A model generated the notes under the pieces. That model ran no database searches, was not told the DNA's origin, and was given only the letters and a program-made list of their open reading frames with translations. A DNA stretch of 64,000 nt. It comes from Gammaproteobacteria bacterium. Lineage in GTDB: Bacteria > Pseudomonadota > Gammaproteobacteria > Xanthomonadales > SZUA-36. Shown here in pieces: positions 1 through 64,000 of this stretch. Each line of letters opens with the position of its first letter. Position 1 is the stretch's first letter. The DNA is taken from positions 186,001-250,000 of the forward strand of contig JAJFLB010000018.1 of NCBI GenBank assembly GCA_021772915.1. Direction: 5' to 3'. The translations under genes and the position numbers were made by a program.

Positions 1-105
1 CAGCGGGAACCTTAAAGAGGGCCGGTCGGTAACCGGCAAGCAGGCGCGTCGGTCCTGTGAAAACCGTTCGATCAAATGACGCCACCAACCACGGGATGGG
101 TGTGG
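1..105. other. Left edge, no gene seen
   Basis: About 100 bases downstream of rnpB with no coding frame worth reporting. A small GCCGGT/ACCGGC hairpin lies near 20-36. In relatives the mraZ division operon follows rnpB on this side, so this may be part of its upstream region, but nothing here proves that. Confidence 0.3.
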
Positions 106-120
106 CTCGTTGAAAAAAGT

Positions 121-481
121 GGGAGCCGGCCGGTAAGCCGGGTTCTGTCGTGGGCAATCATTCATCTGGGACTGTTGTCACCAACAACCTCAAGCGACCT
201 ACCCGAAGACACCGCGGGCCACGATATAGTCTTCCTATTTGGTCTTGCTCCGGGTGGGGTTTACCATGCCACAAACTGTTACCAGTTGCGCGGTGCGCTC
301 TTACCGCACCATTTCACCCTTACCTGCCCACATTATTAATAATGGGGCGGGCGGTATATTTTCTGCTGCACTTTCCGTAGACTCACGCCTCCCAGAGGTT
401 ACCTGGCACCCTGCCCTGTGGAGCCCGGACTTTCCTCCCTTTCGTCACAAGGACGAAAACGCGATTGCCTGGCCGACTCCC
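121..481 (-). ncRNA. rnpB: RNase P RNA, class A
   Basis: Catalytic RNA of ribonuclease P, which trims tRNA 5' leaders. Read on the minus strand, the two ends close an 11-bp P1 helix: GGGAGTCGGCC (481-471) pairs with GGCCGGCTCCC (131-121). Conserved blocks are present in the right order: GGAGGAAAGTCCGGGCTC (438-421), GAGCAAGACCAAATAGG (250-234) and GACAGAACCCGGCTTACC (149-132). Size, about 361 nt, fits bacterial class A. Six T residues (118-113) directly follow the P1 strand and probably terminate it. It lies just downstream of rsmI on the same strand, the usual order in gammaproteobacteria. Apparent ORFs across it on the plus strand are meaningless. Exact ends are set from the helix and could shift by a few bases. 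Confidence 0.95.
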
Positions 482-517
482 GATAGCTATTGTCCTCCAC
501 CCTTAGACTCAATGCCA

Positions 518-1345
518 TTATTTTTCCAGCAGTTCGTAAATTCTTCTGCGCGGTACATTACTCAATTTGGCCGCAATCCGTGCCGCCTGGGAAGCGGGTA
601 GATACTCCAGCAATGCCGTTAACATGTGCTGTGCCTTGGTCAAGTCTTCGTCTTTGCCACGTTTGCAACCGGCTAACACGATGACAAACTCTCCGCGTGT
701 TTGGTTTTTATCCTGCAGCAACTTTTGAAGACTTTCAGCCAAACCACCCCAGAGCACCGTTTCAAATTTTTTTGTCAATTCCCTGCAAACGGCTACCTGA
801 CGCTGTGGGCCGAAAACTTCTGTCATGGTGGTTAAGGAGGCGGTTATGCGATGACTGGATTCAAAAAACACCATGGTGCTGGTTTCAGTTGCAAGCATCT
901 GCAGTCGCTTTTCCCTGGCGGGTGTCTTGGCCGGCAAGAATCCTTCGAACACGAAGCGGTCGGGTGGCAGTCCTGCAATAGATAACGCGGCGACAACCGC
1001 GCTGGGACCGGGCAGTGAGTGCACCGGCAGTCCTGCTTCACGAGCAGCGCGTACCAGGCGGTAACCCGGGTCAGAAATCAGGGGTGTGCCGGCATCTGAA
1101 ATCAGGGCGACAGCCTCACCACGCTTTACGCGCCCAAGAATGTCAGCGACCATTTGTTCTTCATTGTGTTCATGCAAAGACTGCATGGGCTTGTTGATGC
1201 CGTAGTGGTTCAACAACACTCGAGAGTGACGGGTGTCTTCCGCTGCTACCAGATCAACCTCGGACAGCACCCTGACAGCCCGGTAGGAAATATCCTCCAG
1301 ATTACCTATGGGTGTGGCTACAACATAGAGACCGGCCTGCGACAT
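518..1345 (-). CDS. rsmI: 16S rRNA (cytidine1402-2'-O)-methyltransferase
   Basis: RsmI methylates the ribose 2'-oxygen of C1402 in the decoding centre of 16S rRNA using SAM. The 275-residue product has the tetrapyrrole-methylase fold signatures: VVATPIGNLEDIS near residue 8, AAEDTRHSRVLL near 34, SDAGTPLISDPG near 83 and LPGPSAVVAALSIAGLP near 109. Length matches the family (about 285). It is divergent from lpoA with a 71-base gap that must hold both promoters, and is followed on the same strand by rnpB, the standard gammaproteobacterial arrangement. Start ATG at 1345 places the glycine-rich loop at the expected distance from the N terminus. Confidence 0.96.
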   Translation of the reverse strand: MSQAGLYVVATPIGNLEDISYRAVRVLSEVDLVAAEDTRHSRVLLNHYGINKPMQSLHEHNEEQMVADILGRVKRGEAVALISDAGTPLISDPGYRLVRAAREAGLPVHSLPGPSAVVAALSIAGLPPDRFVFEGFLPAKTPAREKRLQMLATETSTMVFFESSHRITASLTTMTEVFGPQRQVAVCRELTKKFETVLWGGLAESLQKLLQDKNQTRGEFVIVLAGCKRGKDEDLTKAQHMLTALLEYLPASQAARIAAKLSNVPRRRIYELLEK

Positions 1346-1416
1346 AATAGCGCTCCCAGCAATGTTAAAATTAGATAAGCTGATCTAAACTGCTTATAGG
1401 TTATCATTCTGCAACA

Positions 1417-2973
1417 ATGATCCACGTAAAAAAAGCCACACGTTCCTGTCTGATCGTCGTCATTTTTTTGACGCTACTCAGCGCCTGCCAAACTCCCATC
1501 CCCCGACCCGGAACGGACGACACCATAGATGCAGGTGGAGATGATGTCCAGGCCAAGGATCAAATGGAGCTGTCAGCGCAACAGAGTGAATCTGCGGGGC
1601 GCACCTTGGCCAGGGTCGCACGGATGTCGAAGGAATTAGGTCGTTACCAACCAGACAAGGTAATGGAGATGATTCGTTTGCTGGAGTCCCTGCCCTCCAG
1701 TCAGTTGCAGATGGTTATTGAGGCGCCACAAACAGACCCCCTGGTTAAGGCATGGCTTGAATTGGCGCTGCTGATTCGTCACTCGGTTGTAAATGTGGGC
1801 TCAGGCGCCACGGCAGCGCAACAATGGGCCGACAATCACCGTGGGCATGCGGTCAACCGCGCTGGTTTTTTCGATCTGTCAAGACGTTACGCCACTTTGT
1901 TTCCGGTCCCTTCACAGGTGGCCATTCTGTTACCCGAAGAAGGCAGTCTGACAACCGCCGCCAGGGTAATCAGGGATGGCATACTAAGCGCCTATCTGGA
2001 GCAGCCCGGCGATTCTGTCATTCGTTTTTATTCCAGTGGACAAACCGATGCTTCAGCCATCAAAGCCTTCCAGAGGGCCCGGGATGACGGTGCAATACAG
2101 ATTGTCGGCCCCTTGCGTCTTGATGCCACTCGCGCCATAGCAAAACTGAAAGATTCAACGACTCCGGTGCTGCTACTCAATGACCCGCACATGGACACGC
2201 AAATCCATGAAGAATCAACAACAGTTGTCAGCCTGGCTCTTTCGCAAACAGAGGAAGCGGCAGCCATTGCCAAAAAAGCGTTGTCGCAAGGGTACACACA
2301 AGCCATCGTGATCACCCCGGACAGTGATTGGGGAGAACGCATGGGAGCCGTATTTGAGAACTTTTTTACCAAGGGAGATGGTCACGTTGTGGCCACCGCA
2401 CAATTCAATCCGTCCGAAAATGATCACAGCGCCATGTTGATGCGCTTGCTGGAGATTGACAAAAGCACACAGCGAAAGGAGTCCCTGCAAAGACGAATCG
2501 GCATCCCACTGACCTTCGAGCCCAACCGACGCAGCGATTTTGATTTTATTTTCATGGCTGCGAACCCATCCCAGGGTAGAGAGCTAAAACCTCTGCTACG
2601 CTTCCACAACACCGGAAACATCCCCGTCTACGCCCTGGGCAGGGTTTACAGTGGCAAGGTCGACCGTGCTGCCGACCAGGATCTCAATGGCGTCGTGTTC
2701 ACCACCACCCTCTGGCAATTGCAAAACGCAGGGAACACGGACACACTGCCTGGCAGTGTACGTGACGGGACTCTCGGAGACCTTTACGCGCTGGGTCTGG
2801 ACGCCTGGCGCATATTGCCATGGCTGCCCCTGATGCAAAAAGATCCCGATTTGCGGTTTCCCGGCAGTGCCGGGTCCTTGCAGGTTAAAGCCAACGGACG
2901 TATGCACAGAGAACCCGCCTGGGCCATCTTTTCTGCCGGCCGGCCACGACCCTATCATTGGGAAAACAACTAA
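1417..2973 (+). CDS. lpoA: Penicillin-binding protein activator LpoA
   Basis: Outer-membrane lipoprotein that reaches through the periplasm to stimulate the PBP1A peptidoglycan synthase. The N terminus is a lipoprotein signal with lipobox LLSAC (Cys24). The C-terminal two thirds resembles a periplasmic substrate-binding fold (PSQVAILLPEEGSLTTAARV near 165, FDFIFMAANPSQGRELKP near 376), as known for LpoA. At 518 residues it is shorter than the E. coli protein (about 680), consistent with a reduced N-terminal helical-repeat region. It begins a three-gene plus-strand group lpoA-yraN-dolP, divergent from rsmI, and overlaps yraN by 16 bases. Family assignment rests on the C-terminal fold and the conserved neighbourhood. 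Confidence 0.9.
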   Translation: MIHVKKATRSCLIVVIFLTLLSACQTPIPRPGTDDTIDAGGDDVQAKDQMELSAQQSESAGRTLARVARMSKELGRYQPDKVMEMIRLLESLPSSQLQMVIEAPQTDPLVKAWLELALLIRHSVVNVGSGATAAQQWADNHRGHAVNRAGFFDLSRRYATLFPVPSQVAILLPEEGSLTTAARVIRDGILSAYLEQPGDSVIRFYSSGQTDASAIKAFQRARDDGAIQIVGPLRLDATRAIAKLKDSTTPVLLLNDPHMDTQIHEESTTVVSLALSQTEEAAAIAKKALSQGYTQAIVITPDSDWGERMGAVFENFFTKGDGHVVATAQFNPSENDHSAMLMRLLEIDKSTQRKESLQRRIGIPLTFEPNRRSDFDFIFMAANPSQGRELKPLLRFHNTGNIPVYALGRVYSGKVDRAADQDLNGVVFTTTLWQLQNAGNTDTLPGSVRDGTLGDLYALGLDAWRILPWLPLMQKDPDLRFPGSAGSLQVKANGRMHREPAWAIFSAGRPRPYHWENN

Positions 2974-3338
2974 CAAACAGACTCAACTCCGGGGCACGGT
3001 GGGAAAGAGCCGCTGAATCTTTTTTGTGCAAACATGGTCTCAAGTTACTACAACGAAATTTTATCAGTCGCTTTGGTGAAATTGACCTGATCATGGAGGA
3101 CAAAGAAACCGTTGTTTTCGTCGAAGTCAAGTATCGCAAAAACTCTCAACATGGTACGGGGGCGGAATCTATCACCTATCATAAGCAAAACAGGATCTCA
3201 CTTACGGCATTGTGGTATCTGGCAAAAAACCCACACCAAGCAACGCGTTGCTGTCGATTTGATGTGATTTCCATTGAGTCTGACAGAACACAGGGTACCG
3301 AGTGGATTAAAGATGCCTTTTGTTCAACCATAGACTAA
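2958..3338 (+). CDS. yraN: UPF0102 YraN family, nuclease-like protein
   Basis: Small protein of the YraN/UPF0102 family (126 residues), with the restriction-endonuclease-like core GEIDLIMEDKETVVFVEVKYR (key residues E, D and the ExK pair) around residues 39-59. The physiological role in this family is not firmly established. The only reasonable start is TTG at 2958, inside the end of lpoA, suggesting translational coupling. Position between lpoA and the BON lipoprotein gene is the same as in E. coli. Confidence 0.9.
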   Translation: MGKQLTNRLNSGARWERAAESFLCKHGLKLLQRNFISRFGEIDLIMEDKETVVFVEVKYRKNSQHGTGAESITYHKQNRISLTALWYLAKNPHQATRCCRFDVISIESDRTQGTEWIKDAFCSTID

Positions 3339-3374
3339 CAAAACCCATCGCCAGTAACTCCAAGGAGCAATAGA

Positions 3375-3956
3375 ATGTCCAGCACAATTCGATTAAACCA
3401 TGGTTTTGGTAAGCTGCCCTGGGTTTCTCTTGGTTCTGTGCTAATTTCGGTTTTCGTCTTGTCTGCCTGCGCTGAACACGCCAGACGAAGTGTCGGCACC
3501 GTGATCGATGATCACACACTGGAATACAGCGTTATCGACAAGATTTATTCAGACCCTCACTTTGGCCAGGATGATCACATCAAGGTGGAGGTGAAGCAGG
3601 GAGTCGTACTGCTTGTCGGTGAAACGGCCTCAAATGAGAACCGTGAGCTTGCCACCCGACTGGTGGAAGAGTTGAAACTGACAAGACGTGTCGTCAATGA
3701 CCTTCAGGTTGGCGAACGCGTGAGACTGGGTGGCCAGATTAGCAACGCATGGCTAACCGCCAAGGTCAATACGGTGCTGGTCAAGAAAAACCCGTTGCCG
3801 GGCTTTGACGCATCGCGCATTAAAGTTGTGAGTTCGCAACACACGGTTTACCTGATGGGTCTGGTAAGCCACGAGGAAGGAGACAGCGTTGCAGAGATAG
3901 TGCGCAACATTCGCAGTGTGAAAAAGGTGGTTAAGATATTTGATTACACGGACTAA
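3375..3956 (+). CDS. dolP: BON-domain outer-membrane lipoprotein DolP
   Basis: DolP (formerly YraP) is a dual-BON-domain outer-membrane lipoprotein that binds anionic lipid and supports envelope integrity and BAM function. The 193-residue product has lipobox LSAC with Cys32, then two BON domains at about 49-113 (KVEVKQGVVLLVGETAS) and 125-190 (IKVVSSQHTVYLMGLVSHEE). A clear Shine-Dalgarno AAGGAG lies 9 bases before the ATG. The diaA/gmhA gene often found between yraN and dolP is absent here; the intergenic gap is only 36 bases. It converges on pgpA, with a palindromic repeat between them. Confidence 0.93.
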   Translation: MSSTIRLNHGFGKLPWVSLGSVLISVFVLSACAEHARRSVGTVIDDHTLEYSVIDKIYSDPHFGQDDHIKVEVKQGVVLLVGETASNENRELATRLVEELKLTRRVVNDLQVGERVRLGGQISNAWLTAKVNTVLVKKNPLPGFDASRIKVVSSQHTVYLMGLVSHEEGDSVAEIVRNIRSVKKVVKIFDYTD

Positions 3957-3972
3957 CGCACACGTTGTCCGA

Positions 3973-4046
3973 GGGACCGACGAGCTTACTCATCGTGGAC
4001 TCCGCGGTTCCTTCGGTGGTTTCCGACGAATGAAACTGTCGGTCCC
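3973..4046. repeat. REP/BIME-like palindromic element, copy 1
   Basis: Outer inverted repeat GGGACCGAC (3973-3981) and GTCGGTCCC (4038-4046) enclosing two weaker internal palindromes. It is related to the copies at 11191, 33939, 52363 and 56762. It lies between convergent dolP and pgpA and may serve as a bidirectional transcription stop, but has no clear T-run. Confidence 0.75.
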
Positions 4047-4071
4047 ACAGGTTTGGACGGTTGCTGATGAC

Positions 4072-4566
4072 TTACAAGAAACGCTGTGCGGCGTCGAGTA
4101 AGATTAACGTGAACCCTGCAGCAACGATGTCATCAAGCATTATGCCGAGTCCGCCACCGACATTTTTATCTATTTGGCAGATGGGCCAAGGTTTGAGGAT
4201 GTCAAAAAAGCGAAATAATATGAAGCCGGCCAACAACCAATGCCATTGCAGGGGAACAAAGGCCACTGCCAACCAGTAGCCAACCATTTCATCCCAGACA
4301 ATGGCGGCGTGATCGTGCACACCGAGTTTGCGGCTGAGGTGAGTACAGACCCCAATACCCAGCAAAAACAGTAAGCTGAGAGAAATCCAGAAGCCCATGG
4401 CACCCTGGCTTTTCAATACAAAGACAAAGGGAACTGCAACCAAGGTGCCCATTGTACCGGGTGCAAAAGGAGACAATCCGGAGCCAAACCCAAAACCCAG
4501 GAATGCGGATGGTGAACTGAATACCAGTTTCGCCAGTTTCGCCAGTTCCGGTGTCACGGATCGCAT
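4072..4566 (-). CDS. pgpA: Phosphatidylglycerophosphatase A
   Basis: Inner-membrane phosphatase that removes phosphate from phosphatidylglycerol-phosphate to give phosphatidylglycerol. The 164-residue product has the PgpA landmarks GFGSGLSPFAPGTMGTL near residue 25, IVWDEMVGYWLA near 88 and FRFFDILKPWPI near 118, with several hydrophobic spans. It is the last gene of the glyA-to-pgpA operon and overlaps thiL by 13 bases, its usual partner. Confidence 0.95.
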   Translation of the reverse strand: MRSVTPELAKLAKLVFSSPSAFLGFGFGSGLSPFAPGTMGTLVAVPFVFVLKSQGAMGFWISLSLLFLLGIGVCTHLSRKLGVHDHAAIVWDEMVGYWLAVAFVPLQWHWLLAGFILFRFFDILKPWPICQIDKNVGGGLGIMLDDIVAAGFTLILLDAAQRFL

Positions 4567-5525
4567 GCCCGCTGTCCAAAATGCTCAAAGCCAGCACCCC
4601 GAGGCTGAAATTCACTGCCGTCTGGTGCCTGGCAGTAGGCACCCTCACCCTCCATAACCGTGCCAATGACACTCAGGTCAAGAGCCAGGTCCCTACTCCA
4701 ACGGGTCAACAGGGTTTTGTGCCCGGGTGGAAGGGTGAACAACAATTCATAATCATCTCCACCCGCGAGTTGGTAGTTCCACTTTTGCTCATCCTCGAGT
4801 CCGGCGAGCACACCGGCTGCTGGTAGTTTTTCAATATTCACCCGCGCTCCGCATCCTGAGGCCTCGATTAAGTGACCGAGATCTGCAATCAGACCGTCCG
4901 AGATATCAATACATGCACTTGCATAACCGGTTAGCGCCTGACCCAGGGCTACCCTTGGGTGGGGGTGGTCAAGTAGGTGCTGCTCGCTTACAAATTGTCC
5001 TGTCTGCATCAACTCCAGCACCCTGGCGGCACCACCAACGGTGCCGGAAACAACAATCAAGTCACCGGGTTGTGCCCCACTGCGGAGTAATGAGTGCCCA
5101 GGTTCAACGAGGCCCATCACGGTCACGGTGATGGACACAGATCCGGCCGAGGTATCACCACCTACCAGTATGACATTGTGATCCTGTGCCAGCGACAGGA
5201 AACCGGCTGTAAATGACTGTAGCCATTGCGGTTCAGATCGGGGCAGCACCAGGGCAAGTAGCGCCCAGCGTGGTACGGCACCCATAGCCGCCAGATCACT
5301 CAGATTAACGGCCAGGGATTTGTAACCAATATCGTACGGCAATGTGGCTACCGGAAAATGGATGCCAGAACTCAGGGTATCGGTACTGATCACAAGTTGC
5401 TTACCGGCGGGAACCTCCAAAACTGCACCATCATCACCAATACCCACCGCAACACCCTGACTGGCCACGGGCAACACGCTATTGGTTTGCTGCTGGATTT
5501 GCTGGATCAGCTGAAACTCCTGCAT
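4554..5525 (-). CDS. thiL: Thiamine-monophosphate kinase
   Basis: Phosphorylates thiamine monophosphate with ATP to the active cofactor thiamine diphosphate. The 323-residue product has the AIR-synthase-like fold: GIGDDGAVL near residue 28, nucleotide- and metal-binding VGGDTSAGSVSITVTVMG near 121, CIDISDGLIADLGHLIE near 211 and AGGDDYELLFT near 258. Full length for the family. Lies 4 bases from nusB and overlaps pgpA, as in many proteobacteria. Confidence 0.97.
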   Translation of the reverse strand: MQEFQLIQQIQQQTNSVLPVASQGVAVGIGDDGAVLEVPAGKQLVISTDTLSSGIHFPVATLPYDIGYKSLAVNLSDLAAMGAVPRWALLALVLPRSEPQWLQSFTAGFLSLAQDHNVILVGGDTSAGSVSITVTVMGLVEPGHSLLRSGAQPGDLIVVSGTVGGAARVLELMQTGQFVSEQHLLDHPHPRVALGQALTGYASACIDISDGLIADLGHLIEASGCGARVNIEKLPAAGVLAGLEDEQKWNYQLAGGDDYELLFTLPPGHKTLLTRWSRDLALDLSVIGTVMEGEGAYCQAPDGSEFQPRGAGFEHFGQRACDP

Positions 5526-5529
5526 GAAT

Positions 5530-5982
5530 TCAGACCTGATTCAGGGTCGTTTTCACAGCAGCGTCTCGCCATTTCCGGGCCGCCTTATCCAGGACCCCAT
5601 TGACAAAGCTGTGTCCCTGCTCCGCACCAAACTGTTTGGCCAGATTGACAGCTTCATCAATGACCACTCGATGGGGGACTTCATGGCAATACAGTAATTC
5701 ATATGTGCCGATGCTCAGTATCACGCGCTCGATCACGTCCAATTGACTCAACGGGCGATCAAGGAATGGTTCAATTTCTTTACTCAGCCCATCCTGGCCG
5801 GCACAAATTTCTTTGACCAGGGTAGTGAATAAGTTCGTATCCACATTGCTGAAGTCCTGCTCGTCGTGAAACTGAAGCAAGATATCACCCGCCTCCTGAC
5901 CAGTAAGCTGCCGTTGGTACAGAGCCTGCAGCGCACGGCGGCGGGCCCGGCGGCGGGACTCGAACCTACTGCTGCTCTTCAT
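5530..5982 (-). CDS. nusB: Transcription antitermination factor NusB
   Basis: NusB binds NusE (S10) and boxA RNA to form the antitermination complex on rRNA operons. The 150-residue protein begins with the basic segment RRRARRRALQALYQRQLTG and contains VIERVILSIGTYEL and VVIDEAVNLAKQFG, hallmark helices of the family. It overlaps the end of ribH by 17 bases; coupling of nusB to ribH and thiL is standard. Confidence 0.96.
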   Translation of the reverse strand: MKSSSRFESRRRARRRALQALYQRQLTGQEAGDILLQFHDEQDFSNVDTNLFTTLVKEICAGQDGLSKEIEPFLDRPLSQLDVIERVILSIGTYELLYCHEVPHRVVIDEAVNLAKQFGAEQGHSFVNGVLDKAARKWRDAAVKTTLNQV

Positions 5983-6451
5983 TGGTCTCGAGTCGATCGA
6001 GTAATGAAATCATCTGCAGGGCGGCAATTGCTGTGTCAAAACCCGTGTTGCCGGCGCCAGAGCCGGCACGTTCCAGCGCCTGGTCAACATCATCAGTAGT
6101 TAGCACGCCGAAGATAACCGGTAGACTGTGTCTAAGTGCAAGCTGTGCCAGGCCACGACTGCATTCACCAGCAACGAAGTCAAAATGAGGTGTGGCACCC
6201 CGGATCACGGCTCCCAACGCAATAACGGCGTCGTGTCGGCCGCTGGCTGCCATAACATCAGCCACAAGCGGCAATTCAAAGGCCCCCGGCACCCAGACCA
6301 GATGGATATCGGATTCCGAAACACCATGACGTTGCAAAGCATCGTATGCCCCGGCAACCAACTGCTGTACGACAAAACGATTAAATTCACTGGCCACGAT
6401 GGCGATATTACAATCCCGTTGAGGAATCTCCAGTGCCAACTCACTCACCAT
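5966..6451 (-). CDS. ribH: 6,7-dimethyl-8-ribityllumazine synthase
   Basis: Condenses 5-amino-6-ribitylamino-uracil with 3,4-dihydroxy-2-butanone 4-phosphate to lumazine, the penultimate riboflavin step. Motifs: NIAIVASEFNRFVVQQLVAG, VWVPGAFELPLVA, VIALGAVIRGATPHFDFVAG with the catalytic His, and PVIFGVLTTDDVDQALERAG. The start is taken at ATG 6451 (MVSELALEI), which overlaps the ribBA stop region by 11 bases; the frame is open upstream to 6517 but that extension lies inside ribBA and is not conserved in the family. Confidence 0.96.
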   Translation of the reverse strand: MVSELALEIPQRDCNIAIVASEFNRFVVQQLVAGAYDALQRHGVSESDIHLVWVPGAFELPLVADVMAASGRHDAVIALGAVIRGATPHFDFVAGECSRGLAQLALRHSLPVIFGVLTTDDVDQALERAGSGAGNTGFDTAIAALQMISLLDRLETNEEQQ

Positions 6452-7589
6452 GACCCGTCTCCCCGCACTCCCCGGCTGCTGCGCTGCTATCGACGTACTC
6501 AACCACTTCAAGTCCAAAACCTGCCAGGCCAGTCAAACGCTTGGGCGCGCTTAAAACCTTCATCTTGTGAATACCCATGTCGGCTATGATCTGTGCACCG
6601 ATGCCGTAAGTGCGCAGCTCACTGGACTTGCGGTTATCACCACTGCTGAGGACACTCGGCTCCGGTTCATTTTGAACCCGCCTGAGCAGACTCTCATCGC
6701 TTTCATGCCCACCCAACAACAGCAGCACGCCAACGTCATTGCGAGATATTTCAGCAAGCGCAAGTCTGAGTGGCATGCCAAAATCCTCACGTTTGATACT
6801 CAATACATCACTGAGTGGATTATGCACGTGCACCCGCACAAGTACCGGCTCATCAGGATCAATCTCACCCTTGAGCAACACAAGATGGAGTTGGTGGTTG
6901 ATGCCGTCACGATAAGCCAATAAACGGAAAGGGCCAAACTCTGTATCAACCGCGTGGCTGGACAAACATTCAACAGATTTCTCTGTTTCCATTCTGTAAC
7001 TGATCAGGTCAGCAATGGTACCAATTTTAAGATCGTGTCTTTTTGCATAGGACTCCAGTTGCGGACGTCTCGCCATACTGCCGTCCTCATTGAGTATTTC
7101 CACCAGCACTGCTGCAGGTTCAAGACCGGCCAGCAATGCCAGATCCACGCTGGCCTCGGTATGACCCGCACGTGTCAGTACTCCACCGGGTTGAGACATC
7201 AAGGGGAAAACATGCCCCGGCTGTGATAAATCTGCAGGGGTGGCATCCGGACGTGCGGCTGTACGTATGGTATGGGCCCTGTCATAGGCAGATATCCCCG
7301 TAGTGATACCTTCTGCCGCTTCAATCGTTACCGTGAAATTGGTCGCGAACCTGGCCTCATTGTTATTGACCATCAGGGGCAGATTCAGCTGTTCGCAGCG
7401 TTCGCGGGTAATTGGCATACAGATCAAACCACGACCATGGTGGGCCATGAAGTTGATATCTTCCGGTTTGACCATGGACGCAGCCATTACAAGGTCGCCT
7501 TCATTCTCCCTGTCCTCATCATCAATGAGTACGATCATGCGACCAGCACGAATGTCCTCAATAAGTTCCGGGATACTGTTATGTTTCAT
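6441..7589 (-). CDS. ribBA: 3,4-dihydroxy-2-butanone 4-phosphate synthase with degenerate GTP cyclohydrolase II domain
   Basis: The N-terminal half (about 1-200) is a complete RibB: DDEDRENEGDLVMAA near residue 23 supplies the acidic active-site loop, followed by GLICMPI, SAYDRAHTIRTA and RAGHTEASVDLALLAGL. The C-terminal half (about 205-370) has the GTP cyclohydrolase II fold, but the zinc-binding cysteines of active RibA are gone: the segment VRVHVHNPLSDVLSIKREDF has no Cys where RibA has a C-x10-C-x-C pattern. So it should make dihydroxybutanone phosphate but not open GTP; a separate ribA would be needed elsewhere. Such RibB-plus-relict proteins are known in gammaproteobacteria. It overlaps ribE and ribH at its two ends. 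Confidence 0.93.
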   Translation of the reverse strand: MKHNSIPELIEDIRAGRMIVLIDDEDRENEGDLVMAASMVKPEDINFMAHHGRGLICMPITRERCEQLNLPLMVNNNEARFATNFTVTIEAAEGITTGISAYDRAHTIRTAARPDATPADLSQPGHVFPLMSQPGGVLTRAGHTEASVDLALLAGLEPAAVLVEILNEDGSMARRPQLESYAKRHDLKIGTIADLISYRMETEKSVECLSSHAVDTEFGPFRLLAYRDGINHQLHLVLLKGEIDPDEPVLVRVHVHNPLSDVLSIKREDFGMPLRLALAEISRNDVGVLLLLGGHESDESLLRRVQNEPEPSVLSSGDNRKSSELRTYGIGAQIIADMGIHKMKVLSAPKRLTGLAGFGLEVVEYVDSSAAAGECGETGHGE

Positions 7590-8232
7590 GCTTGTTTTTC
7601 CTTGCGCCTCGAGTATCTAGTGTACTGTCAGCATTGTGCCGGTCATGGTGCATCAGGCGATCCAGGTACCTGACAATCAGATCACACTCCAGATTTACTT
7701 TCTGGCCAGGCAACAAGTTACCCAGGGTTGTCACATCAAGTGTATGCGGAATGACACAAATCGAAAAATGGTCACCTTCCACATCATTGACCGTCAGGCT
7801 GACACCGTCCAAGCAAACAGAACCTTTCTCTGCAATAAACCGGGTCAGATTGTGCGCGGCTGTAAACCCAAACCGTTCTGAACGGGCGTCAGTTGCGCGC
7901 GAAACCAGTACTGCCAATCCATCAACGTGACCAGAAACCAGGTGACCCCCCAGGCGATCAGCCGCGCGCAGTGCCAATTCCAGATTAACGCTGTCACCCG
8001 AATTGCACTCACCAAGACTGGTTTTAGCCAGGGTTTCGACCGACAAATCTGCACTGAACCCGGCACTATCAGGCTCCAGCATCGTCAAACAAACACCTGA
8101 CACACTGATGCTGTCACCAGCTTTACAATCCTGCATCAAAGATGACGGTGCCTCAAATCGTAACCGCAGATCATCCCCGTACGCCACCCGCGATTTCAAG
8201 TTTCCGGTTGTTGCTACGATTCCTGTAAACAC
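7579..8232 (-). CDS. ribE: Riboflavin synthase, alpha subunit
   Basis: Dismutates two lumazine molecules into riboflavin and the ribitylamino-uracil substrate of RibH. The 217-residue product has the duplicated lumazine-binding barrel: [15 protein letters not shown] start, GDSISVSGVCLTML near 40, NLELALRAADRLGGHLVSGHVDG near 82 (end of repeat 1), then GSVCLDGVSLTVNDV near 136 in repeat 2. Overlaps ribD by 19 bases and ribBA by 11. Confidence 0.96.
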   Translation of the reverse strand: MFTGIVATTGNLKSRVAYGDDLRLRFEAPSSLMQDCKAGDSISVSGVCLTMLEPDSAGFSADLSVETLAKTSLGECNSGDSVNLELALRAADRLGGHLVSGHVDGLAVLVSRATDARSERFGFTAAHNLTRFIAEKGSVCLDGVSLTVNDVEGDHFSICVIPHTLDVTTLGNLLPGQKVNLECDLIVRYLDRLMHHDRHNADSTLDTRGARKNKHET

Positions 8233-9332
8233 TTTTCATCCTCATATACCGGCTGCAACCGTAATCGCAGGTCACAACCGATTTGGCGTGTGTCCAGCCA
8301 TTTTAAATGGACGCGATTCGCCATGTTATCAAGCCGTGGTGCAGCAAAGGGACTTCTCGCATCACCCCCAAGCAGTACCGGTGCCTGGTAGATCAACAAT
8401 TCATCGACCAAACCCTGTTGCAATAGGGCGCCGCATAAGGTCGCGCCTGCTTCGACCTGCACTTCGTTAATACCGCGGGACGCAAGTTCCCGCAATAGCG
8501 CCACCAGATTCACACGTCCATCAGTGGCCGGCAGGACCAGGCATTCTGCCCCTGCATTTTCCAGGGTTTTTACCTTGACTGTGCTTTCCAAGCCCACAAT
8601 CAACACCTTACCCTCAATACGTAGCAAACGGGCATCCGCAGGCATGCGCCACTGACTGTCAACAATCACGCGCAAGGGCTGTCCTGAATTCCCATCTATG
8701 CGTACATTCAGTGACGGGTCGTCTGCCAGCACAGTACCGATTCCCGTTAAAATTACATCAGATCTGGCTCGCCACCGCTGCCCATCAGCTCGTGCAGCTG
8801 CCCCACTGATCCACTGACTGACACCGTTTGCCAAAGCGATATGTCCATCCATGCTTTGTGCCAGCTTGACCCGTACCCACGGACGTTGATGCTTCATCCG
8901 CATGAGGAATCCACGGTTGAGTTCCCCAGCCTGCGTGGCCAATAACCCCGATTCTACTCTTATGCCAGCCTTGCGAAGCCGCTCCAGTCCAGCACCATTG
9001 ATCGCCGGATTAGGGTCTTCATGCGCACACACCAAACGAGCAATTTTCGCCTTGATCAATGCATCGACACATGGCGGAGTGCGGCCAGTATGGCTACAGG
9101 GTTCCAGTGTCACGTAGACGGTGGCTCCCACGGTTTTGTCACCCGCCTCTCGCAAGGCAATGATTTCAGCGTGCTCTTCGCCCGCACGCTGATGCCAACC
9201 ACTGCCAATGAGCTCATCGTTTCTTGCAATAACACAACCCACACGTGGGTTGGGGTGGGTTGTATTCAGCCCCAGACGGGCCAAGCGCAAAGCCTTTGCC
9301 ATGCAGGTGACATCATGCCGGTTGAATTTCAT
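8214..9332 (-). CDS. ribD: Bifunctional riboflavin deaminase/reductase RibD
   Basis: Performs the second and third steps of riboflavin synthesis. The deaminase domain (about 1-145) carries zinc ligands in [15 protein letters not shown] (HAE) and [18 protein letters not shown] (PCxxxGxxPxC). The reductase domain (about 150-360) contains [42 protein letters not shown] and [23 protein letters not shown] (pieces of it shown; NADPH-binding Rossmann-like fold). Length 372 is normal. It overlaps nrdR by 4 bases and ribE by 19. Confidence 0.96.
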
Positions 9333-9853
9333 TTCTTACGCCGTTTATCCCTGGCTTGAAGATTCAGCAAAGAAATTTGGCGTTTATCAAGACCACCGGG
9401 ACTATCACTTTCCAGTCGTTCAATCTCATCACGGAAGGCCTGCACATCCTCAAATCGCCTGTATACAGACGCAAATCGCACATAGGCAACCTGATCCAGG
9501 TGCCTTAGCTCACGCATTACCCATTCACCTATCAGGCTACTGGGTATCTCAACCTCCTCAACACTGCGGATCTCACGCAGCAGAGTGCGTATGGCACGCT
9601 CAATCTCGCGTGTTTCAACCGGTCTTTTCTCCAGCGCCCTTAGCATTCCGTTGCGCAGCTTGTCTTCGGAAAAAGTCTCGCGCACACCATCGGACTTGAT
9701 CACACGGGGTGCTTTCAGCTCCGGTGACTCATAGGTGTTGAAACGACTTGTGCATTGCGGACACTCACGCCGTCGCTTGATCAACATACCATCACCTGTC
9801 ACCCGCGAATCCACCACGCGTGTATCATCGTGATTGCAAAGCGGGCACCACAT
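9329..9853 (-). CDS. nrdR: Transcriptional repressor NrdR
   Basis: Zinc-ribbon plus ATP-cone repressor of ribonucleotide reductase genes that senses the ATP/dATP balance. Starting at ATG 9853 gives 174 residues beginning [18 protein letters not shown]; the zinc ribbon uses CPLC and CPQC near residues 3-34, and the ATP-cone follows with [21 protein letters not shown] near 49. The ATG overlaps the glyA stop codon by one base (TGATG), the family start motif supports this choice, and an upstream in-frame ATG at 9883 would only add residues encoded inside glyA. Confidence 0.96.
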
Positions 9854-11109
9854 CAGGACTGATAGACGGGACTTTTGAGACACAAAGCGGTGACCGCTGC
9901 GCGTGCCCGGGTCTCGGTTTGTTCCTGACCAATGTTGTCGAGTACATCACATACAACAGCCGCCAACTCTACACAGTCATCCAAACTGAAACCACGTGTG
10001 GTCACTGCCGCAGTGCCCATACGCAGACCGCTGGTCACAAACGGTGAGCGTGGTTCTCCAGGCACGGTATTCTTGTTGACGGTGATCGCCGCCCGGCCCA
10101 GCGCTTCTTCTGCATCCTTACCCGTAAAGTCACAGCCGATAAGGTCCACGAGAAAGAGATGATTGTCCGTACCACCAGAGACGATCCGGTAACCCCGCTC
10201 CATTATGACTGCGGCCATCGCCCGGGCATTGTCCACGACTTGCTGCTGATACTGCTTGAACCCTGGTTCCAATGCTTCTTTGAATGCCACAGCCTTGGCG
10301 GCGATCACATGCATCAAGGGACCACCCTGGGTTCCGGGGAAAACCAGGGAATTCAGTTTTTTCTGGATAGCTTCGTCTTTCTGCGCAAGGATAATGCCAC
10401 CTCTCGGACCCCTCAGGGTCTTGTGTGTGGTCGAGGTAACCACGTGGGCATGAGGTATCGGACTTGGGTAGATGCCAGTGGCGACCAACCCGGCAATATG
10501 GGCCATATCCACCAACAGCAATGCACCGACAGAGTCTGCAATCTCACGCATCCTGGCCCAGTCCACAATTCTCGAATATGCGGAAAAACCACCCACCAAT
10601 AATTGCGGTCTGGTCTCGTGGGAAACGGACTGCATCCGGTCATAATCAATCAAACCGGTATCCTCATTTACACCATAGTGCACGGCATTGAATAATCGGC
10701 CCGAAAAATTGACCTTCGCACCGTGCGTAAGATGCCCCCCGTGTGACAAGTCCATGCCAAGCAATGTATCACCCGGTTCCAGTAACGCCAGGTAGGCTGC
10801 CGCGTTGGCCTGTGAGCCGGAATGTGGTTGCACATTGGCATAGTGGGCCCCGAACAACCGTTTGACCCTGTCGATCGCCAGGCTCTCAGCGACATCAACA
10901 TACTCACAACCCCCATAGTAGCGCCGGCCTGGGTAACCCTCCGCATACTTGTTGGTCAGCACGGATCCCTGCGCCTCCAACACCCTGCGGCTGACATAAT
11001 TTTCCGAGGCAATCAGTTCTACATGATCCTCCTGACGCTGCTCCTCACCGGCGATAGCCGCAGCCAGTTCCGGATCAAATTCCCGAATATTCAAACCATC
11101 GTCAAACAT
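9853..11109 (-). CDS. glyA: Serine hydroxymethyltransferase
   Basis: PLP enzyme that moves a one-carbon unit from serine to tetrahydrofolate, giving glycine and methylene-THF. The 418-residue product matches family length. Visible landmarks: [26 protein letters not shown] at 33-58 in pieces, [19 protein letters not shown] near 97, and the PLP-lysine loop [19 protein letters not shown] (Lys in THKT) near 224. It opens the glyA-nrdR-rib-nusB-thiL-pgpA operon. Confidence 0.97.
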
Positions 11110-11190
11110 GCTTTACCTCGTTGTGGGTTGCACCTGTTCCATGGTGCTACAAGTGCGCGTGATTCTATCATTTTGTGGGGCGGTTAACTC

Positions 11191-11286
11191 GTAGGACTGA
11201 CGAGCTTCGCTCGTCGGGAACCTTTCGCCCAGACTGATGTGTCTTTTCAGGCAAGCTTCCCGATGAGCGAAGCTCATCGGTCCTAC
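11191..11286. repeat. REP/BIME-like palindromic element, copy 2
   Basis: The clearest copy: outer ends GTAGGAC (11191) and GTCCTAC (to 11286), two inner hairpins GACGAGC-TTC-GCTCGTC (11199-11215) and CCGATGAGC-GAA-GCTCATCGG (11260-11280), separated by an unpaired middle. It lies between the epimerase gene and glyA, and its right end supplies the TAG stop codon of the epimerase gene (11285-11283, minus strand). Confidence 0.85.
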
Positions 11287-12206
11287 GGATTCCGTGGGTC
11301 TTGCGGGTTCCAATACTGTGGGAATTCAAGATCTTCCTTGCTGGGGTTGAAGGCACGTGGCTTGTAATTGAGCAATGTGCGTGCTTGCTGATCATTGAAT
11401 ACCAGATCGATGTTTTGGCGACGTGCCATCTCACTGTTAACCGCCATACGAGGCTTGATCATTGCCACCAGTTGTAGCAGCGGCAAAAACAATCCCTCAG
11501 GCAAACGCAAAATTCTTGCCGGTTTATCCAAAGCGCTGAAAATATGCCCAATCATATCCGCATAACTCAAGGTACTACCACCGGTGAGAAACATGAATTG
11601 CGGCAAATGCTCTTCAGTGCACAATGCGGTAACCGCAACGAATGCGAGGTCCTCGGCGTGTACCGGTTGCCTTAATCCGACAGCCCCCCCGTTTACGGGC
11701 ATAAAACCAAAGCGCCGGATCCAATTGGCTAAACGACTTATGCTGGTGTCCAGTCCACAACCGTAGATCAGCGTGGGTCTGAGGATCACCAACCGTACAC
11801 CCTTGCTTTCAGCCGTTGACCGCACTTCTGACTCCAGCGCCAGCATGCCCTGAATCTGTCTATTCTCTTCACGGTTGGTTGATTTCTCTTTACTGATGAC
11901 GCTGCTGCTGCTGAACACGACTGCTGCGCGACAGCTCTTAGCCGTAGCCAGGTAATTCCTGGCGAGTTCCAGGGGACCTGCCGACAAGAAGAATTGACAG
12001 TCGTGCGCAAACCCATCTGCAGCAGCGCCAGTCAACCACTCGACCTGCTCCCATTCGGGGTATCCCTGTGGTCTGCCCTGGCGGCTTAGCGCGAGAATGT
12101 TAAATCCGGCCGAAATCAACCGGGGTATCGCGAATACACCAATCTGGCTACTGGCGCCACTCAGAAATACCCTTCTTTCTGTGCTGCCCGGACCGGGTAA
12201 AATCAT
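11283..12206 (-). CDS. NAD-dependent epimerase/dehydratase family protein
   Basis: Short-chain-type nucleotide-sugar or lipid-linked-sugar modifying enzyme; substrate not identifiable. The N terminus has the Rossmann NAD(P) loop in the form RRVFLSGASSQIGVFAIPRL (GxSxxIG near 17-23) and later LRPTLIYGCGLD (Y-containing, near 147) and RQPVHAEDLAFVAVTAL near 180, the extended-SDR layout. The usual YxxxK pair is not obvious, so catalytic competence is uncertain. Start ATG 12206 overlaps the glycosyltransferase stop by 4 bases (ATGA). The stop codon lies inside a palindromic repeat. It ends the polysaccharide block. Confidence 0.8.
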   Translation of the reverse strand: MILPGPGSTERRVFLSGASSQIGVFAIPRLISAGFNILALSRQGRPQGYPEWEQVEWLTGAAADGFAHDCQFFLSAGPLELARNYLATAKSCRAAVVFSSSSVISKEKSTNREENRQIQGMLALESEVRSTAESKGVRLVILRPTLIYGCGLDTSISRLANWIRRFGFMPVNGGAVGLRQPVHAEDLAFVAVTALCTEEHLPQFMFLTGGSTLSYADMIGHIFSALDKPARILRLPEGLFLPLLQLVAMIKPRMAVNSEMARRQNIDLVFNDQQARTLLNYKPRAFNPSKEDLEFPQYWNPQDPRNP

Positions 12207-13069
12207 CGCCGCATCAACACCAACGGCCACAACACGACAAACCTGATCCAGATAGTGGTATAAACCAACCAACATACCGGAAGGGAAGTGGAATCAGCCT
12301 GAAATTTTTTGAAGAACCTGACCAGGCTGCGGTGTTTTTGAAAGTGTACCCAAGCCGGTCGGCTGCGACTGGACAATCCCTGCAGATGTACGCTGCCGGC
12401 CTGAGGGACATAAATGCAGTGCCAACCATTTGCAGCCAAACGATACATCAGATCCAGATCTTCACAATGCATGGCGTATTGTTCGTCAAGGAATCCCGCA
12501 GCCGTAAACGCCTCACGTCTGATCAGCATACAAGCTCCACCCACGGCCTCACAAATTTGTACTTCATTACCTATTTTGGACACATCAACCTCAACGCCGT
12601 GAAAAAAAGATGACCACCTTCCCAGACGCCAAAGACCAGAGGTTGTCATTAATGATTTCCAGGGCGCCGGGAAACGACGCACCGTGGCGCGCTGCATTCG
12701 CCCGCCGGCGTCACGCACCGCCGGACCTGCGAGCCCCGCACGGGGGTTGTTTTCGAGTGCTGCCGTCAGGTAACCAATCGCATCCGGTTCAAGCATGCAA
12801 TCCGGGTTCAAGACCAACAGGAAATCCGCATCTGAACATCGTGCTACGGCGTTCACAGCTGCAGCAAAACCAAGGTTGGTTGTATTAAACACGAATCGAA
12901 CTAACTCGTGGTCGGCGTACTCATCACACAGTTGTTGCGCACTACCATCGTCCGAAGCGTTGTCAACCACCGTGATCCCGGTCTGTACGGTACTGTTGAA
13001 CACGGCATCAACACACTGTTTCAGTATTTCACCCGCATTGTAATTAACGATGATCGTCGCAACAGTCAC
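12203..13069 (-). CDS. Family 2 glycosyltransferase (rhamnosyltransferase-like)
   Basis: Inverting GT-A glycosyltransferase of 288 residues. N terminus TVATIIVNYNAGEILKQCVD and VVDNASDDGSAQQL bind nucleotide-sugar; LLVLNPDCMLEPDAI near 82 holds the metal-binding DxD-like motif (NPDC); GGACMLIRREAFTAAGFLDE and EDLDLMYRLAANGW (ED acid-base region) follow. The C terminus has a hydrophobic stretch (VCWLVYTTIWIRFVVLWPLV) that may anchor it to the membrane. Start is GTG at 13069. It acts presumably on the glycan exported by Wzm-Wzt. Just upstream lies a truncated copy of the 270-bp inverted-repeat element. Confidence 0.88.
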   Translation of the reverse strand: MTVATIIVNYNAGEILKQCVDAVFNSTVQTGITVVDNASDDGSAQQLCDEYADHELVRFVFNTTNLGFAAAVNAVARCSDADFLLVLNPDCMLEPDAIGYLTAALENNPRAGLAGPAVRDAGGRMQRATVRRFPAPWKSLMTTSGLWRLGRWSSFFHGVEVDVSKIGNEVQICEAVGGACMLIRREAFTAAGFLDEQYAMHCEDLDLMYRLAANGWHCIYVPQAGSVHLQGLSSRSRPAWVHFQKHRSLVRFFKKFQADSTSLPVCWLVYTTIWIRFVVLWPLVLMRR

Positions 13070-13090
13070 TTTGAGCTGTCCCTGGTGGTA

Positions 13091-13186
13091 GGCCTTGGAA
13101 AGGACCAGCCATTCCCCGCGGACTGCGCCTTGTCTTGAATCATCTGGAAAGCTCTGAACACATCAATACCACCTTGTTGGGCCACT
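13091..13186 (-). mobile_element. Truncated copy of the 270-bp inverted-repeat element (copy C)
   Basis: Read on the minus strand, 13186 to about 13091 matches the first third of the elements at 31206-31476 and 48878-49143: left terminal repeat (13186-13154, ending TGTTCAG), then CCAGATGATTCAAGACAAGG and AATGGCTGGTCCTTTCCAAGG. Homology stops abruptly about 20 bases before the glycosyltransferase GTG. It begins 2 bases after the methyltransferase TAG stop. Confidence 0.8.
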
Positions 13187-13188
13187 TG

Positions 13189-14100
13189 CTATCGGAGCAG
13201 TTTCCGCCACCAGGATGATCGGCCCGCTTTGGGCGATTCCAGTTGGTGTTGTAGCGCCTTGATTTCCTTTTGTAAGCCGGCGATGATGCCCCCGGCCGCC
13301 ATGTTGCGCTTGATTTCTCCGTAATAGTGTTTGTAAACGGATTCTTCAGGGTCATCAAACAGCCACAGGTGGCCTTTGCTCTCGGGCAGGTATGCATGAT
13401 CGGCGGCACACAAGGCAATAAAATACATGGGTGCTTGCGTAATGTGCCGAGTATCACACCCATCGTTAACGGGCGGCTCGGCGCATTCAGCGGAGTTTTG
13501 CTGATCAAGCAAGACCTGCTCAAGTGCATCCATGGACCAGATCGCAGAGTGGAACATCAGTTTTTGACCCAGTAAGCGGTGGGCGGGGAAATACTGTTTT
13601 AACAACGTTTCCAGCTCATCCTTGTAGAGCTCCTTGAGATGATACTCATTGTTGGTGTCCAGTTGATCTGAATAAGTTGCTTTGTTGGGTGAGGACAAAA
13701 TCAAACAGCCATCGGGTTTGAGTACCCGCTTGAACTCCGCCAGCAGTTCATCCTGAGCCCGGAGATGCTCCAGCGTTTCAAATGAAACCACGCGGTCAAA
13801 TTCATTGGCTGCAAAGGGCAAAGCAGTGCAGTCCGCAGCTTGAAATTCAAGTCCGTCCCGGTTTCCATAACGCTGCTCAGCATGGCTAATTGCGTTTGCT
13901 GAAATGTCCACCCCTTCAACGGACATTGCCGAGTCCGCTAACAGGGCAGCACCATATCCCTCACCACAAGCTGCATCCAGCACCCGCATATTCTTGCACC
14001 AACGGGCGGCCAGCGCGTAACGGTGGTAATGTTCGTACCAGATCTCACGTACGCACTCGGGCGTAAAACGTTCGCCGGTATACTCAAGTGAATCAGACAA
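13189..14100 (-). CDS. SAM-dependent class I methyltransferase with C-terminal coiled coil
   Basis: Residues about 35-150 form a Methyltransf_11-type domain: VLDAACGEGYGAALLA (motif I, GxGxG variant), VEGVDISANAISHAE (acidic motif), DRVVSFETLEHL and FKRVLKPDGCLILSSPN. The last 40 residues (AAGGIIAGLQKEIKALQHQL) look like a coiled coil ending in a basic tail. Lying in an ABC-type polysaccharide block whose Wzt has a carbohydrate-binding tail, it may methylate the non-reducing end of the glycan and set chain length, as known for WbdD-type enzymes; this role is inference. The start is TTG at 14100; no ATG is available in frame. Confidence 0.82.
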   Translation of the reverse strand: MSDSLEYTGERFTPECVREIWYEHYHRYALAARWCKNMRVLDAACGEGYGAALLADSAMSVEGVDISANAISHAEQRYGNRDGLEFQAADCTALPFAANEFDRVVSFETLEHLRAQDELLAEFKRVLKPDGCLILSSPNKATYSDQLDTNNEYHLKELYKDELETLLKQYFPAHRLLGQKLMFHSAIWSMDALEQVLLDQQNSAECAEPPVNDGCDTRHITQAPMYFIALCAADHAYLPESKGHLWLFDDPEESVYKHYYGEIKRNMAAGGIIAGLQKEIKALQHQLESPKAGRSSWWRKLLR

Positions 14101-14132
14101 TTTTTCGAGCCATCATGAAATCCATGCTGATT

Positions 14133-14966
14133 CTACCCCATTCTCACGCCTGTTCGCTCAAGACAGTCGAGGATTTCTTCGCGTCTGGATTTAAGCGGAT
14201 CTGCCATGATGAATTCGGAGACCTCGCGCTCGTAGTCCGGATGCTTTTTTAACAAGCGCTGCATGGTCTTCTGATCTGGCTGCAATCCCAATGGCCGGAA
14301 GGACGCTCCGCCGTGATGCACAACGTAGGCATCATCACACAATACGTTACGTAATCCGAGAGCCACAGCGCGCCGACTAAAATCATTTTCCTCACCGTAG
14401 CCGTGGTTAAAGGTCTCCACATCAAATGTCCCGACCTGCTTAATCGCCCGCAGCGAGATTGCCATGCAAAAGCCAACGGCCGTGGGTATGTCAGGATAGC
14501 CGGGGCTGCCACAACCAGCAATCGCCATGGCAATATCACTCGGCTTTTCGGGAGCAGGATTGGATCCACAAAAACGGGGAATAGAAACAATCTCACCATT
14601 GTTTGACCAGGGTGTCGCCGTAGCAATGGACCCATCAGAGGCCAGGCAGCGAGCCAGGCATTGCAACCAGCCAGTGCTTACTACAGTGTCAGAATTGAGC
14701 AGTACCACGTCCGTGGCGGCCTCACTCATGCCGTGATTGGCCGTGGCCACAAACCCCTGGTTTTGCTCGTGCAGCAACAGTTGGCGGTGGGTCTTTGCTC
14801 GCGAAACCCAGGACTGTAGCAACGGACGGACACGAACATCGGTTGACGCGTCATCCAACAGCACCATCGGCGTATCGGGTGGCACCGTGGCTTCAATGGA
14901 ATCAAGACAGCGCTCGAGGTGCTCAAGAGCATTGAACACGGGAACAATGATCAGTGGTAACGGCAC
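14133..14966 (-). CDS. Family 2 glycosyltransferase
   Basis: GT-A glycosyltransferase: PLIIVPVFNALEHLERCLDS at the N terminus, VLLDDASTD (donor binding), LHEQNQGFVATANHGM, DVVLLNSDTVVSTGWLQ (metal-binding NSDT) and GYGEENDFSRRAVALG (ED catalytic region). Starting at GTG 14966 gives 277 residues and leaves 7 bases after the wzt stop; an in-frame TTG at 15002 would overlap wzt by 29 bases. Acceptor and donor sugars cannot be read from sequence. Second transferase of the exporter-linked glycan block. Confidence 0.87.
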   Translation of the reverse strand: MPLPLIIVPVFNALEHLERCLDSIEATVPPDTPMVLLDDASTDVRVRPLLQSWVSRAKTHRQLLLHEQNQGFVATANHGMSEAATDVVLLNSDTVVSTGWLQCLARCLASDGSIATATPWSNNGEIVSIPRFCGSNPAPEKPSDIAMAIAGCGSPGYPDIPTAVGFCMAISLRAIKQVGTFDVETFNHGYGEENDFSRRAVALGLRNVLCDDAYVVHHGGASFRPLGLQPDQKTMQRLLKKHPDYEREVSEFIMADPLKSRREEILDCLERTGVRMG

Positions 14967-14973
14967 GGCAAAG

Positions 14974-16164
14974 TTATCCCCAGGTGTGCGACAGTCTGAC
15001 AAAACCCAACTCCCTGCTCTCCCCGGTTACCTTGAAGGCTACTTCACGGCTGTCAAACAGACGGATGCCTTCAGGATCCATGGAAAATCCACGCAAACTA
15101 TAGCTTCCGGGCAGGAGATCCATGTTGCCAAAACAAATAGCAAATCGATAGTATTGGCGTTTTATACGTTCGGGAGTCACCTTTTCCTGATCGGAGTCAA
15201 CCCCGTAGACCGGCGTACCATCCGCCCTGACGACACCAAAAACACCTACGGGTGGTCGGTCATCGGGTGAATAAATCACCAATTCAGCGGAAATATCTGC
15301 CCCCATGGCATACTCGGTCGTCAACTCAGTCCCGTCTGATCCATCAGCGGCCGTCAATGCCAACTGCTCAATACGATAAAATGCCCCGTCTTCCCGCCCG
15401 TGTGTTCGAACTTCTCTTTCTTCCGCCCGCAGTTTTTCATGCCAGGCCAGGTAAGCCTGGGTTACAGCAAACACATCACCCGATTGGCGTACTTCACCCG
15501 CGTGGATCCAGATTGCTTTTTGGCAGAGTTTTTGCACCACGTACATGCTGTGGGATACGAGCAGCAAAGTTCCACCGTCTTGCAAGAATTGCTCGATCCA
15601 GCGTATACATTTCTTCTGGAATGACTCATCCCCCACGGATAACACTTCATCGGTGATCAACAAGTCCGGACGACATGCCGTAATAACGGCGAAACCGAGG
15701 CGGACTACCATGCCGGATGAGTAGTGTTTGACCGGCTCATAGATATAATCGCCGATGTCTGCAAACGCCAGAATATCACCCAGGCGCTCATCCAGCTCAA
15801 TATCGCTCAGACCCATCAATGAGGCCTTCATGCGGATGTTGTCCAAGCCACTGAAATCGGATTGAAAACCCGCGCTGAGCTCCAGCATCGCGGCAACCGT
15901 ACCTCGGGTCTCCACCTGTCCGTGAGTGGGTTGAATCACACCGGTCAGTACCTTGAGCAAGGTCGATTTACCCGCTCCGTTTTCACCAATGATACCCAGT
16001 GACTGGCCCCGTACAATATCCAGATTAATGTCGCGCAACACAACAACGCCCTGGCTTGGCTCCCGCCCCACCAGCAAGGATACAAAGGCTTGTAATCGTT
16101 CACGCGATTTGTGTACACGTGGATAAATTTTGCTTACCTGCTCCAGGCGGACCAGTGAGTCCAT
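14974..16164 (-). CDS. wzt: Polysaccharide ABC transporter ATP-binding protein with C-terminal glycan-binding domain
   Basis: ATPase of an O-antigen-type exporter. The nucleotide-binding domain (about 20-240) has Walker A GIIGENGAGKSTLLKVLTG, signature YSSGMVVRLGFA and Walker B PDLLITDEVLSVGDE. An extra C-terminal domain (about 260-396) resembles the Wzt carbohydrate-binding module, which in known systems recognises the capped end of the glycan before export. The ATG overlaps the last base of the wzm stop codon. Presence of this tail separates it from short, capsule-type KpsT proteins. Confidence 0.92.
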   Translation of the reverse strand: MDSLVRLEQVSKIYPRVHKSRERLQAFVSLLVGREPSQGVVVLRDINLDIVRGQSLGIIGENGAGKSTLLKVLTGVIQPTHGQVETRGTVAAMLELSAGFQSDFSGLDNIRMKASLMGLSDIELDERLGDILAFADIGDYIYEPVKHYSSGMVVRLGFAVITACRPDLLITDEVLSVGDESFQKKCIRWIEQFLQDGGTLLLVSHSMYVVQKLCQKAIWIHAGEVRQSGDVFAVTQAYLAWHEKLRAEEREVRTHGREDGAFYRIEQLALTAADGSDGTELTTEYAMGADISAELVIYSPDDRPPVGVFGVVRADGTPVYGVDSDQEKVTPERIKRQYYRFAICFGNMDLLPGSYSLRGFSMDPEGIRLFDSREVAFKVTGESRELGFVRLSHTWG

Positions 16165-16904
16165 CAGAGAAAATCCTCAAAGTGGCCTGAAAAGCGTCTA
16201 AAAAAACGCAGGGAAAACCAAGAGAAAACAGTGATAAAAACCACCGCCACCAGCGTGTGAAAACCCAGGTTTACTTCACCAAACAGCAACAATTCACGCA
16301 AACGGCCAACAAACCAGGCCATTGGATTCCAGCGGGAAATTTCCTGTACGGACTGCGGCAGATATGCAGCGCTGTACAAAATGGGCGTTGTAAAAAACCA
16401 CAGTGTCATGACCGGTGGCAGAATGTGTGCCACATCACGTACAAATACCTGCAGGGCGCTGGTGAATAACGATATTGCACAAGCAAACACCCACATAAGT
16501 AGCATTAGCGGAATGACCAGCAAGGCCATCAACCAGTGGATCGGGGTACCGAGCAACTGCAAAACAACCAACACGACCAAATAGCCAACCAGGTTCACCA
16601 CAAACGTGGCACTTACGGTGGCCAGCGGAATCTGCTCCGTGGCGAAAGCCACTTTACCGATCAGGGCAGCGTTTTCGGTGATTGAGCCGTTGGCTCGCAA
16701 TACGGCTTCAGAAAATGCCGTCCACGGCCAAAAGGCAACCGCCAGGTAGGGCACAAAACCGATGTCTCCAGCCTCTGGAATCCGTGCTTTAAATATGGTT
16801 GAAAACACAAAAGCGTAGACAGCCAGCAGTATCACGGGTTGTAAAATTAGCCAGGCAAAACCAGTCAGGTTCTCGAGGTAATCCAGGCGAATCTGGCGAA
16901 CCAC
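16164..16904 (-). CDS. wzm: Polysaccharide ABC transporter permease
   Basis: Type-2 ABC permease (about 246 residues, six predicted membrane spans: 17-38, 50-70, 95-117, 123-147, 157-176 and near 225) that carries undecaprenyl-linked glycan across the inner membrane with Wzt. Conserved LENLTGFAWLILQPVILL opens the first span. The start is uncertain: the assigned codon is GTG 16904, and the frame remains open upstream with family-like residues (EWVFFKNLVVRQIRL) but without an ATG before the ppiC stop at 16988, so a CTG/GTG start or a small sequence change is possible. Confidence 0.88.
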   Translation of the reverse strand: MVRQIRLDYLENLTGFAWLILQPVILLAVYAFVFSTIFKARIPEAGDIGFVPYLAVAFWPWTAFSEAVLRANGSITENAALIGKVAFATEQIPLATVSATFVVNLVGYLVVLVVLQLLGTPIHWLMALLVIPLMLLMWVFACAISLFTSALQVFVRDVAHILPPVMTLWFFTTPILYSAAYLPQSVQEISRWNPMAWFVGRLRELLLFGEVNLGFHTLVAVVFITVFSWFSLRFFRRFSGHFEDFL

Positions 16905-16987
16905 CAGGTTTTTAAAAAATACCCACTCAAGTTTTCTTCTGGCTGTTTTGATTTTCCCGACCCGACAGATGGTACAGGGTCTATAGT

Positions 16988-17932
16988 TTACTCCGAATCT
17001 ACTCCATCGCCAGCCTGTTCGGTGTCAGCAAGCAATCGTGAGATCAGTTCATCCATCGCCGCCTCGCTTACTTCGATCTCATTTGCTATCAGGCCATCGA
17101 CATAATTCCGTCTAAGCCGCGTTTCATGACGCTCCATTTCAAGGACGATCAATTCCCCTTTTATTTGTTCAAAGCCCTGAACTTTTGGTGCCACTCGATC
17201 ATCAAGCCGAATGATATGATAGCCAAACTCAGTTTTTACAGGGGCAGATATTTCTTTGTTCTCTAGTGCAAAAGCGACATCCTCGAATGGCCCTACCATA
17301 TCGCCACGCTTGACCTTTGTAATTTTCCCCTCGTTGGACACGGCGCTGGAATCTTCAGAAAATTCCGTTACTAACGAGTCGAACAACGAGGGATCCTGAG
17401 TCACTTGTTGATGGAGATTTATTGCCAACTCGCGGGCCTCCGGTTCACTGCGCTCCTTGTCCGCTATGAGGATATGGCTGACATCAATGGTTTCAGCAGT
17501 TAGATACTCATCCGAATTCAACAGGTAGTACTCCTGGGCGAGTTGCTCATAATCAGCATCCGGCTGGGTCTCGACATAATGGTGCAGCCACACCAGGGCT
17601 AACTCTCCTTCAGCAGCCAACTGCATGCGACTAGCGGCCATCGTTTGTTTATCAAAGCCTGCAGCACGGGCTTTGGCAGCCAACTGGGCATTCAGCAGCA
17701 TATTACCGAGGATTTCCCGGAAACGGCCCGGATTGCGCAAGACCTCCTGTCTGAGTTCAGCCGGTATCATTGCCGCCCGGGCCGAGAACATATCCTGGGT
17801 GATGACAGCCTCGCCTTGTTTTGCCAACAGTCCTGGTGCTACCGTTGACTCACCCACAGGCTCACTTGCCTGTACATTGGAAATCTGATACTGCAGCATC
17901 ACAACTGCAATGCAAACTACAAACGGTTTCAT
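16988..17932 (-). CDS. Periplasmic parvulin-type peptidyl-prolyl isomerase
   Basis: The 314-residue product starts with a signal peptide (about 1-22, cleaved after VQA), followed by a helical SurA-like N domain and a single parvulin domain at about 148-242: DVSHILIADKERSE, FSEDSSAVSNEGKITKVKRG, MVGPFEDVAFALENKEIS and KTEFGYHIIRLDDR. It should catalyse proline isomerisation or act as a chaperone for exported proteins. Its stop lies 83 bases before wzm and the gene may be cotranscribed with the polysaccharide block. Not SurA itself (SurA has two parvulin domains); closer to PpiC/PrsA-like proteins. Confidence 0.88.
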   Translation of the reverse strand: MKPFVVCIAVVMLQYQISNVQASEPVGESTVAPGLLAKQGEAVITQDMFSARAAMIPAELRQEVLRNPGRFREILGNMLLNAQLAAKARAAGFDKQTMAASRMQLAAEGELALVWLHHYVETQPDADYEQLAQEYYLLNSDEYLTAETIDVSHILIADKERSEPEARELAINLHQQVTQDPSLFDSLVTEFSEDSSAVSNEGKITKVKRGDMVGPFEDVAFALENKEISAPVKTEFGYHIIRLDDRVAPKVQGFEQIKGELIVLEMERHETRLRRNYVDGLIANEIEVSEAAMDELISRLLADTEQAGDGVDSE

Positions 17933-17988
17933 TCCATACTCCGGGAAAGGGTCACATCAATTTCATTGATGTATATTTACCTACATAC

Positions 17989-18022
17989 AAAAAGAAACCG
18001 GTCTTCCTATTGGAAGACCGGT
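17989..18022 (-). terminator. Rho-independent terminator after the Ig-like protein gene
   Basis: Perfect 11-bp inverted repeat ACCGGTCTTCC / GGAAGACCGGT (17997-18022, 4-base loop), followed on the minus strand by TTCTTTTTG. It lies 17 bases past the stop codon of the 18039-19697 gene. Confidence 0.88.
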
Positions 18023-18038
18023 CTGATTTGCTTATGTA

Positions 18039-19697
18039 TTATAGATTTTCTATAAATTTTACTTGAACCTCAACCTCGCACAGGAGACTTCCGTCCCCCC
18101 TGGTGACGGGTGAAGTACAGGTTGATGTTGAAGCATCCGTCCCATTGGTAAATGTAAAATTCGCGTGATAGTCAGTATTTTTCTCCAATTGACAAACGCC
18201 TGGCAAACCAGAAGTGGAGTATGAGAGCTGGGAACCAAGCCCCCAAAATTCCCTACATTCAGCCGCGACCCCAAAATCACCCGGCACCCTACTAATGGAA
18301 CCCAGACGAAGTCCATCAGAACTTGTGGTCGGTATCAACAAAATAGCACCACTACCATGTGCGTTCGCCGTATTGAAACTGACGTAGTTGTAACCGCATT
18401 GTCCGACATCCAGACGTGCGATCTTTTCGTTCAATGGCGCAGGAAATACCTCGGGTACACCCGTTGAATTCTTCGTGGCCCACCAGTCACTCCAACCAAA
18501 TGGAACGGCGGTAAGGGACAGGCTTGTTGATGGAACACAAGTTTGAGTTGTGCCGCCACCACCGCCGCCACCGCCGCCACCGCCACCGCCACCGGCGCCA
18601 CCCGGGCTGATAACGGTCACGTCAACCGTAGCCGCTACAAAACCATCGGCATTTTGACATCGTAAGGTAAAGGTATGAGTACCGAGCACCGAAAACGCGA
18701 GCTCTATTGAACCTGACAGAGACCGAGGCGCTGCCCAGTTACCGCCACCGTCAAGACCCTTGCAGGAGGTTGCATTGGCCGTTGTCCAGCTTAATGTAAA
18801 CGGGCCGTTCTCGAATACCGTCGAAGCAGAGGTTGTGAAAGACGTAATCGCGAGTTCACCGTCAGCTGGTGGATCTGGGTCTGGGTCTGGATCTGTACCC
18901 GGATCAGTAGCGCCGGCAATCGCTATGCTTAGCGATTTCACATCGGGGCTGGTACCCGCATCTCCCTGGCAACTGAGGACAAATGTTGCCGCAATTGGGA
19001 AACTGCCTGTTATCGTCTTGGCGCCTGATGGCAGGTCTATTGAACCGCCCGCCCAGCCACCGAAACCACCGGTTGCTTCACATGACACTGCATTCGTTGT
19101 GCTCCAAGTCAATGTCGCAATACCGCCCTGGGTTATCTGTGTAGCTGACGTATCAAATGTATTGATCACCGCCGCGTTTCCCGATGGTTGTGGAGCTTCG
19201 GAGACCGTTATGCTTAGTGACTTTTCAATAATATCAATAAAGCCTGCCTGGCAGCTCAACAAAAATGTGAAAGTGCCGGTGAATGAACCAGACAAGGATT
19301 TGCTACCCGATGGCAGGGTGACTGTACTGCCATCCCAACCGCCAAACCCGCCGGTTGCTGTGCATGAGTCCGCATTTGTTGTCGTCCAAGCCAATGACAA
19401 GGACTCGCCTTGGTTAATTTGCGTAGAAGACGCACTGAAGGAAACCGTAAGCTCGCCACCTGAAGGCGGGGGAGTGGTTGACCCATCTTTGGTCACGGTA
19501 TAACCCGTGGTGCTGATACTTATCAACCCGGTTGAGGGTGAAATTACGATCGAAGTAATATCAGTGGCCGGTATGACCTGATTATCAATAACAATGTCTG
19601 CGCTTACGACAGCACTGCCAATTAATGCCATGGCCAGAAACACAGCCCGAAACAAGTTGATCTTGTTCAAAAGTCTAATTCCATTTAGCTCTTGCAT
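18039..19697 (-). CDS. Exported protein with three Ig-like repeats and a polyglycine linker
   Basis: 552 residues, function unknown. Signal peptide about 1-33 (AVFLAMALIGSAVVSA). Three Ig-like repeats at about 82-167, 177-262 and 281-364; each has a W-T/S-T-T/A-N-A-x-SC core and a second Cys about 40 residues later, suggesting one disulfide per repeat; repeats 1 and 2 share the motif TGGFGGW, repeat 3 is divergent. A PDPDPDP spacer (about 270-277) precedes repeat 3 and a run of 14 glycines (369-382) precedes a Cys-containing C-terminal domain (about 387-552) that I do not recognise. A good ribosome site (GAGGAAGGAAAT) fixes the ATG at 19697. It has its own terminator and lies beside the T2SS operon; an adhesin or T2SS cargo is possible but unproven. 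Confidence 0.8.
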   Translation of the reverse strand: MQELNGIRLLNKINLFRAVFLAMALIGSAVVSADIVIDNQVIPATDITSIVISPSTGLISISTTGYTVTKDGSTTPPPSGGELTVSFSASSTQINQGESLSLAWTTTNADSCTATGGFGGWDGSTVTLPSGSKSLSGSFTGTFTFLLSCQAGFIDIIEKSLSITVSEAPQPSGNAAVINTFDTSATQITQGGIATLTWSTTNAVSCEATGGFGGWAGGSIDLPSGAKTITGSFPIAATFVLSCQGDAGTSPDVKSLSIAIAGATDPGTDPDPDPDPPADGELAITSFTTSASTVFENGPFTLSWTTANATSCKGLDGGGNWAAPRSLSGSIELAFSVLGTHTFTLRCQNADGFVAATVDVTVISPGGAGGGGGGGGGGGGGGTTQTCVPSTSLSLTAVPFGWSDWWATKNSTGVPEVFPAPLNEKIARLDVGQCGYNYVSFNTANAHGSGAILLIPTTSSDGLRLGSISRVPGDFGVAAECREFWGLGSQLSYSTSGLPGVCQLEKNTDYHANFTFTNGTDASTSTCTSPVTRGDGSLLCEVEVQVKFIENL

Positions 19698-19906
19698 ATT
19701 TCCTTCCTCTTCATGTGCCCACCCGTTATCACCACTACGATGGGCCCAGGTTCCAAGACGTCATCCATTATGTTTAATTATACACCTACGGACCACTGGC
19801 ACATATACCAGTACTAACTGTTGGTGCTTATTCCACTTACGGCTTATACCAGTTTCGGCACTGTAAAGTGTTAAGAAATCATTAAGGTACAGGAACCCCA
19901 AATACA

Positions 19907-19933
19907 AGAGAGGGCTGATAATCAGCCCTCTCT
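19907..19933. terminator. Hairpin terminator between the two exported-protein genes
   Basis: Perfect 12-bp inverted repeat AGAGAGGGCTGA / TCAGCCCTCTCT with a 3-base loop, about 25 bases after the stop of the 19958-21550 gene. The T-run is weak on both strands, so termination efficiency is uncertain. The remaining 210 bases to 19697 hold nothing else recognisable and must contain the promoter of the downstream gene. Confidence 0.65.
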
Positions 19934-19957
19934 CATTATAACGCTGTAGTAACTAAC

Positions 19958-21550
19958 TTAAGGTGCAGTAGTAGTACACGCAGTATTGGTGGCACTACAC
20001 TGACGTGTGTACTTGTGTAGCCAGAGACCACCATAGGTTGCCTTGACACCCGGAGCAGCCGCAGTATTGGTAAACTCCGATACGCGGAAGCCGGTAACCG
20101 GGCGACCGGTAAGGCCTCCCAGGAAATTGCTGTCAAAGACCATCCTCATCCAACCCTGATCAAAACTGGCACCAAGACCGAGATTGTCAATAGCGACCCC
20201 GCGTGTGGCACCCAGTATGGACGTCGGGGCTGCTGCTGTTGGCGCAGACGTCGCGTTAAACTGGATAACATTCGTCTCCCAGCAAAGCTCGACTTTAGGA
20301 GTCGATGTTACAGGTGGCTCCGGAGACACAACCGGACCAAGCGATACGCCTTCTTTTACACGCTCTTCACGATCCCAAAGCGTAATGGTCACGTCGTCAC
20401 AGGACTTATCAGTCACACCACTCCACAAATTGTCGAATGGCCTCAGCACGGTTGCCGACCCTGACTGGGGTGTATATACGTAGAAGACCTTGGTCGGGAA
20501 AGTAACCACCCACTCCGTTTTACCCAGTAAAGCGGTTTGTGTGGTGTACTCATTCATCAGGCTGGCGCGTTGCAGCGTAAAGGACACAGCGTCAACACCA
20601 CGTGTAAACGGTGTACCTAAGCCAAATGGAACACGTAGTGTGGCAGCTGCCCTCGGGACGCTCCAAAATACTTCTGCATTCGTTTGGCTACCAGAATTCA
20701 TATTCGGTAAGAGATTACCCGGATTCTGGTGAATCGCTACAGGTACCTGGGCATTATTAAACAAGGTGCGCGTCCAGTCATTGATGGCGATCGCGTCGGA
20801 AGAATACAGAGAACCTGCAGCAACATTTACAACACCATACTCACCAAACATACCACCACGAGGGGCCGTAAGGTCCGTGGTTCTGTTTGCGAGCCAGTAG
20901 CCAGGTACACCACCAGCTGAGGTTGACCATGCGCCAACTAACTGCGCACATACACCTGAAGCGCCAGTCGCAGGATTAAAACTTACAGGAGGCACACCAT
21001 TAATGTGGGTTGCGGCCCAGGCTGAGCCACCCGTCTTGGTAGGAAGGCCCGCGGTTGTATTGAGCAGAGCACCCATTTCCAGCATTTCAAAATGGCCTTC
21101 AGCGGTACGTGCTAGCGTCTTGGGGCCACCATCAAGTAGGGCAAAAGTCAGGAACGCCTGCTTACCACCAGCAAGACCGCCACCACGATTTCCGAAGCCA
21201 TAAATATACGGGACTGTACAGCTTCTGTCTTCGACGACAATGGTTGGTGTACCAGCATCATCAAACAGGGCTGCCGCCCAGACGTCAAACGGTGACAAGT
21301 ACAAGTTAAAATCGAGTACTTCGAGACTGTTCATACTTTCCAGGAAACGAACCTTGACGGCCTTGCCCAGAGAGTGGGTATTAACCACTGACAAAATGGT
21401 TGTATTACCACCGTTAACTGTATAGTAGGGATAAATCAACACTTGGCCGAGGCCATCCGGGTTGACGCTGACTGCTTGCGCTGAACCCACAATACCGGCT
21501 GTTCCAGCCAGTCCTGCAAGTACTGCTGCGGTTAGATTCTTTCTGTTCAT
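19958..21550 (-). CDS. Exported protein of unknown function
   Basis: 530 residues from ATG 21550, chosen because of the ribosome site AGGAG 8 bases upstream and because it gives a clean signal peptide (KNLTAAVLAGLAGTAGIVG, cleaved after AQA near residue 26); a longer frame to 21598 spoils this. The mature part is rich in small and aromatic residues with a start typical of a beta-rich secreted protein (VSVNPDGLGQVLIYPYYTVN). Few cysteines (for example EDRSCTVPYIYGF, DKSCDDVTITLW and two near the C terminus). No anchor, lipobox or sorting signal is visible. I recognise no enzymatic motif. Monocistronic, bounded by its own hairpin. Confidence 0.78.
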   Translation of the reverse strand: MNRKNLTAAVLAGLAGTAGIVGSAQAVSVNPDGLGQVLIYPYYTVNGGNTTILSVVNTHSLGKAVKVRFLESMNSLEVLDFNLYLSPFDVWAAALFDDAGTPTIVVEDRSCTVPYIYGFGNRGGGLAGGKQAFLTFALLDGGPKTLARTAEGHFEMLEMGALLNTTAGLPTKTGGSAWAATHINGVPPVSFNPATGASGVCAQLVGAWSTSAGGVPGYWLANRTTDLTAPRGGMFGEYGVVNVAAGSLYSSDAIAINDWTRTLFNNAQVPVAIHQNPGNLLPNMNSGSQTNAEVFWSVPRAAATLRVPFGLGTPFTRGVDAVSFTLQRASLMNEYTTQTALLGKTEWVVTFPTKVFYVYTPQSGSATVLRPFDNLWSGVTDKSCDDVTITLWDREERVKEGVSLGPVVSPEPPVTSTPKVELCWETNVIQFNATSAPTAAAPTSILGATRGVAIDNLGLGASFDQGWMRMVFDSNFLGGLTGRPVTGFRVSEFTNTAAAPGVKATYGGLWLHKYTRQCSATNTACTTTAP

Positions 21551-21734
21551 TACAACACTCCTATTGTGTACACAGGGCTTTAATTTTACGTATAACACAT
21601 GCGCCGTAACCGTCCGTTTGACGACACTAACGCACTGTTTTCATACAATCGCCACGCAATCTTACGACAAAAGTAGCGGCAAGGCAATAAAATAAAACCA
21701 TTTATCGGCAATACCCCACAAGGCTTCCAGGGCG

Positions 21735-22157
21735 TCAGCGCGCCGGCACCAAATACCATTGGCCGTTAAGCTGCAGCCACGTTTCCTCAACATTACCCCT
21801 ACCATGAAAGGTTTCCACACCTGCCAGGGCATGAGAGGCGGTATAACCTATATTAATCTTTACCTTGCAAGATGTTTCTGTGCATTCACTTTCAATATAC
21901 CGTGCACTCACCCATTTGATGCGTTTTTGCAGGACCGATTGCTCATACTGCTCCGCGGTCACGCTGGAGCGATAACCCGGCGACAGGTATTCGTAGGCCC
22001 GCGTAAACTCACCCGCAAATAATGATTCCCACCTCGCTATCGCCCGCTCTTCTATGCTTGGGGCCTTCGGGGCCGTTGTAACACATGCACTCAACAGTAA
22101 CAGACCGCAGGCTACCAGCGGTATAACTGCCGTCCTGGGTTTGAAGATATTTTCCAT
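21735..22157 (-). CDS. Small lipoprotein of unknown function
   Basis: 140 residues from ATG 22157 (an in-frame ATG at 22199 is possible). The N terminus is a lipoprotein signal with lipobox LLSAC (Cys25). The mature part begins with helical EERAIARWESLFAGEFTRAYEYLSPGYR and ends in a beta-rich segment EETWLQLNGQWYLVPAR, a pattern like small NTF2-like or SH3-like folds, but the family is not identified. Contains a CTETSC pair. It follows gspD on the same strand after 61 bases, so it may be the last gene of the T2SS transcript. Confidence 0.72.
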   Translation of the reverse strand: MENIFKPRTAVIPLVACGLLLLSACVTTAPKAPSIEERAIARWESLFAGEFTRAYEYLSPGYRSSVTAEQYEQSVLQKRIKWVSARYIESECTETSCKVKINIGYTASHALAGVETFHGRGNVEETWLQLNGQWYLVPAR

Positions 22158-22218
22158 TTTATTTGTGTTTCCTTGTGTGAGGGTTGCGACGGATAACACA
22201 TCGGCCCGATACCATTTT

Positions 22219-24417
22219 TTAGTCTCGGCTGCCCTGTAAGTTTGGGTGTTTCATTGGCGGTACTTTTTTGAATTCGGTGAGTATGTCGTCGCTGACCGCT
22301 TTGAGATCACTTGTATTTTCTATCACCGTGGGCGTAATCATCACAATGGTTTCAGTGCGAAAAGAATTGTCCACGCTACTTCCAAACAGACGGCCTATAC
22401 CCGGGATACGGTTCAGATACGGAACCCCGGTACGGCCTTTACTTGTCTGTTCTGAAATCAGCCCACCCAGAAATATGGTCTGACCCGACTGTACCGCCAC
22501 CTGGCTGGTAACCGTCTTATTGCTGATTGGCGGGTTGCCGCTGGTGGAGATATTCGGGTCACGCGCACCGGGTCGACTAACATCCTGGCTGATGTCCATG
22601 TATACCAGCCCCCCCGGGTTGATTCTTGGGGTTACCGTAAGCGTCACACCGGTCGAGACATATTGTGCACTGCTGATGACATTATTGGTGCCCGTTGAAA
22701 TACTGGATGATTCCACCGGAATTTGCGTACCCACGGTAATGGTCGCCGTCGCGTTATTCCTTACCAACAGGGATGGGGCCGCCAGTGAACGCACATCGGT
22801 GACACTGTCAAGGGTCGCAATCGTGGCCTGCAAAAACGTCGTACCACCATTGATGGATCTGGAAAGTGTGCTCAGCAGATTAAACCCGGAAGTGCCACCA
22901 CCCCCGAATTCAATTGTGTCGATGTAGCGATTGAGGGGATTGCCGGCACCCTCAGGTATCAGATCGGGATTATTAGTCAAGAACCAATTGACGCCAAAAG
23001 CCAGGTCTTCCGTCAGCTCAACGTCCAGTATCTGTGCCTCGATTAACACTTGCATCGGTTCTTCATCGATTCGCTTGATGGCCGCCAGAATAGACGCGTA
23101 CTGGGACTGGGTGGACTGAATCAGCAACGAGTTGGTTTCAAGCACCGAGGTTATCTTTATGTCACCATCAGCGGTTGTTAAAATTCCACCTGCGTTAGGA
23201 TTGGCTTGCGTCCCACGATTGTTGGCCGCTTGGCGGTTGGCATTAAAATCACCAAGCGAGCTTCTTTGCACCGCCTGCAAGCCCGGGGCCAGGGTGCCAC
23301 GGGAGGTTTCCCGCCGGGGGCCGCTGGATTGACCACCAAACAATTGTGACAGGTAATCCGCCAACACCGTCGCCTCAAGATTTTTGACCCGGTACACATA
23401 CAATTGCACACCCGAACCTGCTGCACCGCGATCCAGAGTTTCAATCCAGGTGCGGGCTTTTTCAAGGTATTCTTCCTGTGGGGTAATTACCATGATGGAG
23501 CCGAGACGCTCCAGGGGCACGAAGCGAAACATACCCACCAGTGGTGAATCACCGCCCTCAAGACTGAATATCGAAGTTAATTCGGTACTGATGGATGCCA
23601 CATCCACGGTATTCAACGGGTAGATACCCACCGACATTCCCTTGAGCCAGTCCACGTCAAAAATCTCTACGGTTTGCAGGTAATTACGTAACTCTTCCTG
23701 GGTACCGGCCAGAAAAAGCATGCTCCTGTTCTGGTCAATCCGCACCATGGCCCCCGGGCGCATGTAAGGATCAAGTATCTTTGCCATCTCGATGGCGGAA
23801 ATATATGCCAACGGCACGACCCGCACCTCATAACCCATCGCCTGCGCCTCGGCACTCAATACCGGTACCAGGTGCCCCTTAACCGCTTCCGCTACCGGCA
23901 GTATGTTGTAACGGTCATTGGTATAAACGATGGCTGCCCCATTCCAGCGTAACAATTGTTCCAATATGGGCATCAGTTGTTCACGGGAGACCGGCTTGGA
24001 AGTGGAAAACGTCACCTGCCCACTGACACCCGGGCCGATTACGAATGTTTCCTGCAATACCTCACCGAGGATTGTGTGGATTACCGACTGCAGTGACTCA
24101 CCCTCGAAGTTCAATACGATGACGCCGTCTGCAGACACTGTACGGTGTTCGCGTTTGGCCGCATCTGTATTGATAAACACACCATCGCCCTGGTAATGCT
24201 CTACTTCTTCAACACCGGAACCTGCGGAGTCACTAGCTGTTGAAAATATCGGCTCAGAACTCTCATCACCGATCACTTTTTGCAAACGCTGGTGTGAATC
24301 ATCCCGAACCGGTATTTCTGTGGCACAACTCATCACCAACAGTAAACTGGCCGCACTGGAAAGCGCCACACGTATGGCGCCGGTGCCCTGCCTTGCCCTA
24401 TCCATCGTTCTTATCAT
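22219..24417 (-). CDS. gspD: Type II secretion secretin GspD/XpsD
   Basis: Outer-membrane channel of the type II secretion system. 732 residues with a lipoprotein signal (LLLVMSC, Cys31), so it probably reaches the outer membrane without a separate pilotin, as described for Xanthomonas-type secretins. Domains: N0 near 95-170 (VIVLNFEGESLQSVIHTILG), N1-N3 near 190-470, then the secretin core with VRSLAAPSLLVRNNATATI and SGQTIFLGGLISEQTSKG near 590-670. Last gene of the E-to-D operon, overlapping the xpsN-type gene by 20 bases (8 if the second ATG at 24405 is used). Confidence 0.94.
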   Translation of the reverse strand: MIRTMDRARQGTGAIRVALSSAASLLLVMSCATEIPVRDDSHQRLQKVIGDESSEPIFSTASDSAGSGVEEVEHYQGDGVFINTDAAKREHRTVSADGVIVLNFEGESLQSVIHTILGEVLQETFVIGPGVSGQVTFSTSKPVSREQLMPILEQLLRWNGAAIVYTNDRYNILPVAEAVKGHLVPVLSAEAQAMGYEVRVVPLAYISAIEMAKILDPYMRPGAMVRIDQNRSMLFLAGTQEELRNYLQTVEIFDVDWLKGMSVGIYPLNTVDVASISTELTSIFSLEGGDSPLVGMFRFVPLERLGSIMVITPQEEYLEKARTWIETLDRGAAGSGVQLYVYRVKNLEATVLADYLSQLFGGQSSGPRRETSRGTLAPGLQAVQRSSLGDFNANRQAANNRGTQANPNAGGILTTADGDIKITSVLETNSLLIQSTQSQYASILAAIKRIDEEPMQVLIEAQILDVELTEDLAFGVNWFLTNNPDLIPEGAGNPLNRYIDTIEFGGGGTSGFNLLSTLSRSINGGTTFLQATIATLDSVTDVRSLAAPSLLVRNNATATITVGTQIPVESSSISTGTNNVISSAQYVSTGVTLTVTPRINPGGLVYMDISQDVSRPGARDPNISTSGNPPISNKTVTSQVAVQSGQTIFLGGLISEQTSKGRTGVPYLNRIPGIGRLFGSSVDNSFRTETIVMITPTVIENTSDLKAVSDDILTEFKKVPPMKHPNLQGSRD

Positions 24418-25177
24418 TAGTGTTATTGCCTCTGTTCATCAATGCACGTATGGCATCTTCATAATTCTGTCGTGGGTTAGCCGGTTCGCCTTCCCCTTCT
24501 TCTTCCCGCCGCAGCTCTTCTCTGCGCTCAGCAATACGCTGGCGGATCTGCTCGGCCCTATCGATTGGCTGATTCTTGGGGTCCACCGCGCCCTCTTCTG
24601 CCTGGGCCTGGGTCGTGCTCGCTGGTACCACGGGCCGCGGCGGTTGCTTGATTGGCCCGTCATGAACGTCCAGCCTCAGCCCTACCCGTCGGCCACTGAG
24701 TGATTTCAGAACCACGTGACGCATTCCAACTTCGCTCAGGTGCCAGCCAAGATACTCACCGGTCAGGGATTGACCATCCAACAGTTGGATACTTTTCTCG
24801 CCGGGTTTCAACGGGGTAAGGGAAACGATTTTTTTGCCGGGCACGATGATGATTCCGGTGAGCTTTACAGCCGGCGGGTCTGTTGCCTCTGGGGGAAGAT
24901 CTGCCACCGGCTCTTCTTCTGCCTCTTCAATTGTAACCGGCAGCCTTGATTCATTGAACACAGGTCTGGCATTGATGACCTGGTAATCACTTAGGGGCCC
25001 AAGCACCCGGGCCACCACCCTGGTTTCCCCGTCACTGATTTGTGGTGTTTGAGTACTTGACACCCCCACCGGGACTGGTCGGGTCCAGACCACTGCAATT
25101 GACAGGGAAAGCAACACCAACACCCCGCTGGCCGCGAGCAGAACCATACCCAGAAGATTGTCTTCAATCCACTTCAT
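24398..25177 (-). CDS. gspN: Type II secretion inner-membrane protein, XpsN/GspC-like
   Basis: 259 residues: one N-terminal membrane span (about 8-31), a linker, and a small beta domain (about 100-185; KLTGIIIVPGKKIVSLTPLK, GEYLGWHLSEVGMRHVVL) that resembles the HR domain of GspC, which contacts the secretin. The tail is charged (QRIAERREELRREEEGEGEP, likely helical). Its place between gspM and gspD equals xpsN of Xanthomonas, where it replaces GspC. Naming between gspC and gspN is a matter of convention. Confidence 0.82.
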   Translation of the reverse strand: MKWIEDNLLGMVLLAASGVLVLLSLSIAVVWTRPVPVGVSSTQTPQISDGETRVVARVLGPLSDYQVINARPVFNESRLPVTIEEAEEEPVADLPPEATDPPAVKLTGIIIVPGKKIVSLTPLKPGEKSIQLLDGQSLTGEYLGWHLSEVGMRHVVLKSLSGRRVGLRLDVHDGPIKQPPRPVVPASTTQAQAEEGAVDPKNQPIDRAEQIRQRIAERREELRREEEGEGEPANPRQNYEDAIRALMNRGNNTNDKNDG

Positions 25178-25755
25178 TGCAAGTACCCGGAAACGTTAAA
25201 ACGGATATCCAGTGTTCCCTGGGTACTGGATCGCCCACGAGAGTTGCGCTGCGTACGCGGCCGGATAATATTCAACTCATCCACCAGAATCAAAGGTGTT
25301 CCCGTTTCCATGCTGTACAGAATCTGTAGAAAATCGTCACCATCACAACGCATTCGAACATTTACGGTGACCTTTTCAAAACGCTCTTTAGCGCGCGCCC
25401 GCACTGGCTGCCTGCTGACAATCTGGCAGGCATCATCCGCGCGTGAACGTACCATTTGCCCAATCCGACTGGACATGGCAGCAGCGGCTTCATCAAAATC
25501 AGCTTCCTGCAAAAACAGGTTGGTGTCTTGCCCAGCACTGCGCAGACCGGCAAGCCTTACCTGCAGGGGCTCACGTTGTGAAGCAACATTCTGAAATCGG
25601 TACAACTGCTCACGCAACGCTCCTAACTCCTCCGCGTACTCCCCATGACGCATTACGAACCAGTGAAACACCAACAAATAAACCAGCAGCAAAGCAATGA
25701 ACAGCAGCAGAATGGCGGTTGTCTTAGCATTGCGCTGATCTGGAATAATTTGCAT
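25174..25755 (-). CDS. gspM: Type II secretion protein M
   Basis: 193-residue inner-membrane platform protein: short cytoplasmic start, one membrane span (about 13-33, TAILLLFIALLLVYLLVFHW), a periplasmic coiled segment (about 40-70) and a small ferredoxin-like domain (about 100-190, KVTVNVRMRCDGDDFLQILY). It pairs with GspL. Overlaps gspL by one base and the next gene by four. Confidence 0.85.
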   Translation of the reverse strand: MQIIPDQRNAKTTAILLLFIALLLVYLLVFHWFVMRHGEYAEELGALREQLYRFQNVASQREPLQVRLAGLRSAGQDTNLFLQEADFDEAAAAMSSRIGQMVRSRADDACQIVSRQPVRARAKERFEKVTVNVRMRCDGDDFLQILYSMETGTPLILVDELNIIRPRTQRNSRGRSSTQGTLDIRFNVSGYLQ

Positions 25756-26873
25756 CAGCCTGCCTCGCTCGAGATGATATTGGCGTTCAAATCAAAGATT
25801 TCCTTGCCGCTGCGGCCATCCAACCGGGTCGGACCACGAAAAGACGCCCCTTCGAAAAAACGCGAAGCATTAATGAGTTCGATCAAGCTCTGGGCATTAT
25901 CAGATTTGCCTTGCATCTGGACCGATCCATCGAGCAGGGAAAGACGATCTAGATAGGTATCTTGCGGCAAGATTCCAGACAATTCAGCCAACATCTCCAC
26001 TCTTAACCCATTTTGAGATTTTCGCGTTTGTAAAAATCCCGCTGCCTCACTGACATCCTCAATTTGCTTGCGTATCTGCTGCACTGCCAGTGCTTCGTCA
26101 CGCACCTCGTCGATGGCGGTGTGGGTTGCCTCTATCTGCCGCCCTCGTAACCACAGTGATTGCGTCATGGTCAGCACCAGTAACAACAGAGTCACCGTAC
26201 CAATCACCCAGTTCACGCGGGCACGTCGATTAATGATACGAAACCGCAACTCCCGCGGCAGCAGGTTAATCCCGAGCGGTCGTTGCTGGTGGGTCACATC
26301 CACACCGGTGGGCGCCAGGCCAAGACGATTGAGCAGCTCAACGTGCTCCAACACGGGTTTGCCTGGTGTTACATACAATTCAAGATGCAATGATCCTGCA
26401 TCACGATCACGGTTCAAAATACGCCAGTTATAAAAAACATCCTCTGCTTTAAATGGTGTGTGCCGGTCCATTTCGTACGCCAGGGCCTGCCTCAGGTTGG
26501 CTTCCGCGGCCAATGGCATCGTGACCTCGGTACGTAAAACGCCAACTTCGTCAAGGAGCAAATCGCGACTCACTTCAGTCAGCTCATGTTGCTGCAGCAA
26601 CTCCCGAACCTGTTGCTGCCGCAAGGGCACATCCTGTCCAACGGAAAACGAACCCAACACCTCCATCACGGTACCGTCGTCGACACTCATTGTCAGTTCA
26701 CCGTCTTTGATCCCCATCAGCAATCTGCGGCGAGCGTATTGCATACGAGACCTCAACTGCGCCGGCATAGCATTACCCAATTCCAGCCACCACCAACGGA
26801 AAAACTGCCCGAGTGGGCCGCTGACCAAGCGGAAACGAATATTCGATATGGTGTTATTGAGTGCGATAGCCAT
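25755..26873 (-). CDS. gspL: Type II secretion protein L (PilN-type C-terminal domain)
   Basis: GspL links the cytoplasmic ATPase GspE to the inner-membrane platform. From ATG 26873 the protein has 372 residues: a cytoplasmic actin-like part (about 1-220), a membrane span (about 222-244, VNWVIGTVTLLLLVLTMTQS) and a periplasmic PilN-like ferredoxin domain. ATG 26873 overlaps the gspK stop (TAATG); a longer frame begins at 26897 inside gspK. Confidence 0.88.
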   Translation of the reverse strand: MAIALNNTISNIRFRLVSGPLGQFFRWWWLELGNAMPAQLRSRMQYARRRLLMGIKDGELTMSVDDGTVMEVLGSFSVGQDVPLRQQQVRELLQQHELTEVSRDLLLDEVGVLRTEVTMPLAAEANLRQALAYEMDRHTPFKAEDVFYNWRILNRDRDAGSLHLELYVTPGKPVLEHVELLNRLGLAPTGVDVTHQQRPLGINLLPRELRFRIINRRARVNWVIGTVTLLLLVLTMTQSLWLRGRQIEATHTAIDEVRDEALAVQQIRKQIEDVSEAAGFLQTRKSQNGLRVEMLAELSGILPQDTYLDRLSLLDGSVQMQGKSDNAQSLIELINASRFFEGASFRGPTRLDGRSGKEIFDLNANIISSEAG

Positions 26874-27772
26874 TAGTATTGAAATCCTTCGCGCCAACGC
26901 AATACACGGTAGGGAATGCCGTCACTGTTTCCCCCTAGCCGGATGGTGGCTTCCAACTGTTCCCAAACACCATTGGGCATTGTCGCCCTGGCCTGAATAC
27001 TATACGTGACGCCCCGACCCGGTTCCATTACTAAAACACCGTTAGGTAACTGTGATCCAATTGATTCGCCGACCTCTTGAGATCGCCTCTCCGCCACAAA
27101 GTTCACCGCTTCATCGTAGGTAATATCTGGCAATGCCATCAACGCCGCCACTGGTGCGAATGCCGCATTCGGCAGGCTGGTGCGTGAAAACACCGTGATA
27201 CCGGGTTCAATACGGCGAAACAGTTCATACGACACTCCGATGACCTGCAAAAGCTCTTCGGTCATCAGGAAAAACCGGTTAGCAGGCCCGACTTGCAAAC
27301 CGGCTGCAGCGTAGGCGTCATCTTCGGCCCCGTTGACTCGTTCCATGTCATCCACGTCACGCCAGTCCACCACGGCGGCGGCCAGTATCTCGGCGTCTCC
27401 GTATTCCAACCCATGACCGCTGAACAGGTTTGCCAGTGTCAACTCCTCGGCTACATTGAGGTCCAGCTTGCCACGCTCGTCAAGCGCGCTGACTTCTACA
27501 TCGATCCCGTCAATCCGAAACTGATACTTCCTGCCGTCAGCAATCATGCGGGTTTCATCTTGCGGGTCGCGTAATGCCAACACCATCAGGTTGACGGCAG
27601 CCTCGGCACTGAGACGTGCCTGGGTACCAGACAACAGTGCATTGGCCTCCAACCTGTCCATACGTGCCATCAAGGCAAAGGCACTGGTTGTTATGGTGAT
27701 TAACAATAGAACCCACAGCACGAGTATCAGGGCGACGCCGCGCTGCCTTCCGTAAACGACGAAGCCCTTCAT
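26873..27772 (-). CDS. gspK: Type II secretion minor pseudopilin GspK
   Basis: GspK caps the pseudopilus tip. 299 residues with prepilin-like N terminus (RGVALILVLWVLLLITITTS; cleavage after the Gly, with no Glu5 as is normal for GspK) and a large insertion containing a helix-rich domain, with LDLNVAEELTLANLF and ADMERVNGAEDD-like acidic segments near 105-150. Ends in the gspK-typical SIQARATMPNG strand. Overlaps gspJ by four bases. Confidence 0.92.
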   Translation of the reverse strand: MKGFVVYGRQRGVALILVLWVLLLITITTSAFALMARMDRLEANALLSGTQARLSAEAAVNLMVLALRDPQDETRMIADGRKYQFRIDGIDVEVSALDERGKLDLNVAEELTLANLFSGHGLEYGDAEILAAAVVDWRDVDDMERVNGAEDDAYAAAGLQVGPANRFFLMTEELLQVIGVSYELFRRIEPGITVFSRTSLPNAAFAPVAALMALPDITYDEAVNFVAERRSQEVGESIGSQLPNGVLVMEPGRGVTYSIQARATMPNGVWEQLEATIRLGGNSDGIPYRVLRWREGFQY

Positions 27773-28515
27773 GAGCTTGGCTGACCATTGCGGTTTATCA
27801 GATCCTGAATGGCCTGCTCGTAAGAGCGTCTACCCGTATTACTGGTGGTTGCTTGTTCATCGACACGCACACCGGCCACCAGCTCCGGCCACCGCAGCCG
27901 TTCCGATTGAACAAATTCCAGATTCAGACGCACAGCAAGCGGCAGTTTTTCCCGCTGATTCCAACTCGGCACCCAGGTGTTTATGTCACCGTTGATTCCG
28001 GCCATCAAAAACTCAAAACTCGCCGTCTCCACACCTTCGACCAATACAATGGGGTCGCGCTCATGCAAATCTTCCTGTTCAAATCCCTGCAATAGCGCGT
28101 GGCTGAATTGCAGTACCCGATCATCGCTACCACCCGCCAGTTCCAGCAACTGGACCTGCGGACCACCATCACCCAGGTAGCCCGGCATGGGTGCCACAAA
28201 TTGTATGTGGGTTTCGTCCCCGTCAAATACGATACGGACCGGGTTAATATCGTCGGCAACAGCATAAGGCAAAGGCAGCAACTGATTCAGTTGCCGGCGT
28301 ACAAACTGGTGGGCGGTGCGCAGCTCTCCACTTTCAACCAACAGGATTTCACCACGCTGGGCCGACACGCCGGCCGCGTGTAAGCCACCGTAAGCCAGGC
28401 CAAATAAAATACTCATCAATACGACCGCCAACAACAACTCGACCAGCGTAAAGCCCGCCGTATTTTCAGGCTTCACCCTCAGTCGCTTGAGTACACGCGC
28501 TTTAGTCTGCGTCAT
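27769..28515 (-). CDS. gspJ: Type II secretion minor pseudopilin GspJ
   Basis: 248 residues. Prepilin motif AGFTLVELLLAVVLMSILFG (cleavage after Gly21, Glu5 present). Downstream RTAHQFVRRQLNQLLPLPY and a beta-rich C domain match GspJ, one of the tip complex proteins with GspI and GspK. Overlaps both neighbours by four bases. Confidence 0.92.
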   Translation of the reverse strand: MTQTKARVLKRLRVKPENTAGFTLVELLLAVVLMSILFGLAYGGLHAAGVSAQRGEILLVESGELRTAHQFVRRQLNQLLPLPYAVADDINPVRIVFDGDETHIQFVAPMPGYLGDGGPQVQLLELAGGSDDRVLQFSHALLQGFEQEDLHERDPIVLVEGVETASFEFLMAGINGDINTWVPSWNQREKLPLAVRLNLEFVQSERLRWPELVAGVRVDEQATTSNTGRRSYEQAIQDLINRNGQPSS

Positions 28516-28958
28516 GATCGGTCCGCCAGGGTACTTCGAACTGTGCTGAAGTGTATGTCGCGCTGTTTGTGCCCCTGCATCCAGCTGATGTCCAGATCGA
28601 TACGAAGTAAAAGCGTGCCACTCAATTCAGCCACTTCCAAAATCCTTTCATCACCACCGTCAGACAGATAGGGACTGATGACCAAATTCCACTGGTAGCG
28701 TTCAAGTCCCATGCCACTGAACTCACCTTCGGCAAGTGGTAATTCTGTGCCTACCAGATCAACAACAGACTGAGCAAACAGGGCAATTTCCGTGTCATCA
28801 CTCGCACGGCGTGCCGCACGCATCGAACCTGCCATGATTTCCAGTACGGTAGCAAAACTCAAGGCGAATACAACAAAAGCAAGCATCACCTCAAGCAGGG
28901 TAAACCCACCTGCCTGATGGCGGTTGGCTATTGATGAAAGACGTCGCAGGGGTTTCAT
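28512..28958 (-). CDS. gspI: Type II secretion minor pseudopilin GspI
   Basis: 148 residues, prepilin motif GGFTLLEVMLAFVVFALSFA (cleaved after Gly18, Glu5 present). GspI nucleates the pseudopilus tip with J and K. Overlaps gspH and gspJ by four bases each. Confidence 0.92.
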   Translation of the reverse strand: MKPLRRLSSIANRHQAGGFTLLEVMLAFVVFALSFATVLEIMAGSMRAARRASDDTEIALFAQSVVDLVGTELPLAEGEFSGMGLERYQWNLVISPYLSDGGDERILEVAELSGTLLLRIDLDISWMQGHKQRDIHFSTVRSTLADRS

Positions 28959-29425
28959 CCTTCACTTTTCTCCAGCGATGCCGAACCGGTCAACCAGGCG
29001 ACATTGACACGGTATTCACGATCTTTGACATGTAATTCAATATGGCCACCTGTCGAACCCCCGTCAGGGAAAAACCGAATTCCGGCGACGTCTTCCGAGG
29101 TTATCTCCGAGCGCGCGGTGGTAATGGTCAGGTCCACACCCTCAGGTAGAATGACCTGCTTGCGCCCCGGTGCCTGGTAGCTGCGCTCCTCGGTATTCAC
29201 CAGGAATATTTGCTCGGCTTTGTCAACCATTGCCCGGGTTCTTGTATAACGTAGCGAGGCCACGAGTTTGCGCGATGCGGCCCGCGACTCCACAGCTGAG
29301 ACACTTCGAGACAAGGAGGTCGCCACCAGTCCCATGACAAGAGCAATAATGACCAATACCACCATCAATTCAACAAGCGTAAAACCCCGCCCTGCGGCCT
29401 GCCCATTGTGATGACTGGTATTCAA
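28955..29425 (-). CDS. gspH: Type II secretion minor pseudopilin GspH
   Basis: Prepilin motif GRGFTLVELMVVLVIIALVM, then a GspH domain with RTRAMVDKAEQIFLVNTEER and FFPDGGSTGGHIELHVKD. The start is uncertain: the frame is open to ATG 29530, which lies 86 bases inside gspG and would give an implausibly long leader. TTG 29425 gives a 14-residue leader (MNTSHHNGQAAGRG) and is preferred; GTG 29485/29482 is an alternative. Confidence 0.88.
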   Translation of the reverse strand: MNTSHHNGQAAGRGFTLVELMVVLVIIALVMGLVATSLSRSVSAVESRAASRKLVASLRYTRTRAMVDKAEQIFLVNTEERSYQAPGRKQVILPEGVDLTITTARSEITSEDVAGIRFFPDGGSTGGHIELHVKDREYRVNVAWLTGSASLEKSEG

Positions 29426-29444
29426 TTTATTTGCCGGGTCAATC

Positions 29445-29900
29445 CTATTCCCAACTGGTGATGTCGGAGTTCTTCCCTTCACCACCCGGTTGCCCGTCAG
29501 CGCCAAGCGACACGATGTCAAAATCACCATGATTACCCGGTACGCGATATTGGTATGGCCGCCCCCAGGGGTCCTTCAACAGGGAGTTTTTAATATAAGG
29601 TCCGTTCCAGCCATTGACCGAAGCCGGCTGATTAACCAATTCGTCCAGGGAAGACGGTGTATTGCCGGTATCCAGGTAAAAACTTTCGACCGACATGGAG
29701 ATACGACTGATCGATGATGAAGCCGCCTTGCTCTTGGCACTTTCCGCCTTGCCGATAATGCCCGGTAAAACGAGACCAGCGATTAGCGCCAGAATTACCA
29801 GTACCAACAGCAATTCGACAAGGGTAAATCCCTGCTGTCTGCCACCGAAGATGTTTTCGTAAATATTGCGGTTATTGGTGCTAAATTGCCTGGATTCCAT
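29445..29900 (-). CDS. gspG: Type II secretion major pseudopilin GspG
   Basis: Main building block of the pseudopilus. 151 residues with prepilin motif QGFTLVELLLVLVILALIAG; cleavage after Gly24. LVNQPASVNGWNGPYIKNSL, KDPWGRPYQYRVPGNHGDFD and SLGADGQPGGEGKNSDI (calcium-binding loop) are family signatures. Ribosome site AGGAGA precedes ATG 29900. Confidence 0.96.
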   Translation of the reverse strand: MESRQFSTNNRNIYENIFGGRQQGFTLVELLLVLVILALIAGLVLPGIIGKAESAKSKAASSSISRISMSVESFYLDTGNTPSSLDELVNQPASVNGWNGPYIKNSLLKDPWGRPYQYRVPGNHGDFDIVSLGADGQPGGEGKNSDITSWE

Positions 29901-29989
29901 TTTTAAGTCTCCTGCCGATGTAATAATTCTGGATGGCCGACTGGTAAAAGTGTAGTGTCAGCTCTGCTTGTTTAACTGTGACCCTCACC

Positions 29990-31204
29990 CTATCCAACCA
30001 GTTCATTAATGCTCATAATGGCCATCAGAACAGACATTACGATGGTACCGATCATCACGGCCATTAAAAGTGTGATCGCCGGTGTAAATATTGCCAGTAA
30101 ACGGTCGATAGTAATACGAACTTCTTTGTCGTAAGTATCTGCAACTTTCAACAGCATTGAATCCAACTGGCCGGTTTCCTCACCTACGCTGACCATCTGT
30201 AGTGCCAGACGCGGAAAGTGCCCGTTGGTGGCCAGGTTATGCGCCAAACCGCCACCCGTTTTGACCAATTCGGTGGTTTCGACTAATGCCTGGCGTAGCA
30301 CAGTGTTGGTCATTACGTTACGCGCAATAGATAAGCCGGCCAACAACGGCACACCATTGGTCAGTAAAGTCCCCAGGGTACGGGCGAGACGTGCAATTTC
30401 CATTTTGGCAACCAGGTCACCTACCCAACGTAAACGCAGCACACGTGTGTCCCAACGAAATCGTTTGTCTGGCGTGGCCAGCATTCGACGAAACAACACC
30501 ATCGCCAGCACCACCAGACCAACCAGTCCCCACCAGAAATTTTGCAGAACACTGCCAAAAGCCAGTACGATCTTGGTAATTAAGGGCAGATCTCCACCCA
30601 ATTCCGCAAAAATTGGCGCGAATTGTGGAATCACATAAACCAACAACAAAACCAACGACCCGCCGGCGAGAACCATCAACATAATGGGATAGATCATGGC
30701 AGAAACAACACTGTCTTTGAGGTCCTTGGATCGCTCAAGATAATCTGCCAGCCGATCCAAAGTTTTATCCAGCGAGCCCCCGACTTCTCCGGCCCGTACC
30801 ATGTTGATAAACAGCCTGCTGAACGAACCGTGTTGGGCATCCAGCGCATCGGAGAGACTGCCACCTTCACGCACGTGATCGCGGATACCGGTCACGGCGC
30901 TTTCGACACGTTGATTTTCAGCCAGTTCGAGCAACACCTGCAGAGAGCGATCAAGCGGCAACCCGGCAGCAAGTAAAGTAGCGATTTGCTGGGTAAACTG
31001 GAGCACCTCACGGGCACTCATGCCACGTCTTTTGAAACTCAGGGTGTCGATATTGAAGCCACCCTGCCCGGCCACATTAGTCGACAGGGGAATGTTACCC
31101 CCGTCCTGGAGCTTGCTGATCACCCAGTCCTCGGACCCGGCTTCCATGGTGCCACGCACGGTCTCCCCAGATGGGGAAACCGCCTTGTATTCAAACAACG
31201 GCAC
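29990..31204 (-). CDS. gspF: Type II secretion platform protein GspF
   Basis: 404-residue polytopic membrane protein at the base of the T2SS, with two T2SSF domains (about 70-195 and 270-395) and three membrane spans near 170-195, 220-240 and 375-400; motifs REVLQFTQQIATLLAAGLPL and GTLLTNGVPLLAGLSIARN. The start codon is GTG at 31204, only 2 bases beyond the right end of an inverted-repeat element, whose G-run (7 Gs) sits about 6 bases upstream and can act as the ribosome site. Confidence 0.95.
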   Translation of the reverse strand: MPLFEYKAVSPSGETVRGTMEAGSEDWVISKLQDGGNIPLSTNVAGQGGFNIDTLSFKRRGMSAREVLQFTQQIATLLAAGLPLDRSLQVLLELAENQRVESAVTGIRDHVREGGSLSDALDAQHGSFSRLFINMVRAGEVGGSLDKTLDRLADYLERSKDLKDSVVSAMIYPIMLMVLAGGSLVLLLVYVIPQFAPIFAELGGDLPLITKIVLAFGSVLQNFWWGLVGLVVLAMVLFRRMLATPDKRFRWDTRVLRLRWVGDLVAKMEIARLARTLGTLLTNGVPLLAGLSIARNVMTNTVLRQALVETTELVKTGGGLAHNLATNGHFPRLALQMVSVGEETGQLDSMLLKVADTYDKEVRITIDRLLAIFTPAITLLMAVMIGTIVMSVLMAIMSINELVG

Positions 31205-31205
31205 T

Positions 31206-31476
31206 AGTGCCCCCCCAATGTGATAACTGCGAGTTCAGCGAGTTGGGAAGTGGTTGACCGCAAGGCGCGTCTCGCAGGTAATGGCCCGGTCCTTGCCAAG
31301 AGGCGCAACGCAACGCCACGGACGACCGGTTCCCAACTCGCCCGCAGGGACGTACCCAGATGCCCCAGTACGGCGTTGCAGCCCTTGAAAAGGACCCGCC
31401 ATTCTCTGCGCTCTGCGTCTTGTCCTGGAACATCTGGGTACCTCTGAATCCGTAGTTACCACATTGGAGGAGCACT
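31206..31476 (-). mobile_element. Inverted-repeat (MITE-like) element, copy B, between gspE and gspF
   Basis: A 271-bp non-coding insertion. Left terminal repeat (minus strand 31476-31444, starting AGTGCTCCTCCAATGTG) pairs with the right one (starting on plus at 31206, AGTGCCCCCCCAATGTG): 33 bp with about six differences, four of them G-U pairs in RNA of the transcribed strand. Inside are hairpin I, closed by GTACCCAGATG / CATCTGGGTAC, and hairpin II, closed by GCGAGTTGGGAA / TTCCCAACTCGC. The first two bases complete the TAG stop of gspE. It is homologous to 48878-49143 (copy A) and 13091-13186 (copy C), and points in the transcription direction. Confidence 0.85.
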
Positions 31477-33217
31477 AAGCTTCCTGGGTCACACGAAGGA
31501 TTTCTTCAATCGTCGTAACCCCTTGTAAACATTTGATCAGACCATCCTGGTACATGGTCCGCATGCCTTCCTTGACCGCCTGATCGTGGATGTCACCTGA
31601 GGTTGCCTGCTGCATAACCAGACGGCGAATGGAATCTGACATCGACAAAAGCTCCAAAATGCTGGTCCGACCAAAATAGCCGGAAGGATTGTCTTTACTG
31701 GGCACCGCACGATATACGGTATAACTGTCCTGTTGCAGAAAATCTCCAAAACCCATTTCCGCCGCAACTTCCGGCAACAACTGCACTTGTTCCCCGCAGT
31801 CTTCGCCCAGGGTGCGTACCAGACGCTGGGCAAGGATGGCATTTACAGTGGACGTTAGCAGATAATCTTCGACCCCCATGTCCATCATGCGGGTAATACC
31901 ACCGGCGGCGTCATTGGTGTGGATGGTGGAAAGCACCAGGTGCCCGGTGAGTGCAGATTGAATTGCAATACGGGCAGTTTCCAGGTCACGCATTTCCCCA
32001 ATCATGATGACATCTGGATCCTGTCGCACAATCGCTCTTAGCGCGTGCGCAAAATCCAGCCCAATGGATGATTGAGCCTGGATTTGATTGATGCCTTCGA
32101 GTTGATACTCAACCGGATCCTCGACCGTGATGATTTTTCTCTCAGGCGTATTAATCTGGCTAAGCGCGGTATAAAGCGTCGTGGTCTTGCCCGACCCGGT
32201 CGGGCCGGTAACCAGAATGATTCCGTGTGGCATTTCAAGATTTTTGACAAAACCCTTTTTCAATTCCTCATCAAAGCCCAGGGCATCAAAATCAAGTACG
32301 ATGCTCTCACGATCAAGAATACGCATCACCACGCTCTCGCCATGTGATGTCGGAATAGTTGAAACACGCAAATCCAACTCCTTACCCTGCACACGATGCA
32401 TGATGCGGCCGTCCTGAGGCAGCCGGCGTTCAGCAATATTTAACTTGGCCATAATTTTGACCCGGGAGATGACCGCCGCCGTAGAACTCGCAGGTGGTGC
32501 CTCCACTTCCTGCAATACGCCATCGATCCGATAGCGAACCTTGAGCCTGTTTTCAAACGGCTCTACATGTATGTCTGATGCACGCGCCTCTACCGCTCGT
32601 TGCATGATCAGGTTAACCAGGCGGATGACCGGGGCCTCGGAAGCCAGGTCACGCAGGTGCTCAACGTCTGCCAGTTCGTCATCTGACCCACCACCCAGTG
32701 TGTCAATAATCTGGCCCATGGCACTGCGGCCACCGCCATAGAGCTTCTCAATTCCGTTTTCGATTTCAGAGGCGATACCGACCTGCGGAATGATTGCGCG
32801 ACCGCTCGCCATGGCCAACGCCTTGAGTGCATATTCATCACGGGGGTTGGCCATGACAACGACCATGTCCTCAGCGGTCACACTGACTGGCAGCAGTAGG
32901 TTTTGCTTCAGAAAGCGGGCTGAGAGATTACCAACATCCGGCGCCTTGTCCGGTAAGTCCGCAGTGGTTTTCAACGGCAAATCCAGCAAACTGGACTCTG
33001 CCTCAGCAACATCACGCTCAGATACCAACCCCAAACGAACCAGCAAAGTGATCAGATCACCGCCGTTTTTTTCGCGAAATGCCTCAGCACTGTTCAGATC
33101 AGACTGCTTCAGGCGACCGCTTTCGAGCAGGTACACACAGACCTGATCTTTAACGGCATCGGGTAACTGTGCTTCGCTATCTGCTTTTTCTAGGTTTGCC
33201 TGCACGTTTTGCCCCAC
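31475..33217 (-). CDS. gspE: Type II secretion ATPase GspE
   Basis: Hexameric ATPase powering pseudopilus assembly. N1E-like domain near 20-160 (after the start), then the ATPase core: VTGPTGSGKTTTLYTALSQI (Walker A), ITVEDPVEYQLEGINQIQAQ (Asp box), GEMRDLETARIAIQSALTGH (Walker B) and STIHTNDAAGGITRM (His box). The zinc tetracysteine motif usually found before GYxGRxxxxEL is absent; only one Cys (EDCGEQ) is present and NPSGYFGRTSILELL follows. Start GTG 33217 (about 580 residues) is favoured because upstream frame to 33304 lies within the preceding gene; GTG 33205 is also possible. Its TAG stop uses two bases of element B. Confidence 0.94.
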   Translation of the reverse strand: MGQNVQANLEKADSEAQLPDAVKDQVCVYLLESGRLKQSDLNSAEAFREKNGGDLITLLVRLGLVSERDVAEAESSLLDLPLKTTADLPDKAPDVGNLSARFLKQNLLLPVSVTAEDMVVVMANPRDEYALKALAMASGRAIIPQVGIASEIENGIEKLYGGGRSAMGQIIDTLGGGSDDELADVEHLRDLASEAPVIRLVNLIMQRAVEARASDIHVEPFENRLKVRYRIDGVLQEVEAPPASSTAAVISRVKIMAKLNIAERRLPQDGRIMHRVQGKELDLRVSTIPTSHGESVVMRILDRESIVLDFDALGFDEELKKGFVKNLEMPHGIILVTGPTGSGKTTTLYTALSQINTPERKIITVEDPVEYQLEGINQIQAQSSIGLDFAHALRAIVRQDPDVIMIGEMRDLETARIAIQSALTGHLVLSTIHTNDAAGGITRMMDMGVEDYLLTSTVNAILAQRLVRTLGEDCGEQVQLLPEVAAEMGFGDFLQQDSYTVYRAVPSKDNPSGYFGRTSILELLSMSDSIRRLVMQQATSGDIHDQAVKEGMRTMYQDGLIKCLQGVTTIEEILRVTQEA

Positions 33218-33229
33218 TGTATTACTGGA

Positions 33230-33235
33230 ATTATA
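33230..33235 (-). promoter_or_regulatory. Candidate -10 box upstream of the T2SS operon
   Basis: A perfect TATAAT on the minus strand (33235-33230), about 12-30 bases before the possible gspE starts. No convincing -35 hexamer lies at 16-18 bases (best is ATTCAT). If used, the mRNA leader would be very short for GTG 33217 and short for GTG 33205. Confidence 0.35.
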
Positions 33236-33275
33236 ACCCGAACACAAAGACCATGAATGTAGCTGGTCAGTTCCC

Positions 33276-33899
33276 TCATGAAGTCTTTCTCTGCCACCCG
33301 GCAAACTGCTCGATCAAGCTCCAGTTTGTTAATACCCACAGTACAACCGGCACCAATGGCGGCAGAATCAAGACCCCCAACTGGTAACATAAAGCGATCA
33401 ATTCATCCGGAATACCGGCCGCGACTATGACCTGGTGAGCATCTCCGCCAAAATTGAATGCCAGTGTCTTCAGACTCTGCCAAACCACCCCCCAGACCTG
33501 TACCAGCATGACACACAAATAACCCGCCAATAAAACGACCAACTTCCTCAACCAAGATACACCGGAGGCCATCACCAGCCCAAATAGCAGGGGCAGACCA
33601 TAGCCGTATGTGAGCGGGTTAACGACGAATCCGAGCGCCTCTGTACTACCGTCCGGGAACCGGAAGGAAATGTGGGTTTGAATCTGGAACAGATAATGAT
33701 GGTCCGGGTTTGGCACGATATTCCAGAATTCGCTCCCGAGCCACTGAGACAAGATTCCATCGGCCAATATGCGCACCGGCACGCCATGGAACGCGCTCAG
33801 ATAAAACCACAGCATGAACCCGAAAATCATCCACAAAAAGGCCAGAATCAGCAATTCGCCCAAACGTAGCTCGTTGTTATCTGCTTGTCTGCCCATCAC
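33276..33899 (-). CDS. Polytopic membrane protein, possibly exosortase-associated
   Basis: 207 residues with four or five predicted membrane spans (about 13-35, 93-113, 118-140, 165-192). A conserved-looking motif FVVNPLTYGYGLPLLFGLVM and LVQVWGVVWQSLK, LIALCYQLGVLILPP recall small membrane proteins that accompany exosortase H in some gammaproteobacteria; I base this on remembered family features and hold it loosely. No exosortase gene is in the window. It lies directly upstream of gspE on the same strand and could be cotranscribed. Confidence 0.6.
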   Translation of the reverse strand: MMGRQADNNELRLGELLILAFLWMIFGFMLWFYLSAFHGVPVRILADGILSQWLGSEFWNIVPNPDHHYLFQIQTHISFRFPDGSTEALGFVVNPLTYGYGLPLLFGLVMASGVSWLRKLVVLLAGYLCVMLVQVWGVVWQSLKTLAFNFGGDAHQVIVAAGIPDELIALCYQLGVLILPPLVPVVLWVLTNWSLIEQFAGWQRKTS

Positions 33900-33938
33900 A
33901 TTAACCTACAGTTCACACGGGTATTTCCGATACCGGTT

Positions 33939-33999
33939 GTAGAACCGACAAATTCATTTGTCTGGATCCGTTCCCGACCAGCAAGCTGGTCAGTCCTAC
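33939..33999. repeat. REP/BIME-like palindromic element, copy 3
   Basis: Short form: outer ends GTAGAACCGAC (33939) and GTCAGTCCTAC (to 33999), inner hairpins GACAAAT-TC-ATTTGTC (33947-33962) and GACCAGC-AA-GCTGGTC (33976-33991). The inner stem sequences differ from the other copies yet stay self-complementary. Sits 5 bases after the purL stop codon, between co-directional purL and the membrane-protein gene. Confidence 0.75.
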
Positions 34000-34004
34000 G
34001 ACAT

Positions 34005-37000
34005 TTACACCCATTGGCGGGCATTGCAAAACATTCGTTGCCACGGGGAAATTTCCGGCCATTCTTCCGGTGCCCAGGAAAAATTGACGGTGCGCAATGT
34101 TCGTTCCGGATGCGGCATCATTATGGTTATCCGACCATCCTCATTACACAGACCGGTCACACCTTCCGGTGAACCGTTTGGGTTGGTTGGGTATTTAACC
34201 GCCGCACTGCCGTCAGCATGTACATATTGTAATGCGATCTGTTCCTGCCGCAACGAGTGGGGACCAAATTCTGCCCTTCCCTCACCATGTGCGGTAACCA
34301 CCGGCAAGTGGCTACCATCCATTCCATTGAAAAACAGGGACGGCGATGCGGTAATCTTCACCAGGCTCAGACGTGCTTCGAACTGACCCGAGCGGTTGAC
34401 CACAAAATCCGGCCACGCGGCACTACCAGGTATGATTTCCCGCAACGAAGCCAGCATTTGACAGCCATTGCAGACCCCCAGGGCAAAACGATCCTGGCGA
34501 TGCAAAAAACCTGTGAATTGGTCCCGCAACTCTGGTTGAAACAAAATGGAAGCTGCCCAACCTCGACCGGCACCCAGAACATCACCATAGGAAAAACCAC
34601 CACAGGCAACCAGACCCTGGAAATTCTCCAGGTCCATACGCTTCTCCAGCAGGTCCGACATATGTACATCAACCGCCTTGAAGCCTGCCGCATCAAAAGC
34701 CGCAGCCATCTCCACCTGTCCGTTGACACCTTGTTCGCGCAAAATCGCCACTGCGGGCCGGTTACCGAAAGACGGCTTTGGTGTTGCCGTTTTGGATTGT
34801 GGTGTAAAGCTTAGTTGCGACTGCAGGGGTGGTTGCTTCCACTCCAGTGCCTGGGTGAACTCCTCTTCTGCGCAAACCGGGTGATCACGTAGTTTTTGGA
34901 GTTCATAGCTGGTTTCACACCAGCTCTGGTGACATTTACGCAAGTCGCACTGCAGACGCACCTGGCCACCCACCTCAAGACTCAATGTGTGACCATCAAC
35001 AGGTCTACCAATATTCTCCACCAGGGTGTCCAGACCATGGGCGGCGAAAACTGCCATGACGCTTTGCAATTGGTCGGCCGCCACCTGGACTACCGCACCC
35101 GGCTCCTCGGCAAACAATCGGGACCGTAATTGGTCATCATCAAAATCTCCATCCAATGACAGCGACAAACCGCAACGTCCGGCAAACGCCATTTCACACA
35201 AACTGACGATCAAACCACCATCCGAACGATCGTGGTAAGCGAGCACAAGGCGGTCCGAAATCAGCTGCTGGATTGCGGCAAAATATCCCGCCAGGTCCTG
35301 TGCCTGGTCAAGATCTGGGACCTCTGAGCTGAACACACCCCGAACCTGCTCAAGAGCCGACCCACCCATGCGATGCGCGCCACGCCCCAGATCCAGCAAG
35401 AGCAGGTGGCTTGCCGCGCCGGGTTTTTTCAACTCGGGTGTTAGTGTCAGTTGGGCATCCGTAACTGGCGCAAAAGCTGAAACTACCAGCGACACCGGCG
35501 CCAGCATCAGTCTTGATTGTTGCTCTTCCTGCCAATGGGTTTTGAGTGACAACGAGTCTTTGCCAACGGGAATGGCGATACCCAGAGCTGGACATAGCTC
35601 CATACCAACCGCCCTGACCGCCGCGTACAGCGCTGCGTCCTGGCCGACTTCACCTGCCGCTGCCATCCAGTTAGCTGACAACCGCACATCACCCAATTTT
35701 GCGATTGGTGCACTTGCAATATTGGTGATCGCTTCAGTTACAGCCATACGGGCGGCAGCCGCGCTATTGACCACTGCCAACGGGGTCCTTTCACCCACGG
35801 CCATGGCTTCACCCGAATAAGACTGAAAACCATGCAAGGTAACCGCAGCATCGGCCACCGGCACCTGCCATGGCCCCACCATTTGATCCCGTGCCACCAG
35901 TCCGCCAACCGACCGGTCACCAATGGTGATCAGAAAGGATTTGCTGCCTACTGCCGGGAAGCGCAGGACCGCAAACAGGTCTTCTTCAATGCTGTTTTCA
36001 CGATTCTGTTTGGCAATTGTGCCCATTGCTTCAGACCTTGCATCGCGATGCATTTTGGGTGCATTACCCAGGAGGAGAGCCAGTGGCATATCTACCGGCG
36101 GTTCATGCGAGCGGGCATCATTCAGCCGTAATACACGATCAGCGGTCACCGTTCCGAGTACCGCGTACGGGCAGCGTTCACGCTTGCAGAAGGACTCAAA
36201 TTCCGCCAAACGACACTGTTCCACTGCCAGTACATACCGTTCCTGGGCCTCGTTACACCAGATTTCCATGGGTGACATGGCATCATCCGCGGTTGGGATA
36301 TCCCGCAACTCCAACACACCTCCACGTTCGCTGTCGTCAAGCAACTCCGGCAACGCATTTGACAAACCACCCGCACCGACATCGTGGATTGAAACGATGG
36401 GATTACGACCCCCCAGGGAGCAGCACCGGTCTATAACTTCCTGGCAACGACGCTGCATTTCCGGGTTACCGCGTTGCACCGACGCAAAATCCAGAGCTTC
36501 ACTACCCTGCCCACTACCTACCGATGATGCGGCCCCACCCCCAAGACCTATTAACATGGCTGGCCCACCCAATACGATGACGCAGGCACCCACGGGCAAG
36601 CGAAGCTTTTCTACCTGTCCAGGGCGGATGTTACCCATACCCCCGGCCAACATGATCGGCTTGTGGTAACCCCATAACCGACCACCGATGGTTTGCTCAA
36701 AGGTACGAAAATACCCCGCAAGTGCAGGGCGGCCAAATTCGTTGTTGAAGGAAGCTGCACCGACCGGTGCCTCGATCATGATATCCAACGCACTGGCAAT
36801 ACGACCGGGCCGGCCCGAGTTTTCCTCCCAGTCAGCTGACCGGTTTTCCAAATGAAGGTTGGAAACGGAGAAGCCGGTCAGACCGGCTTTGGGTCGCGCA
36901 CCTCGACCCGTTGCTGCCTCGTCACGGATTTCGCCACCGGAGCCGGTCGCGGCGCCGGGAAAAGGTGAAATGGCAGTGGGGTGGTTGTGGGTCTCTACCT

Positions 37001-37874
37001 TGATCTGTATACCCGTGTCTTCTTCCTGGTAGCCATAGACACCATCGCTGGAATGGGGAGAGAAACGCCGATTGCGAGACCCTTCGATAACCGCAGAATT
37101 GTCGTGGTAAGCGGATAACACGCCAGCCGGGTTTCGCGCATGGGTGTTTTTGATCATTTCGAACAGGCTATGCTCCTGCTCGACACCGTCAAGCGTCCAG
37201 CTCGCGTTAAATATCTTGTGGCGACAGTGTTCGGAATTGGCTTGGGCAAACATCATCAACTCCGCGTCGGTTGGATTACGGCCGAGTTGCTCGTAGGCTT
37301 CCAGTAGATATTCAATTTCTGCGGAAGACAATGCCAGACCGAGTTCCTGGTTTGATCGCGACAGTGCCTGATGGGCATCCACGGAAAGATCTGCAGTGAC
37401 CAGTGGACGTGGCGGAGGCTGATCAAAAAGACCCGTTGCCTCCTCAAGAGAGGTCAAAACTGTTTGCGTCATACGGTCGTGAATCAACGACCTGACGAGA
37501 TCGGTGTTCGCTGTTTCGAATGCCGCTTGGGAAAAACGAAACAGGGTCCCGCGTTCAATTCTGTCGACGGCAGTCAGTCCGCAGCGGTGTGCGATATCAG
37601 TGGCTTTGGTGGACCAGGGTGATTGCGTACCCAGTCGCGGAACGACCAATAGCAAGCCTTCGGTGGCAGCGGGGGTAGCGGTGTTTGCTTGCAACAGTGC
37701 TTCTAGCCGGCTCGTGTCGTCCGCCACCAATGGCTGTGGGCTGGCGACAAGATAAATAAACTGTGAAGCAAATTGGATTTCCTGCCCACAATTCCTGCAC
37801 AAACAGTCACTGAGTTTTTGCCGGTTAAATTCGGAAAAGGCGGAACCACCAAACAGGCAAGTAAACCCGGTCAA
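34005..37874 (-). CDS. purL: Phosphoribosylformylglycinamidine synthase
   Basis: Large single-chain PurL (1289 residues) converting FGAR and glutamine to FGAM in purine synthesis. Order of parts: N-terminal PurS-like region ([19 protein letters not shown]), linker, two synthetase halves ([20 protein letters not shown] near 305; GVNPI-type [20 protein letters not shown] near 470; [14 protein letters not shown] near 785) and a C-terminal glutamine amidotransferase ([18 protein letters not shown], nucleophile region [11 protein letters not shown], catalytic His in MPHPERT). Full length compared with E. coli (1295). Confidence 0.97.
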
Positions 37875-37996
37875 AGCCTCACTCCCATCGTGTATGCATC
37901 AAGCCGACAGTATAGCCTGCATGTGGAGTCAGGATCGACGAATTGTATTGGTCGTTGACGATCCGCGACCGATGGACCGGCCGATCAAATGACTTT

Positions 37997-38743
37997 CTAC
38001 TGAAGGAGTGAATCCAGCCGTTGACGCAATTGTTCCGGAGGCATATAGCCTGGAATCAATTTGCCGCTGGAAGTTACCAGGGCCGGGGTCCCGGTGACAC
38101 CAATCTTGCGGCCCAACTCATATTGTTCGGCCACCGGGTTCGGGCATTTGAGCGGTTCCGGATCCCTGCCGGTCTTGGCCAGAGTCAATGCCTCTTTCTT
38201 GTCGTCCGCACACCAGACTGACACATATTTGTCGAATGACGCAGAGCCGATGCCGGCGCGTGGGAATGCAAGGTAGTGAATGGCAATACCCTGCTTATTA
38301 TAACCCTCGATCTGGTGATGTAACTTACGACAGTAACCACAATCAAGATCGGTAAAGACGAGTATTTCGTGACTGGGATCTTCGGGTGTAAACGAAATCT
38401 GTTTGGCCTGGTCCAGATCGGTTAGCAATTCCTGGCGAATGACGGATTTGGCCTGATCGGTCATGTTGGTACGGGTATCAAGTTCCATGATCGAGCCCTG
38501 CAAAAGATACTTTCCATCAGCTGACATATAGACGATGTCGGTGTTAATTTGCACCTGCAAAATGCCTGTAACGGGTGTTTCTGACACGGCAATTATTTTG
38601 GCGTTGGGTACCAGTGAGCGGATCTTTTCCTCCACCACACTAGAGTCGTCCTCTTGCGCCACAACGGTCTGGCAGGCCGCCAGGAATGAAGCCGCAAGCA
38701 GAGCTGCAACCATTCGCGAAATTCGATTCAATGTTCTCTCCAC
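37997..38743 (-). CDS. dsbC: Thiol:disulfide isomerase DsbC
   Basis: Periplasmic disulfide isomerase of 248 residues: dimerisation region (about 30-90), then a thioredoxin fold with active site DLDCGYCRKLH (Cys135, Cys138) and cis-Pro loop TGTPALV; a second Cys pair (WCADD, LKCPNP) forms the structural disulfide. Unlike usual DsbC, the signal region reads ASFLAACQ, a good lipobox with Cys24, so this copy may be a lipoprotein. Followed gene order xerD then dsbC as in E. coli. Confidence 0.93.
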   Translation of the reverse strand: MERTLNRISRMVAALLAASFLAACQTVVAQEDDSSVVEEKIRSLVPNAKIIAVSETPVTGILQVQINTDIVYMSADGKYLLQGSIMELDTRTNMTDQAKSVIRQELLTDLDQAKQISFTPEDPSHEILVFTDLDCGYCRKLHHQIEGYNKQGIAIHYLAFPRAGIGSASFDKYVSVWCADDKKEALTLAKTGRDPEPLKCPNPVAEQYELGRKIGVTGTPALVTSSGKLIPGYMPPEQLRQRLDSLLQ

Positions 38744-38938
38744 TTGCTTCTCAAAGGAACCTTCCTGGTCCGTTGGGTTTATCTTAACCTAACAGCCCTT
38801 CATGGTCTCCTTTTGCCTGTACCTCGGGTGCATTTGACAGGCGCGCAAGGAAAAGTTCAATAGCCCACAAGATCGACCAGGCCATTGGCCCCCCATCCAG
38901 GGGTTCCTCGCACAAGGTCTGGTCATTTGTGTAGCATA
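38744..38938. other. xerD-dsbC spacer, nothing recognised
   Basis: 195 bases between co-directional xerD and dsbC. No hairpin followed by T-run, no ORF of note and no similarity to the two repeat families. May hold a dsbC promoter. Confidence 0.3.
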
Positions 38939-39829
38939 TCAGCCGCGGGGGTGGTGTGTAAGGTGCATGCGTTTGAGACCCTCGCGGGCGATGTGGGTGT
39001 ATATTTGTGTGCTGGTAAGATCACTGTGTCCCAACAACAGTTGTACCACACGTAAATCTGCGCCGTGATTGAGCAGATGTGTTGCAAACGAATGACGCAA
39101 GGTGTGTGGTGACAGTTTTTGTCGAATATCGGAGCGGGCGGCATAACGCTTGAGCATGTACCAAAATGCCTGCCGGGTCATCCCTGCCTTTCTTGAGGTA
39201 ACGAATAGGCTGTTCGTCTGCATCCCTTTCAGAAGTTCAGGTCTGGCGGAATTCAAATAGGCCTCTATACTGTCATGTGCCTCGCTGCCAATGGGAACGA
39301 GCCGTTCCTTCTGACCCTTTCCAATGACCCGCACAACCCCCTGGTTCAGATTTAGGTTGGCAAGCTCCAATCCCACCAGCTCACTCACCCTGAGTCCGGT
39401 AGCATACATCAGCTCCAGCATGGCCCGATCACGCAGTCCGAGCGGGGTTGTTGTATCCGGTGCCGCCAGCAGTGTCTCCACCTGCTGCTCCGTCAACACG
39501 CTGGGTAGACCGCGACCTGTTTTAGGGCTTTCAATCAAAGCTACCGGATCACTGGCAAGCACACCTTCACGCACCAGCCAACGATAGAACTGACGGTAAG
39601 CAGACAGGTAACGTGAAACCGATCGGGGACTTTTTCCTTGTCGCACATCTGTAGCAAGTACGGCTAACAGGTCCTCACGGCGAGCGGAACTGAGTGTCTT
39701 GTCACTGCCTTCAAGTTGGCCTTGCAAGTGGACCAAATCATGGCGATAACTTTGCAGACTATTGTCACTGAGGCCACGTTCGGCCCAGAGCTTATCCAGG
39801 AAACGCTCAATCAGAAAGTCCTGTTGCAT
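38939..39829 (-). CDS. xerD: Site-specific tyrosine recombinase XerD
   Basis: Resolves chromosome dimers at dif with XerC and FtsK. 296 residues, N-terminal SAM-like core-binding domain (about 1-90) and a catalytic domain with the full set of residues: Arg147 (TGLRVSEL), Lys in GKGQKERLVP near 171, His242/Arg245 (HTLRHSFATHLL), His268 and nucleophile Tyr277 (GHSDLTSTQIYTH). XerD rather than XerC is indicated by the dsbC neighbour and sequence. Confidence 0.95.
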   Translation of the reverse strand: MQQDFLIERFLDKLWAERGLSDNSLQSYRHDLVHLQGQLEGSDKTLSSARREDLLAVLATDVRQGKSPRSVSRYLSAYRQFYRWLVREGVLASDPVALIESPKTGRGLPSVLTEQQVETLLAAPDTTTPLGLRDRAMLELMYATGLRVSELVGLELANLNLNQGVVRVIGKGQKERLVPIGSEAHDSIEAYLNSARPELLKGMQTNSLFVTSRKAGMTRQAFWYMLKRYAARSDIRQKLSPHTLRHSFATHLLNHGADLRVVQLLLGHSDLTSTQIYTHIAREGLKRMHLTHHPRG

Positions 39830-39869
39830 CCCTACGCCGTGTTCTGGTCAATCAATCTTGCAACCCGAT

Positions 39870-41144
39870 TCAATTTTGAGCCAGCTTCCGGTTTCGCTCT
39901 TCACGCATGTGGTTCATCCACTGCCCGGCGGCCTTTTTTGATTTTGGATACTTGCCGGCACGGCCCCAGGCTGTACTGGCACTGCTGTAATTCTCCAGGT
40001 AGAATTCGCTCATTCCCAATAACAAATAAGCCTCACCGATCTTTTTGTCATCGAAACCACGTTTTTCCAACGCGGCTTTCAAAGCCTCTGCGGCTTCACC
40101 CCAGCGCTCCATATCTACAAGGATGTAGGCGCGGCGCAAATCAATTTTCCCTTCGGCGGAGATCTTACCGGCCTGCGCGTAGCCAGCCAATGCATTTTCC
40201 ATCTCCTCGGCGGCATACCAGGCGTCTGAAACCATCGTCCAGTTTTTTGTGCTGGCCTCCACAATGCCGTCTTCAATCCCTTGCTGCAGCACTTGTGCAG
40301 CCTTGAACGGCACATCACGGTTGGAGTACAGATTGGATAAATACATCACGTCGGATTGCTTATCCAGCATATTTCGACGGTAGGCCAGCGCAATAACCGA
40401 CAAAGCCTCCTGTTCACGTTGCAGCTTGTAGTAAATCTGAGAAAGCTGCACCCAATAGTTTTTCTTTTGCGGCCAGTTTTCGATTATTGTTTCAAGTGTC
40501 AGGGCGACTTGTGGGGTTTGCTCCAGTTCAAAATGAGAGGCCAGTTTTAACTGGTACCAGGACTCTTTAGGCGCCTCCGACATGGAGATGGCAGTTTCAA
40601 TTGATGCAATTACGTCTTTCCAGTCCTTGTTCTGGGCGTGAATGGACGCCTTCAATACCCAGGAGGCCGCGGTGATCTTTTCCGGAAGTACCTTGCACAT
40701 CCAAAGTTCCAGCCTGTCCAGCGACTCGTCATAACGTTCGTTCATGTAGTACAACTGCGCAATCTGGTACATCAAGGCAAAGTGTGTCGGGTTCGGAAGT
40801 ACATCGAGCTCAACCGCCTGTTCAAAATACGCAAGGGATGAATCAAAATCCGAGCGGGCCCACTGAACCTGCGCCAATGCCTGGGACAGTACCGCCTTGA
40901 GGTAGTCACCACGGGCCCGGTCGTAAATACGTTTGAATTTTTCATGGGCGAGGTCATAGAGTTCTTCATTCACGTCCTCGAAAGCATCATTCACTCTTTT
41001 CCATGTCGGCTCGTCCAGTGACCTGGCATTTTTTTCCCGATCCTGACCGCAAGCCGATGCCTGTGCCTGCAAATGCCCCGACAACATGACCATGGCCAAA
41101 GCCAGCAATAAACAAGACATGAATTGATTACGCGGGATGCACAT
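39870..41144 (-). CDS. TPR-repeat periplasmic protein of the TonB2-type cluster
   Basis: 424 residues: signal peptide (about 1-28, LLLALAMVMLSGHLQAQA), then about nine TPR-like helix pairs through to the C terminus (for example PTHFALMYQIAQLYYMNERY, YWVQLSQIYYKLQREQEAL). It is the last gene of the cluster, 3 bases after tonB, with ribosome site AGGGGG. In Vibrio-type TonB2 clusters a TPR protein takes this position; its exact role is not established, perhaps scaffolding the complex in the periplasm. Confidence 0.85.
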   Translation of the reverse strand: MCIPRNQFMSCLLLALAMVMLSGHLQAQASACGQDREKNARSLDEPTWKRVNDAFEDVNEELYDLAHEKFKRIYDRARGDYLKAVLSQALAQVQWARSDFDSSLAYFEQAVELDVLPNPTHFALMYQIAQLYYMNERYDESLDRLELWMCKVLPEKITAASWVLKASIHAQNKDWKDVIASIETAISMSEAPKESWYQLKLASHFELEQTPQVALTLETIIENWPQKKNYWVQLSQIYYKLQREQEALSVIALAYRRNMLDKQSDVMYLSNLYSNRDVPFKAAQVLQQGIEDGIVEASTKNWTMVSDAWYAAEEMENALAGYAQAGKISAEGKIDLRRAYILVDMERWGEAAEALKAALEKRGFDDKKIGEAYLLLGMSEFYLENYSSASTAWGRAGKYPKSKKAAGQWMNHMREERNRKLAQN

Positions 41145-41147
41145 AAA

Positions 41148-41789
41148 CTACCCCCTGGACTGCTCCAAATTGAACTCAATGACCTGCGTGGCCGGTCGAT
41201 CCACGGCCACACCTTCAACAATCCGTGGCTTGAATTTCCATTTCAAGATGGCCCTGATAGCCTCGCGGTTAAAAACCCTCGGGGGCTCGGCGTCAACGAC
41301 CCGCGGGCTTTTTACCGTTCCTATAGCGGTGATTGTGAAGGAAACTTTTACCCACCCTTCCAGTCCCTTTATGGCAGCATCACGGGGATACAGGGGACTG
41401 ATCACCACGAGCGGAATAATGTCACCTTCGGCAGTCTTGTCCACTGTCGCAAAATTGCCGATAAACATACCTTCACCGCTGGACATCGGAACATTCAGGT
41501 CGGGTAAATCCATTTTAGGCATGTTTTGCATTGTTTGATCCATCTTGGCCACCTTCAATTTTGGCGGTGGCGGTGGATTTTTGGGTGGCGGGGGTTTTTT
41601 GGGTATTCGCCGGTTTTTGGTCAATATCTCATCCGGAATATCAACGGGGCCGAAATGAATACCGGCAATTGCCTCCATCTCATCATTATTACCGCTTCCC
41701 GACGAAATCAGCTTGAACATGAACAGAAACAAACCAAAGGTTACACCCACGGCTATCAGTGCAGCAATATAACTTCTGAATCTACCCAT
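41148..41789 (-). CDS. tonB: Energy transducer TonB
   Basis: 213 residues: N-terminal membrane anchor (about 7-29), a proline/lysine-rich spacer (KKPPPPKNPPPPPKLK near 63-78), and the C-terminal TonB domain (ISPLYPRDAAIKGLEGWVKV, FKPRIVEGVAVDRPATQVIE) that grips the TonB box of outer-membrane transporters. The short spacer is typical of TonB2-type proteins. Works with the ExbB/ExbD/TtpC genes upstream. Confidence 0.93.
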   Translation of the reverse strand: MGRFRSYIAALIAVGVTFGLFLFMFKLISSGSGNNDEMEAIAGIHFGPVDIPDEILTKNRRIPKKPPPPKNPPPPPKLKVAKMDQTMQNMPKMDLPDLNVPMSSGEGMFIGNFATVDKTAEGDIIPLVVISPLYPRDAAIKGLEGWVKVSFTITAIGTVKSPRVVDAEPPRVFNREAIRAILKWKFKPRIVEGVAVDRPATQVIEFNLEQSRG

Positions 41790-41819
41790 CCATACAACCT
41801 TGTTGGACCACTAAAGCCA

Positions 41820-42221
41820 CTATCCGGGATTTTCAGCGGAAATGGCGACCCCTTGCACACCTGCCATTTTTACCTGATCCATCACCCGCGTCACGGTACC
41901 TATTCTGGAGTCCTTGTCGGCAACAATGACCACACTGCCCTTTGGGTTTTCAGCTTTGGCCTGCTCGACCATGGAGCGCACTTCCCGTAATTCGATCAAG
42001 CGCTTACTCATCCAGATATCATCATTCGACTTGATCCCAATGAGTATGGTTCCGTTACGTAATGAGACCGCCTGCACCGCCTCGGGTTTGGTGATGGCCG
42101 CACCGGTTTCCTTGGTAAACGATGTCGTCACTATGAAGAAAATCAGCATAATGAAAACAATATCCAGCATCGGCGTGATATTTATTTCCGTGTCTTCGGT
42201 ATGTGCACGTCTTCTGGTCAC
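41820..42221 (-). CDS. exbD: Biopolymer transport protein ExbD
   Basis: 133 residues with one membrane span (INITPMLDIVFIMLIFFIVT, containing the essential proton-carrying Asp) and a small periplasmic domain (SVVIVADKDSRIGTVTRVMD). With ExbB forms the proton channel that energises TonB. Confidence 0.95.
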   Translation of the reverse strand: MTRRRAHTEDTEINITPMLDIVFIMLIFFIVTTSFTKETGAAITKPEAVQAVSLRNGTILIGIKSNDDIWMSKRLIELREVRSMVEQAKAENPKGSVVIVADKDSRIGTVTRVMDQVKMAGVQGVAISAENPG

Positions 42222-42273
42222 GCATTAACTCCTCATGTCCGTCAGTACTCTTGCAAGGTGATATTTTTGTGCG

Positions 42274-42798
42274 TCAGTGTGATTGCAATAAGTCGCTGAG
42301 TTTATCAGTTTCAGTGACTGCCTTGTGTTCGAGCCAGGTTCCAAAATAGACACCGGAAAGTGCTGCCACCATACCTGCCATGGTTGGCACGGTCGCCATG
42401 GAAACGCCCGCCGCCATGGCCCGTGCATTGCTGGTACCGGCATAAGTCATTACATCGAACACGCTGACCATCCCGGTTACTGTCCCCATCAAACCCAAAA
42501 GCGGACATATCGCAATCAATGCCTTGATGAGACCAATATTTTGCTGCAGACCAATGGAGGTCTTGGAAATCATCTCATCTCGAATGCGCTTGGCGTACCA
42601 GGATTGGGTATCCGCACGTTCTTCCCAGGTGGCCACGATATCTCGTTTTTCACCCGGGTGAACCCGGTAAAAATACCACAGCCGCTCAAGTATAAAGGTC
42701 CACATGAGAAACAACACAAACATGATGCCATAGAGAACGTCACCCCCCAGCTCCAGAAAGTCCCGGATGGACCCTATGGCTTCATAAAACCAGATCAT
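42274..42798 (-). CDS. exbB: MotA/TolQ/ExbB proton channel protein
   Basis: 174 residues with three membrane spans (about 18-40, 85-110, 125-150) and the ExbB core IAICPLLGLMGTVTGMVSVF and MAAGVSMATVPTMAGMVAAL. Short ExbB type found in TonB2 clusters. Four-base overlap with the TtpC gene. Confidence 0.93.
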   Translation of the reverse strand: MIWFYEAIGSIRDFLELGGDVLYGIMFVLFLMWTFILERLWYFYRVHPGEKRDIVATWEERADTQSWYAKRIRDEMISKTSIGLQQNIGLIKALIAICPLLGLMGTVTGMVSVFDVMTYAGTSNARAMAAGVSMATVPTMAGMVAALSGVYFGTWLEHKAVTETDKLSDLLQSH

Positions 42799-44141
42799 CC
42801 CTTATGCTCCGCCAACCTCGCAATAATCCCGGCGGCCTGCTCCTCCAACACCTGGATCAGGGCCTTACTCTTGCCCAGCAGGAATGCATGCAGCAGCGTC
42901 AATGGAATCGCTACCACCAATCCCAGCACCGTTGTTACCAACGCCGTGGATATACCGCCAGCCATCATGCGGGGATCCCCGGTACCAAACAGGGTAATCA
43001 TCTGGAAGGTTGCAATCATACCCACAACAGTGCCCAACAGTCCCAACAATGGCGCGACAACGTACAGGACTTTAATAAAGCTCAGACCAGTTTCAAGCGG
43101 CGCGGACTCGCGCAGTATGGCTTCATCCAGCTTTAGCTCAAGTGTTTCAATGTCGGTTTCCGTATTATCTGAATAAACAGACATGACACGACCCAGCGGA
43201 TTACCCTTGTTGGCAGTTTCGCTCTTGAGCTGATTGCTCATCCTGCCACCGGTAGTGTAGAGCACAAAAGCCTTCCAAAAGCACAACAATAAACCAAGGA
43301 TACCTACACTGATGATGACGTAGCCGACAGGGCCGCCATCTTCCTTGACCCGCTCGATTGGTGTCTTGCTTTGCACCACCGCACGAAGTATCTGGCCACG
43401 TGTGAAGTCAACCGCCATCGCAACAACTTCACCACCAGATGCACCCTGCAGGTCCTGTGCCATGGATTGAAAACGAGCGGCCGGTTGGCGAGCAAGTTCA
43501 ATCAGGTTTTCCGAACTCTTGGAAGAATCCCAATCAAGGAACCTGCCATCAGACACCGCATTGAACACGCCAACACGAACAACATCCATGGACTCCTTGG
43601 CACCATTTGCACGCTCAACCGTCGTGTTGAATTTCACTATCTTGCCGGATTCGGCAATTTCCGTAACCATTCTGGACCAAACCGTGCTCAACTCCTGGAC
43701 ATTTGGCAGTGCCTTACGTTGTGCCAGTTCAGACAAAAACGTCCCCCGGTCCGGAAGCTCCGCGGACACCATGGAGTCATTCAATGCAGCCTGGATATCA
43801 CCCGATGACTGGCGCACAATGCCAAAAAGTTCACCCAGGTTACCCATGCGCTCCTGCAGTACCGTGGTCAGCTCGGCAAGGTTCCGCTCCAGACGATCGT
43901 ACTCTGACTTCAAGTCGTCACTGCGTTTTTCTTCACGCCTCAACTCAGCTTTGGCATCGGTCAGTAGCCGGTTTTGGTCGTTGCGGTCGCTTAAAAACTG
44001 GGCTTCCCTTTCCTCGTTAATCTGACCTTCAGTGCTCGCGGCCCGCCGCACGATTTCCGCCAGTTCGTCCAGAGTCTGTGCACCGGCCAGGCCAGTTGTC
44101 AGCAACGTGGCTACAGCAATAGCAATGCTTGTTACCTTCAT
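42795..44141 (-). CDS. ttpC: TtpC-like protein: signal peptide, coiled coil and TolQ/ExbB domain
   Basis: 448 residues: signal peptide (about 1-21), coiled-coil region (about 30-125, KAELRREEKRSDDLKSEYDR), a membrane span near 265-288 and a C-terminal MotA/TolQ/ExbB domain (VAPLLGLLGTVVGMIATFQM and MMAGGISTALVTTVLGLVVA). This architecture is that of TtpC, known from Vibrio to be needed for TonB2 function. Four-base overlaps with both neighbours. Confidence 0.92.
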   Translation of the reverse strand: MKVTSIAIAVATLLTTGLAGAQTLDELAEIVRRAASTEGQINEEREAQFLSDRNDQNRLLTDAKAELRREEKRSDDLKSEYDRLERNLAELTTVLQERMGNLGELFGIVRQSSGDIQAALNDSMVSAELPDRGTFLSELAQRKALPNVQELSTVWSRMVTEIAESGKIVKFNTTVERANGAKESMDVVRVGVFNAVSDGRFLDWDSSKSSENLIELARQPAARFQSMAQDLQGASGGEVVAMAVDFTRGQILRAVVQSKTPIERVKEDGGPVGYVIISVGILGLLLCFWKAFVLYTTGGRMSNQLKSETANKGNPLGRVMSVYSDNTETDIETLELKLDEAILRESAPLETGLSFIKVLYVVAPLLGLLGTVVGMIATFQMITLFGTGDPRMMAGGISTALVTTVLGLVVAIPLTLLHAFLLGKSKALIQVLEEQAAGIIARLAEHKG

Positions 44142-44914
44142 TGGTTTGCCCCCGGCCCGGGCACGGGAAGCATTACAAGATTCGGTGCCTTTTCATTCCT
44201 GGCGATTGCCAGTCCTTCTTTGACTTCCAGACGGTAACGATCCGGCAGATCTTCATACTGGCGTGTGGTGGGATTGAACCAGCCGGTTTTCAGTTGGTCG
44301 CTGGTTTGATATATCAACAAAGTCCGTCCAACACGTAGAAAATCAACGGTTTGGCCAGTCGAGGGTAGCGCCGCTGAATAGGCCTCGGTTGTGCGGCCGT
44401 ACTCGAGCTCTCCCTGGTAGGCTTCCATGATCCGCCGGTACTTTTCAGAGGCAGTGACGTCAGCCTGGTCCATCATGTCGTGCAGGCGCACCACCCGTGC
44501 GCGCCGTTCTTCGAGCCTGAACGGCATGTCGTTTTCAATGATCTTCCCCAAGGTATCGATCATTTCCAGCATCAGGGGTACAACACCGCGATTGGTGGCT
44601 TCCAGACCAGTCAGTTGCCGGTTAATTGATACAACCTCCGCACGTTGATCCATGACAACTTTTTCAAGGTTGTCGTTATAAATTCTCAAGCCTTCTGTCT
44701 CACGCACAACGGCGCGATATTCCGACAGTAAATCGGAGGTTTGCTGGGCCAGACGGGTTACACGTACCTGCGATTCTGAAGCGGCCTTATTAATACCGGA
44801 TTCAACAGTAACCGTGGAGCTCAAATCCCGGGCATAGGTACTGGACAGCAAAAGCAGTAGGGTGACGGCCCCTGTTGCCAGACTTGAAAGGTGTCGACTA
44901 AGTTTGTTCGGCAT
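44138..44914 (-). CDS. DUF3450 periplasmic coiled-coil protein
   Basis: 258 residues from ATG 44914 (ribosome site GGAA; a TTG at 44938 is the alternative). Signal peptide about 1-28 (TGAVTLLLLLSSTYARD), then a long coiled coil (QVRVTRLAQQTSDLLSEYRA) and a globular end (RLEVKEGLAIARNEKAPNLV). DUF3450 proteins begin nearly all TtpC-type TonB clusters; their function is not known in detail, and a periplasmic sleeve around TonB is an inference. First gene of this operon; its promoter must lie in 44915-45101. Confidence 0.86.
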   Translation of the reverse strand: MPNKLSRHLSSLATGAVTLLLLLSSTYARDLSSTVTVESGINKAASESQVRVTRLAQQTSDLLSEYRAVVRETEGLRIYNDNLEKVVMDQRAEVVSINRQLTGLEATNRGVVPLMLEMIDTLGKIIENDMPFRLEERRARVVRLHDMMDQADVTASEKYRRIMEAYQGELEYGRTTEAYSAALPSTGQTVDFLRVGRTLLIYQTSDQLKTGWFNPTTRQYEDLPDRYRLEVKEGLAIARNEKAPNLVMLPVPGPGANQ

Positions 44915-45101
44915 TACTTTTTCCAATTGGTTGTGCAAAAAAGGGCTCGAGATAAGTCAGACTATTGTAGTGCCATGTCTCGGCTCATTCCCAAAATTGG
45001 GGCGGCTCAGGATAACCGAAGGCACAGGACCGTGCCACAATATGGCCGCGTTTTATGATCTTTTCCCGTACTCGTACGGCCGATATTCCCCTTTTCCCGG
45101 G

Positions 45102-46187
45102 TTACACAGGCCGCCGTAAAACCGCTATTGCGACTATGGTAAGAACAGCTGAAGGCAATACTGCACTGAAAGCCACCGACAGAGAAAAAGCCGTTGCCAG
45201 GTTTTGGGCGGCACCGTTGACCAACATGAAGAGCCCCCCGAGCGTCATGCCAACGAATAGTCTGAAACCAATATTTTGTTGCCTTGAAGAAGTAAAAACA
45301 AAAGGCATACCAGCCAGGACTAACGCAATAATGGAAATGGGGTAAAAAACCTTCTCCCAGAACGCAGACCTATAAACCCGATCATCAAGACCATTGCGTT
45401 GCAGGTACTCTAACTGGCCTCGCAGCGCCCGCATCGACAAATAAGGTGGCCGTGTAACGGCTGACTGAAGCAACTCCGGTTTGACACCGGACACCCACGG
45501 TGTACGTTCGTACTCCGTAAGTGATACACCTGAATGATCGATTTCTGTTACCGAAACACCTTCGAGCGCCCACTGTTTCCCATCAAAAAACGCACTCTTG
45601 GCCCGGGAAATTTTTTGCAACCCGGAAAATCCGGCCAAGTCGTAAATTTCAACATCCTGAAAACTGATGGATTGTTGTCCCCCTTCAACGGTCAGCAGGG
45701 GAAGACGAATATGAACTATGTCACCGCCGTCGCGCATCCATGTCCCGGTCGGCCCACCTATGATTATCATACCTACCAGTTGGCTCAACCGGAACGCACG
45801 TGCCTGTTGCTCAGCACCCGGGGCGACCCACTCACCCATCATCATGACGGGGATCGTCAACGTCAGCGCACCGGCCAAACCGGCTGCTGCCAACCTGAGC
45901 CGTGACACTCCGGAAGACCGAAACGCAACCAACTCATTAGCGCTTGCAAGCCCGCCAATACCCAACAGTGAGCCCAACAATGCCGATACCGGGAAAATCT
46001 GGTAAGCCGACCGGGGGGCTGTTTGCAGTACAAACCAGAATACTTCAGACGTGCCGTAGTTGGCGCTGGTCCCGCGTAACTCATCCATGAGACTAAACAT
46101 CATCAAAAGCGATGTCAGACTGACCCAAACCAGCAAAATACCCAGGACTGCAGCCCTGGCAACATACTTGTCCGCAGTTCTTATCAC
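45102..46187 (-). CDS. lptG: LPS export permease LptG
   Basis: Inner-membrane subunit that, with LptF and ATPase LptB, extracts lipopolysaccharide. From GTG 46187 (GTGA overlap with lptF stop) the protein has 361 residues, matching E. coli (360). Six spans: two N-terminal pairs (LGILLVWVSLTSLLMMFSLM; IFPVSALLGSLLGIGGLA), a periplasmic jellyroll domain (about 120-270) and two C-terminal spans (VFYPISIIALVLAGMPFVFT). A longer frame to 46316 lies inside lptF. Confidence 0.95.
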   Translation of the reverse strand: MIRTADKYVARAAVLGILLVWVSLTSLLMMFSLMDELRGTSANYGTSEVFWFVLQTAPRSAYQIFPVSALLGSLLGIGGLASANELVAFRSSGVSRLRLAAAGLAGALTLTIPVMMMGEWVAPGAEQQARAFRLSQLVGMIIIGGPTGTWMRDGGDIVHIRLPLLTVEGGQQSISFQDVEIYDLAGFSGLQKISRAKSAFFDGKQWALEGVSVTEIDHSGVSLTEYERTPWVSGVKPELLQSAVTRPPYLSMRALRGQLEYLQRNGLDDRVYRSAFWEKVFYPISIIALVLAGMPFVFTSSRQQNIGFRLFVGMTLGGLFMLVNGAAQNLATAFSLSVAFSAVLPSAVLTIVAIAVLRRPV

Positions 46188-47263
46188 GACGGGGCCCTTG
46201 TCGAGAACCTTCCCTGTTGTCGAATCCAAACGAAACTGATCAGCAGGAAAACAATGTGTACCCACCATAAGCCAATGGATGCAGGCAGGACACCGTCGGC
46301 CACCCAGGACTGGCACAAGTACAGTGCATTACCATAAAGCACGTAAACCATGATACCCAGGACAACCCGACCGCCCCGGCCTTCGCGTGGTGCAGAATGC
46401 GCCAGCGGGATGGCTAATAATCCCAACACAATGGCCGTTAAGGCGGGTGACACACGCCATTGTAATTCCGCAACAGACTCATCGCTCCCGTCCTCGATCA
46501 GGTCTGCCGACGTTCTGGAATCCGCCCGGTTCTTGCGCTTGAGAAACTCAGGTTCAGGCAAGCGCAAGTCATTGCGGGTAAAATTTAACACACGCAGGTC
46601 CAGTTGCCCTGGTGCGACTCCGGTCACCCTGCCATTCTCAAGAATTAGAAAACGTTCACCGGTATTGATGTCCACCCAGTACCGACCTTTTTTCGCCACC
46701 CAAACCTGTTCTCTTTGTTGCTGACGCTGCTTTATAAAGATGTTCCGCAGGGTAATGCCGTCATCTTCAATGGCTTCAGTGTAAATAACCAACTCACCTT
46801 GTTTGAGCAGGTGAAACTTGCCAGGCTGCAAACCCCACAGCACAGCCGAGCGAAAAGCCTGTTCCATTTGCTGTTCAGCAATACGTGCAGCGGTGGGTGC
46901 AATGAACCAGCCCAGCAACAGCAGTAGTGCAGCCAGCGGCAATGTCAGGCTGAGTAACGGTCTGATCAATTGTTTCCAACCGAAGCCGCTTGACCGCATC
47001 ACCGCCATTTCCTGATCCTGGTAAAGACGGCCCAGGCCCCACATGACAGCAACAAAACCAGCCAACGGCAAAATATTTCCCAGCGTGTCCGGCAAATGCA
47101 ACAGGGTTAGCATACTCATCAGACCGGCCGGCATTGATCCATCTGCAATATCACCAAGAAGATCGCCCATGTAAGCACCCAGCAACACAACGACAAGAAC
47201 GATGCTGACAGCCATCGAGGCCCAAAACCATTCACGCAATATGTATTTTTGCAGTATGCTCAA
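46184..47263 (-). CDS. lptF: LPS export permease LptF
   Basis: Partner of LptG. From TTG 47263 (SILQKYILREWFWASMAVSI) it has 359 residues, close to the E. coli length; the frame is open to an ATG at 47335 that would add 24 non-conserved residues and cross the pepA promoter region. Same layout as LptG with coupling helices and a jellyroll domain (YWVDINTGERFLILENGRV). Divergent from pepA, the usual gammaproteobacterial arrangement. Confidence 0.93.
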   Translation of the reverse strand: MSILQKYILREWFWASMAVSIVLVVVLLGAYMGDLLGDIADGSMPAGLMSMLTLLHLPDTLGNILPLAGFVAVMWGLGRLYQDQEMAVMRSSGFGWKQLIRPLLSLTLPLAALLLLLGWFIAPTAARIAEQQMEQAFRSAVLWGLQPGKFHLLKQGELVIYTEAIEDDGITLRNIFIKQRQQQREQVWVAKKGRYWVDINTGERFLILENGRVTGVAPGQLDLRVLNFTRNDLRLPEPEFLKRKNRADSRTSADLIEDGSDESVAELQWRVSPALTAIVLGLLAIPLAHSAPREGRGGRVVLGIMVYVLYGNALYLCQSWVADGVLPASIGLWWVHIVFLLISFVWIRQQGRFSTRAPS

Positions 47264-47404
47264 GGTATAAACAATCTCTGAAAATTTCCCGTTTGGATCA
47301 TTCGTATTTGATTCGTTGTAGAATGCTGGATTCACTGCATTCTAGCAGTGTTAATCCACACACCGGCTTTTTTTAGTGAGCGTATTATTAGAGGCATCTC
47401 AAAA

Positions 47405-48895
47405 ATGAAATTTGAACTCAATACCGCTGCTGCGTCACTGGTTGATACTGACTGTCTGGTCATCGGAGTTTTCGAACAGATAGCACTGCAGGGCTCAGCT
47501 GCCGAGGTGGATGAAGCCAGTAGTGGTGCGTTGCAGCGACTGCTGGACTCTGGCGACATCGATACCGATTGGAAGCACACCACTTTGCTCCACGGTTTGG
47601 ATGGCGTAATGGCAAAACGCATACTTGTCGTAGGCTGCGGCAACACCAAGAAGTTCACTCGAGTTCGTTATGATGCAGTTTGCACAAGCGCCGGTGTGTT
47701 TTTGCACAATCACGCCACCACCGGCGCTCACCTTCGTTTAAACGAACTTGAGGTTGAAGAAATGAGCGCCCATTGGCGACTCCGCCAGGCTGCCGTGAGT
47801 CTGGATCGCGCCAACTACCGATACACCACCACCAAACCTTTGAAAAACGATGACCCGGAACCGCTATTGGGTGCGTCTTTTGGTGCGACGGATGATTTAC
47901 ATCCCGCACTGGATGAGGCAAGCGGCATCGCCAAGGGATACCTGGTATCCAGGGAATTGGGCAACCTGCCGCCAAACATTTGTAACCCTGTCTACCTGGC
48001 CGAACAGGCGCTTGAAATTCAGGCCGACTACGAGAATGTCAGTTGCGAAATCCTGGATCAGGATGCAATGAGTAGCCTGAAAATGTTTGCGTTTCTGTCG
48101 GTTGGCCGAGGTAGCACCAACCCACCGCGAATGATTGTGCTCAACTACCAGGGCACTGGCAAGGATGTCCGGCCCATAGTGATGGTGGGTAAGGGAATCA
48201 CCTTCGACACGGGAGGCATATCACTAAAACCCGGTCCAAACATGGAACAAATGAAGTTTGACATGGGTGGTGCAGCCAGCGTGATGGGGGCGTTCGTTAC
48301 CTGTGCCGAATTGCAATTGCCAATCAACCTGGTGTGCATTGTTGCAGCGGCCGAAAACATGCCGGATGGTGACGCCTTTCGACCAGGTGACGTCATTACG
48401 TCAATGTCGGGAAAGACCATCGAAGTTCTCAATACCGATGCAGAAGGGCGACTCGTGTTGTGCGATGCATTGACCTACAGCCGGCGATTTAACCCGACTG
48501 CGTTGATTGACGTGGCGACTTTGACCGGCGCTTGCGTGGTTGCCCTTGGGCACCACGCATCCGCCATAATGAGCAAACACGACGATCTGGCGGATGAATT
48601 GGTTGAAGCCGGACAGGAAGCTGTCGACAGGGGCTGGCGATTGCCACTTTGGAACGACTACCAGTCGCAGTTGAAATCAACCTTTGCCGATATGAAAAAT
48701 GTGGGTGGCATGCCGGCGGGTAGTGTCACGGCGGGCTGCTTTCTTTCACGTTTCACAGATACCATGCGCTGGGCCCATATTGACTGTGCGGGCTCTACCT
48801 GGAAATGGGGTGGCAAGGAAGGCTCTACCGGCAGACCGGTTGGACTTTTGACCCAATTCCTGATTAACCAGGCCAATAGTACTCCCGCAAGGTAA
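47405..48895 (+). CDS. pepA: Leucyl aminopeptidase PepA
   Basis: M17 dizinc aminopeptidase; in E. coli also a DNA-binding Xer accessory factor and regulator. 496 residues from ATG 47405 (MKFELNTAAASLV); a frame extending to 47348 is not supported. Metal and catalytic residues: VGKGITFDTGGISLKPG (Lys, Asp), MKFDMGGAA and the signature NTDAEGRLVLCDAL. The last five codons and the stop come from the left terminal repeat of element A, so the very C terminus (STPAR) is likely insertion-derived. Confidence 0.96.
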   Translation: MKFELNTAAASLVDTDCLVIGVFEQIALQGSAAEVDEASSGALQRLLDSGDIDTDWKHTTLLHGLDGVMAKRILVVGCGNTKKFTRVRYDAVCTSAGVFLHNHATTGAHLRLNELEVEEMSAHWRLRQAAVSLDRANYRYTTTKPLKNDDPEPLLGASFGATDDLHPALDEASGIAKGYLVSRELGNLPPNICNPVYLAEQALEIQADYENVSCEILDQDAMSSLKMFAFLSVGRGSTNPPRMIVLNYQGTGKDVRPIVMVGKGITFDTGGISLKPGPNMEQMKFDMGGAASVMGAFVTCAELQLPINLVCIVAAAENMPDGDAFRPGDVITSMSGKTIEVLNTDAEGRLVLCDALTYSRRFNPTALIDVATLTGACVVALGHHASAIMSKHDDLADELVEAGQEAVDRGWRLPLWNDYQSQLKSTFADMKNVGGMPAGSVTAGCFLSRFTDTMRWAHIDCAGSTWKWGGKEGSTGRPVGLLTQFLINQANSTPAR

Positions 48896-49143
48896 TATCG
48901 CCATGTTCAGAGCCAAGCAGATGATCCAAGACAAGGCACAGCGCGCCGACAATGGCTGGTTCTTGTTAAGAGCTGTAACGCCGTATTGGGTCATCTGCTT
49001 GGCGCCCTTCGGGCCAGCCGGGAAGTGGTCGTCCATGGCGTTGCACCTGTTGGCAAGGACCAGGCCATTACTCGCGAGGCGCGCCTTGCGGTCAACCACT
49101 TCCCAACTCGCTGAACACGGCGATATTACCTTGCAGGAGTACT
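48878..49143 (+). mobile_element. Inverted-repeat (MITE-like) element, copy A, between pepA and holC
   Basis: 266 bp with 33-bp terminal inverted repeats (48878-48910, starting AGTACTCCCGCAAGGTAATA; 49111-49143, ending TTGCAGGAGTACT) that differ at only two positions. Hairpin I: GCCAAGCAGATGATCC (48912-48927) with GGGTCATCTGCTTGGC (48988-49003). Hairpin II: GGGAAGTGGT (49020-49029) with ACCACTTCCC (49095-49104). No transposase; no clear target duplication beyond possible single bases. An 80-codon frame runs through it (see findings). It is in the same orientation as transcription. Confidence 0.87.
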
Positions 49144-49152
49144 GACCGAAAA

Positions 49153-49605
49153 TTGTCCAGTGTCACCGCCAACCCTGAGTCTTGTCAGGTTGATTTCTAC
49201 CTGCTGGATGCCACTTCACCTGGCGCAGACAACTTTGCCTGCCGGCTGGCATTAATGGCTTGGGAGCAGCATCAGAAAATCTATGTCGTGGCGGCCACCG
49301 AAACTGCAGTCGGCCAGCTGGACGACTTGCTTTGGCAACAACCGCAGGGACGGTTTCTGCCCCATGCCCGGTCTGGTGACCCTGAGTCTGGCAAAGCTGC
49401 TGTGAGTATTGGGCTGCTGTCTGGCTTGAAGCCAACGGATGTAGTGATTAACCTAGGCCCGGACGTAGTTCTGCAGCCAGAAAGATTTAAACGGGTGCTA
49501 GAAGTGGTTCCCCATGCTAAAGGGGAACGGGAAGCCTCCAGAGTAAAATACAAAGCGTATCGTGACCTCGGACTCAAGCCCCGCACCCACGAGCCCAATA
49601 AATAA
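49153..49605 (+). CDS. holC: DNA polymerase III chi subunit
   Basis: 150-residue chi subunit that links the clamp loader (via psi, HolD) to SSB. Family features: [20 protein letters not shown] at the N terminus, [30 protein letters not shown] and LINLGPDV-like [20 protein letters not shown]. Start is TTG at 49153, 9 bases after element A, whose AGGAG can serve as ribosome site. Classic pepA-holC-valS order. Confidence 0.93.
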
Positions 49606-49624
49606 CAAGACCTACTGCAAGCTG

Positions 49625-52366
49625 ATGAAAAACAGATACGAACCAGCCTCGATTGAAGCGCACTGGTACCCACGTTGGGAGCAAGCCGGATACTTTGCAT
49701 CCGGCATGCAGGAACAGCCCTACACGATCATGCTACCACCACCCAATGTAACTGGCAGCTTGCACATGGGTCACGCTTTCCAGAATACCATCATGGATGT
49801 GCTGACCCGCTTTCATCGCATGCAGGGTGATGCCACCGTTTGGCAACCCGGCATGGACCACGCCGGCATTGCAACCCAAATGGTGGTTGAGCGTCAGTTG
49901 GTCCAGGAGGGCACCTCACGTCACGATCTGGGGCGGGAAAAATTTGTCAAGGCGGTGTGGGACTGGAAAGACACCTCGGGTGGCACGATCGCCAAACAGA
50001 TGCGGCGCCTGGGTGCGTCGGTGGACTGGAAGCACGATCGTTTTACAATGGATGAGGAACTCTCAAAGGCCGTCATCAAGGTTTTTGTTGATCTTTATCA
50101 CGAAGGACTGATTTATCGCGGCAAGCGCCTGGTGAATTGGGACCCGGTTCTACACACCGCACTGTCTGACCTGGAGGTAATTTCCACAGAGGAAAGCGGT
50201 CATCTCTGGCATATACGTTATCCCCGGGTTGATGGCAGTGGTTACGTGGTTGTCGCCACCACCCGACCGGAAACGATGCTGGGCGACACCGCCGTCGCCG
50301 TGAACCCCGAAGACCCTCGTTACACCAATCTGGTGGGTCTTGAACTCGAGCTGCCGCTAAGTGGGCGCTTGATACCGGTGATTGCTGACAGCCATGTAGA
50401 CATAGAGTTTGGCTCTGGTTGTGTAAAAATCACCCCGGCACACGACTTCAATGACTACGAAATGGGTGAGCGCCACAAGTTGCCGGTGATCAATATCCTC
50501 AACGCTGATGCCACGATCAATGACAGCGCCCCACCCCCTTATCAGGGGCTGGATCGTTTCGCCGCCCGCCAGCAGATCGTCAAGGATCTCGATGCCGCCG
50601 GTTTATTGGAGAAAACCGAGCCGCATCAACTGATGATCCCGCGCGGCGACAGATCGGGTGCCGTGGTCGAGCCCTACCTGACCGACCAGTGGTATGTAAA
50701 GATCGCCCCCTTAGCCAAACCGGCCATAGCGGCTGTTGAAAGCGGAAAAATCCGTTTCGTGCCGGAGAATTGGACCAAGACCTATTTTGACTGGATGTAC
50801 CGAATCGAGGATTGGTGCATTTCACGCCAGTTGTGGTGGGGTCACCGGATCCCAGCCTGGTATGACACCGATGGCAATATTCACGTAGGTGTGGACGAGG
50901 CGGACGCCCGTCATCGCAGCGGTCTCAGTGATGATGTTTCGCTAAGCCGTGATGAAGACGTGCTGGACACCTGGTTTTCTTCCGCCTTGTGGCCCTTCAG
51001 CACGCTTGGCTGGCCACAGCAAACCCCACGTTTGGAAAAACACTATCCAACCAACGTTTTGGTCACCGGCTTCGACATCATTTTTTTCTGGGTCGCGAGG
51101 ATGATCATGATGGGTCTGAAATTCATGGACGACGTGCCTTTCCACGAAGTATACATCCATGGTTTGATTCGCGATGCCAGTGGCCAGAAAATGTCCAAGT
51201 CCAAGGGCAATGTACTGGACCCCCTGGATTTGATCAACGGCATTGAATTAGAGCCGCTGGTTAAAAAACGCACCACCGGTCTGATGCAACCGCACATGGC
51301 TCCGGAAATCGAAAAAGCCACCCGCAGAGACTTTCCGGATGGCATCGGGGCTTTTGGCTGTGATGCATTGCGTTTTACTTTTGCAACACTGGCCACCAAT
51401 GGACGAGACATACGTTTTGATCTGGGCCGCATAGAAGGCAACCGAAATTTCTGTAATAAACTGTGGAACGCTGCCCGTTACGTGTTGCTCAGCACTGCCG
51501 ACCACGAAGTTCAGTCTACATCTCCAGCCAGCGCAACCGACCGTTGGATCATGTCCCGCTTGCAGCGGATGATTGCCGAGGTTGGTAAACACATTGATGG
51601 CTACCGGCTCGATCTCGCATCTCAGCGACTGTACGAGTTCATCTGGAATGAGTATTGTGACTGGTACCTGGAGCTTTCCAAGCCGGTTTTGCAAACGGGT
51701 AGCGTTGAGGAACAAAACGCGACCCGCTACACCCTGTTGCACGTGCTTGAGTGCAGTCTGCGCAGCCTGCACCCCTTCATGCCATTTATTACCGAAGAGA
51801 TTTGGCAACGACTCAAAGCACCGCTCGCCATAGAAGGCGACAGCATCATGTTGCAGCCCTTTCCTGAGGCCGGGGATACCGATCAACAGGCGGAAGATGA
51901 CATTGGCTGGTTACAGCAGGTGCTGCAGGGAATCCGCAACATCCGCGCCGAACTCAACGTGGCACCAGGCAAATTACTGGATATCGCATTTCAGGCAGGA
52001 ACTGCATCCGATCGGCAACACCAGACAGAGTTTGCAGGCTTGCTGCAAAGCCTCGGCAAAATCAGCAGCAGTCAATGGCTGGATGATGATGCCGACACCA
52101 CCGGATATTCTGTCGCCCTGATCGCGGAACTGAAAGTCCTGGTATCTCTCAAGGGGCTGGTAAATATAGAGGATGAGTTGGCACGACTCGGAAGATTACT
52201 GGATCGCGAGTTGGCAAACCTGAAACGCTCTGAAGCCAAGCTGGGCAATAACCGGTTTGTTGAAAATGCACCACCGGAGGTCGTCGAACAGGAACATCAG
52301 CGCCTGGCTGCACACCAGGCAAAAGTTGCCGGTCTCAAGACACAATTAGAACAACTCAAAGTGTAG
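49625..52366 (+). CDS. valS: Valyl-tRNA synthetase
   Basis: Class I synthetase of 913 residues from ATG 49625 ([20 protein letters not shown]); an upstream frame starting at 49562 runs inside holC. HIGH motif [32 protein letters not shown], editing domain ([15 protein letters not shown]), KMSKS in [19 protein letters not shown], and a C-terminal coiled-coil arm ([20 protein letters not shown]). The TAG stop (52364-52366) lies inside the GTAG start of a palindromic repeat. Confidence 0.97.
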
Positions 52367-52431
52367 GACCGACGAGCCTGCTCGTCGGGAACCTCAACCT
52401 CTTCCCGAGCAACTACGCTGTTCGGTCCCAC
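52363..52431. repeat. REP/BIME-like palindromic element, copy 4
   Basis: Ends GTAGGACCGACGAGC (52363) and GCTGTTCGGTCCCAC (to 52431), with the inner hairpin CGACGAGC-CT-GCTCGTCG (52370-52387). It starts within the last codon of valS and supplies its TAG stop, and separates convergent valS and rimI. Confidence 0.82.
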
Positions 52432-52466
52432 CTCTGGAAACAAACTTCATGCATGACCCATGAGCT

Positions 52467-52901
52467 TCACAACTCCATGCGCATGACGACTGCGTCCTCA
52501 CGTTCCTCACCCGCCCTGTAGTATGCCAGTCTGCGGCCAATCTCGGTAAACCCCTTGTATTCATAGAGAGACCTAGCCACGGGGTTACTGTTTCGCACCT
52601 CGAGGAATATCGCCTCATTATCGAGCTTTCTTACGTGCCCAATCGTGTATTCCAGCAGCAAGCTCCCATAGCCCCGGTGCTGCCAGAGCGGGTGTACGCA
52701 CAAATTCAACAGATGTGCCTCACCGGCTGCCCAGCTAAAAATTGTATATCCCAGGAGGGTTTTTTCTGACTGTAATCCAAAACAGGCATAACCCACACGT
52801 AAACAGTCAGAAAGAACTTGCCGCGACCAGGGAAATGGATACGCAACCCGTTCAATACTATGCACGCAATCAAGGTCCCCCTTGCCCAGGCGGCGGATCA
52901 C
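52467..52901 (-). CDS. rimI: Ribosomal protein S18 N-acetyltransferase RimI
   Basis: GNAT acetyltransferase that acetylates the N-terminal alanine of S18. From GTG 52901 (VIRRLGKGDLDCVHSIERVA) it has 144 residues, close to E. coli RimI; a frame to ATG 52970 would overlap holD by 43 bases. Acetyl-CoA site LLNLCVHPLWQHRGYGSLLL (QxxGxG/A type), FLEVRNSNPVARSLYEYKGF and Tyr in RLAYYRAG are typical. Follows holD as in E. coli. Confidence 0.92.
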   Translation of the reverse strand: MIRRLGKGDLDCVHSIERVAYPFPWSRQVLSDCLRVGYACFGLQSEKTLLGYTIFSWAAGEAHLLNLCVHPLWQHRGYGSLLLEYTIGHVRKLDNEAIFLEVRNSNPVARSLYEYKGFTEIGRRLAYYRAGEEREDAVVMRMEL

Positions 52902-52927
52902 AGGGTGCTCAGGTTCCTTTCCTGTGG

Positions 52928-53380
52928 TCAAGTGACGGTCACTATCCCCGTCTGGCACAAGATACCCCAAAGTAGTCGACGTGCATCAGCCTGGTTGTCC
53001 AGGTCCTCCATTGCCGGTAACACCACCAGATTGGCTGAACCCAGGGAGTCCGGTACCGTGTCACCAAAAAACCGTTCAGCCAGCGCGCTGCCAAATATTG
53101 CAATCGTGGTAAAAAGATGATCACTGACGGCATCTTCCAAACTTACACTTTCGGCAGTTTCAGCCGGCCATGACCATACCGGAACACTGCCCAGGGAACG
53201 AACGATGTCGTTGGCCAGTTTGCTGGCCGAATCCATGTCGACGGCACACACGAGCAATAGGCTACCGCTGCCCGGTCCGAGATTCAGGCCCACAGCATTT
53301 CCGGGCTTTGTTGTGTCTCGCAATGACCAGACAGTGATACCCATGGCATCAAGATAAGCCTGACGCCGACTGTCAATCAC
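52928..53380 (-). CDS. holD: DNA polymerase III psi subunit
   Basis: Poorly conserved small protein; identified by position before rimI and by the N-terminal RRQAYLDAMGITVWSLR, which lines up with the E. coli HolD start, plus the C-terminal DARRLLWGILCQTG segment. 150 residues from GTG 53380, which overlaps the pssA stop by 8 bases; an ATG at 53425 would overlap pssA by 53. Psi bridges chi (holC, also in this window) to the clamp loader. Confidence 0.82.
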   Translation of the reverse strand: MIDSRRQAYLDAMGITVWSLRDTTKPGNAVGLNLGPGSGSLLLVCAVDMDSASKLANDIVRSLGSVPVWSWPAETAESVSLEDAVSDHLFTTIAIFGSALAERFFGDTVPDSLGSANLVVLPAMEDLDNQADARRLLWGILCQTGIVTVT

Positions 53381-54239
53381 CTGGCATTTCCCGGTCGGCC
53401 TTCGGCTGACCATTTTCGGTGCCATCTGTACTGATAGACCCAGAGTCTGATTGTTGGAGTTTTTGTTTCGTCCCTGCCGGTCGTTGACCGCGTTTCAACC
53501 GCCAGGTTCGGCGCCCGACAACTGTGATGACCAGGCCGGAAAGAACGTAAGCACTACCAAAAATAGTACCCATGATTGGCGGATCAAGCGCAATCAACAC
53601 AATGATAAGCACCGCCAGTAAAACCCACACTGCCGGAACTTTATCTCCGCTTGGACCCACTTTGAAACTGTAATAGCGTAGACGTGAAAACATCAGCACA
53701 CCAAGTACGACTGTCTCCAAAAAGATCAGCCAACGTACGCTTTCACCTGCGACACCGTTGTCTATAAAAAACCATATCGTAAAAACCAGCGTACCGGCTG
53801 CTGCCGGGCTGGCTAATCCCTGAAAATAGCGTTTATCTGCAATGCCTGCCTGGGTATTGAAGCGCGCCAGACGCAATGCGGCACAGGCAACAAACAGAAA
53901 TGATGCCAGCCAGCCAAGTTTACCGGCCATAGGGCTGATTTCACTCAGGCTGGACAGTGACCAGGTGAAAGCCAGCAATGCGGGTGCAAGACCGAAAGAA
54001 ATCAGATCTGCAAGGCTGTCGTACTGCTCTCCGAAGTCACTTTGCGTATGGGTCAGACGCGCCACGCGCCCATCCAGCCCGTCCAGCATACCCGCCACAA
54101 TAATTGCGATTGCAGCGACCTCGTACCTGCCGTTGATCCCTGAAATGATCGAGTAAAAACCGGCAAATAACGCCCCCGAAGTCAACAGGTTGGGTAACAG
54201 GAAAACACCACGTTTTCGAATGGATCTATCCGAATTCAT
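53373..54239 (-). CDS. pssA: CDP-diacylglycerol-serine O-phosphatidyltransferase
   Basis: Integral membrane CDP-alcohol phosphotransferase making phosphatidylserine. Signature DGLDGRVARLTHTQSDFGEQ followed by YDSLAD (DGxxAR-x8-G-x3-D-x3-D) near residue 52-78, with about seven membrane spans. 288 residues; the last 40 are hydrophilic (KLQQSDSGSISTDGTENGQP) and variable. Type II, membrane form, unlike the E. coli PssA. Confidence 0.93.
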   Translation of the reverse strand: MNSDRSIRKRGVFLLPNLLTSGALFAGFYSIISGINGRYEVAAIAIIVAGMLDGLDGRVARLTHTQSDFGEQYDSLADLISFGLAPALLAFTWSLSSLSEISPMAGKLGWLASFLFVACAALRLARFNTQAGIADKRYFQGLASPAAAGTLVFTIWFFIDNGVAGESVRWLIFLETVVLGVLMFSRLRYYSFKVGPSGDKVPAVWVLLAVLIIVLIALDPPIMGTIFGSAYVLSGLVITVVGRRTWRLKRGQRPAGTKQKLQQSDSGSISTDGTENGQPKADREMPGD

Positions 54240-54334
54240 CTACACACCAGGTCCAGAATTATCAAGCGGATGATACCACTTAGCTTTGCTGTGATATAAG
54301 ATCGGGGCACATTTCTTCGGAAAGCGAAGCGAAG

Positions 54335-54814
54335 ATGCGATTAACAAGAATAGTGGCGGTCGCCTTCATTGTGGCTACGGCCCTGACGGCATTTGACAGT
54401 GTCGCCAGGGATGAGATCTATCGCTGGGTCGACGAAAAGGGTGTGGTCCATTTTGGAGATCTGCCTCCAGGGCAGGCAGACGCTGAACAAATTGAACACC
54501 GCCAGCACCGGCCCGGCGCCGTAAAGAATCCTGATAACCAGCCTCAAGCCAATGAGGAGCAGTTGGTTGCAGAGCCTTCGTATGCCGAAAGTAGACGGCA
54601 GGAACGTGCTACAAAGCGCCAACAAGCTGCGCAGAAACGCCGGGCAATTGACGCCCAGTGTGCGCGTCAAAGACGGCTGTTGGCGCGTTTTGAACCCCAT
54701 CCAAGGGTGATGGTGGAAAACGAGGACGGGACGGTGAGTCGTATCGGCGACAATGAACGTCTGCAAGTTGTGGCTGATACCAAAACCTATATCAGTGAGA
54801 ACTGCCACAGCTGA
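54335..54814 (+). CDS. DUF4124 domain exported protein
   Basis: 159 residues: signal peptide (about 1-24, AFIVATALTAFDSVA), then a DUF4124 segment (DEIYRWVDEKGVVHFGDLPP, 26-45) and a basic, helical middle rich in Gln/Arg, ending with two cysteines. Function of DUF4124 proteins is unknown; they are common single-copy periplasmic proteins of gammaproteobacteria. Stands alone between divergent pssA and proS. Confidence 0.85.
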   Translation: MRLTRIVAVAFIVATALTAFDSVARDEIYRWVDEKGVVHFGDLPPGQADAEQIEHRQHRPGAVKNPDNQPQANEEQLVAEPSYAESRRQERATKRQQAAQKRRAIDAQCARQRRLLARFEPHPRVMVENEDGTVSRIGDNERLQVVADTKTYISENCHS

Positions 54815-54962
54815 AAAAATTAAATGCTTTAAAGTGCAGTCCCGGCCAGATTAATTGACATGTGTGGTTACAGCATTTGTCGGCCTCGGGAGCCCAAAAT
54901 ACCAATTCAACAACAGGAACAGTGCGACACCATGTTGATCAAATCAAGAATACAGGTGCAAT

Positions 54963-56684
54963 ATGCAGGCCAGTAAATTCCACCTGTTCACAACCCGGGA
55001 AACGCCTGCCGAGGCAGAAATTACCAGCCACCGCCTGATGCTACGCAGCGGTATGATTCGTAAACTCACCTCGGGTATTTATACGTGGACGCCACTGGGT
55101 CTGCGAGTCTTGCAAAAAGTGGAATCCATCGTCAGGGATGAAATGGATAAAGCCGGCTACCTGGAAATACTGATGCCAGCGGTCCAGCCCGCCGAGTTGT
55201 GGCGGGAAACCGGTCGCTGGGAGAAGTTTGGCGCACAGCTATTGAAGATAGAGGATCGCTCGGGGCGTCATTACTGTTTTGGTCCAACCCATGAAGAGGT
55301 CATGACTGATTTCGTGCGTAATGAAATACGTAGCTACAAGCAATTGCCGATCACTTTCTACCAGATTCAAACCAAGTTCCGTGATGAAATTCGGCCACGG
55401 TTTGGCGTCATGCGGGCACGCGAGTTCCTGATGAAGGACGCCTATTCATTTCATATAGACGACGCAAGCCTGGATGACACCTATTGGGAAATGCATCGGG
55501 TCTATTCGCGTATCTTCACCCGTACCGGATTAAGTTTTCGCTCCGTAGAGGCTGACTCCGGCGCCATCGGCGGAAGCAAGTCGCATGAATTCCACGTGTT
55601 GGCCGAGTCCGGTGAAGACCTGATCGCGTTTTCCGACCAGTCAGATTACGCCTCGAATGTGGAAATGGCCGCTGTGGCCAATCTTCGGGGCAACCCGACG
55701 GAGGCCACAGAAGAATTACGCACCATTGACACGCCAGATGCTCACACCATCGAGGAACTGGTCAATGCCCACGGCGTCGCTATCGAAAAAACCATCAAAA
55801 CGCTGATCGTACAAGCGGCACAGGACTGTAAGGAGGATTTCGTAGCATTGCTGATTCGGGGTGACCGCACACTCAATGCCGTGAAGGCCGAACGGCTAGA
55901 GCAGGTTGCAAGTCCGTTGCGATTTGCCGATGACGAGGAAATTCGAGCAACCGTTGGCGCAGGTCCCGGCTCACTGGGACCGGTTGGTCTGTCGCTACCC
56001 GTCATCGCGGACCAGGAAATTACCTTGATGTCCGATTTTGTCGCTGGCGCGAACACCGATGACAAACATTACCTTGGCATCAACTGGAAACGAGACCTGG
56101 CGGTACCGATAACTGCCGACCTTAGAAACGTTATCGAAGGCGACCCCAGCCCGGATGGAAAGGGCACGCTGCACCTCGCACGTGGAATTGAAGTGGGTCA
56201 CATATTCCAGTTGGGAACGGCCTACTCCGAATCGATGAAAGCTGTCGTGCTTGGTGAAGACGGCAAGTCGCACATTATGCCAATGGGTTGCTACGGCATC
56301 GGTGTTTCGCGAATTGTCGCGGCCGCCATTGAACAGAATAATGACGACCGGGGTATATGCTGGCCGGAGCCGATTGCGCCCTTCCAGCTCGCGTTGTTGC
56401 CGATGAACGCCAAGAAGTCCCAACGAGTACAGGCAGCCGCACAGGAGCTTTATTCACAGCTCCTTCAAGCCGGGGTTGAGGTTTTCTACGACGACCGTAA
56501 ATTACGACCGGGTGTCATGTTCAATGACATCGAGTTGATCGGCATTCCACATCGGATCGTCATTGGGGAGCGTGGTCTTGACAACGGTGTTTTGGAGTAC
56601 CGGAGACGCGAGGACACAGAAAATACTGAAATTCAGCTGGACGGCGCCGTGGATGCGATCCTGGAGAAAATTGGCGCAGGCTAG
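54963..56684 (+). CDS. proS: Prolyl-tRNA synthetase
   Basis: Class II synthetase, 573 residues, of the bacterial type with an editing (INS) domain between motifs 2 and 3 (about 230-395). Motif 1 [20 protein letters not shown], motif 2 [20 protein letters not shown], motif 3 [14 protein letters not shown], then the anticodon-binding domain ([20 protein letters not shown]). A short leader (AGGTGCAAT) precedes the ATG. Confidence 0.97.
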
Positions 56685-56702
56685 GGAGTACGTCCCCACT
56701 CG

Positions 56703-56740
56703 TGTAGGAGGGACGACACCGGCGTCCCGATTTGTCCCAC
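56703..56740. repeat. Half-size palindromic repeat, divergent
   Basis: GTAGGAGGGACGACACCGG then CGTCCCGATTTGTCCCAC: a GGGACG/CGTCCC hairpin flanked by GTAGGAGG and TGTCCCAC. A degenerate member or relative of the family seen at 56762. Confidence 0.5.
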
Positions 56741-56761
56741 TGAACGAATTTATGGCCCCCG

Positions 56762-56828
56762 GTAGGAGGTACGAGCTCGCTCGTGCCGAATGTGTGAGGT
56801 TCCTGACGAGCAAGCTCGTCAGTCCTAC
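56762..56828. repeat. REP/BIME-like palindromic element, copy 5
   Basis: Ends GTAGGAGGTACGAGC (56762) and GTCAGTCCTAC (to 56828); the second inner hairpin CTGACGAGC-AA-GCTCGTCAG (56802-56821) is perfect. Between convergent proS and the mscS-like gene; a further small palindrome (CGATGAACGAGTTCATCG) follows at about 56850. Confidence 0.78.
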
Positions 56829-56885
56829 AAGGTCCGAGTAAGTCCGTATCCGATGAACGAGTTCATCGATCGTACAGGACGTTAA

Positions 56886-58034
56886 TCATTCGGGTGACGA
56901 ATTGGGACTCTGAAGCCCACTGCGCACATGAATGTCTGTCTGTGGGAACGGAATCTCGACGCCATGCTCTTTAAACGCCTTGTAGGTGTTTTTCAGTAAA
57001 TCGTGGCGGATGCGGCCACGTAATTGTGGATGCTCGATCCAGACCAGCAATTCAAAATCAAGCGAACTGTCACCGAAAGCACGCATACGTACTCTGGGTT
57101 CAGGATGCCTCGCAACTTCTTCATGATCGAGGCCAACGGACACCAAAATTTCACATACCTCGTCAACATCGCTTCCGTAAGCGACGCCGACCGGCATCCG
57201 GATACGTTCCTTTAACCACGGCCCCCCGCTTTCATTGATAATTTTTGCGTTGGCAATGACTGCATTGGGAATGGTCACTTCAACATCATCACGTGTCAGA
57301 AGACGCGTCGAACGCATACCGAGACTGGTGACTTCACCGCGTTCACCCGTATCAAGCACAATATAATCACCAATCTTGTAGGGTGCATCGGCAGCAATGA
57401 AAATGCCCGAAAACAGATTCGCAAGGGAGTCACGTGCTGCAAAACCGACGGCTATACCAATAACACCGGCCGAAGCCAGCCAGGCCGTTGGCTCTATTCC
57501 CCAGATCAGCAAGAACAGATAGGCGCCGGCACCAACGAGCACTATCTTGATACTCATGTCAAACAGGGGGATGGTGCTTTCCTGGACAATTCCAAGACGG
57601 TGATGATGAGCGCTGATCATTTCGAGCACGATGCGCGCAGTGCGCAATCCCGCTTTGAGCCAGGAAAATAACAGAATGGTCACCAACGCAGAAAGTGTTG
57701 TCTCGCGCAGTGTCGCTGGCAAGTCGTAGGCAGCAACAGACAACATCAGTGCCAGTGTTACCGAGGTCAGCACCAGCGGTCGGGTCAGGTACTCGATCAG
57801 GTTATCATCTGCTTTGGTGCTGGTCTTCGCAGCCATCTTCAGGAGGCTGTGCCTGAGCAAGATCTTCAAGGGTCTGCTGAGCGAATAAGCAACCGCAACC
57901 AGCAGCAATGTCAACAAACCAGGATAAGGCGCCAGATAATCCCAGGCCGGTTGCAACCAATCCGGGAGGTAATGCGAGATATCCAGATCCGGTTTGGTCT
58001 CAGTGACTGTTACGGCTGCTTCAGTTGCCTGCAT
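56886..58034 (-). CDS. MscS-family mechanosensitive channel
   Basis: 382 residues. Four or five predicted spans (about 40-60, 90-105, 115-135, 160-180, 187-205) lead to the pore helix AVGFAARDSLANLFSGIFIA, followed by the beta domain (PYKIGDYIVLDTGERGEVTS, RSTRLLTRDDVEVTIPN) and an alpha/beta C domain. It should open under membrane tension to release osmolytes. Larger than E. coli MscS (286) by an added N-terminal region, so closer to YbdG/YnaI-type members. Confidence 0.9.
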   Translation of the reverse strand: MQATEAAVTVTETKPDLDISHYLPDWLQPAWDYLAPYPGLLTLLLVAVAYSLSRPLKILLRHSLLKMAAKTSTKADDNLIEYLTRPLVLTSVTLALMLSVAAYDLPATLRETTLSALVTILLFSWLKAGLRTARIVLEMISAHHHRLGIVQESTIPLFDMSIKIVLVGAGAYLFLLIWGIEPTAWLASAGVIGIAVGFAARDSLANLFSGIFIAADAPYKIGDYIVLDTGERGEVTSLGMRSTRLLTRDDVEVTIPNAVIANAKIINESGGPWLKERIRMPVGVAYGSDVDEVCEILVSVGLDHEEVARHPEPRVRMRAFGDSSLDFELLVWIEHPQLRGRIRHDLLKNTYKAFKEHGVEIPFPQTDIHVRSGLQSPNSSPE

Positions 58035-58071
58035 GTTTCACCTCTGAAAACTATTTTGTGCACTGCCAACT

Positions 58072-59094
58072 TTAATTGATGCCGCATTCAGCCAGATTCC
58101 GGATGCCTACAGCAGACCGCAATTGTTGCATGAATGGCAGGGTGATCTCACGTGCACGTTGTGCGCCTTCCAACAAGCGGGCCTCAATACGGGCGGGTTC
58201 CGCGAGCAGCTCTTCGTAACTCGACCTTGCAGCCGCGAGTTCGTCATTGATCAACTCGAAACACTGTTGCTTAACATCACCCCAACCGATACCGCTGGCA
58301 AAAGACTGTTTCATGTCCTCGCGTTGTGACGCATCTGCGAAAGCCGAGTAAATGGCAAACAATGCGGAATCCTCCGTCTGCTTGGGCTCACCAGGCTCCA
58401 ACGAGTTGGTCACTATTTTCATGATGAACTTGCGCAGTTTCTTCTCCGGCAGCCACAGCGGAATGGTGTTGTTGTAACTCTTGGACATTTTGCGTCCATC
58501 CCGACCTGGTAACACGGCCACATTGTCGTCCACCACGGCTTCGGGCAGCACAAAATGTTGGCCGAAATGGTGATTAAATCGCTGCGCGATATCACGTGCC
58601 ATTTCAATATGCTGGATCTGGTCACGACCCACTGGAACCGAATTGGCGTTAAACATCAGGATGTCGGCGGCCATCAGGATCGGGTAGCTGAACAAACCCA
58701 TGGTCGTAGCAAAATCCGGGTCTTCACCTGCCGTAATATTGTCCTGTACGGTCGCCTTGTAAGCGTGGGCACGGTTCATTAAACCCTTGGCCGTGACGCA
58801 AGTCAGCAACCAGGTCAATTCTGAAATTTCTGGGATATCAGACTGACGATAAAACAACGCTTTGTCAGTATCCAGACCCAGTGCCAGCCAGGTTGCTGCG
58901 ATTTCCAGTGTGGACTGCTGGACCACTTCGGGTTCACGACACTTAATCAATGCATGGTAGTCCGCAAGAAAATAACAGGATTGAACATCACTTTGATGAC
59001 TCGCCTGAATGCACGGCTTGATGGCACCGACGTAATTACCAAGGTGGGGACTACCGGTGGTAGTGATTCCGGTCAGTACGGTGCGTTTGCTCAT
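58072..59094 (-). CDS. trpS: Tryptophanyl-tRNA synthetase
   Basis: Class I synthetase, 340 residues. HIGH-like [20 protein letters not shown] near residue 8, substrate pocket [10 protein letters not shown], and KMSKS in [18 protein letters not shown] near 190. The family length is about 335. Located 37 bases upstream of the mscS-like gene on the same strand. Confidence 0.96.
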
Positions 59095-59225
59095 GTGCGG
59101 CTTACTGTTTTATGGAGTTTCGAAAGGCTATTCTAAGCGCATTGGCCGGTTCATTTAAACAACTCCCTTACCGGTTTGGCGCAAATTAGAGGCTAACCCT
59201 CAACCTGTGCCGGTCGGTTATGGAC

Positions 59226-59888
59226 TCAGATGTCACCCGGGCAACGTTTCAGGTCACGGGCAATATCAAGTTCGTCTCCCGAGGCCCTGGCCAATCCTCG
59301 TATGCAGGCCAGCATGTCAGGCAGATCTTTGCGCAATGTTCGACGCACCAGCCATCTTGGTGCGGGGAACCTGGATTGAATCCTGATCTCATGAGTAACC
59401 AGGATGTCACCAGTGCCTGAAAGTGACTCAAACGTCCACCGTCCTTCCAGGACCTTAAGATCGCCATCGATGAGGTGTACCTCTCCGTGGCCAGTGGACG
59501 TTCTGCTGGCTTCAAAACTAAAATCCAGCGTCGGTGTAAACCAGCTGTTACGAAGACGATAATGCTTCCGGGTATAGAACAAACCTGGCTCGAGCACTTC
59601 ACACTGCTTCAGGCCACGAACATAGATGTACTCATGTTTGCAGTAGCCGATGATGTCCCAAACAGCGTCTGGGTCGGTGTGAAACAAGGCCGTAACCCGC
59701 GCTGCGCCACCAGGTTCCCCCCGTGCTACCGTTTGCAAAAGAACCTCACCACGATCTAACCGTACTCGGTCCTCGGTACTCAAAGTTGCCGAAACTGCAT
59801 CGCTGAGCCCTGGTCTTGCCAACAGAGTCAAAGCAAGCAACCCCCCTGTCACAATCAACTTATTGGCAAGTATATTTACGTCCTTCAT
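59226..59888 (-). CDS. Exported SRPBCC/START-like protein
   Basis: 220 residues from ATG 59888; the longer frame to 59945 is judged non-coding because it covers the oxyR upstream region. Signal peptide (about 1-30, LIVTGGLLALTLLARPGLSDA). The rest looks like a polyketide-cyclase/SRPBCC lipid-binding fold (AARVTALFHTDPDAVWDIIG, VLEGRWTFESLSGTGDILVT, RRTLRKDLPDMLACIRGLAR). Ligand unknown. Divergent from oxyR. Confidence 0.75.
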   Translation of the reverse strand: MKDVNILANKLIVTGGLLALTLLARPGLSDAVSATLSTEDRVRLDRGEVLLQTVARGEPGGAARVTALFHTDPDAVWDIIGYCKHEYIYVRGLKQCEVLEPGLFYTRKHYRLRNSWFTPTLDFSFEASRTSTGHGEVHLIDGDLKVLEGRWTFESLSGTGDILVTHEIRIQSRFPAPRWLVRRTLRKDLPDMLACIRGLARASGDELDIARDLKRCPGDI

Positions 59889-59965
59889 ATTGGTCCAAGT
59901 ATAGTGAACGCTGGATAAGGTGACCGACGGTCGTGTATATCGCATGCATTGGTAATTTGTATCAA

Positions 59966-59996
59966 TTGACAGTTTTACATAGCCATAAACTATAAT
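59966..59996 (+). promoter_or_regulatory. Candidate oxyR promoter
   Basis: TTGACA (59966-59971) and TATAAT (59991-59996) with a 19-base spacer. The -10 box ends 6 bases before the oxyR ATG (60003), so transcription would begin at or near the start codon, implying a leaderless or nearly leaderless message. Confidence 0.55.
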
Positions 59997-60002
59997 AGGG
60001 CA

Positions 60003-60905
60003 ATGAATTTTCGTGCCCTTCAGTATTTCGTGAAACTTGCTGAGCTAAAACATTTCAGCAAGGCTGCCAATGCCTGTTTTGTCAGCCAGCCCACCTTGAG
60101 CACACAAATCCGCAAGCTCGAGGATGAACTGGGTGTTTCGCTCGTGGAGCGGGCTCCCCGTCGGGTCATGTTGACACCAGTAGGTGAGGATATAGCGCAA
60201 CGTGCACGGCACGTTCTTCGCGATATCGAGCACCTCAAGGAAGCGGCACAACGTAGTAAGGATCCAGCCACGGGGACGCTCAGGCTGGCTATTTTCCCCA
60301 CGCTGGCCCCCTATATTTTGCCCCATGTTATTCCTTCGATCTGCCGGCAGTTCCCGGATTTGCGCTTACAGTTGGCTGAGGAGAAAACTGCGGATATTTT
60401 GCAAATGCTCGATCAGGGTCAACTGGATGCCGGGATACTGGCATTACCCGTTGAGGACGAAGGAATGGAAATTGAAATCCTCTTTGAAGAACCCTTTGTC
60501 ACCGCGCTGCCATCTTCCCACCCACTGTGCGATAAAAAAATGATCAGCGTGGCGGATCTTGAGGGAGAGGAGTTACTGTTACTGGAGGAAGGCCATTGTC
60601 TGCGGCAACACGCCCTGGAAGTCTGCAAACTGGCCGGGGCCCATGAGCGGCTGGATTTTCATGCAACCAGCATGGAAACATTGCGCCAAATGGTGGCCGC
60701 CAACGCAGGTGTGACCCTGATGCCAGTCTTATCTGTCAGACCGCCCATACCGATAACAGACAACATCGTCCTGCGTTCTTTTGAACCCCCGACACCCAAA
60801 CGTACAATCGCCCTGGTGTGGCGAAACAGTTCGCCGCTCGGGGTGTTACTGCGCAAGCTCACCGCCAGCCTAAAAGTCAAACCGACTTCGTTGCTGAAGC
60901 CCTGA
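60003..60905 (+). CDS. oxyR: Hydrogen-peroxide sensor OxyR (LysR family)
   Basis: 300-residue LysR-type regulator: HTH domain (MNFRALQYFVKLAELKHFSK, VSQPTLSTQIRKLEDELG) and effector domain. The redox pair is in EEGHCLRQHALEVCKLAG; counting from the first residue the cysteines are 199 and 208, identical in number to E. coli OxyR. Thr/Arg residues FHATSMETLRQMVAANAGVT also match. Likely activates peroxide-defence genes outside this window and represses its own promoter. Confidence 0.93.
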   Translation: MNFRALQYFVKLAELKHFSKAANACFVSQPTLSTQIRKLEDELGVSLVERAPRRVMLTPVGEDIAQRARHVLRDIEHLKEAAQRSKDPATGTLRLAIFPTLAPYILPHVIPSICRQFPDLRLQLAEEKTADILQMLDQGQLDAGILALPVEDEGMEIEILFEEPFVTALPSSHPLCDKKMISVADLEGEELLLLEEGHCLRQHALEVCKLAGAHERLDFHATSMETLRQMVAANAGVTLMPVLSVRPPIPITDNIVLRSFEPPTPKRTIALVWRNSSPLGVLLRKLTASLKVKPTSLLKP

Positions 60906-60949
60906 TTCTTCGCCAACCCACAGGATCTAGCAAACCACAACCGGGCCAC

Positions 60950-62341
60950 TCACAGGACTTTGCTCTTGAATACCATCATCTTGTCCCGCGTCATTTCATG
61001 CATCGAGTACTGAATCCCACCCATTCCAATTCCCGATGAATCCCTGCCACCAAAGGGCATCCAGTCCACGCGAAAAGCCGAGTGGTCGTTGACCATGACC
61101 GCGGTGGCATTCAGCAGCCGGACTGATTCCAGAGCAGCCTCAAGCGACTGGGTAAATATCGACGCCTGGAAAGCGTAAGGCAGGGCATTGGCACTGCTTA
61201 TCGCCTGACTTCGATCCTGGTAAGAATAAACACACACCACAGGTCCAAAGATTTCCAGACGAGAAACCTTGGCGTCCGGTGGCGGATTCAGCAACACGGT
61301 AGGTGCATAACAGGTGGCGGAAATCCTGTGGCCTCCACACAGCACTTTGGCACCCTGCTGTTTGGCTTCATCAACCCAGGACTCAACACGATCAACTTCG
61401 CGCGGCAAAATCAGTGGCCCAACTTCAGTGTGTTGATCCAGTGGGTCACCTACGACAAGTTTGCAGGCCCTCGCTGCCAGTTGCTCCGCCAGCTTGTCAC
61501 ACACACTCTCATGGGCAAAGACGCGTTGCACCGAAACACAAACCTGACCCGCGTGGTAAAAGCCACCTTTGAGCAAACTCTCAAGCATGTCTTCAAAGTC
61601 CGCATCGGCTTCCACGATGACCGGCGCAGCGCCACCATGCTCCAACGCACAGCGGGTACCCGGTGACAACCTGGATCGCAAATACCAGCCCACATTGCCG
61701 GAGCCGATGAACGACAAGTAGTTGCAACGTGGATCAGTCACCAGTTTTTCTGCGTTGTCGTTGTCACACAAAAGACCTTGAACCCAGCCTTCCGGTAACC
61801 CTGCCTCTGCCAGGACCTCCAGTAGTCTCAAACAGGACAAGGGCGTAGTCAATGCCGGTTTAATGATCACCGGCGTACCCACAGCGATTGCGGGAATCAC
61901 CTGATGGATTATCAGGTTCAGCGGGTGATTAAAGGCACTGATGGAGCAAACAACCCCAATGGGTTCACGCGTCGTAAACGCCAGTCGATTGATGGATGAC
62001 TGGGTCTGCCCCATGGGAATTTGCTCACCCTTGATCTGGGAAATGTGCTCTATACCCAGTTTGACGCCATTGATAGCCCGCAGCACTTCAACCCTGGAAT
62101 CCGTATAAGGCTTACCGCCCTCCGCTGCCGCAAGGACAGTTAGTTCCTCGATCTCACCACGCATGATCTCTGCTGTTTTTTCCAGGATTGCAATCCGCTC
62201 AAAGGCCGTTATCCATTGTGAGCGGTCCTCAAAAAGCCCGTGGGCCACTTGCAACGCCCGTTCGACATCAGCAGCATCGTGCAGCGAGACTTCTTTGATC
62301 AATGATCCGTCATAGGGTCTGGTAACTGCCAGTGAGTGCAT
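60950..62341 (-). CDS. Aldehyde dehydrogenase family protein
   Basis: NAD(P)-dependent aldehyde dehydrogenase, 463 residues. Catalytic residues are in place: Asn139 (ISAFNHPLN), Glu234 (CALEHGGAAPVIVE) and nucleophile Cys268 (HAGQVCVSVQRVF); cofactor loop FIGSGNVGWYL. Natural aldehyde unknown. It is 51 bases downstream of an acetolactate-synthase-like gene on the same strand, suggesting that it oxidises an aldehyde made or used by that TPP enzyme. Converges on oxyR. Confidence 0.88.
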   Translation of the reverse strand: MHSLAVTRPYDGSLIKEVSLHDAADVERALQVAHGLFEDRSQWITAFERIAILEKTAEIMRGEIEELTVLAAAEGGKPYTDSRVEVLRAINGVKLGIEHISQIKGEQIPMGQTQSSINRLAFTTREPIGVVCSISAFNHPLNLIIHQVIPAIAVGTPVIIKPALTTPLSCLRLLEVLAEAGLPEGWVQGLLCDNDNAEKLVTDPRCNYLSFIGSGNVGWYLRSRLSPGTRCALEHGGAAPVIVEADADFEDMLESLLKGGFYHAGQVCVSVQRVFAHESVCDKLAEQLAARACKLVVGDPLDQHTEVGPLILPREVDRVESWVDEAKQQGAKVLCGGHRISATCYAPTVLLNPPPDAKVSRLEIFGPVVCVYSYQDRSQAISSANALPYAFQASIFTQSLEAALESVRLLNATAVMVNDHSAFRVDWMPFGGRDSSGIGMGGIQYSMHEMTRDKMMVFKSKVL

Positions 62342-62392
62342 TCAAACCTCCTTCAATGTATTAGCCCGCATATTGCCCCAGTATCCCAGCGC

Positions 62393-64000
62393 TTATAGAA
62401 CACAAGCGGACTCTTTGATAAGCACGTTCAATATCGAGTGGTTCAATGAATAATCAACTGGTAAATCGATCACGTGTACGCCGCTGGAAGCCAGGCATTC
62501 ACTGAGAATGTTTTGAAAACCTGCGGCGCTTTCGGGTCTGTGGCCCTGCGCGCCAAAGCTTTCAGCGTACTGCACAAAATCAGGGTTGCGATAATCAAGC
62601 CCAAAGTTTTCAAAACCCATCCCTTCCTGCTTCCACTTGATCATCCCATAGGCGCTGTCGTTAAGGATGATGACGACCAAATCCAGGTTAAGACGTACTG
62701 CTGTTTCCAGCTCCTGCGAATTCATCATGAAGCCGCCGTCACCGTTGACTGATACGACCTTTCTTTCCGGCCGCAGTAACTTGGCTGCCAATGCAGACGG
62801 AATGCCTGCACCCATGGTCGCCAGGGCGTTATCGAGTAACAAGGTATTGGCCCGGTAACACTTATAATTTCGGGCAAACCAGATTTTGTAGACGCCGTTG
62901 TCGAGGGTAACAATATCGTCTTTGGCCAATTGACTTCTTAGAACACTCACCAATCGTTGGGGCAACAGTGGAAAACGGTCATCTGCAAAATACTTGGTAA
63001 GATGATTTTCGACCTCGTTTTTAACCCGTGCAAAATAGGAGTAGTTCTTTTTTGTTTCGATCATAATTTTCTTGCGGATTCGATCAATTGATTTGGAAAT
63101 ATCACCCACCACGTTTAACTGTGGAAAATACACATCATCCACCTGGGCAGCAAAGAAATTTACATGGATGACATTCTTCCCACCTTTTTCCATGAAGAAA
63201 GGTGGTTTCTCTATGACATCATGACCGACGTTGATGATCAGATCCGCCCGCTCGATGGCGCAATGGAGAAAGTCATTATCTGACAGGGCGGCCGTACCAA
63301 GAAATTGTTCGTGCCTTTCGTCAATTACACCTTTGCCCAACTGAGTATTGAAGAAATAGATACCGGTCTTGTCAACAAACTCTCTCAGGGCCCGGCCGGT
63401 AACCTTTCTATTGGCCCCTGCACCGACTAACAGCAATGGCATTTTTGCCGCTTCAATCATGGTAACTGCCTGATCGATCGCCATGACATCTGCATCAGGC
63501 CGCCGGTGTCCAACGACATCAAACAAACTGGTTTCGGCCGGCTCGGCGGCAATGTCTTCCGGCAGTTCAAGGTAAACCGCACCCGGTCTTTCCTCTATTG
63601 CGATACGGAACGCTTCCCTGAGCATCGAGGGAATGTTGTTACCATCAACCACTTGCCTTGAATACTTGGTGATGGGCCGCATCAAGCCGACCACGTCTAC
63701 AATTTGAAAGCGCCCCTGCTTGCTTGTTCTAATCGGCTTTTGCCCGGCCAGCATTACCATCGGCATGGCACCCAGTTGGGCGTAGGCTGCGGCCGTAACA
63801 AAATTAGTGGCACCCGGACCCAGCGTGGACAAACACACACCCGGTTTGCCGGTCAGACGACCATAAGTCGCTGCCATGAATCCAGCTGCCTGCTCGTGCC
63901 GGGTCAACACCAATTGAATACTTGACCCCATCAGTGAGTTCAGAAAGTCCAGGTTTTCCTCTCCGGGGATGCCAAAAATGTACTCAACGCCCTCGTTTTC
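62393..64000 (-). CDS. Thiamine-diphosphate enzyme, acetolactate synthase-like, partial at the right edge
   Basis: The frame is open through base 64000, so the N terminus is missing. It begins ENEGVEYIFGIPGEENLDFL, then catalytic Glu in TRHEQAAGFMAATYGRL, TPP/Mg site GDGGFMMNSQELETA to NDSAYGMIKW, ending VHVIDLPVDYSLNHSILN. Closest in style to catabolic AlsS-type enzymes (no regulatory-subunit gene beside it). Because many TPP decarboxylases/ligases look alike (glyoxylate carboligase, sulfoacetaldehyde and oxalyl-CoA enzymes), acetolactate synthase is only the best guess. Confidence 0.82.
   Translation of the reverse strand, partial: ENEGVEYIFGIPGEENLDFLNSLMGSSIQLVLTRHEQAAGFMAATYGRLTGKPGVCLSTLGPGATNFVTAAAYAQLGAMPMVMLAGQKPIRTSKQGRFQIVDVVGLMRPITKYSRQVVDGNNIPSMLREAFRIAIEERPGAVYLELPEDIAAEPAETSLFDVVGHRRPDADVMAIDQAVTMIEAAKMPLLLVGAGANRKVTGRALREFVDKTGIYFFNTQLGKGVIDERHEQFLGTAALSDNDFLHCAIERADLIINVGHDVIEKPPFFMEKGGKNVIHVNFFAAQVDDVYFPQLNVVGDISKSIDRIRKKIMIETKKNYSYFARVKNEVENHLTKYFADDRFPLLPQRLVSVLRSQLAKDDIVTLDNGVYKIWFARNYKCYRANTLLLDNALATMGAGIPSALAAKLLRPERKVVSVNGDGGFMMNSQELETAVRLNLDLVVIILNDSAYGMIKWKQEGMGFENFGLDYRNPDFVQYAESFGAQGHRPESAAGFQNILSECLASSGVHVIDLPVDYSLNHSILNVLIKESACVL

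Follow-up and report, generated by a model that had tools for sequence, protein, structure and literature searches.

Introduction

MITEs of the IS630/Tc1-mariner type, such as Correia elements and ERIC, are 100–400 bp long and have terminal inverted repeats (TIRs), TA ends, stable folds and no long reading frame; their copies lie between genes. For IS630, a 1991 paper reportedly names the TA in CTAG in its title. The accessible part of one account states that ISY100 and IS630 insert at TA and duplicate it (PMC2170065). REPINs are organized differently. In the portion of the source available here they are non-autonomous pairs of inverted hairpin units with compensatory changes, predicted to fold as ssDNA or mRNA (PMC3116915).

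Here we describe a short element of which one copy, B, lies in a type II secretion operon of a gammaproteobacterium. The window, i.e. the whole stretch of DNA that was analyzed, is 64,000 nucleotides long. With its TIRs, many dispersed copies and lack of a transposase gene, the element is a MITE in the broad sense, and it also carries two inverted hairpins. No description of it was found in searches of an open-licence library. We ask how the paired arms of B stay paired, and find that the hairpin stems and the TIRs do so in different ways.

Element B and its site

Element B spans 31206–31476, between gspF and gspE (Table 1); Pfam also matches a secretin in the window, besides T2SSE and T2SSF. 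The strict limits of B are 31207–31475 (269 bp), with TA on either side, and the last base of the stop codon of gspE comes from the element. B alone was examined for reading frames and contains none of 100 aa or more. It folds better than shuffled versions of itself, with z −9.55 on the plus strand and −7.97 on the minus strand and 0 of 200 shuffles as good.

Table 1. Features of the window discussed in the text (R1, covariance model built from 44 diverse hairpins)
Feature	Position	Strand	Evidence or remark
Third copy, truncated (right end and part of the beta hairpin)	13085–13186	+	R1 partial match 13081–13132 (−), E 1.1e-4
gspF	29990–31204	−	Pfam T2SSF
TA, left flank (target dinucleotide)	31205–31206	.	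Sequence
Left terminal repeat of B (P1, 5′ arm)	31206–31238	+	Opens with the A of the left TA; pairs with 31444–31476
Hairpin alpha (II) of B	31240–31339	sense strand +	R1, 72 bits, E 4.1e-15
Central mini-hairpin of B, CCC-GCA-GGG	31341–31349	+	Sequence
Hairpin beta (I) of B, the hairpin of the sequence-only reading	31350–31443	sense strand −	R1, 79 bits, E 7.9e-17
Right terminal repeat of B (P1, 3′ arm)	31444–31476	−	Closes with the T of the right TA
gspE	31475–33304	−	Pfam T2SSE
TA, right flank	31476–31477	.	Makes up TAG, the stop codon of gspE, with element base 31475
Element A, second full copy	48878–49143	−	Hairpins 49015–49109 (−) and 48911–49004 (+)

An earlier, sequence-only reading of the window had described B as the gspE–gspF copy, within the T2SS operon, of an element seen again as A, alike along its length but with arms that had changed together. 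The Pfam matches on either side agree with that placement, and A and B are 79% alike over 233 aligned columns. The arms of hairpin I are as described (CCAAGCAGATG/CATCTGCTTGG in A and GTACCCAGATG/CATCTGGGTAC in B). Of these 11 pairs, four are changed on both sides between the copies and stay Watson–Crick, the number given by that reading. The terminal repeats had been said to differ between A and B and to agree within each, and they do: 27 of the 33 positions pair in B, the six exceptions are all transitions, and the two repeats of A match closely.

The window was scanned against Rfam together with 15 other loci. Apart from RNase P and a single tRNA nothing scored above the gathering cut-off, and the element was left unmatched; at E ≤ 10, B drew just one miRNA model, whose 21.4 bits fall far short of its cut-off, 124. 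The RNase P RNA, of bacterial class A, lies at 118–480 (−) of the window.

In six congeners of the window's genome that have no copy of B, gspE and gspF abut as TGATG. A TA duplication at this site needs an ancestral TAGTG, whereas the congeners read TGATG; the alternative to a duplication is a three-base replacement. For five other copies in the window's genome, congener matches cross the joined flanks, which indicates that these sites are unoccupied in the congeners; the sites are too diverged for the exact junction to be aligned.

Copies and range

A search with B gave 74 alignment matches at E ≤ 1 in the window's genome, but a single copy often accounts for several of these, in pieces or on the reverse strand. 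The near-full copies there make up 22 of the 48 rows of the family alignment, A1, which holds 48 of 51 candidates (L057, L060 and L061 were left out). The pattern for the TIR ends has at least 65 matches in this genome, against one for the reversed pattern. Several TIR types coexist there, unlike in genome G161, a single contig of 2.96 Mb with 22 copies of 262–263 bp in eleven distinct sequences. TA is present on both sides of 19 of the 22, and the left TA is preceded by T in 10 copies, A in 6, G in 3 and C in 3. In the window's family, CTAG is found at 30 of 56 left ends and 33 of 57 right ends. The copies are dispersed and built to a fixed plan, and those of G161 are nearly identical and flanked by TA.

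Several contigs of the window's genome end inside closely similar copies (L009, L010, L011, L019, L021 and L023), and recent copies may be what breaks the assembly. One copy (L004, contig C10 of the window's genome, 163664–163929) sits at the end of another gene that GspF matches, at 35%, and supplies the TAG stop codon of that gene, presumably pilC. Remnants (L251, L270 and others of L252–L269) consist of one-end pieces and of palindromes of about 40 bp; the latter contain nothing but the two TIR tips and retain the outer ends.

Across a set of 41 genomes, the window's own included, 11 had a match. A pattern for the core was found in at least 116 stretches of named genomes; the genera and families among the matches listed include Thiodiazotropha, Thiohalobacter, Microbulbifer, Marinobacter, Sedimenticola and Woeseiaceae. 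Inverted ends were recognized in 85 of 123 rows and are 263–271 bp apart in 59 of these (many of the other rows are near the end of their stretch), and the TIRs are very different. At E ≤ 1e-4 the covariance model R1 matched hairpins in 74 genomes, counting the window's own, out of 229 drawn from the whole class, and in 79 of 299 in a sample of the phylum, where among the matches listed 50 are outside the class, 44 of these in one family; its E-values are rough, and weak single matches may be chance. Judged by this model, the element appears to be widespread in one large bacterial class, at about one-third of the sampled genomes. The element was not found in viral contigs, plasmids or phages.

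Shared architecture

The aligned copies are built alike. Each begins with a TIR (P1; about 33 bp, in most cases with CAG at its end), which is followed by a first hairpin, a mini-hairpin of nine bases, the second hairpin on the opposite strand and finally the other TIR. The hairpins are about 95 nt long and of two types, with their senses on opposite strands in 116 of the 119 elements compared. Of the three exceptions, one has an unrecognized second hairpin and two (L107 and L218) have one hairpin flipped, so that both are read on the same strand. The two hairpins are related to each other: in most copies AATGGC..GTCCTT..CAAG.G..GCAACG runs through both, on opposite strands. The unpaired core bases are conserved across many genera, and the stems retain their folds although the majority of their bases have changed.

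In a tree of 204 hairpins, 78 of 86 elements have their two hairpins on opposite sides of a single split, compared with at most 54 in 200 shuffles. The element is therefore probably an old pair of two hairpin types, alpha and beta; the split has a support of only 0.65, and stems were included in the tree. In the 78 elements that combine an alpha with a beta hairpin, the loop of the mini-hairpin read on the alpha strand is GNA in 52 (the mini-hairpin motif is present in 74 and absent in four). A C-GNA-G loop is very stable in DNA.

Some copies depart from the plan within the hairpins. The internal loop of the alpha or the beta hairpin may hold an insert of about 23–28 nt (CCAAGAGTAGGCGCC..CAGGCGAC), which is found on both sides of the loop and in both orientations (L003, L007, L008, L013, L042, L073, L078 and others). 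When one mismatch is tolerated, 26 of the 119 elements contain its motif, and the insert is possibly a mobile piece within the element. In L047, L081, L083, L130 and L181 the hairpin apex is swapped for another stem-loop (GGGGTAGCC..TCTACC, for example) while the junction core is kept.

Covariation and strand bias

The sequence-only reading had proposed a statistical covariation test over many copies, with R-scape as an example. We used a home-written test along the same lines, rather than R-scape itself, with mutual information (APC-corrected) as the score and a null in which changes are placed at random on a tree. At E ≤ 0.05, 28 of 30 TIR pairs were significant in 119 elements, on a tree built without the TIRs. 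For the hairpins, represented by 44 diverse sequences, the count was 21 of 35 pairs. No pair off the structure was significant in this test. The 35 hairpin pairs are those that RNAalifold assigns to this set; at 34 of the 35, both partners are changed in one or more sequences, and at one position U·G is the most frequent pair (23 of 44). The hairpin alignment, A2, is a hand-chosen 44 of 58 diverse hairpins. The 14 left out are two flipped hairpins and others with inserts, odd cores or short ends, including B's own alpha.

Mismatches in the arms separate the two parts of the element. Arm pairs were aligned with strand-neutral scoring in the 119 elements, which comprise 48 from the window's family and 71 from named genomes (71 of 116 loci listed, with one element per locus, TIR score ≥18 and span 240–330). 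Read on its own strand, the first hairpin has 208 G·T against 23 A·C, with 120 other mismatches, and the second 174 against 15, with 83 others, or 382 against 38 for the two hairpins together. When the whole element is read on one strand the counts are 211 G·T and 195 A·C, in a set of mixed subfamilies; this balance vanishes once each hairpin is read on its own strand. The TIRs have 107 G·T, 83 A·C and 59 other mismatches, a strand lean that is at most weak (G·T in excess in 44 elements, A·C in 25; p 0.03).

The tempo of change also differs. We compared 34 sister pairs. At distances below 0.1, we counted 30 double and 32 single changes in the TIRs but 6 and 37 in the hairpins (Fisher p 0.0003, or 0.015 without the richest pair, L152/L187). 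At larger distances the ratios of double to single changes are 24:19 in TIRs versus 17:35 in hairpins, and 20:5 versus 11:13, so that double changes are in relative excess in the TIRs at every distance. One-sided hairpin changes in sister pairs went through own-strand wobble in 50 of 85 cases and through the opposite mismatch in 12; for the TIRs the counts are 21 and 21. In one G161 copy, the interior agrees with the commonest copy at 152 of 201 positions (76%), yet both TIRs agree at 31 of 31. Such TIR uniformity was seen in G161 only, where one copy is off at one TIR base.

Pairing in the hairpin stems is kept on each hairpin's own strand, mainly through compensation. The own-strand wobble bias, the one-sided steps through wobble and the significant covariation favour selection on a single-stranded fold. 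Pairing within one strand would produce the wobble bias, for which processes on double-stranded DNA offer no obvious cause. The TIRs behave as double-stranded DNA and tend to change in concert, as seen in their evenly split one-sided changes, their excess of double changes and the same TIRs around differing G161 interiors.

The sequence-only reading had offered two explanations for the kept pairing: either RNA structure is under selection, or one arm is copied from its partner. Both are supported, each for a different part of the element. The first stands for the hairpin stems as selection on a single-stranded fold, which may be of RNA or of ssDNA. The second stands for the TIRs as concerted change at the DNA level, either by copying between arms or by exchange between copies.

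Search for a mobilizing enzyme

Using the TIR pattern, we found no parent IS sharing the ends in five genomes of the family and G161. With an 18-base pattern for the TIR tip (up to 3 mismatches), 44 of the 46 matches in G161 belong to its 22 elements and two are single, and no longer element with the same ends was found there. Twenty regions with orphan ends, among the matches listed for the window's genome, G007 and G024, were inspected by eye; they hold copies, remnants and probable chance matches, and no transposase was seen.

Two transposase families were considered and rejected as the mobilizer. DDE_3 has no match in the window's genome or G007, and the gene is present in 5 of 16 copy-rich genomes, thus lacking in 11, and in 2 of 13 copy-free genomes. 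Y1_Tnp is present in all 16 copy-rich genomes but also in 8 of the 13 copy-free ones, and is thus unspecific; a hairpin lies near only 1 of 41 Y1_Tnp loci, with no linkage to a RAYT. Separately, G161 carries five IS630-type copies of about 1110 bp (L375–L379), whose TIR, TATTGAGCCTTGCATAAAT, is unlike that of the element.

Discussion

The best explanation as a whole, to which we give no more credence than to its failing, makes B one copy of a mobile element that is short and non-autonomous and sits at TA, served in trans by a transposase at its TIRs, with hairpins that are read single-stranded. The TIRs would be the ends where the transposase acts, and would be homogenized by exchange between copies or between arms. 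A trans-acting factor would recognize the folded core as a single-stranded hairpin, one per strand, most likely in ssDNA extruded during replication of the locus. Such recognition would serve the element's own propagation and not the surrounding host genes. G·T and G·U leave the same signal; we lean towards ssDNA over RNA because of the opposite-strand layout, the lack of dependence on transcripts and the GNA loop. More tentatively, two ancient single-stranded hairpins, one per strand and read by a trans-acting enzyme, may define a class of elements whose TIRs are exchangeable and genome-specific.

Other explanations account for part of these results. The hairpins could act as RNA: with two modules on opposite strands, insertion in either direction would put one folded module into a transcript, where it would protect or tune operon expression. 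A wobble bias with one-sided steps through wobble is the classical signature of RNA, and the hairpin position at which U·G is the commonest pair fits as well. Placement could be read in the same way. Sufficient flank was available for 77 of the 119 elements: tandem genes surround 48 of these, divergent genes 14 and convergent genes 10, and 5 have no nearby frame; tandem placement is thus 48 of the 72 with frames on both sides, and in 24 of the 48 the upstream frame stops at the element's edge. However, the hairpin in the sense of the transcript is kept no better than the other (4.9% and 4.7% bad pairs, p 0.63, 48 elements), in a comparison that leaves copy ages aside and may have little power, and Rfam has no matching family. 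As the two hairpins do not differ in this respect, we rejected the direction of host transcripts as the source of the hairpin constraint. The equal upkeep of both hairpins favours a role in the element's own life, and we regard action as RNA as possible but rather doubtful.

It is less probable still that B is an ordinary MITE in which only the TIRs matter to an IS630/Tc1-mariner-type transposase, the hairpins being passengers that are re-paired by template switching in quasi-palindromes. The TA flanks and like TIRs of G161 and the CTAG ends in the window's family would fit such a MITE. Template switching, however, would seem to leave the ten-to-one own-strand preference for G·T over A·C unexplained; double changes are rarer in hairpins than in TIRs, the core bases persist through many genera, and most copy-rich genomes do without a DDE_3 gene. 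The least probable explanation, which we think quite unlikely, is a relative of REPINs, in which a RAYT (Y1) transposase reads single-stranded hairpins in inverted pairs. Two inverted hairpin units with compensatory changes resemble such pairs, and every copy-rich genome has Y1_Tnp; yet the Y1 genes also occur in copy-free genomes, and their loci almost always lack a hairpin nearby. To our knowledge, TA flanks and long TIRs are not features of REPINs.

If the non-autonomous element with single-stranded hairpins is the right explanation, a structured element whose hairpin model matches about one-third of the sampled genomes of the class has so far had neither an Rfam match nor an open-licence description that we could find. 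Concerted exchange and compensatory selection would operate side by side within 270 bp, separable by the strand bias of wobble pairs, and the pattern would point to an enzyme that may recognize folded hairpins on opposite strands.

Compared with IS630/Tc1-mariner-type MITEs, the element is distinguished by two conserved opposite-strand hairpin modules with strand-specific wobble, by TIRs whose sequence varies by genome while the core persists, and by a parent IS that our searches did not find. QMITE1 and QMITE2 of Coxiella burnetii, in the available part of their description, are likewise gammaproteobacterial MITEs with TIRs and very stable palindromic folds; QMITE1 differs in its length of about 400 bp, its 2–4 bp repeats and its reported lack of orthologues elsewhere, and QMITE2 in its 7–9 bp repeats (PMC5896051). 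The MITEs of Thiomargarita nelsonii, compared by description only and from the accessible part of the source, are abundant and form large hairpin folds; one kind ends in TATAG, while the other kind has 10-bp direct repeats, unlike the element (PMC4853749). MITEPsy1 shares insertion at CTAG, or at YTAA, but as far as the available text describes it is 100 bp long with a 4-bp duplication and 18-nt TIRs, and is thought to derive from ISPsy2 (PMC3189936). Relative to REPINs, as the available part of their description presents them, the element has TIRs of about 33 bp, TA flanks and cores inside the hairpins instead of at the ends, and no RAYT linkage was found (PMC3116915). With neither a parent IS nor linkage to a RAYT found in our searches, the element is MITE-like at its ends and REPIN-like in its inverted hairpins.
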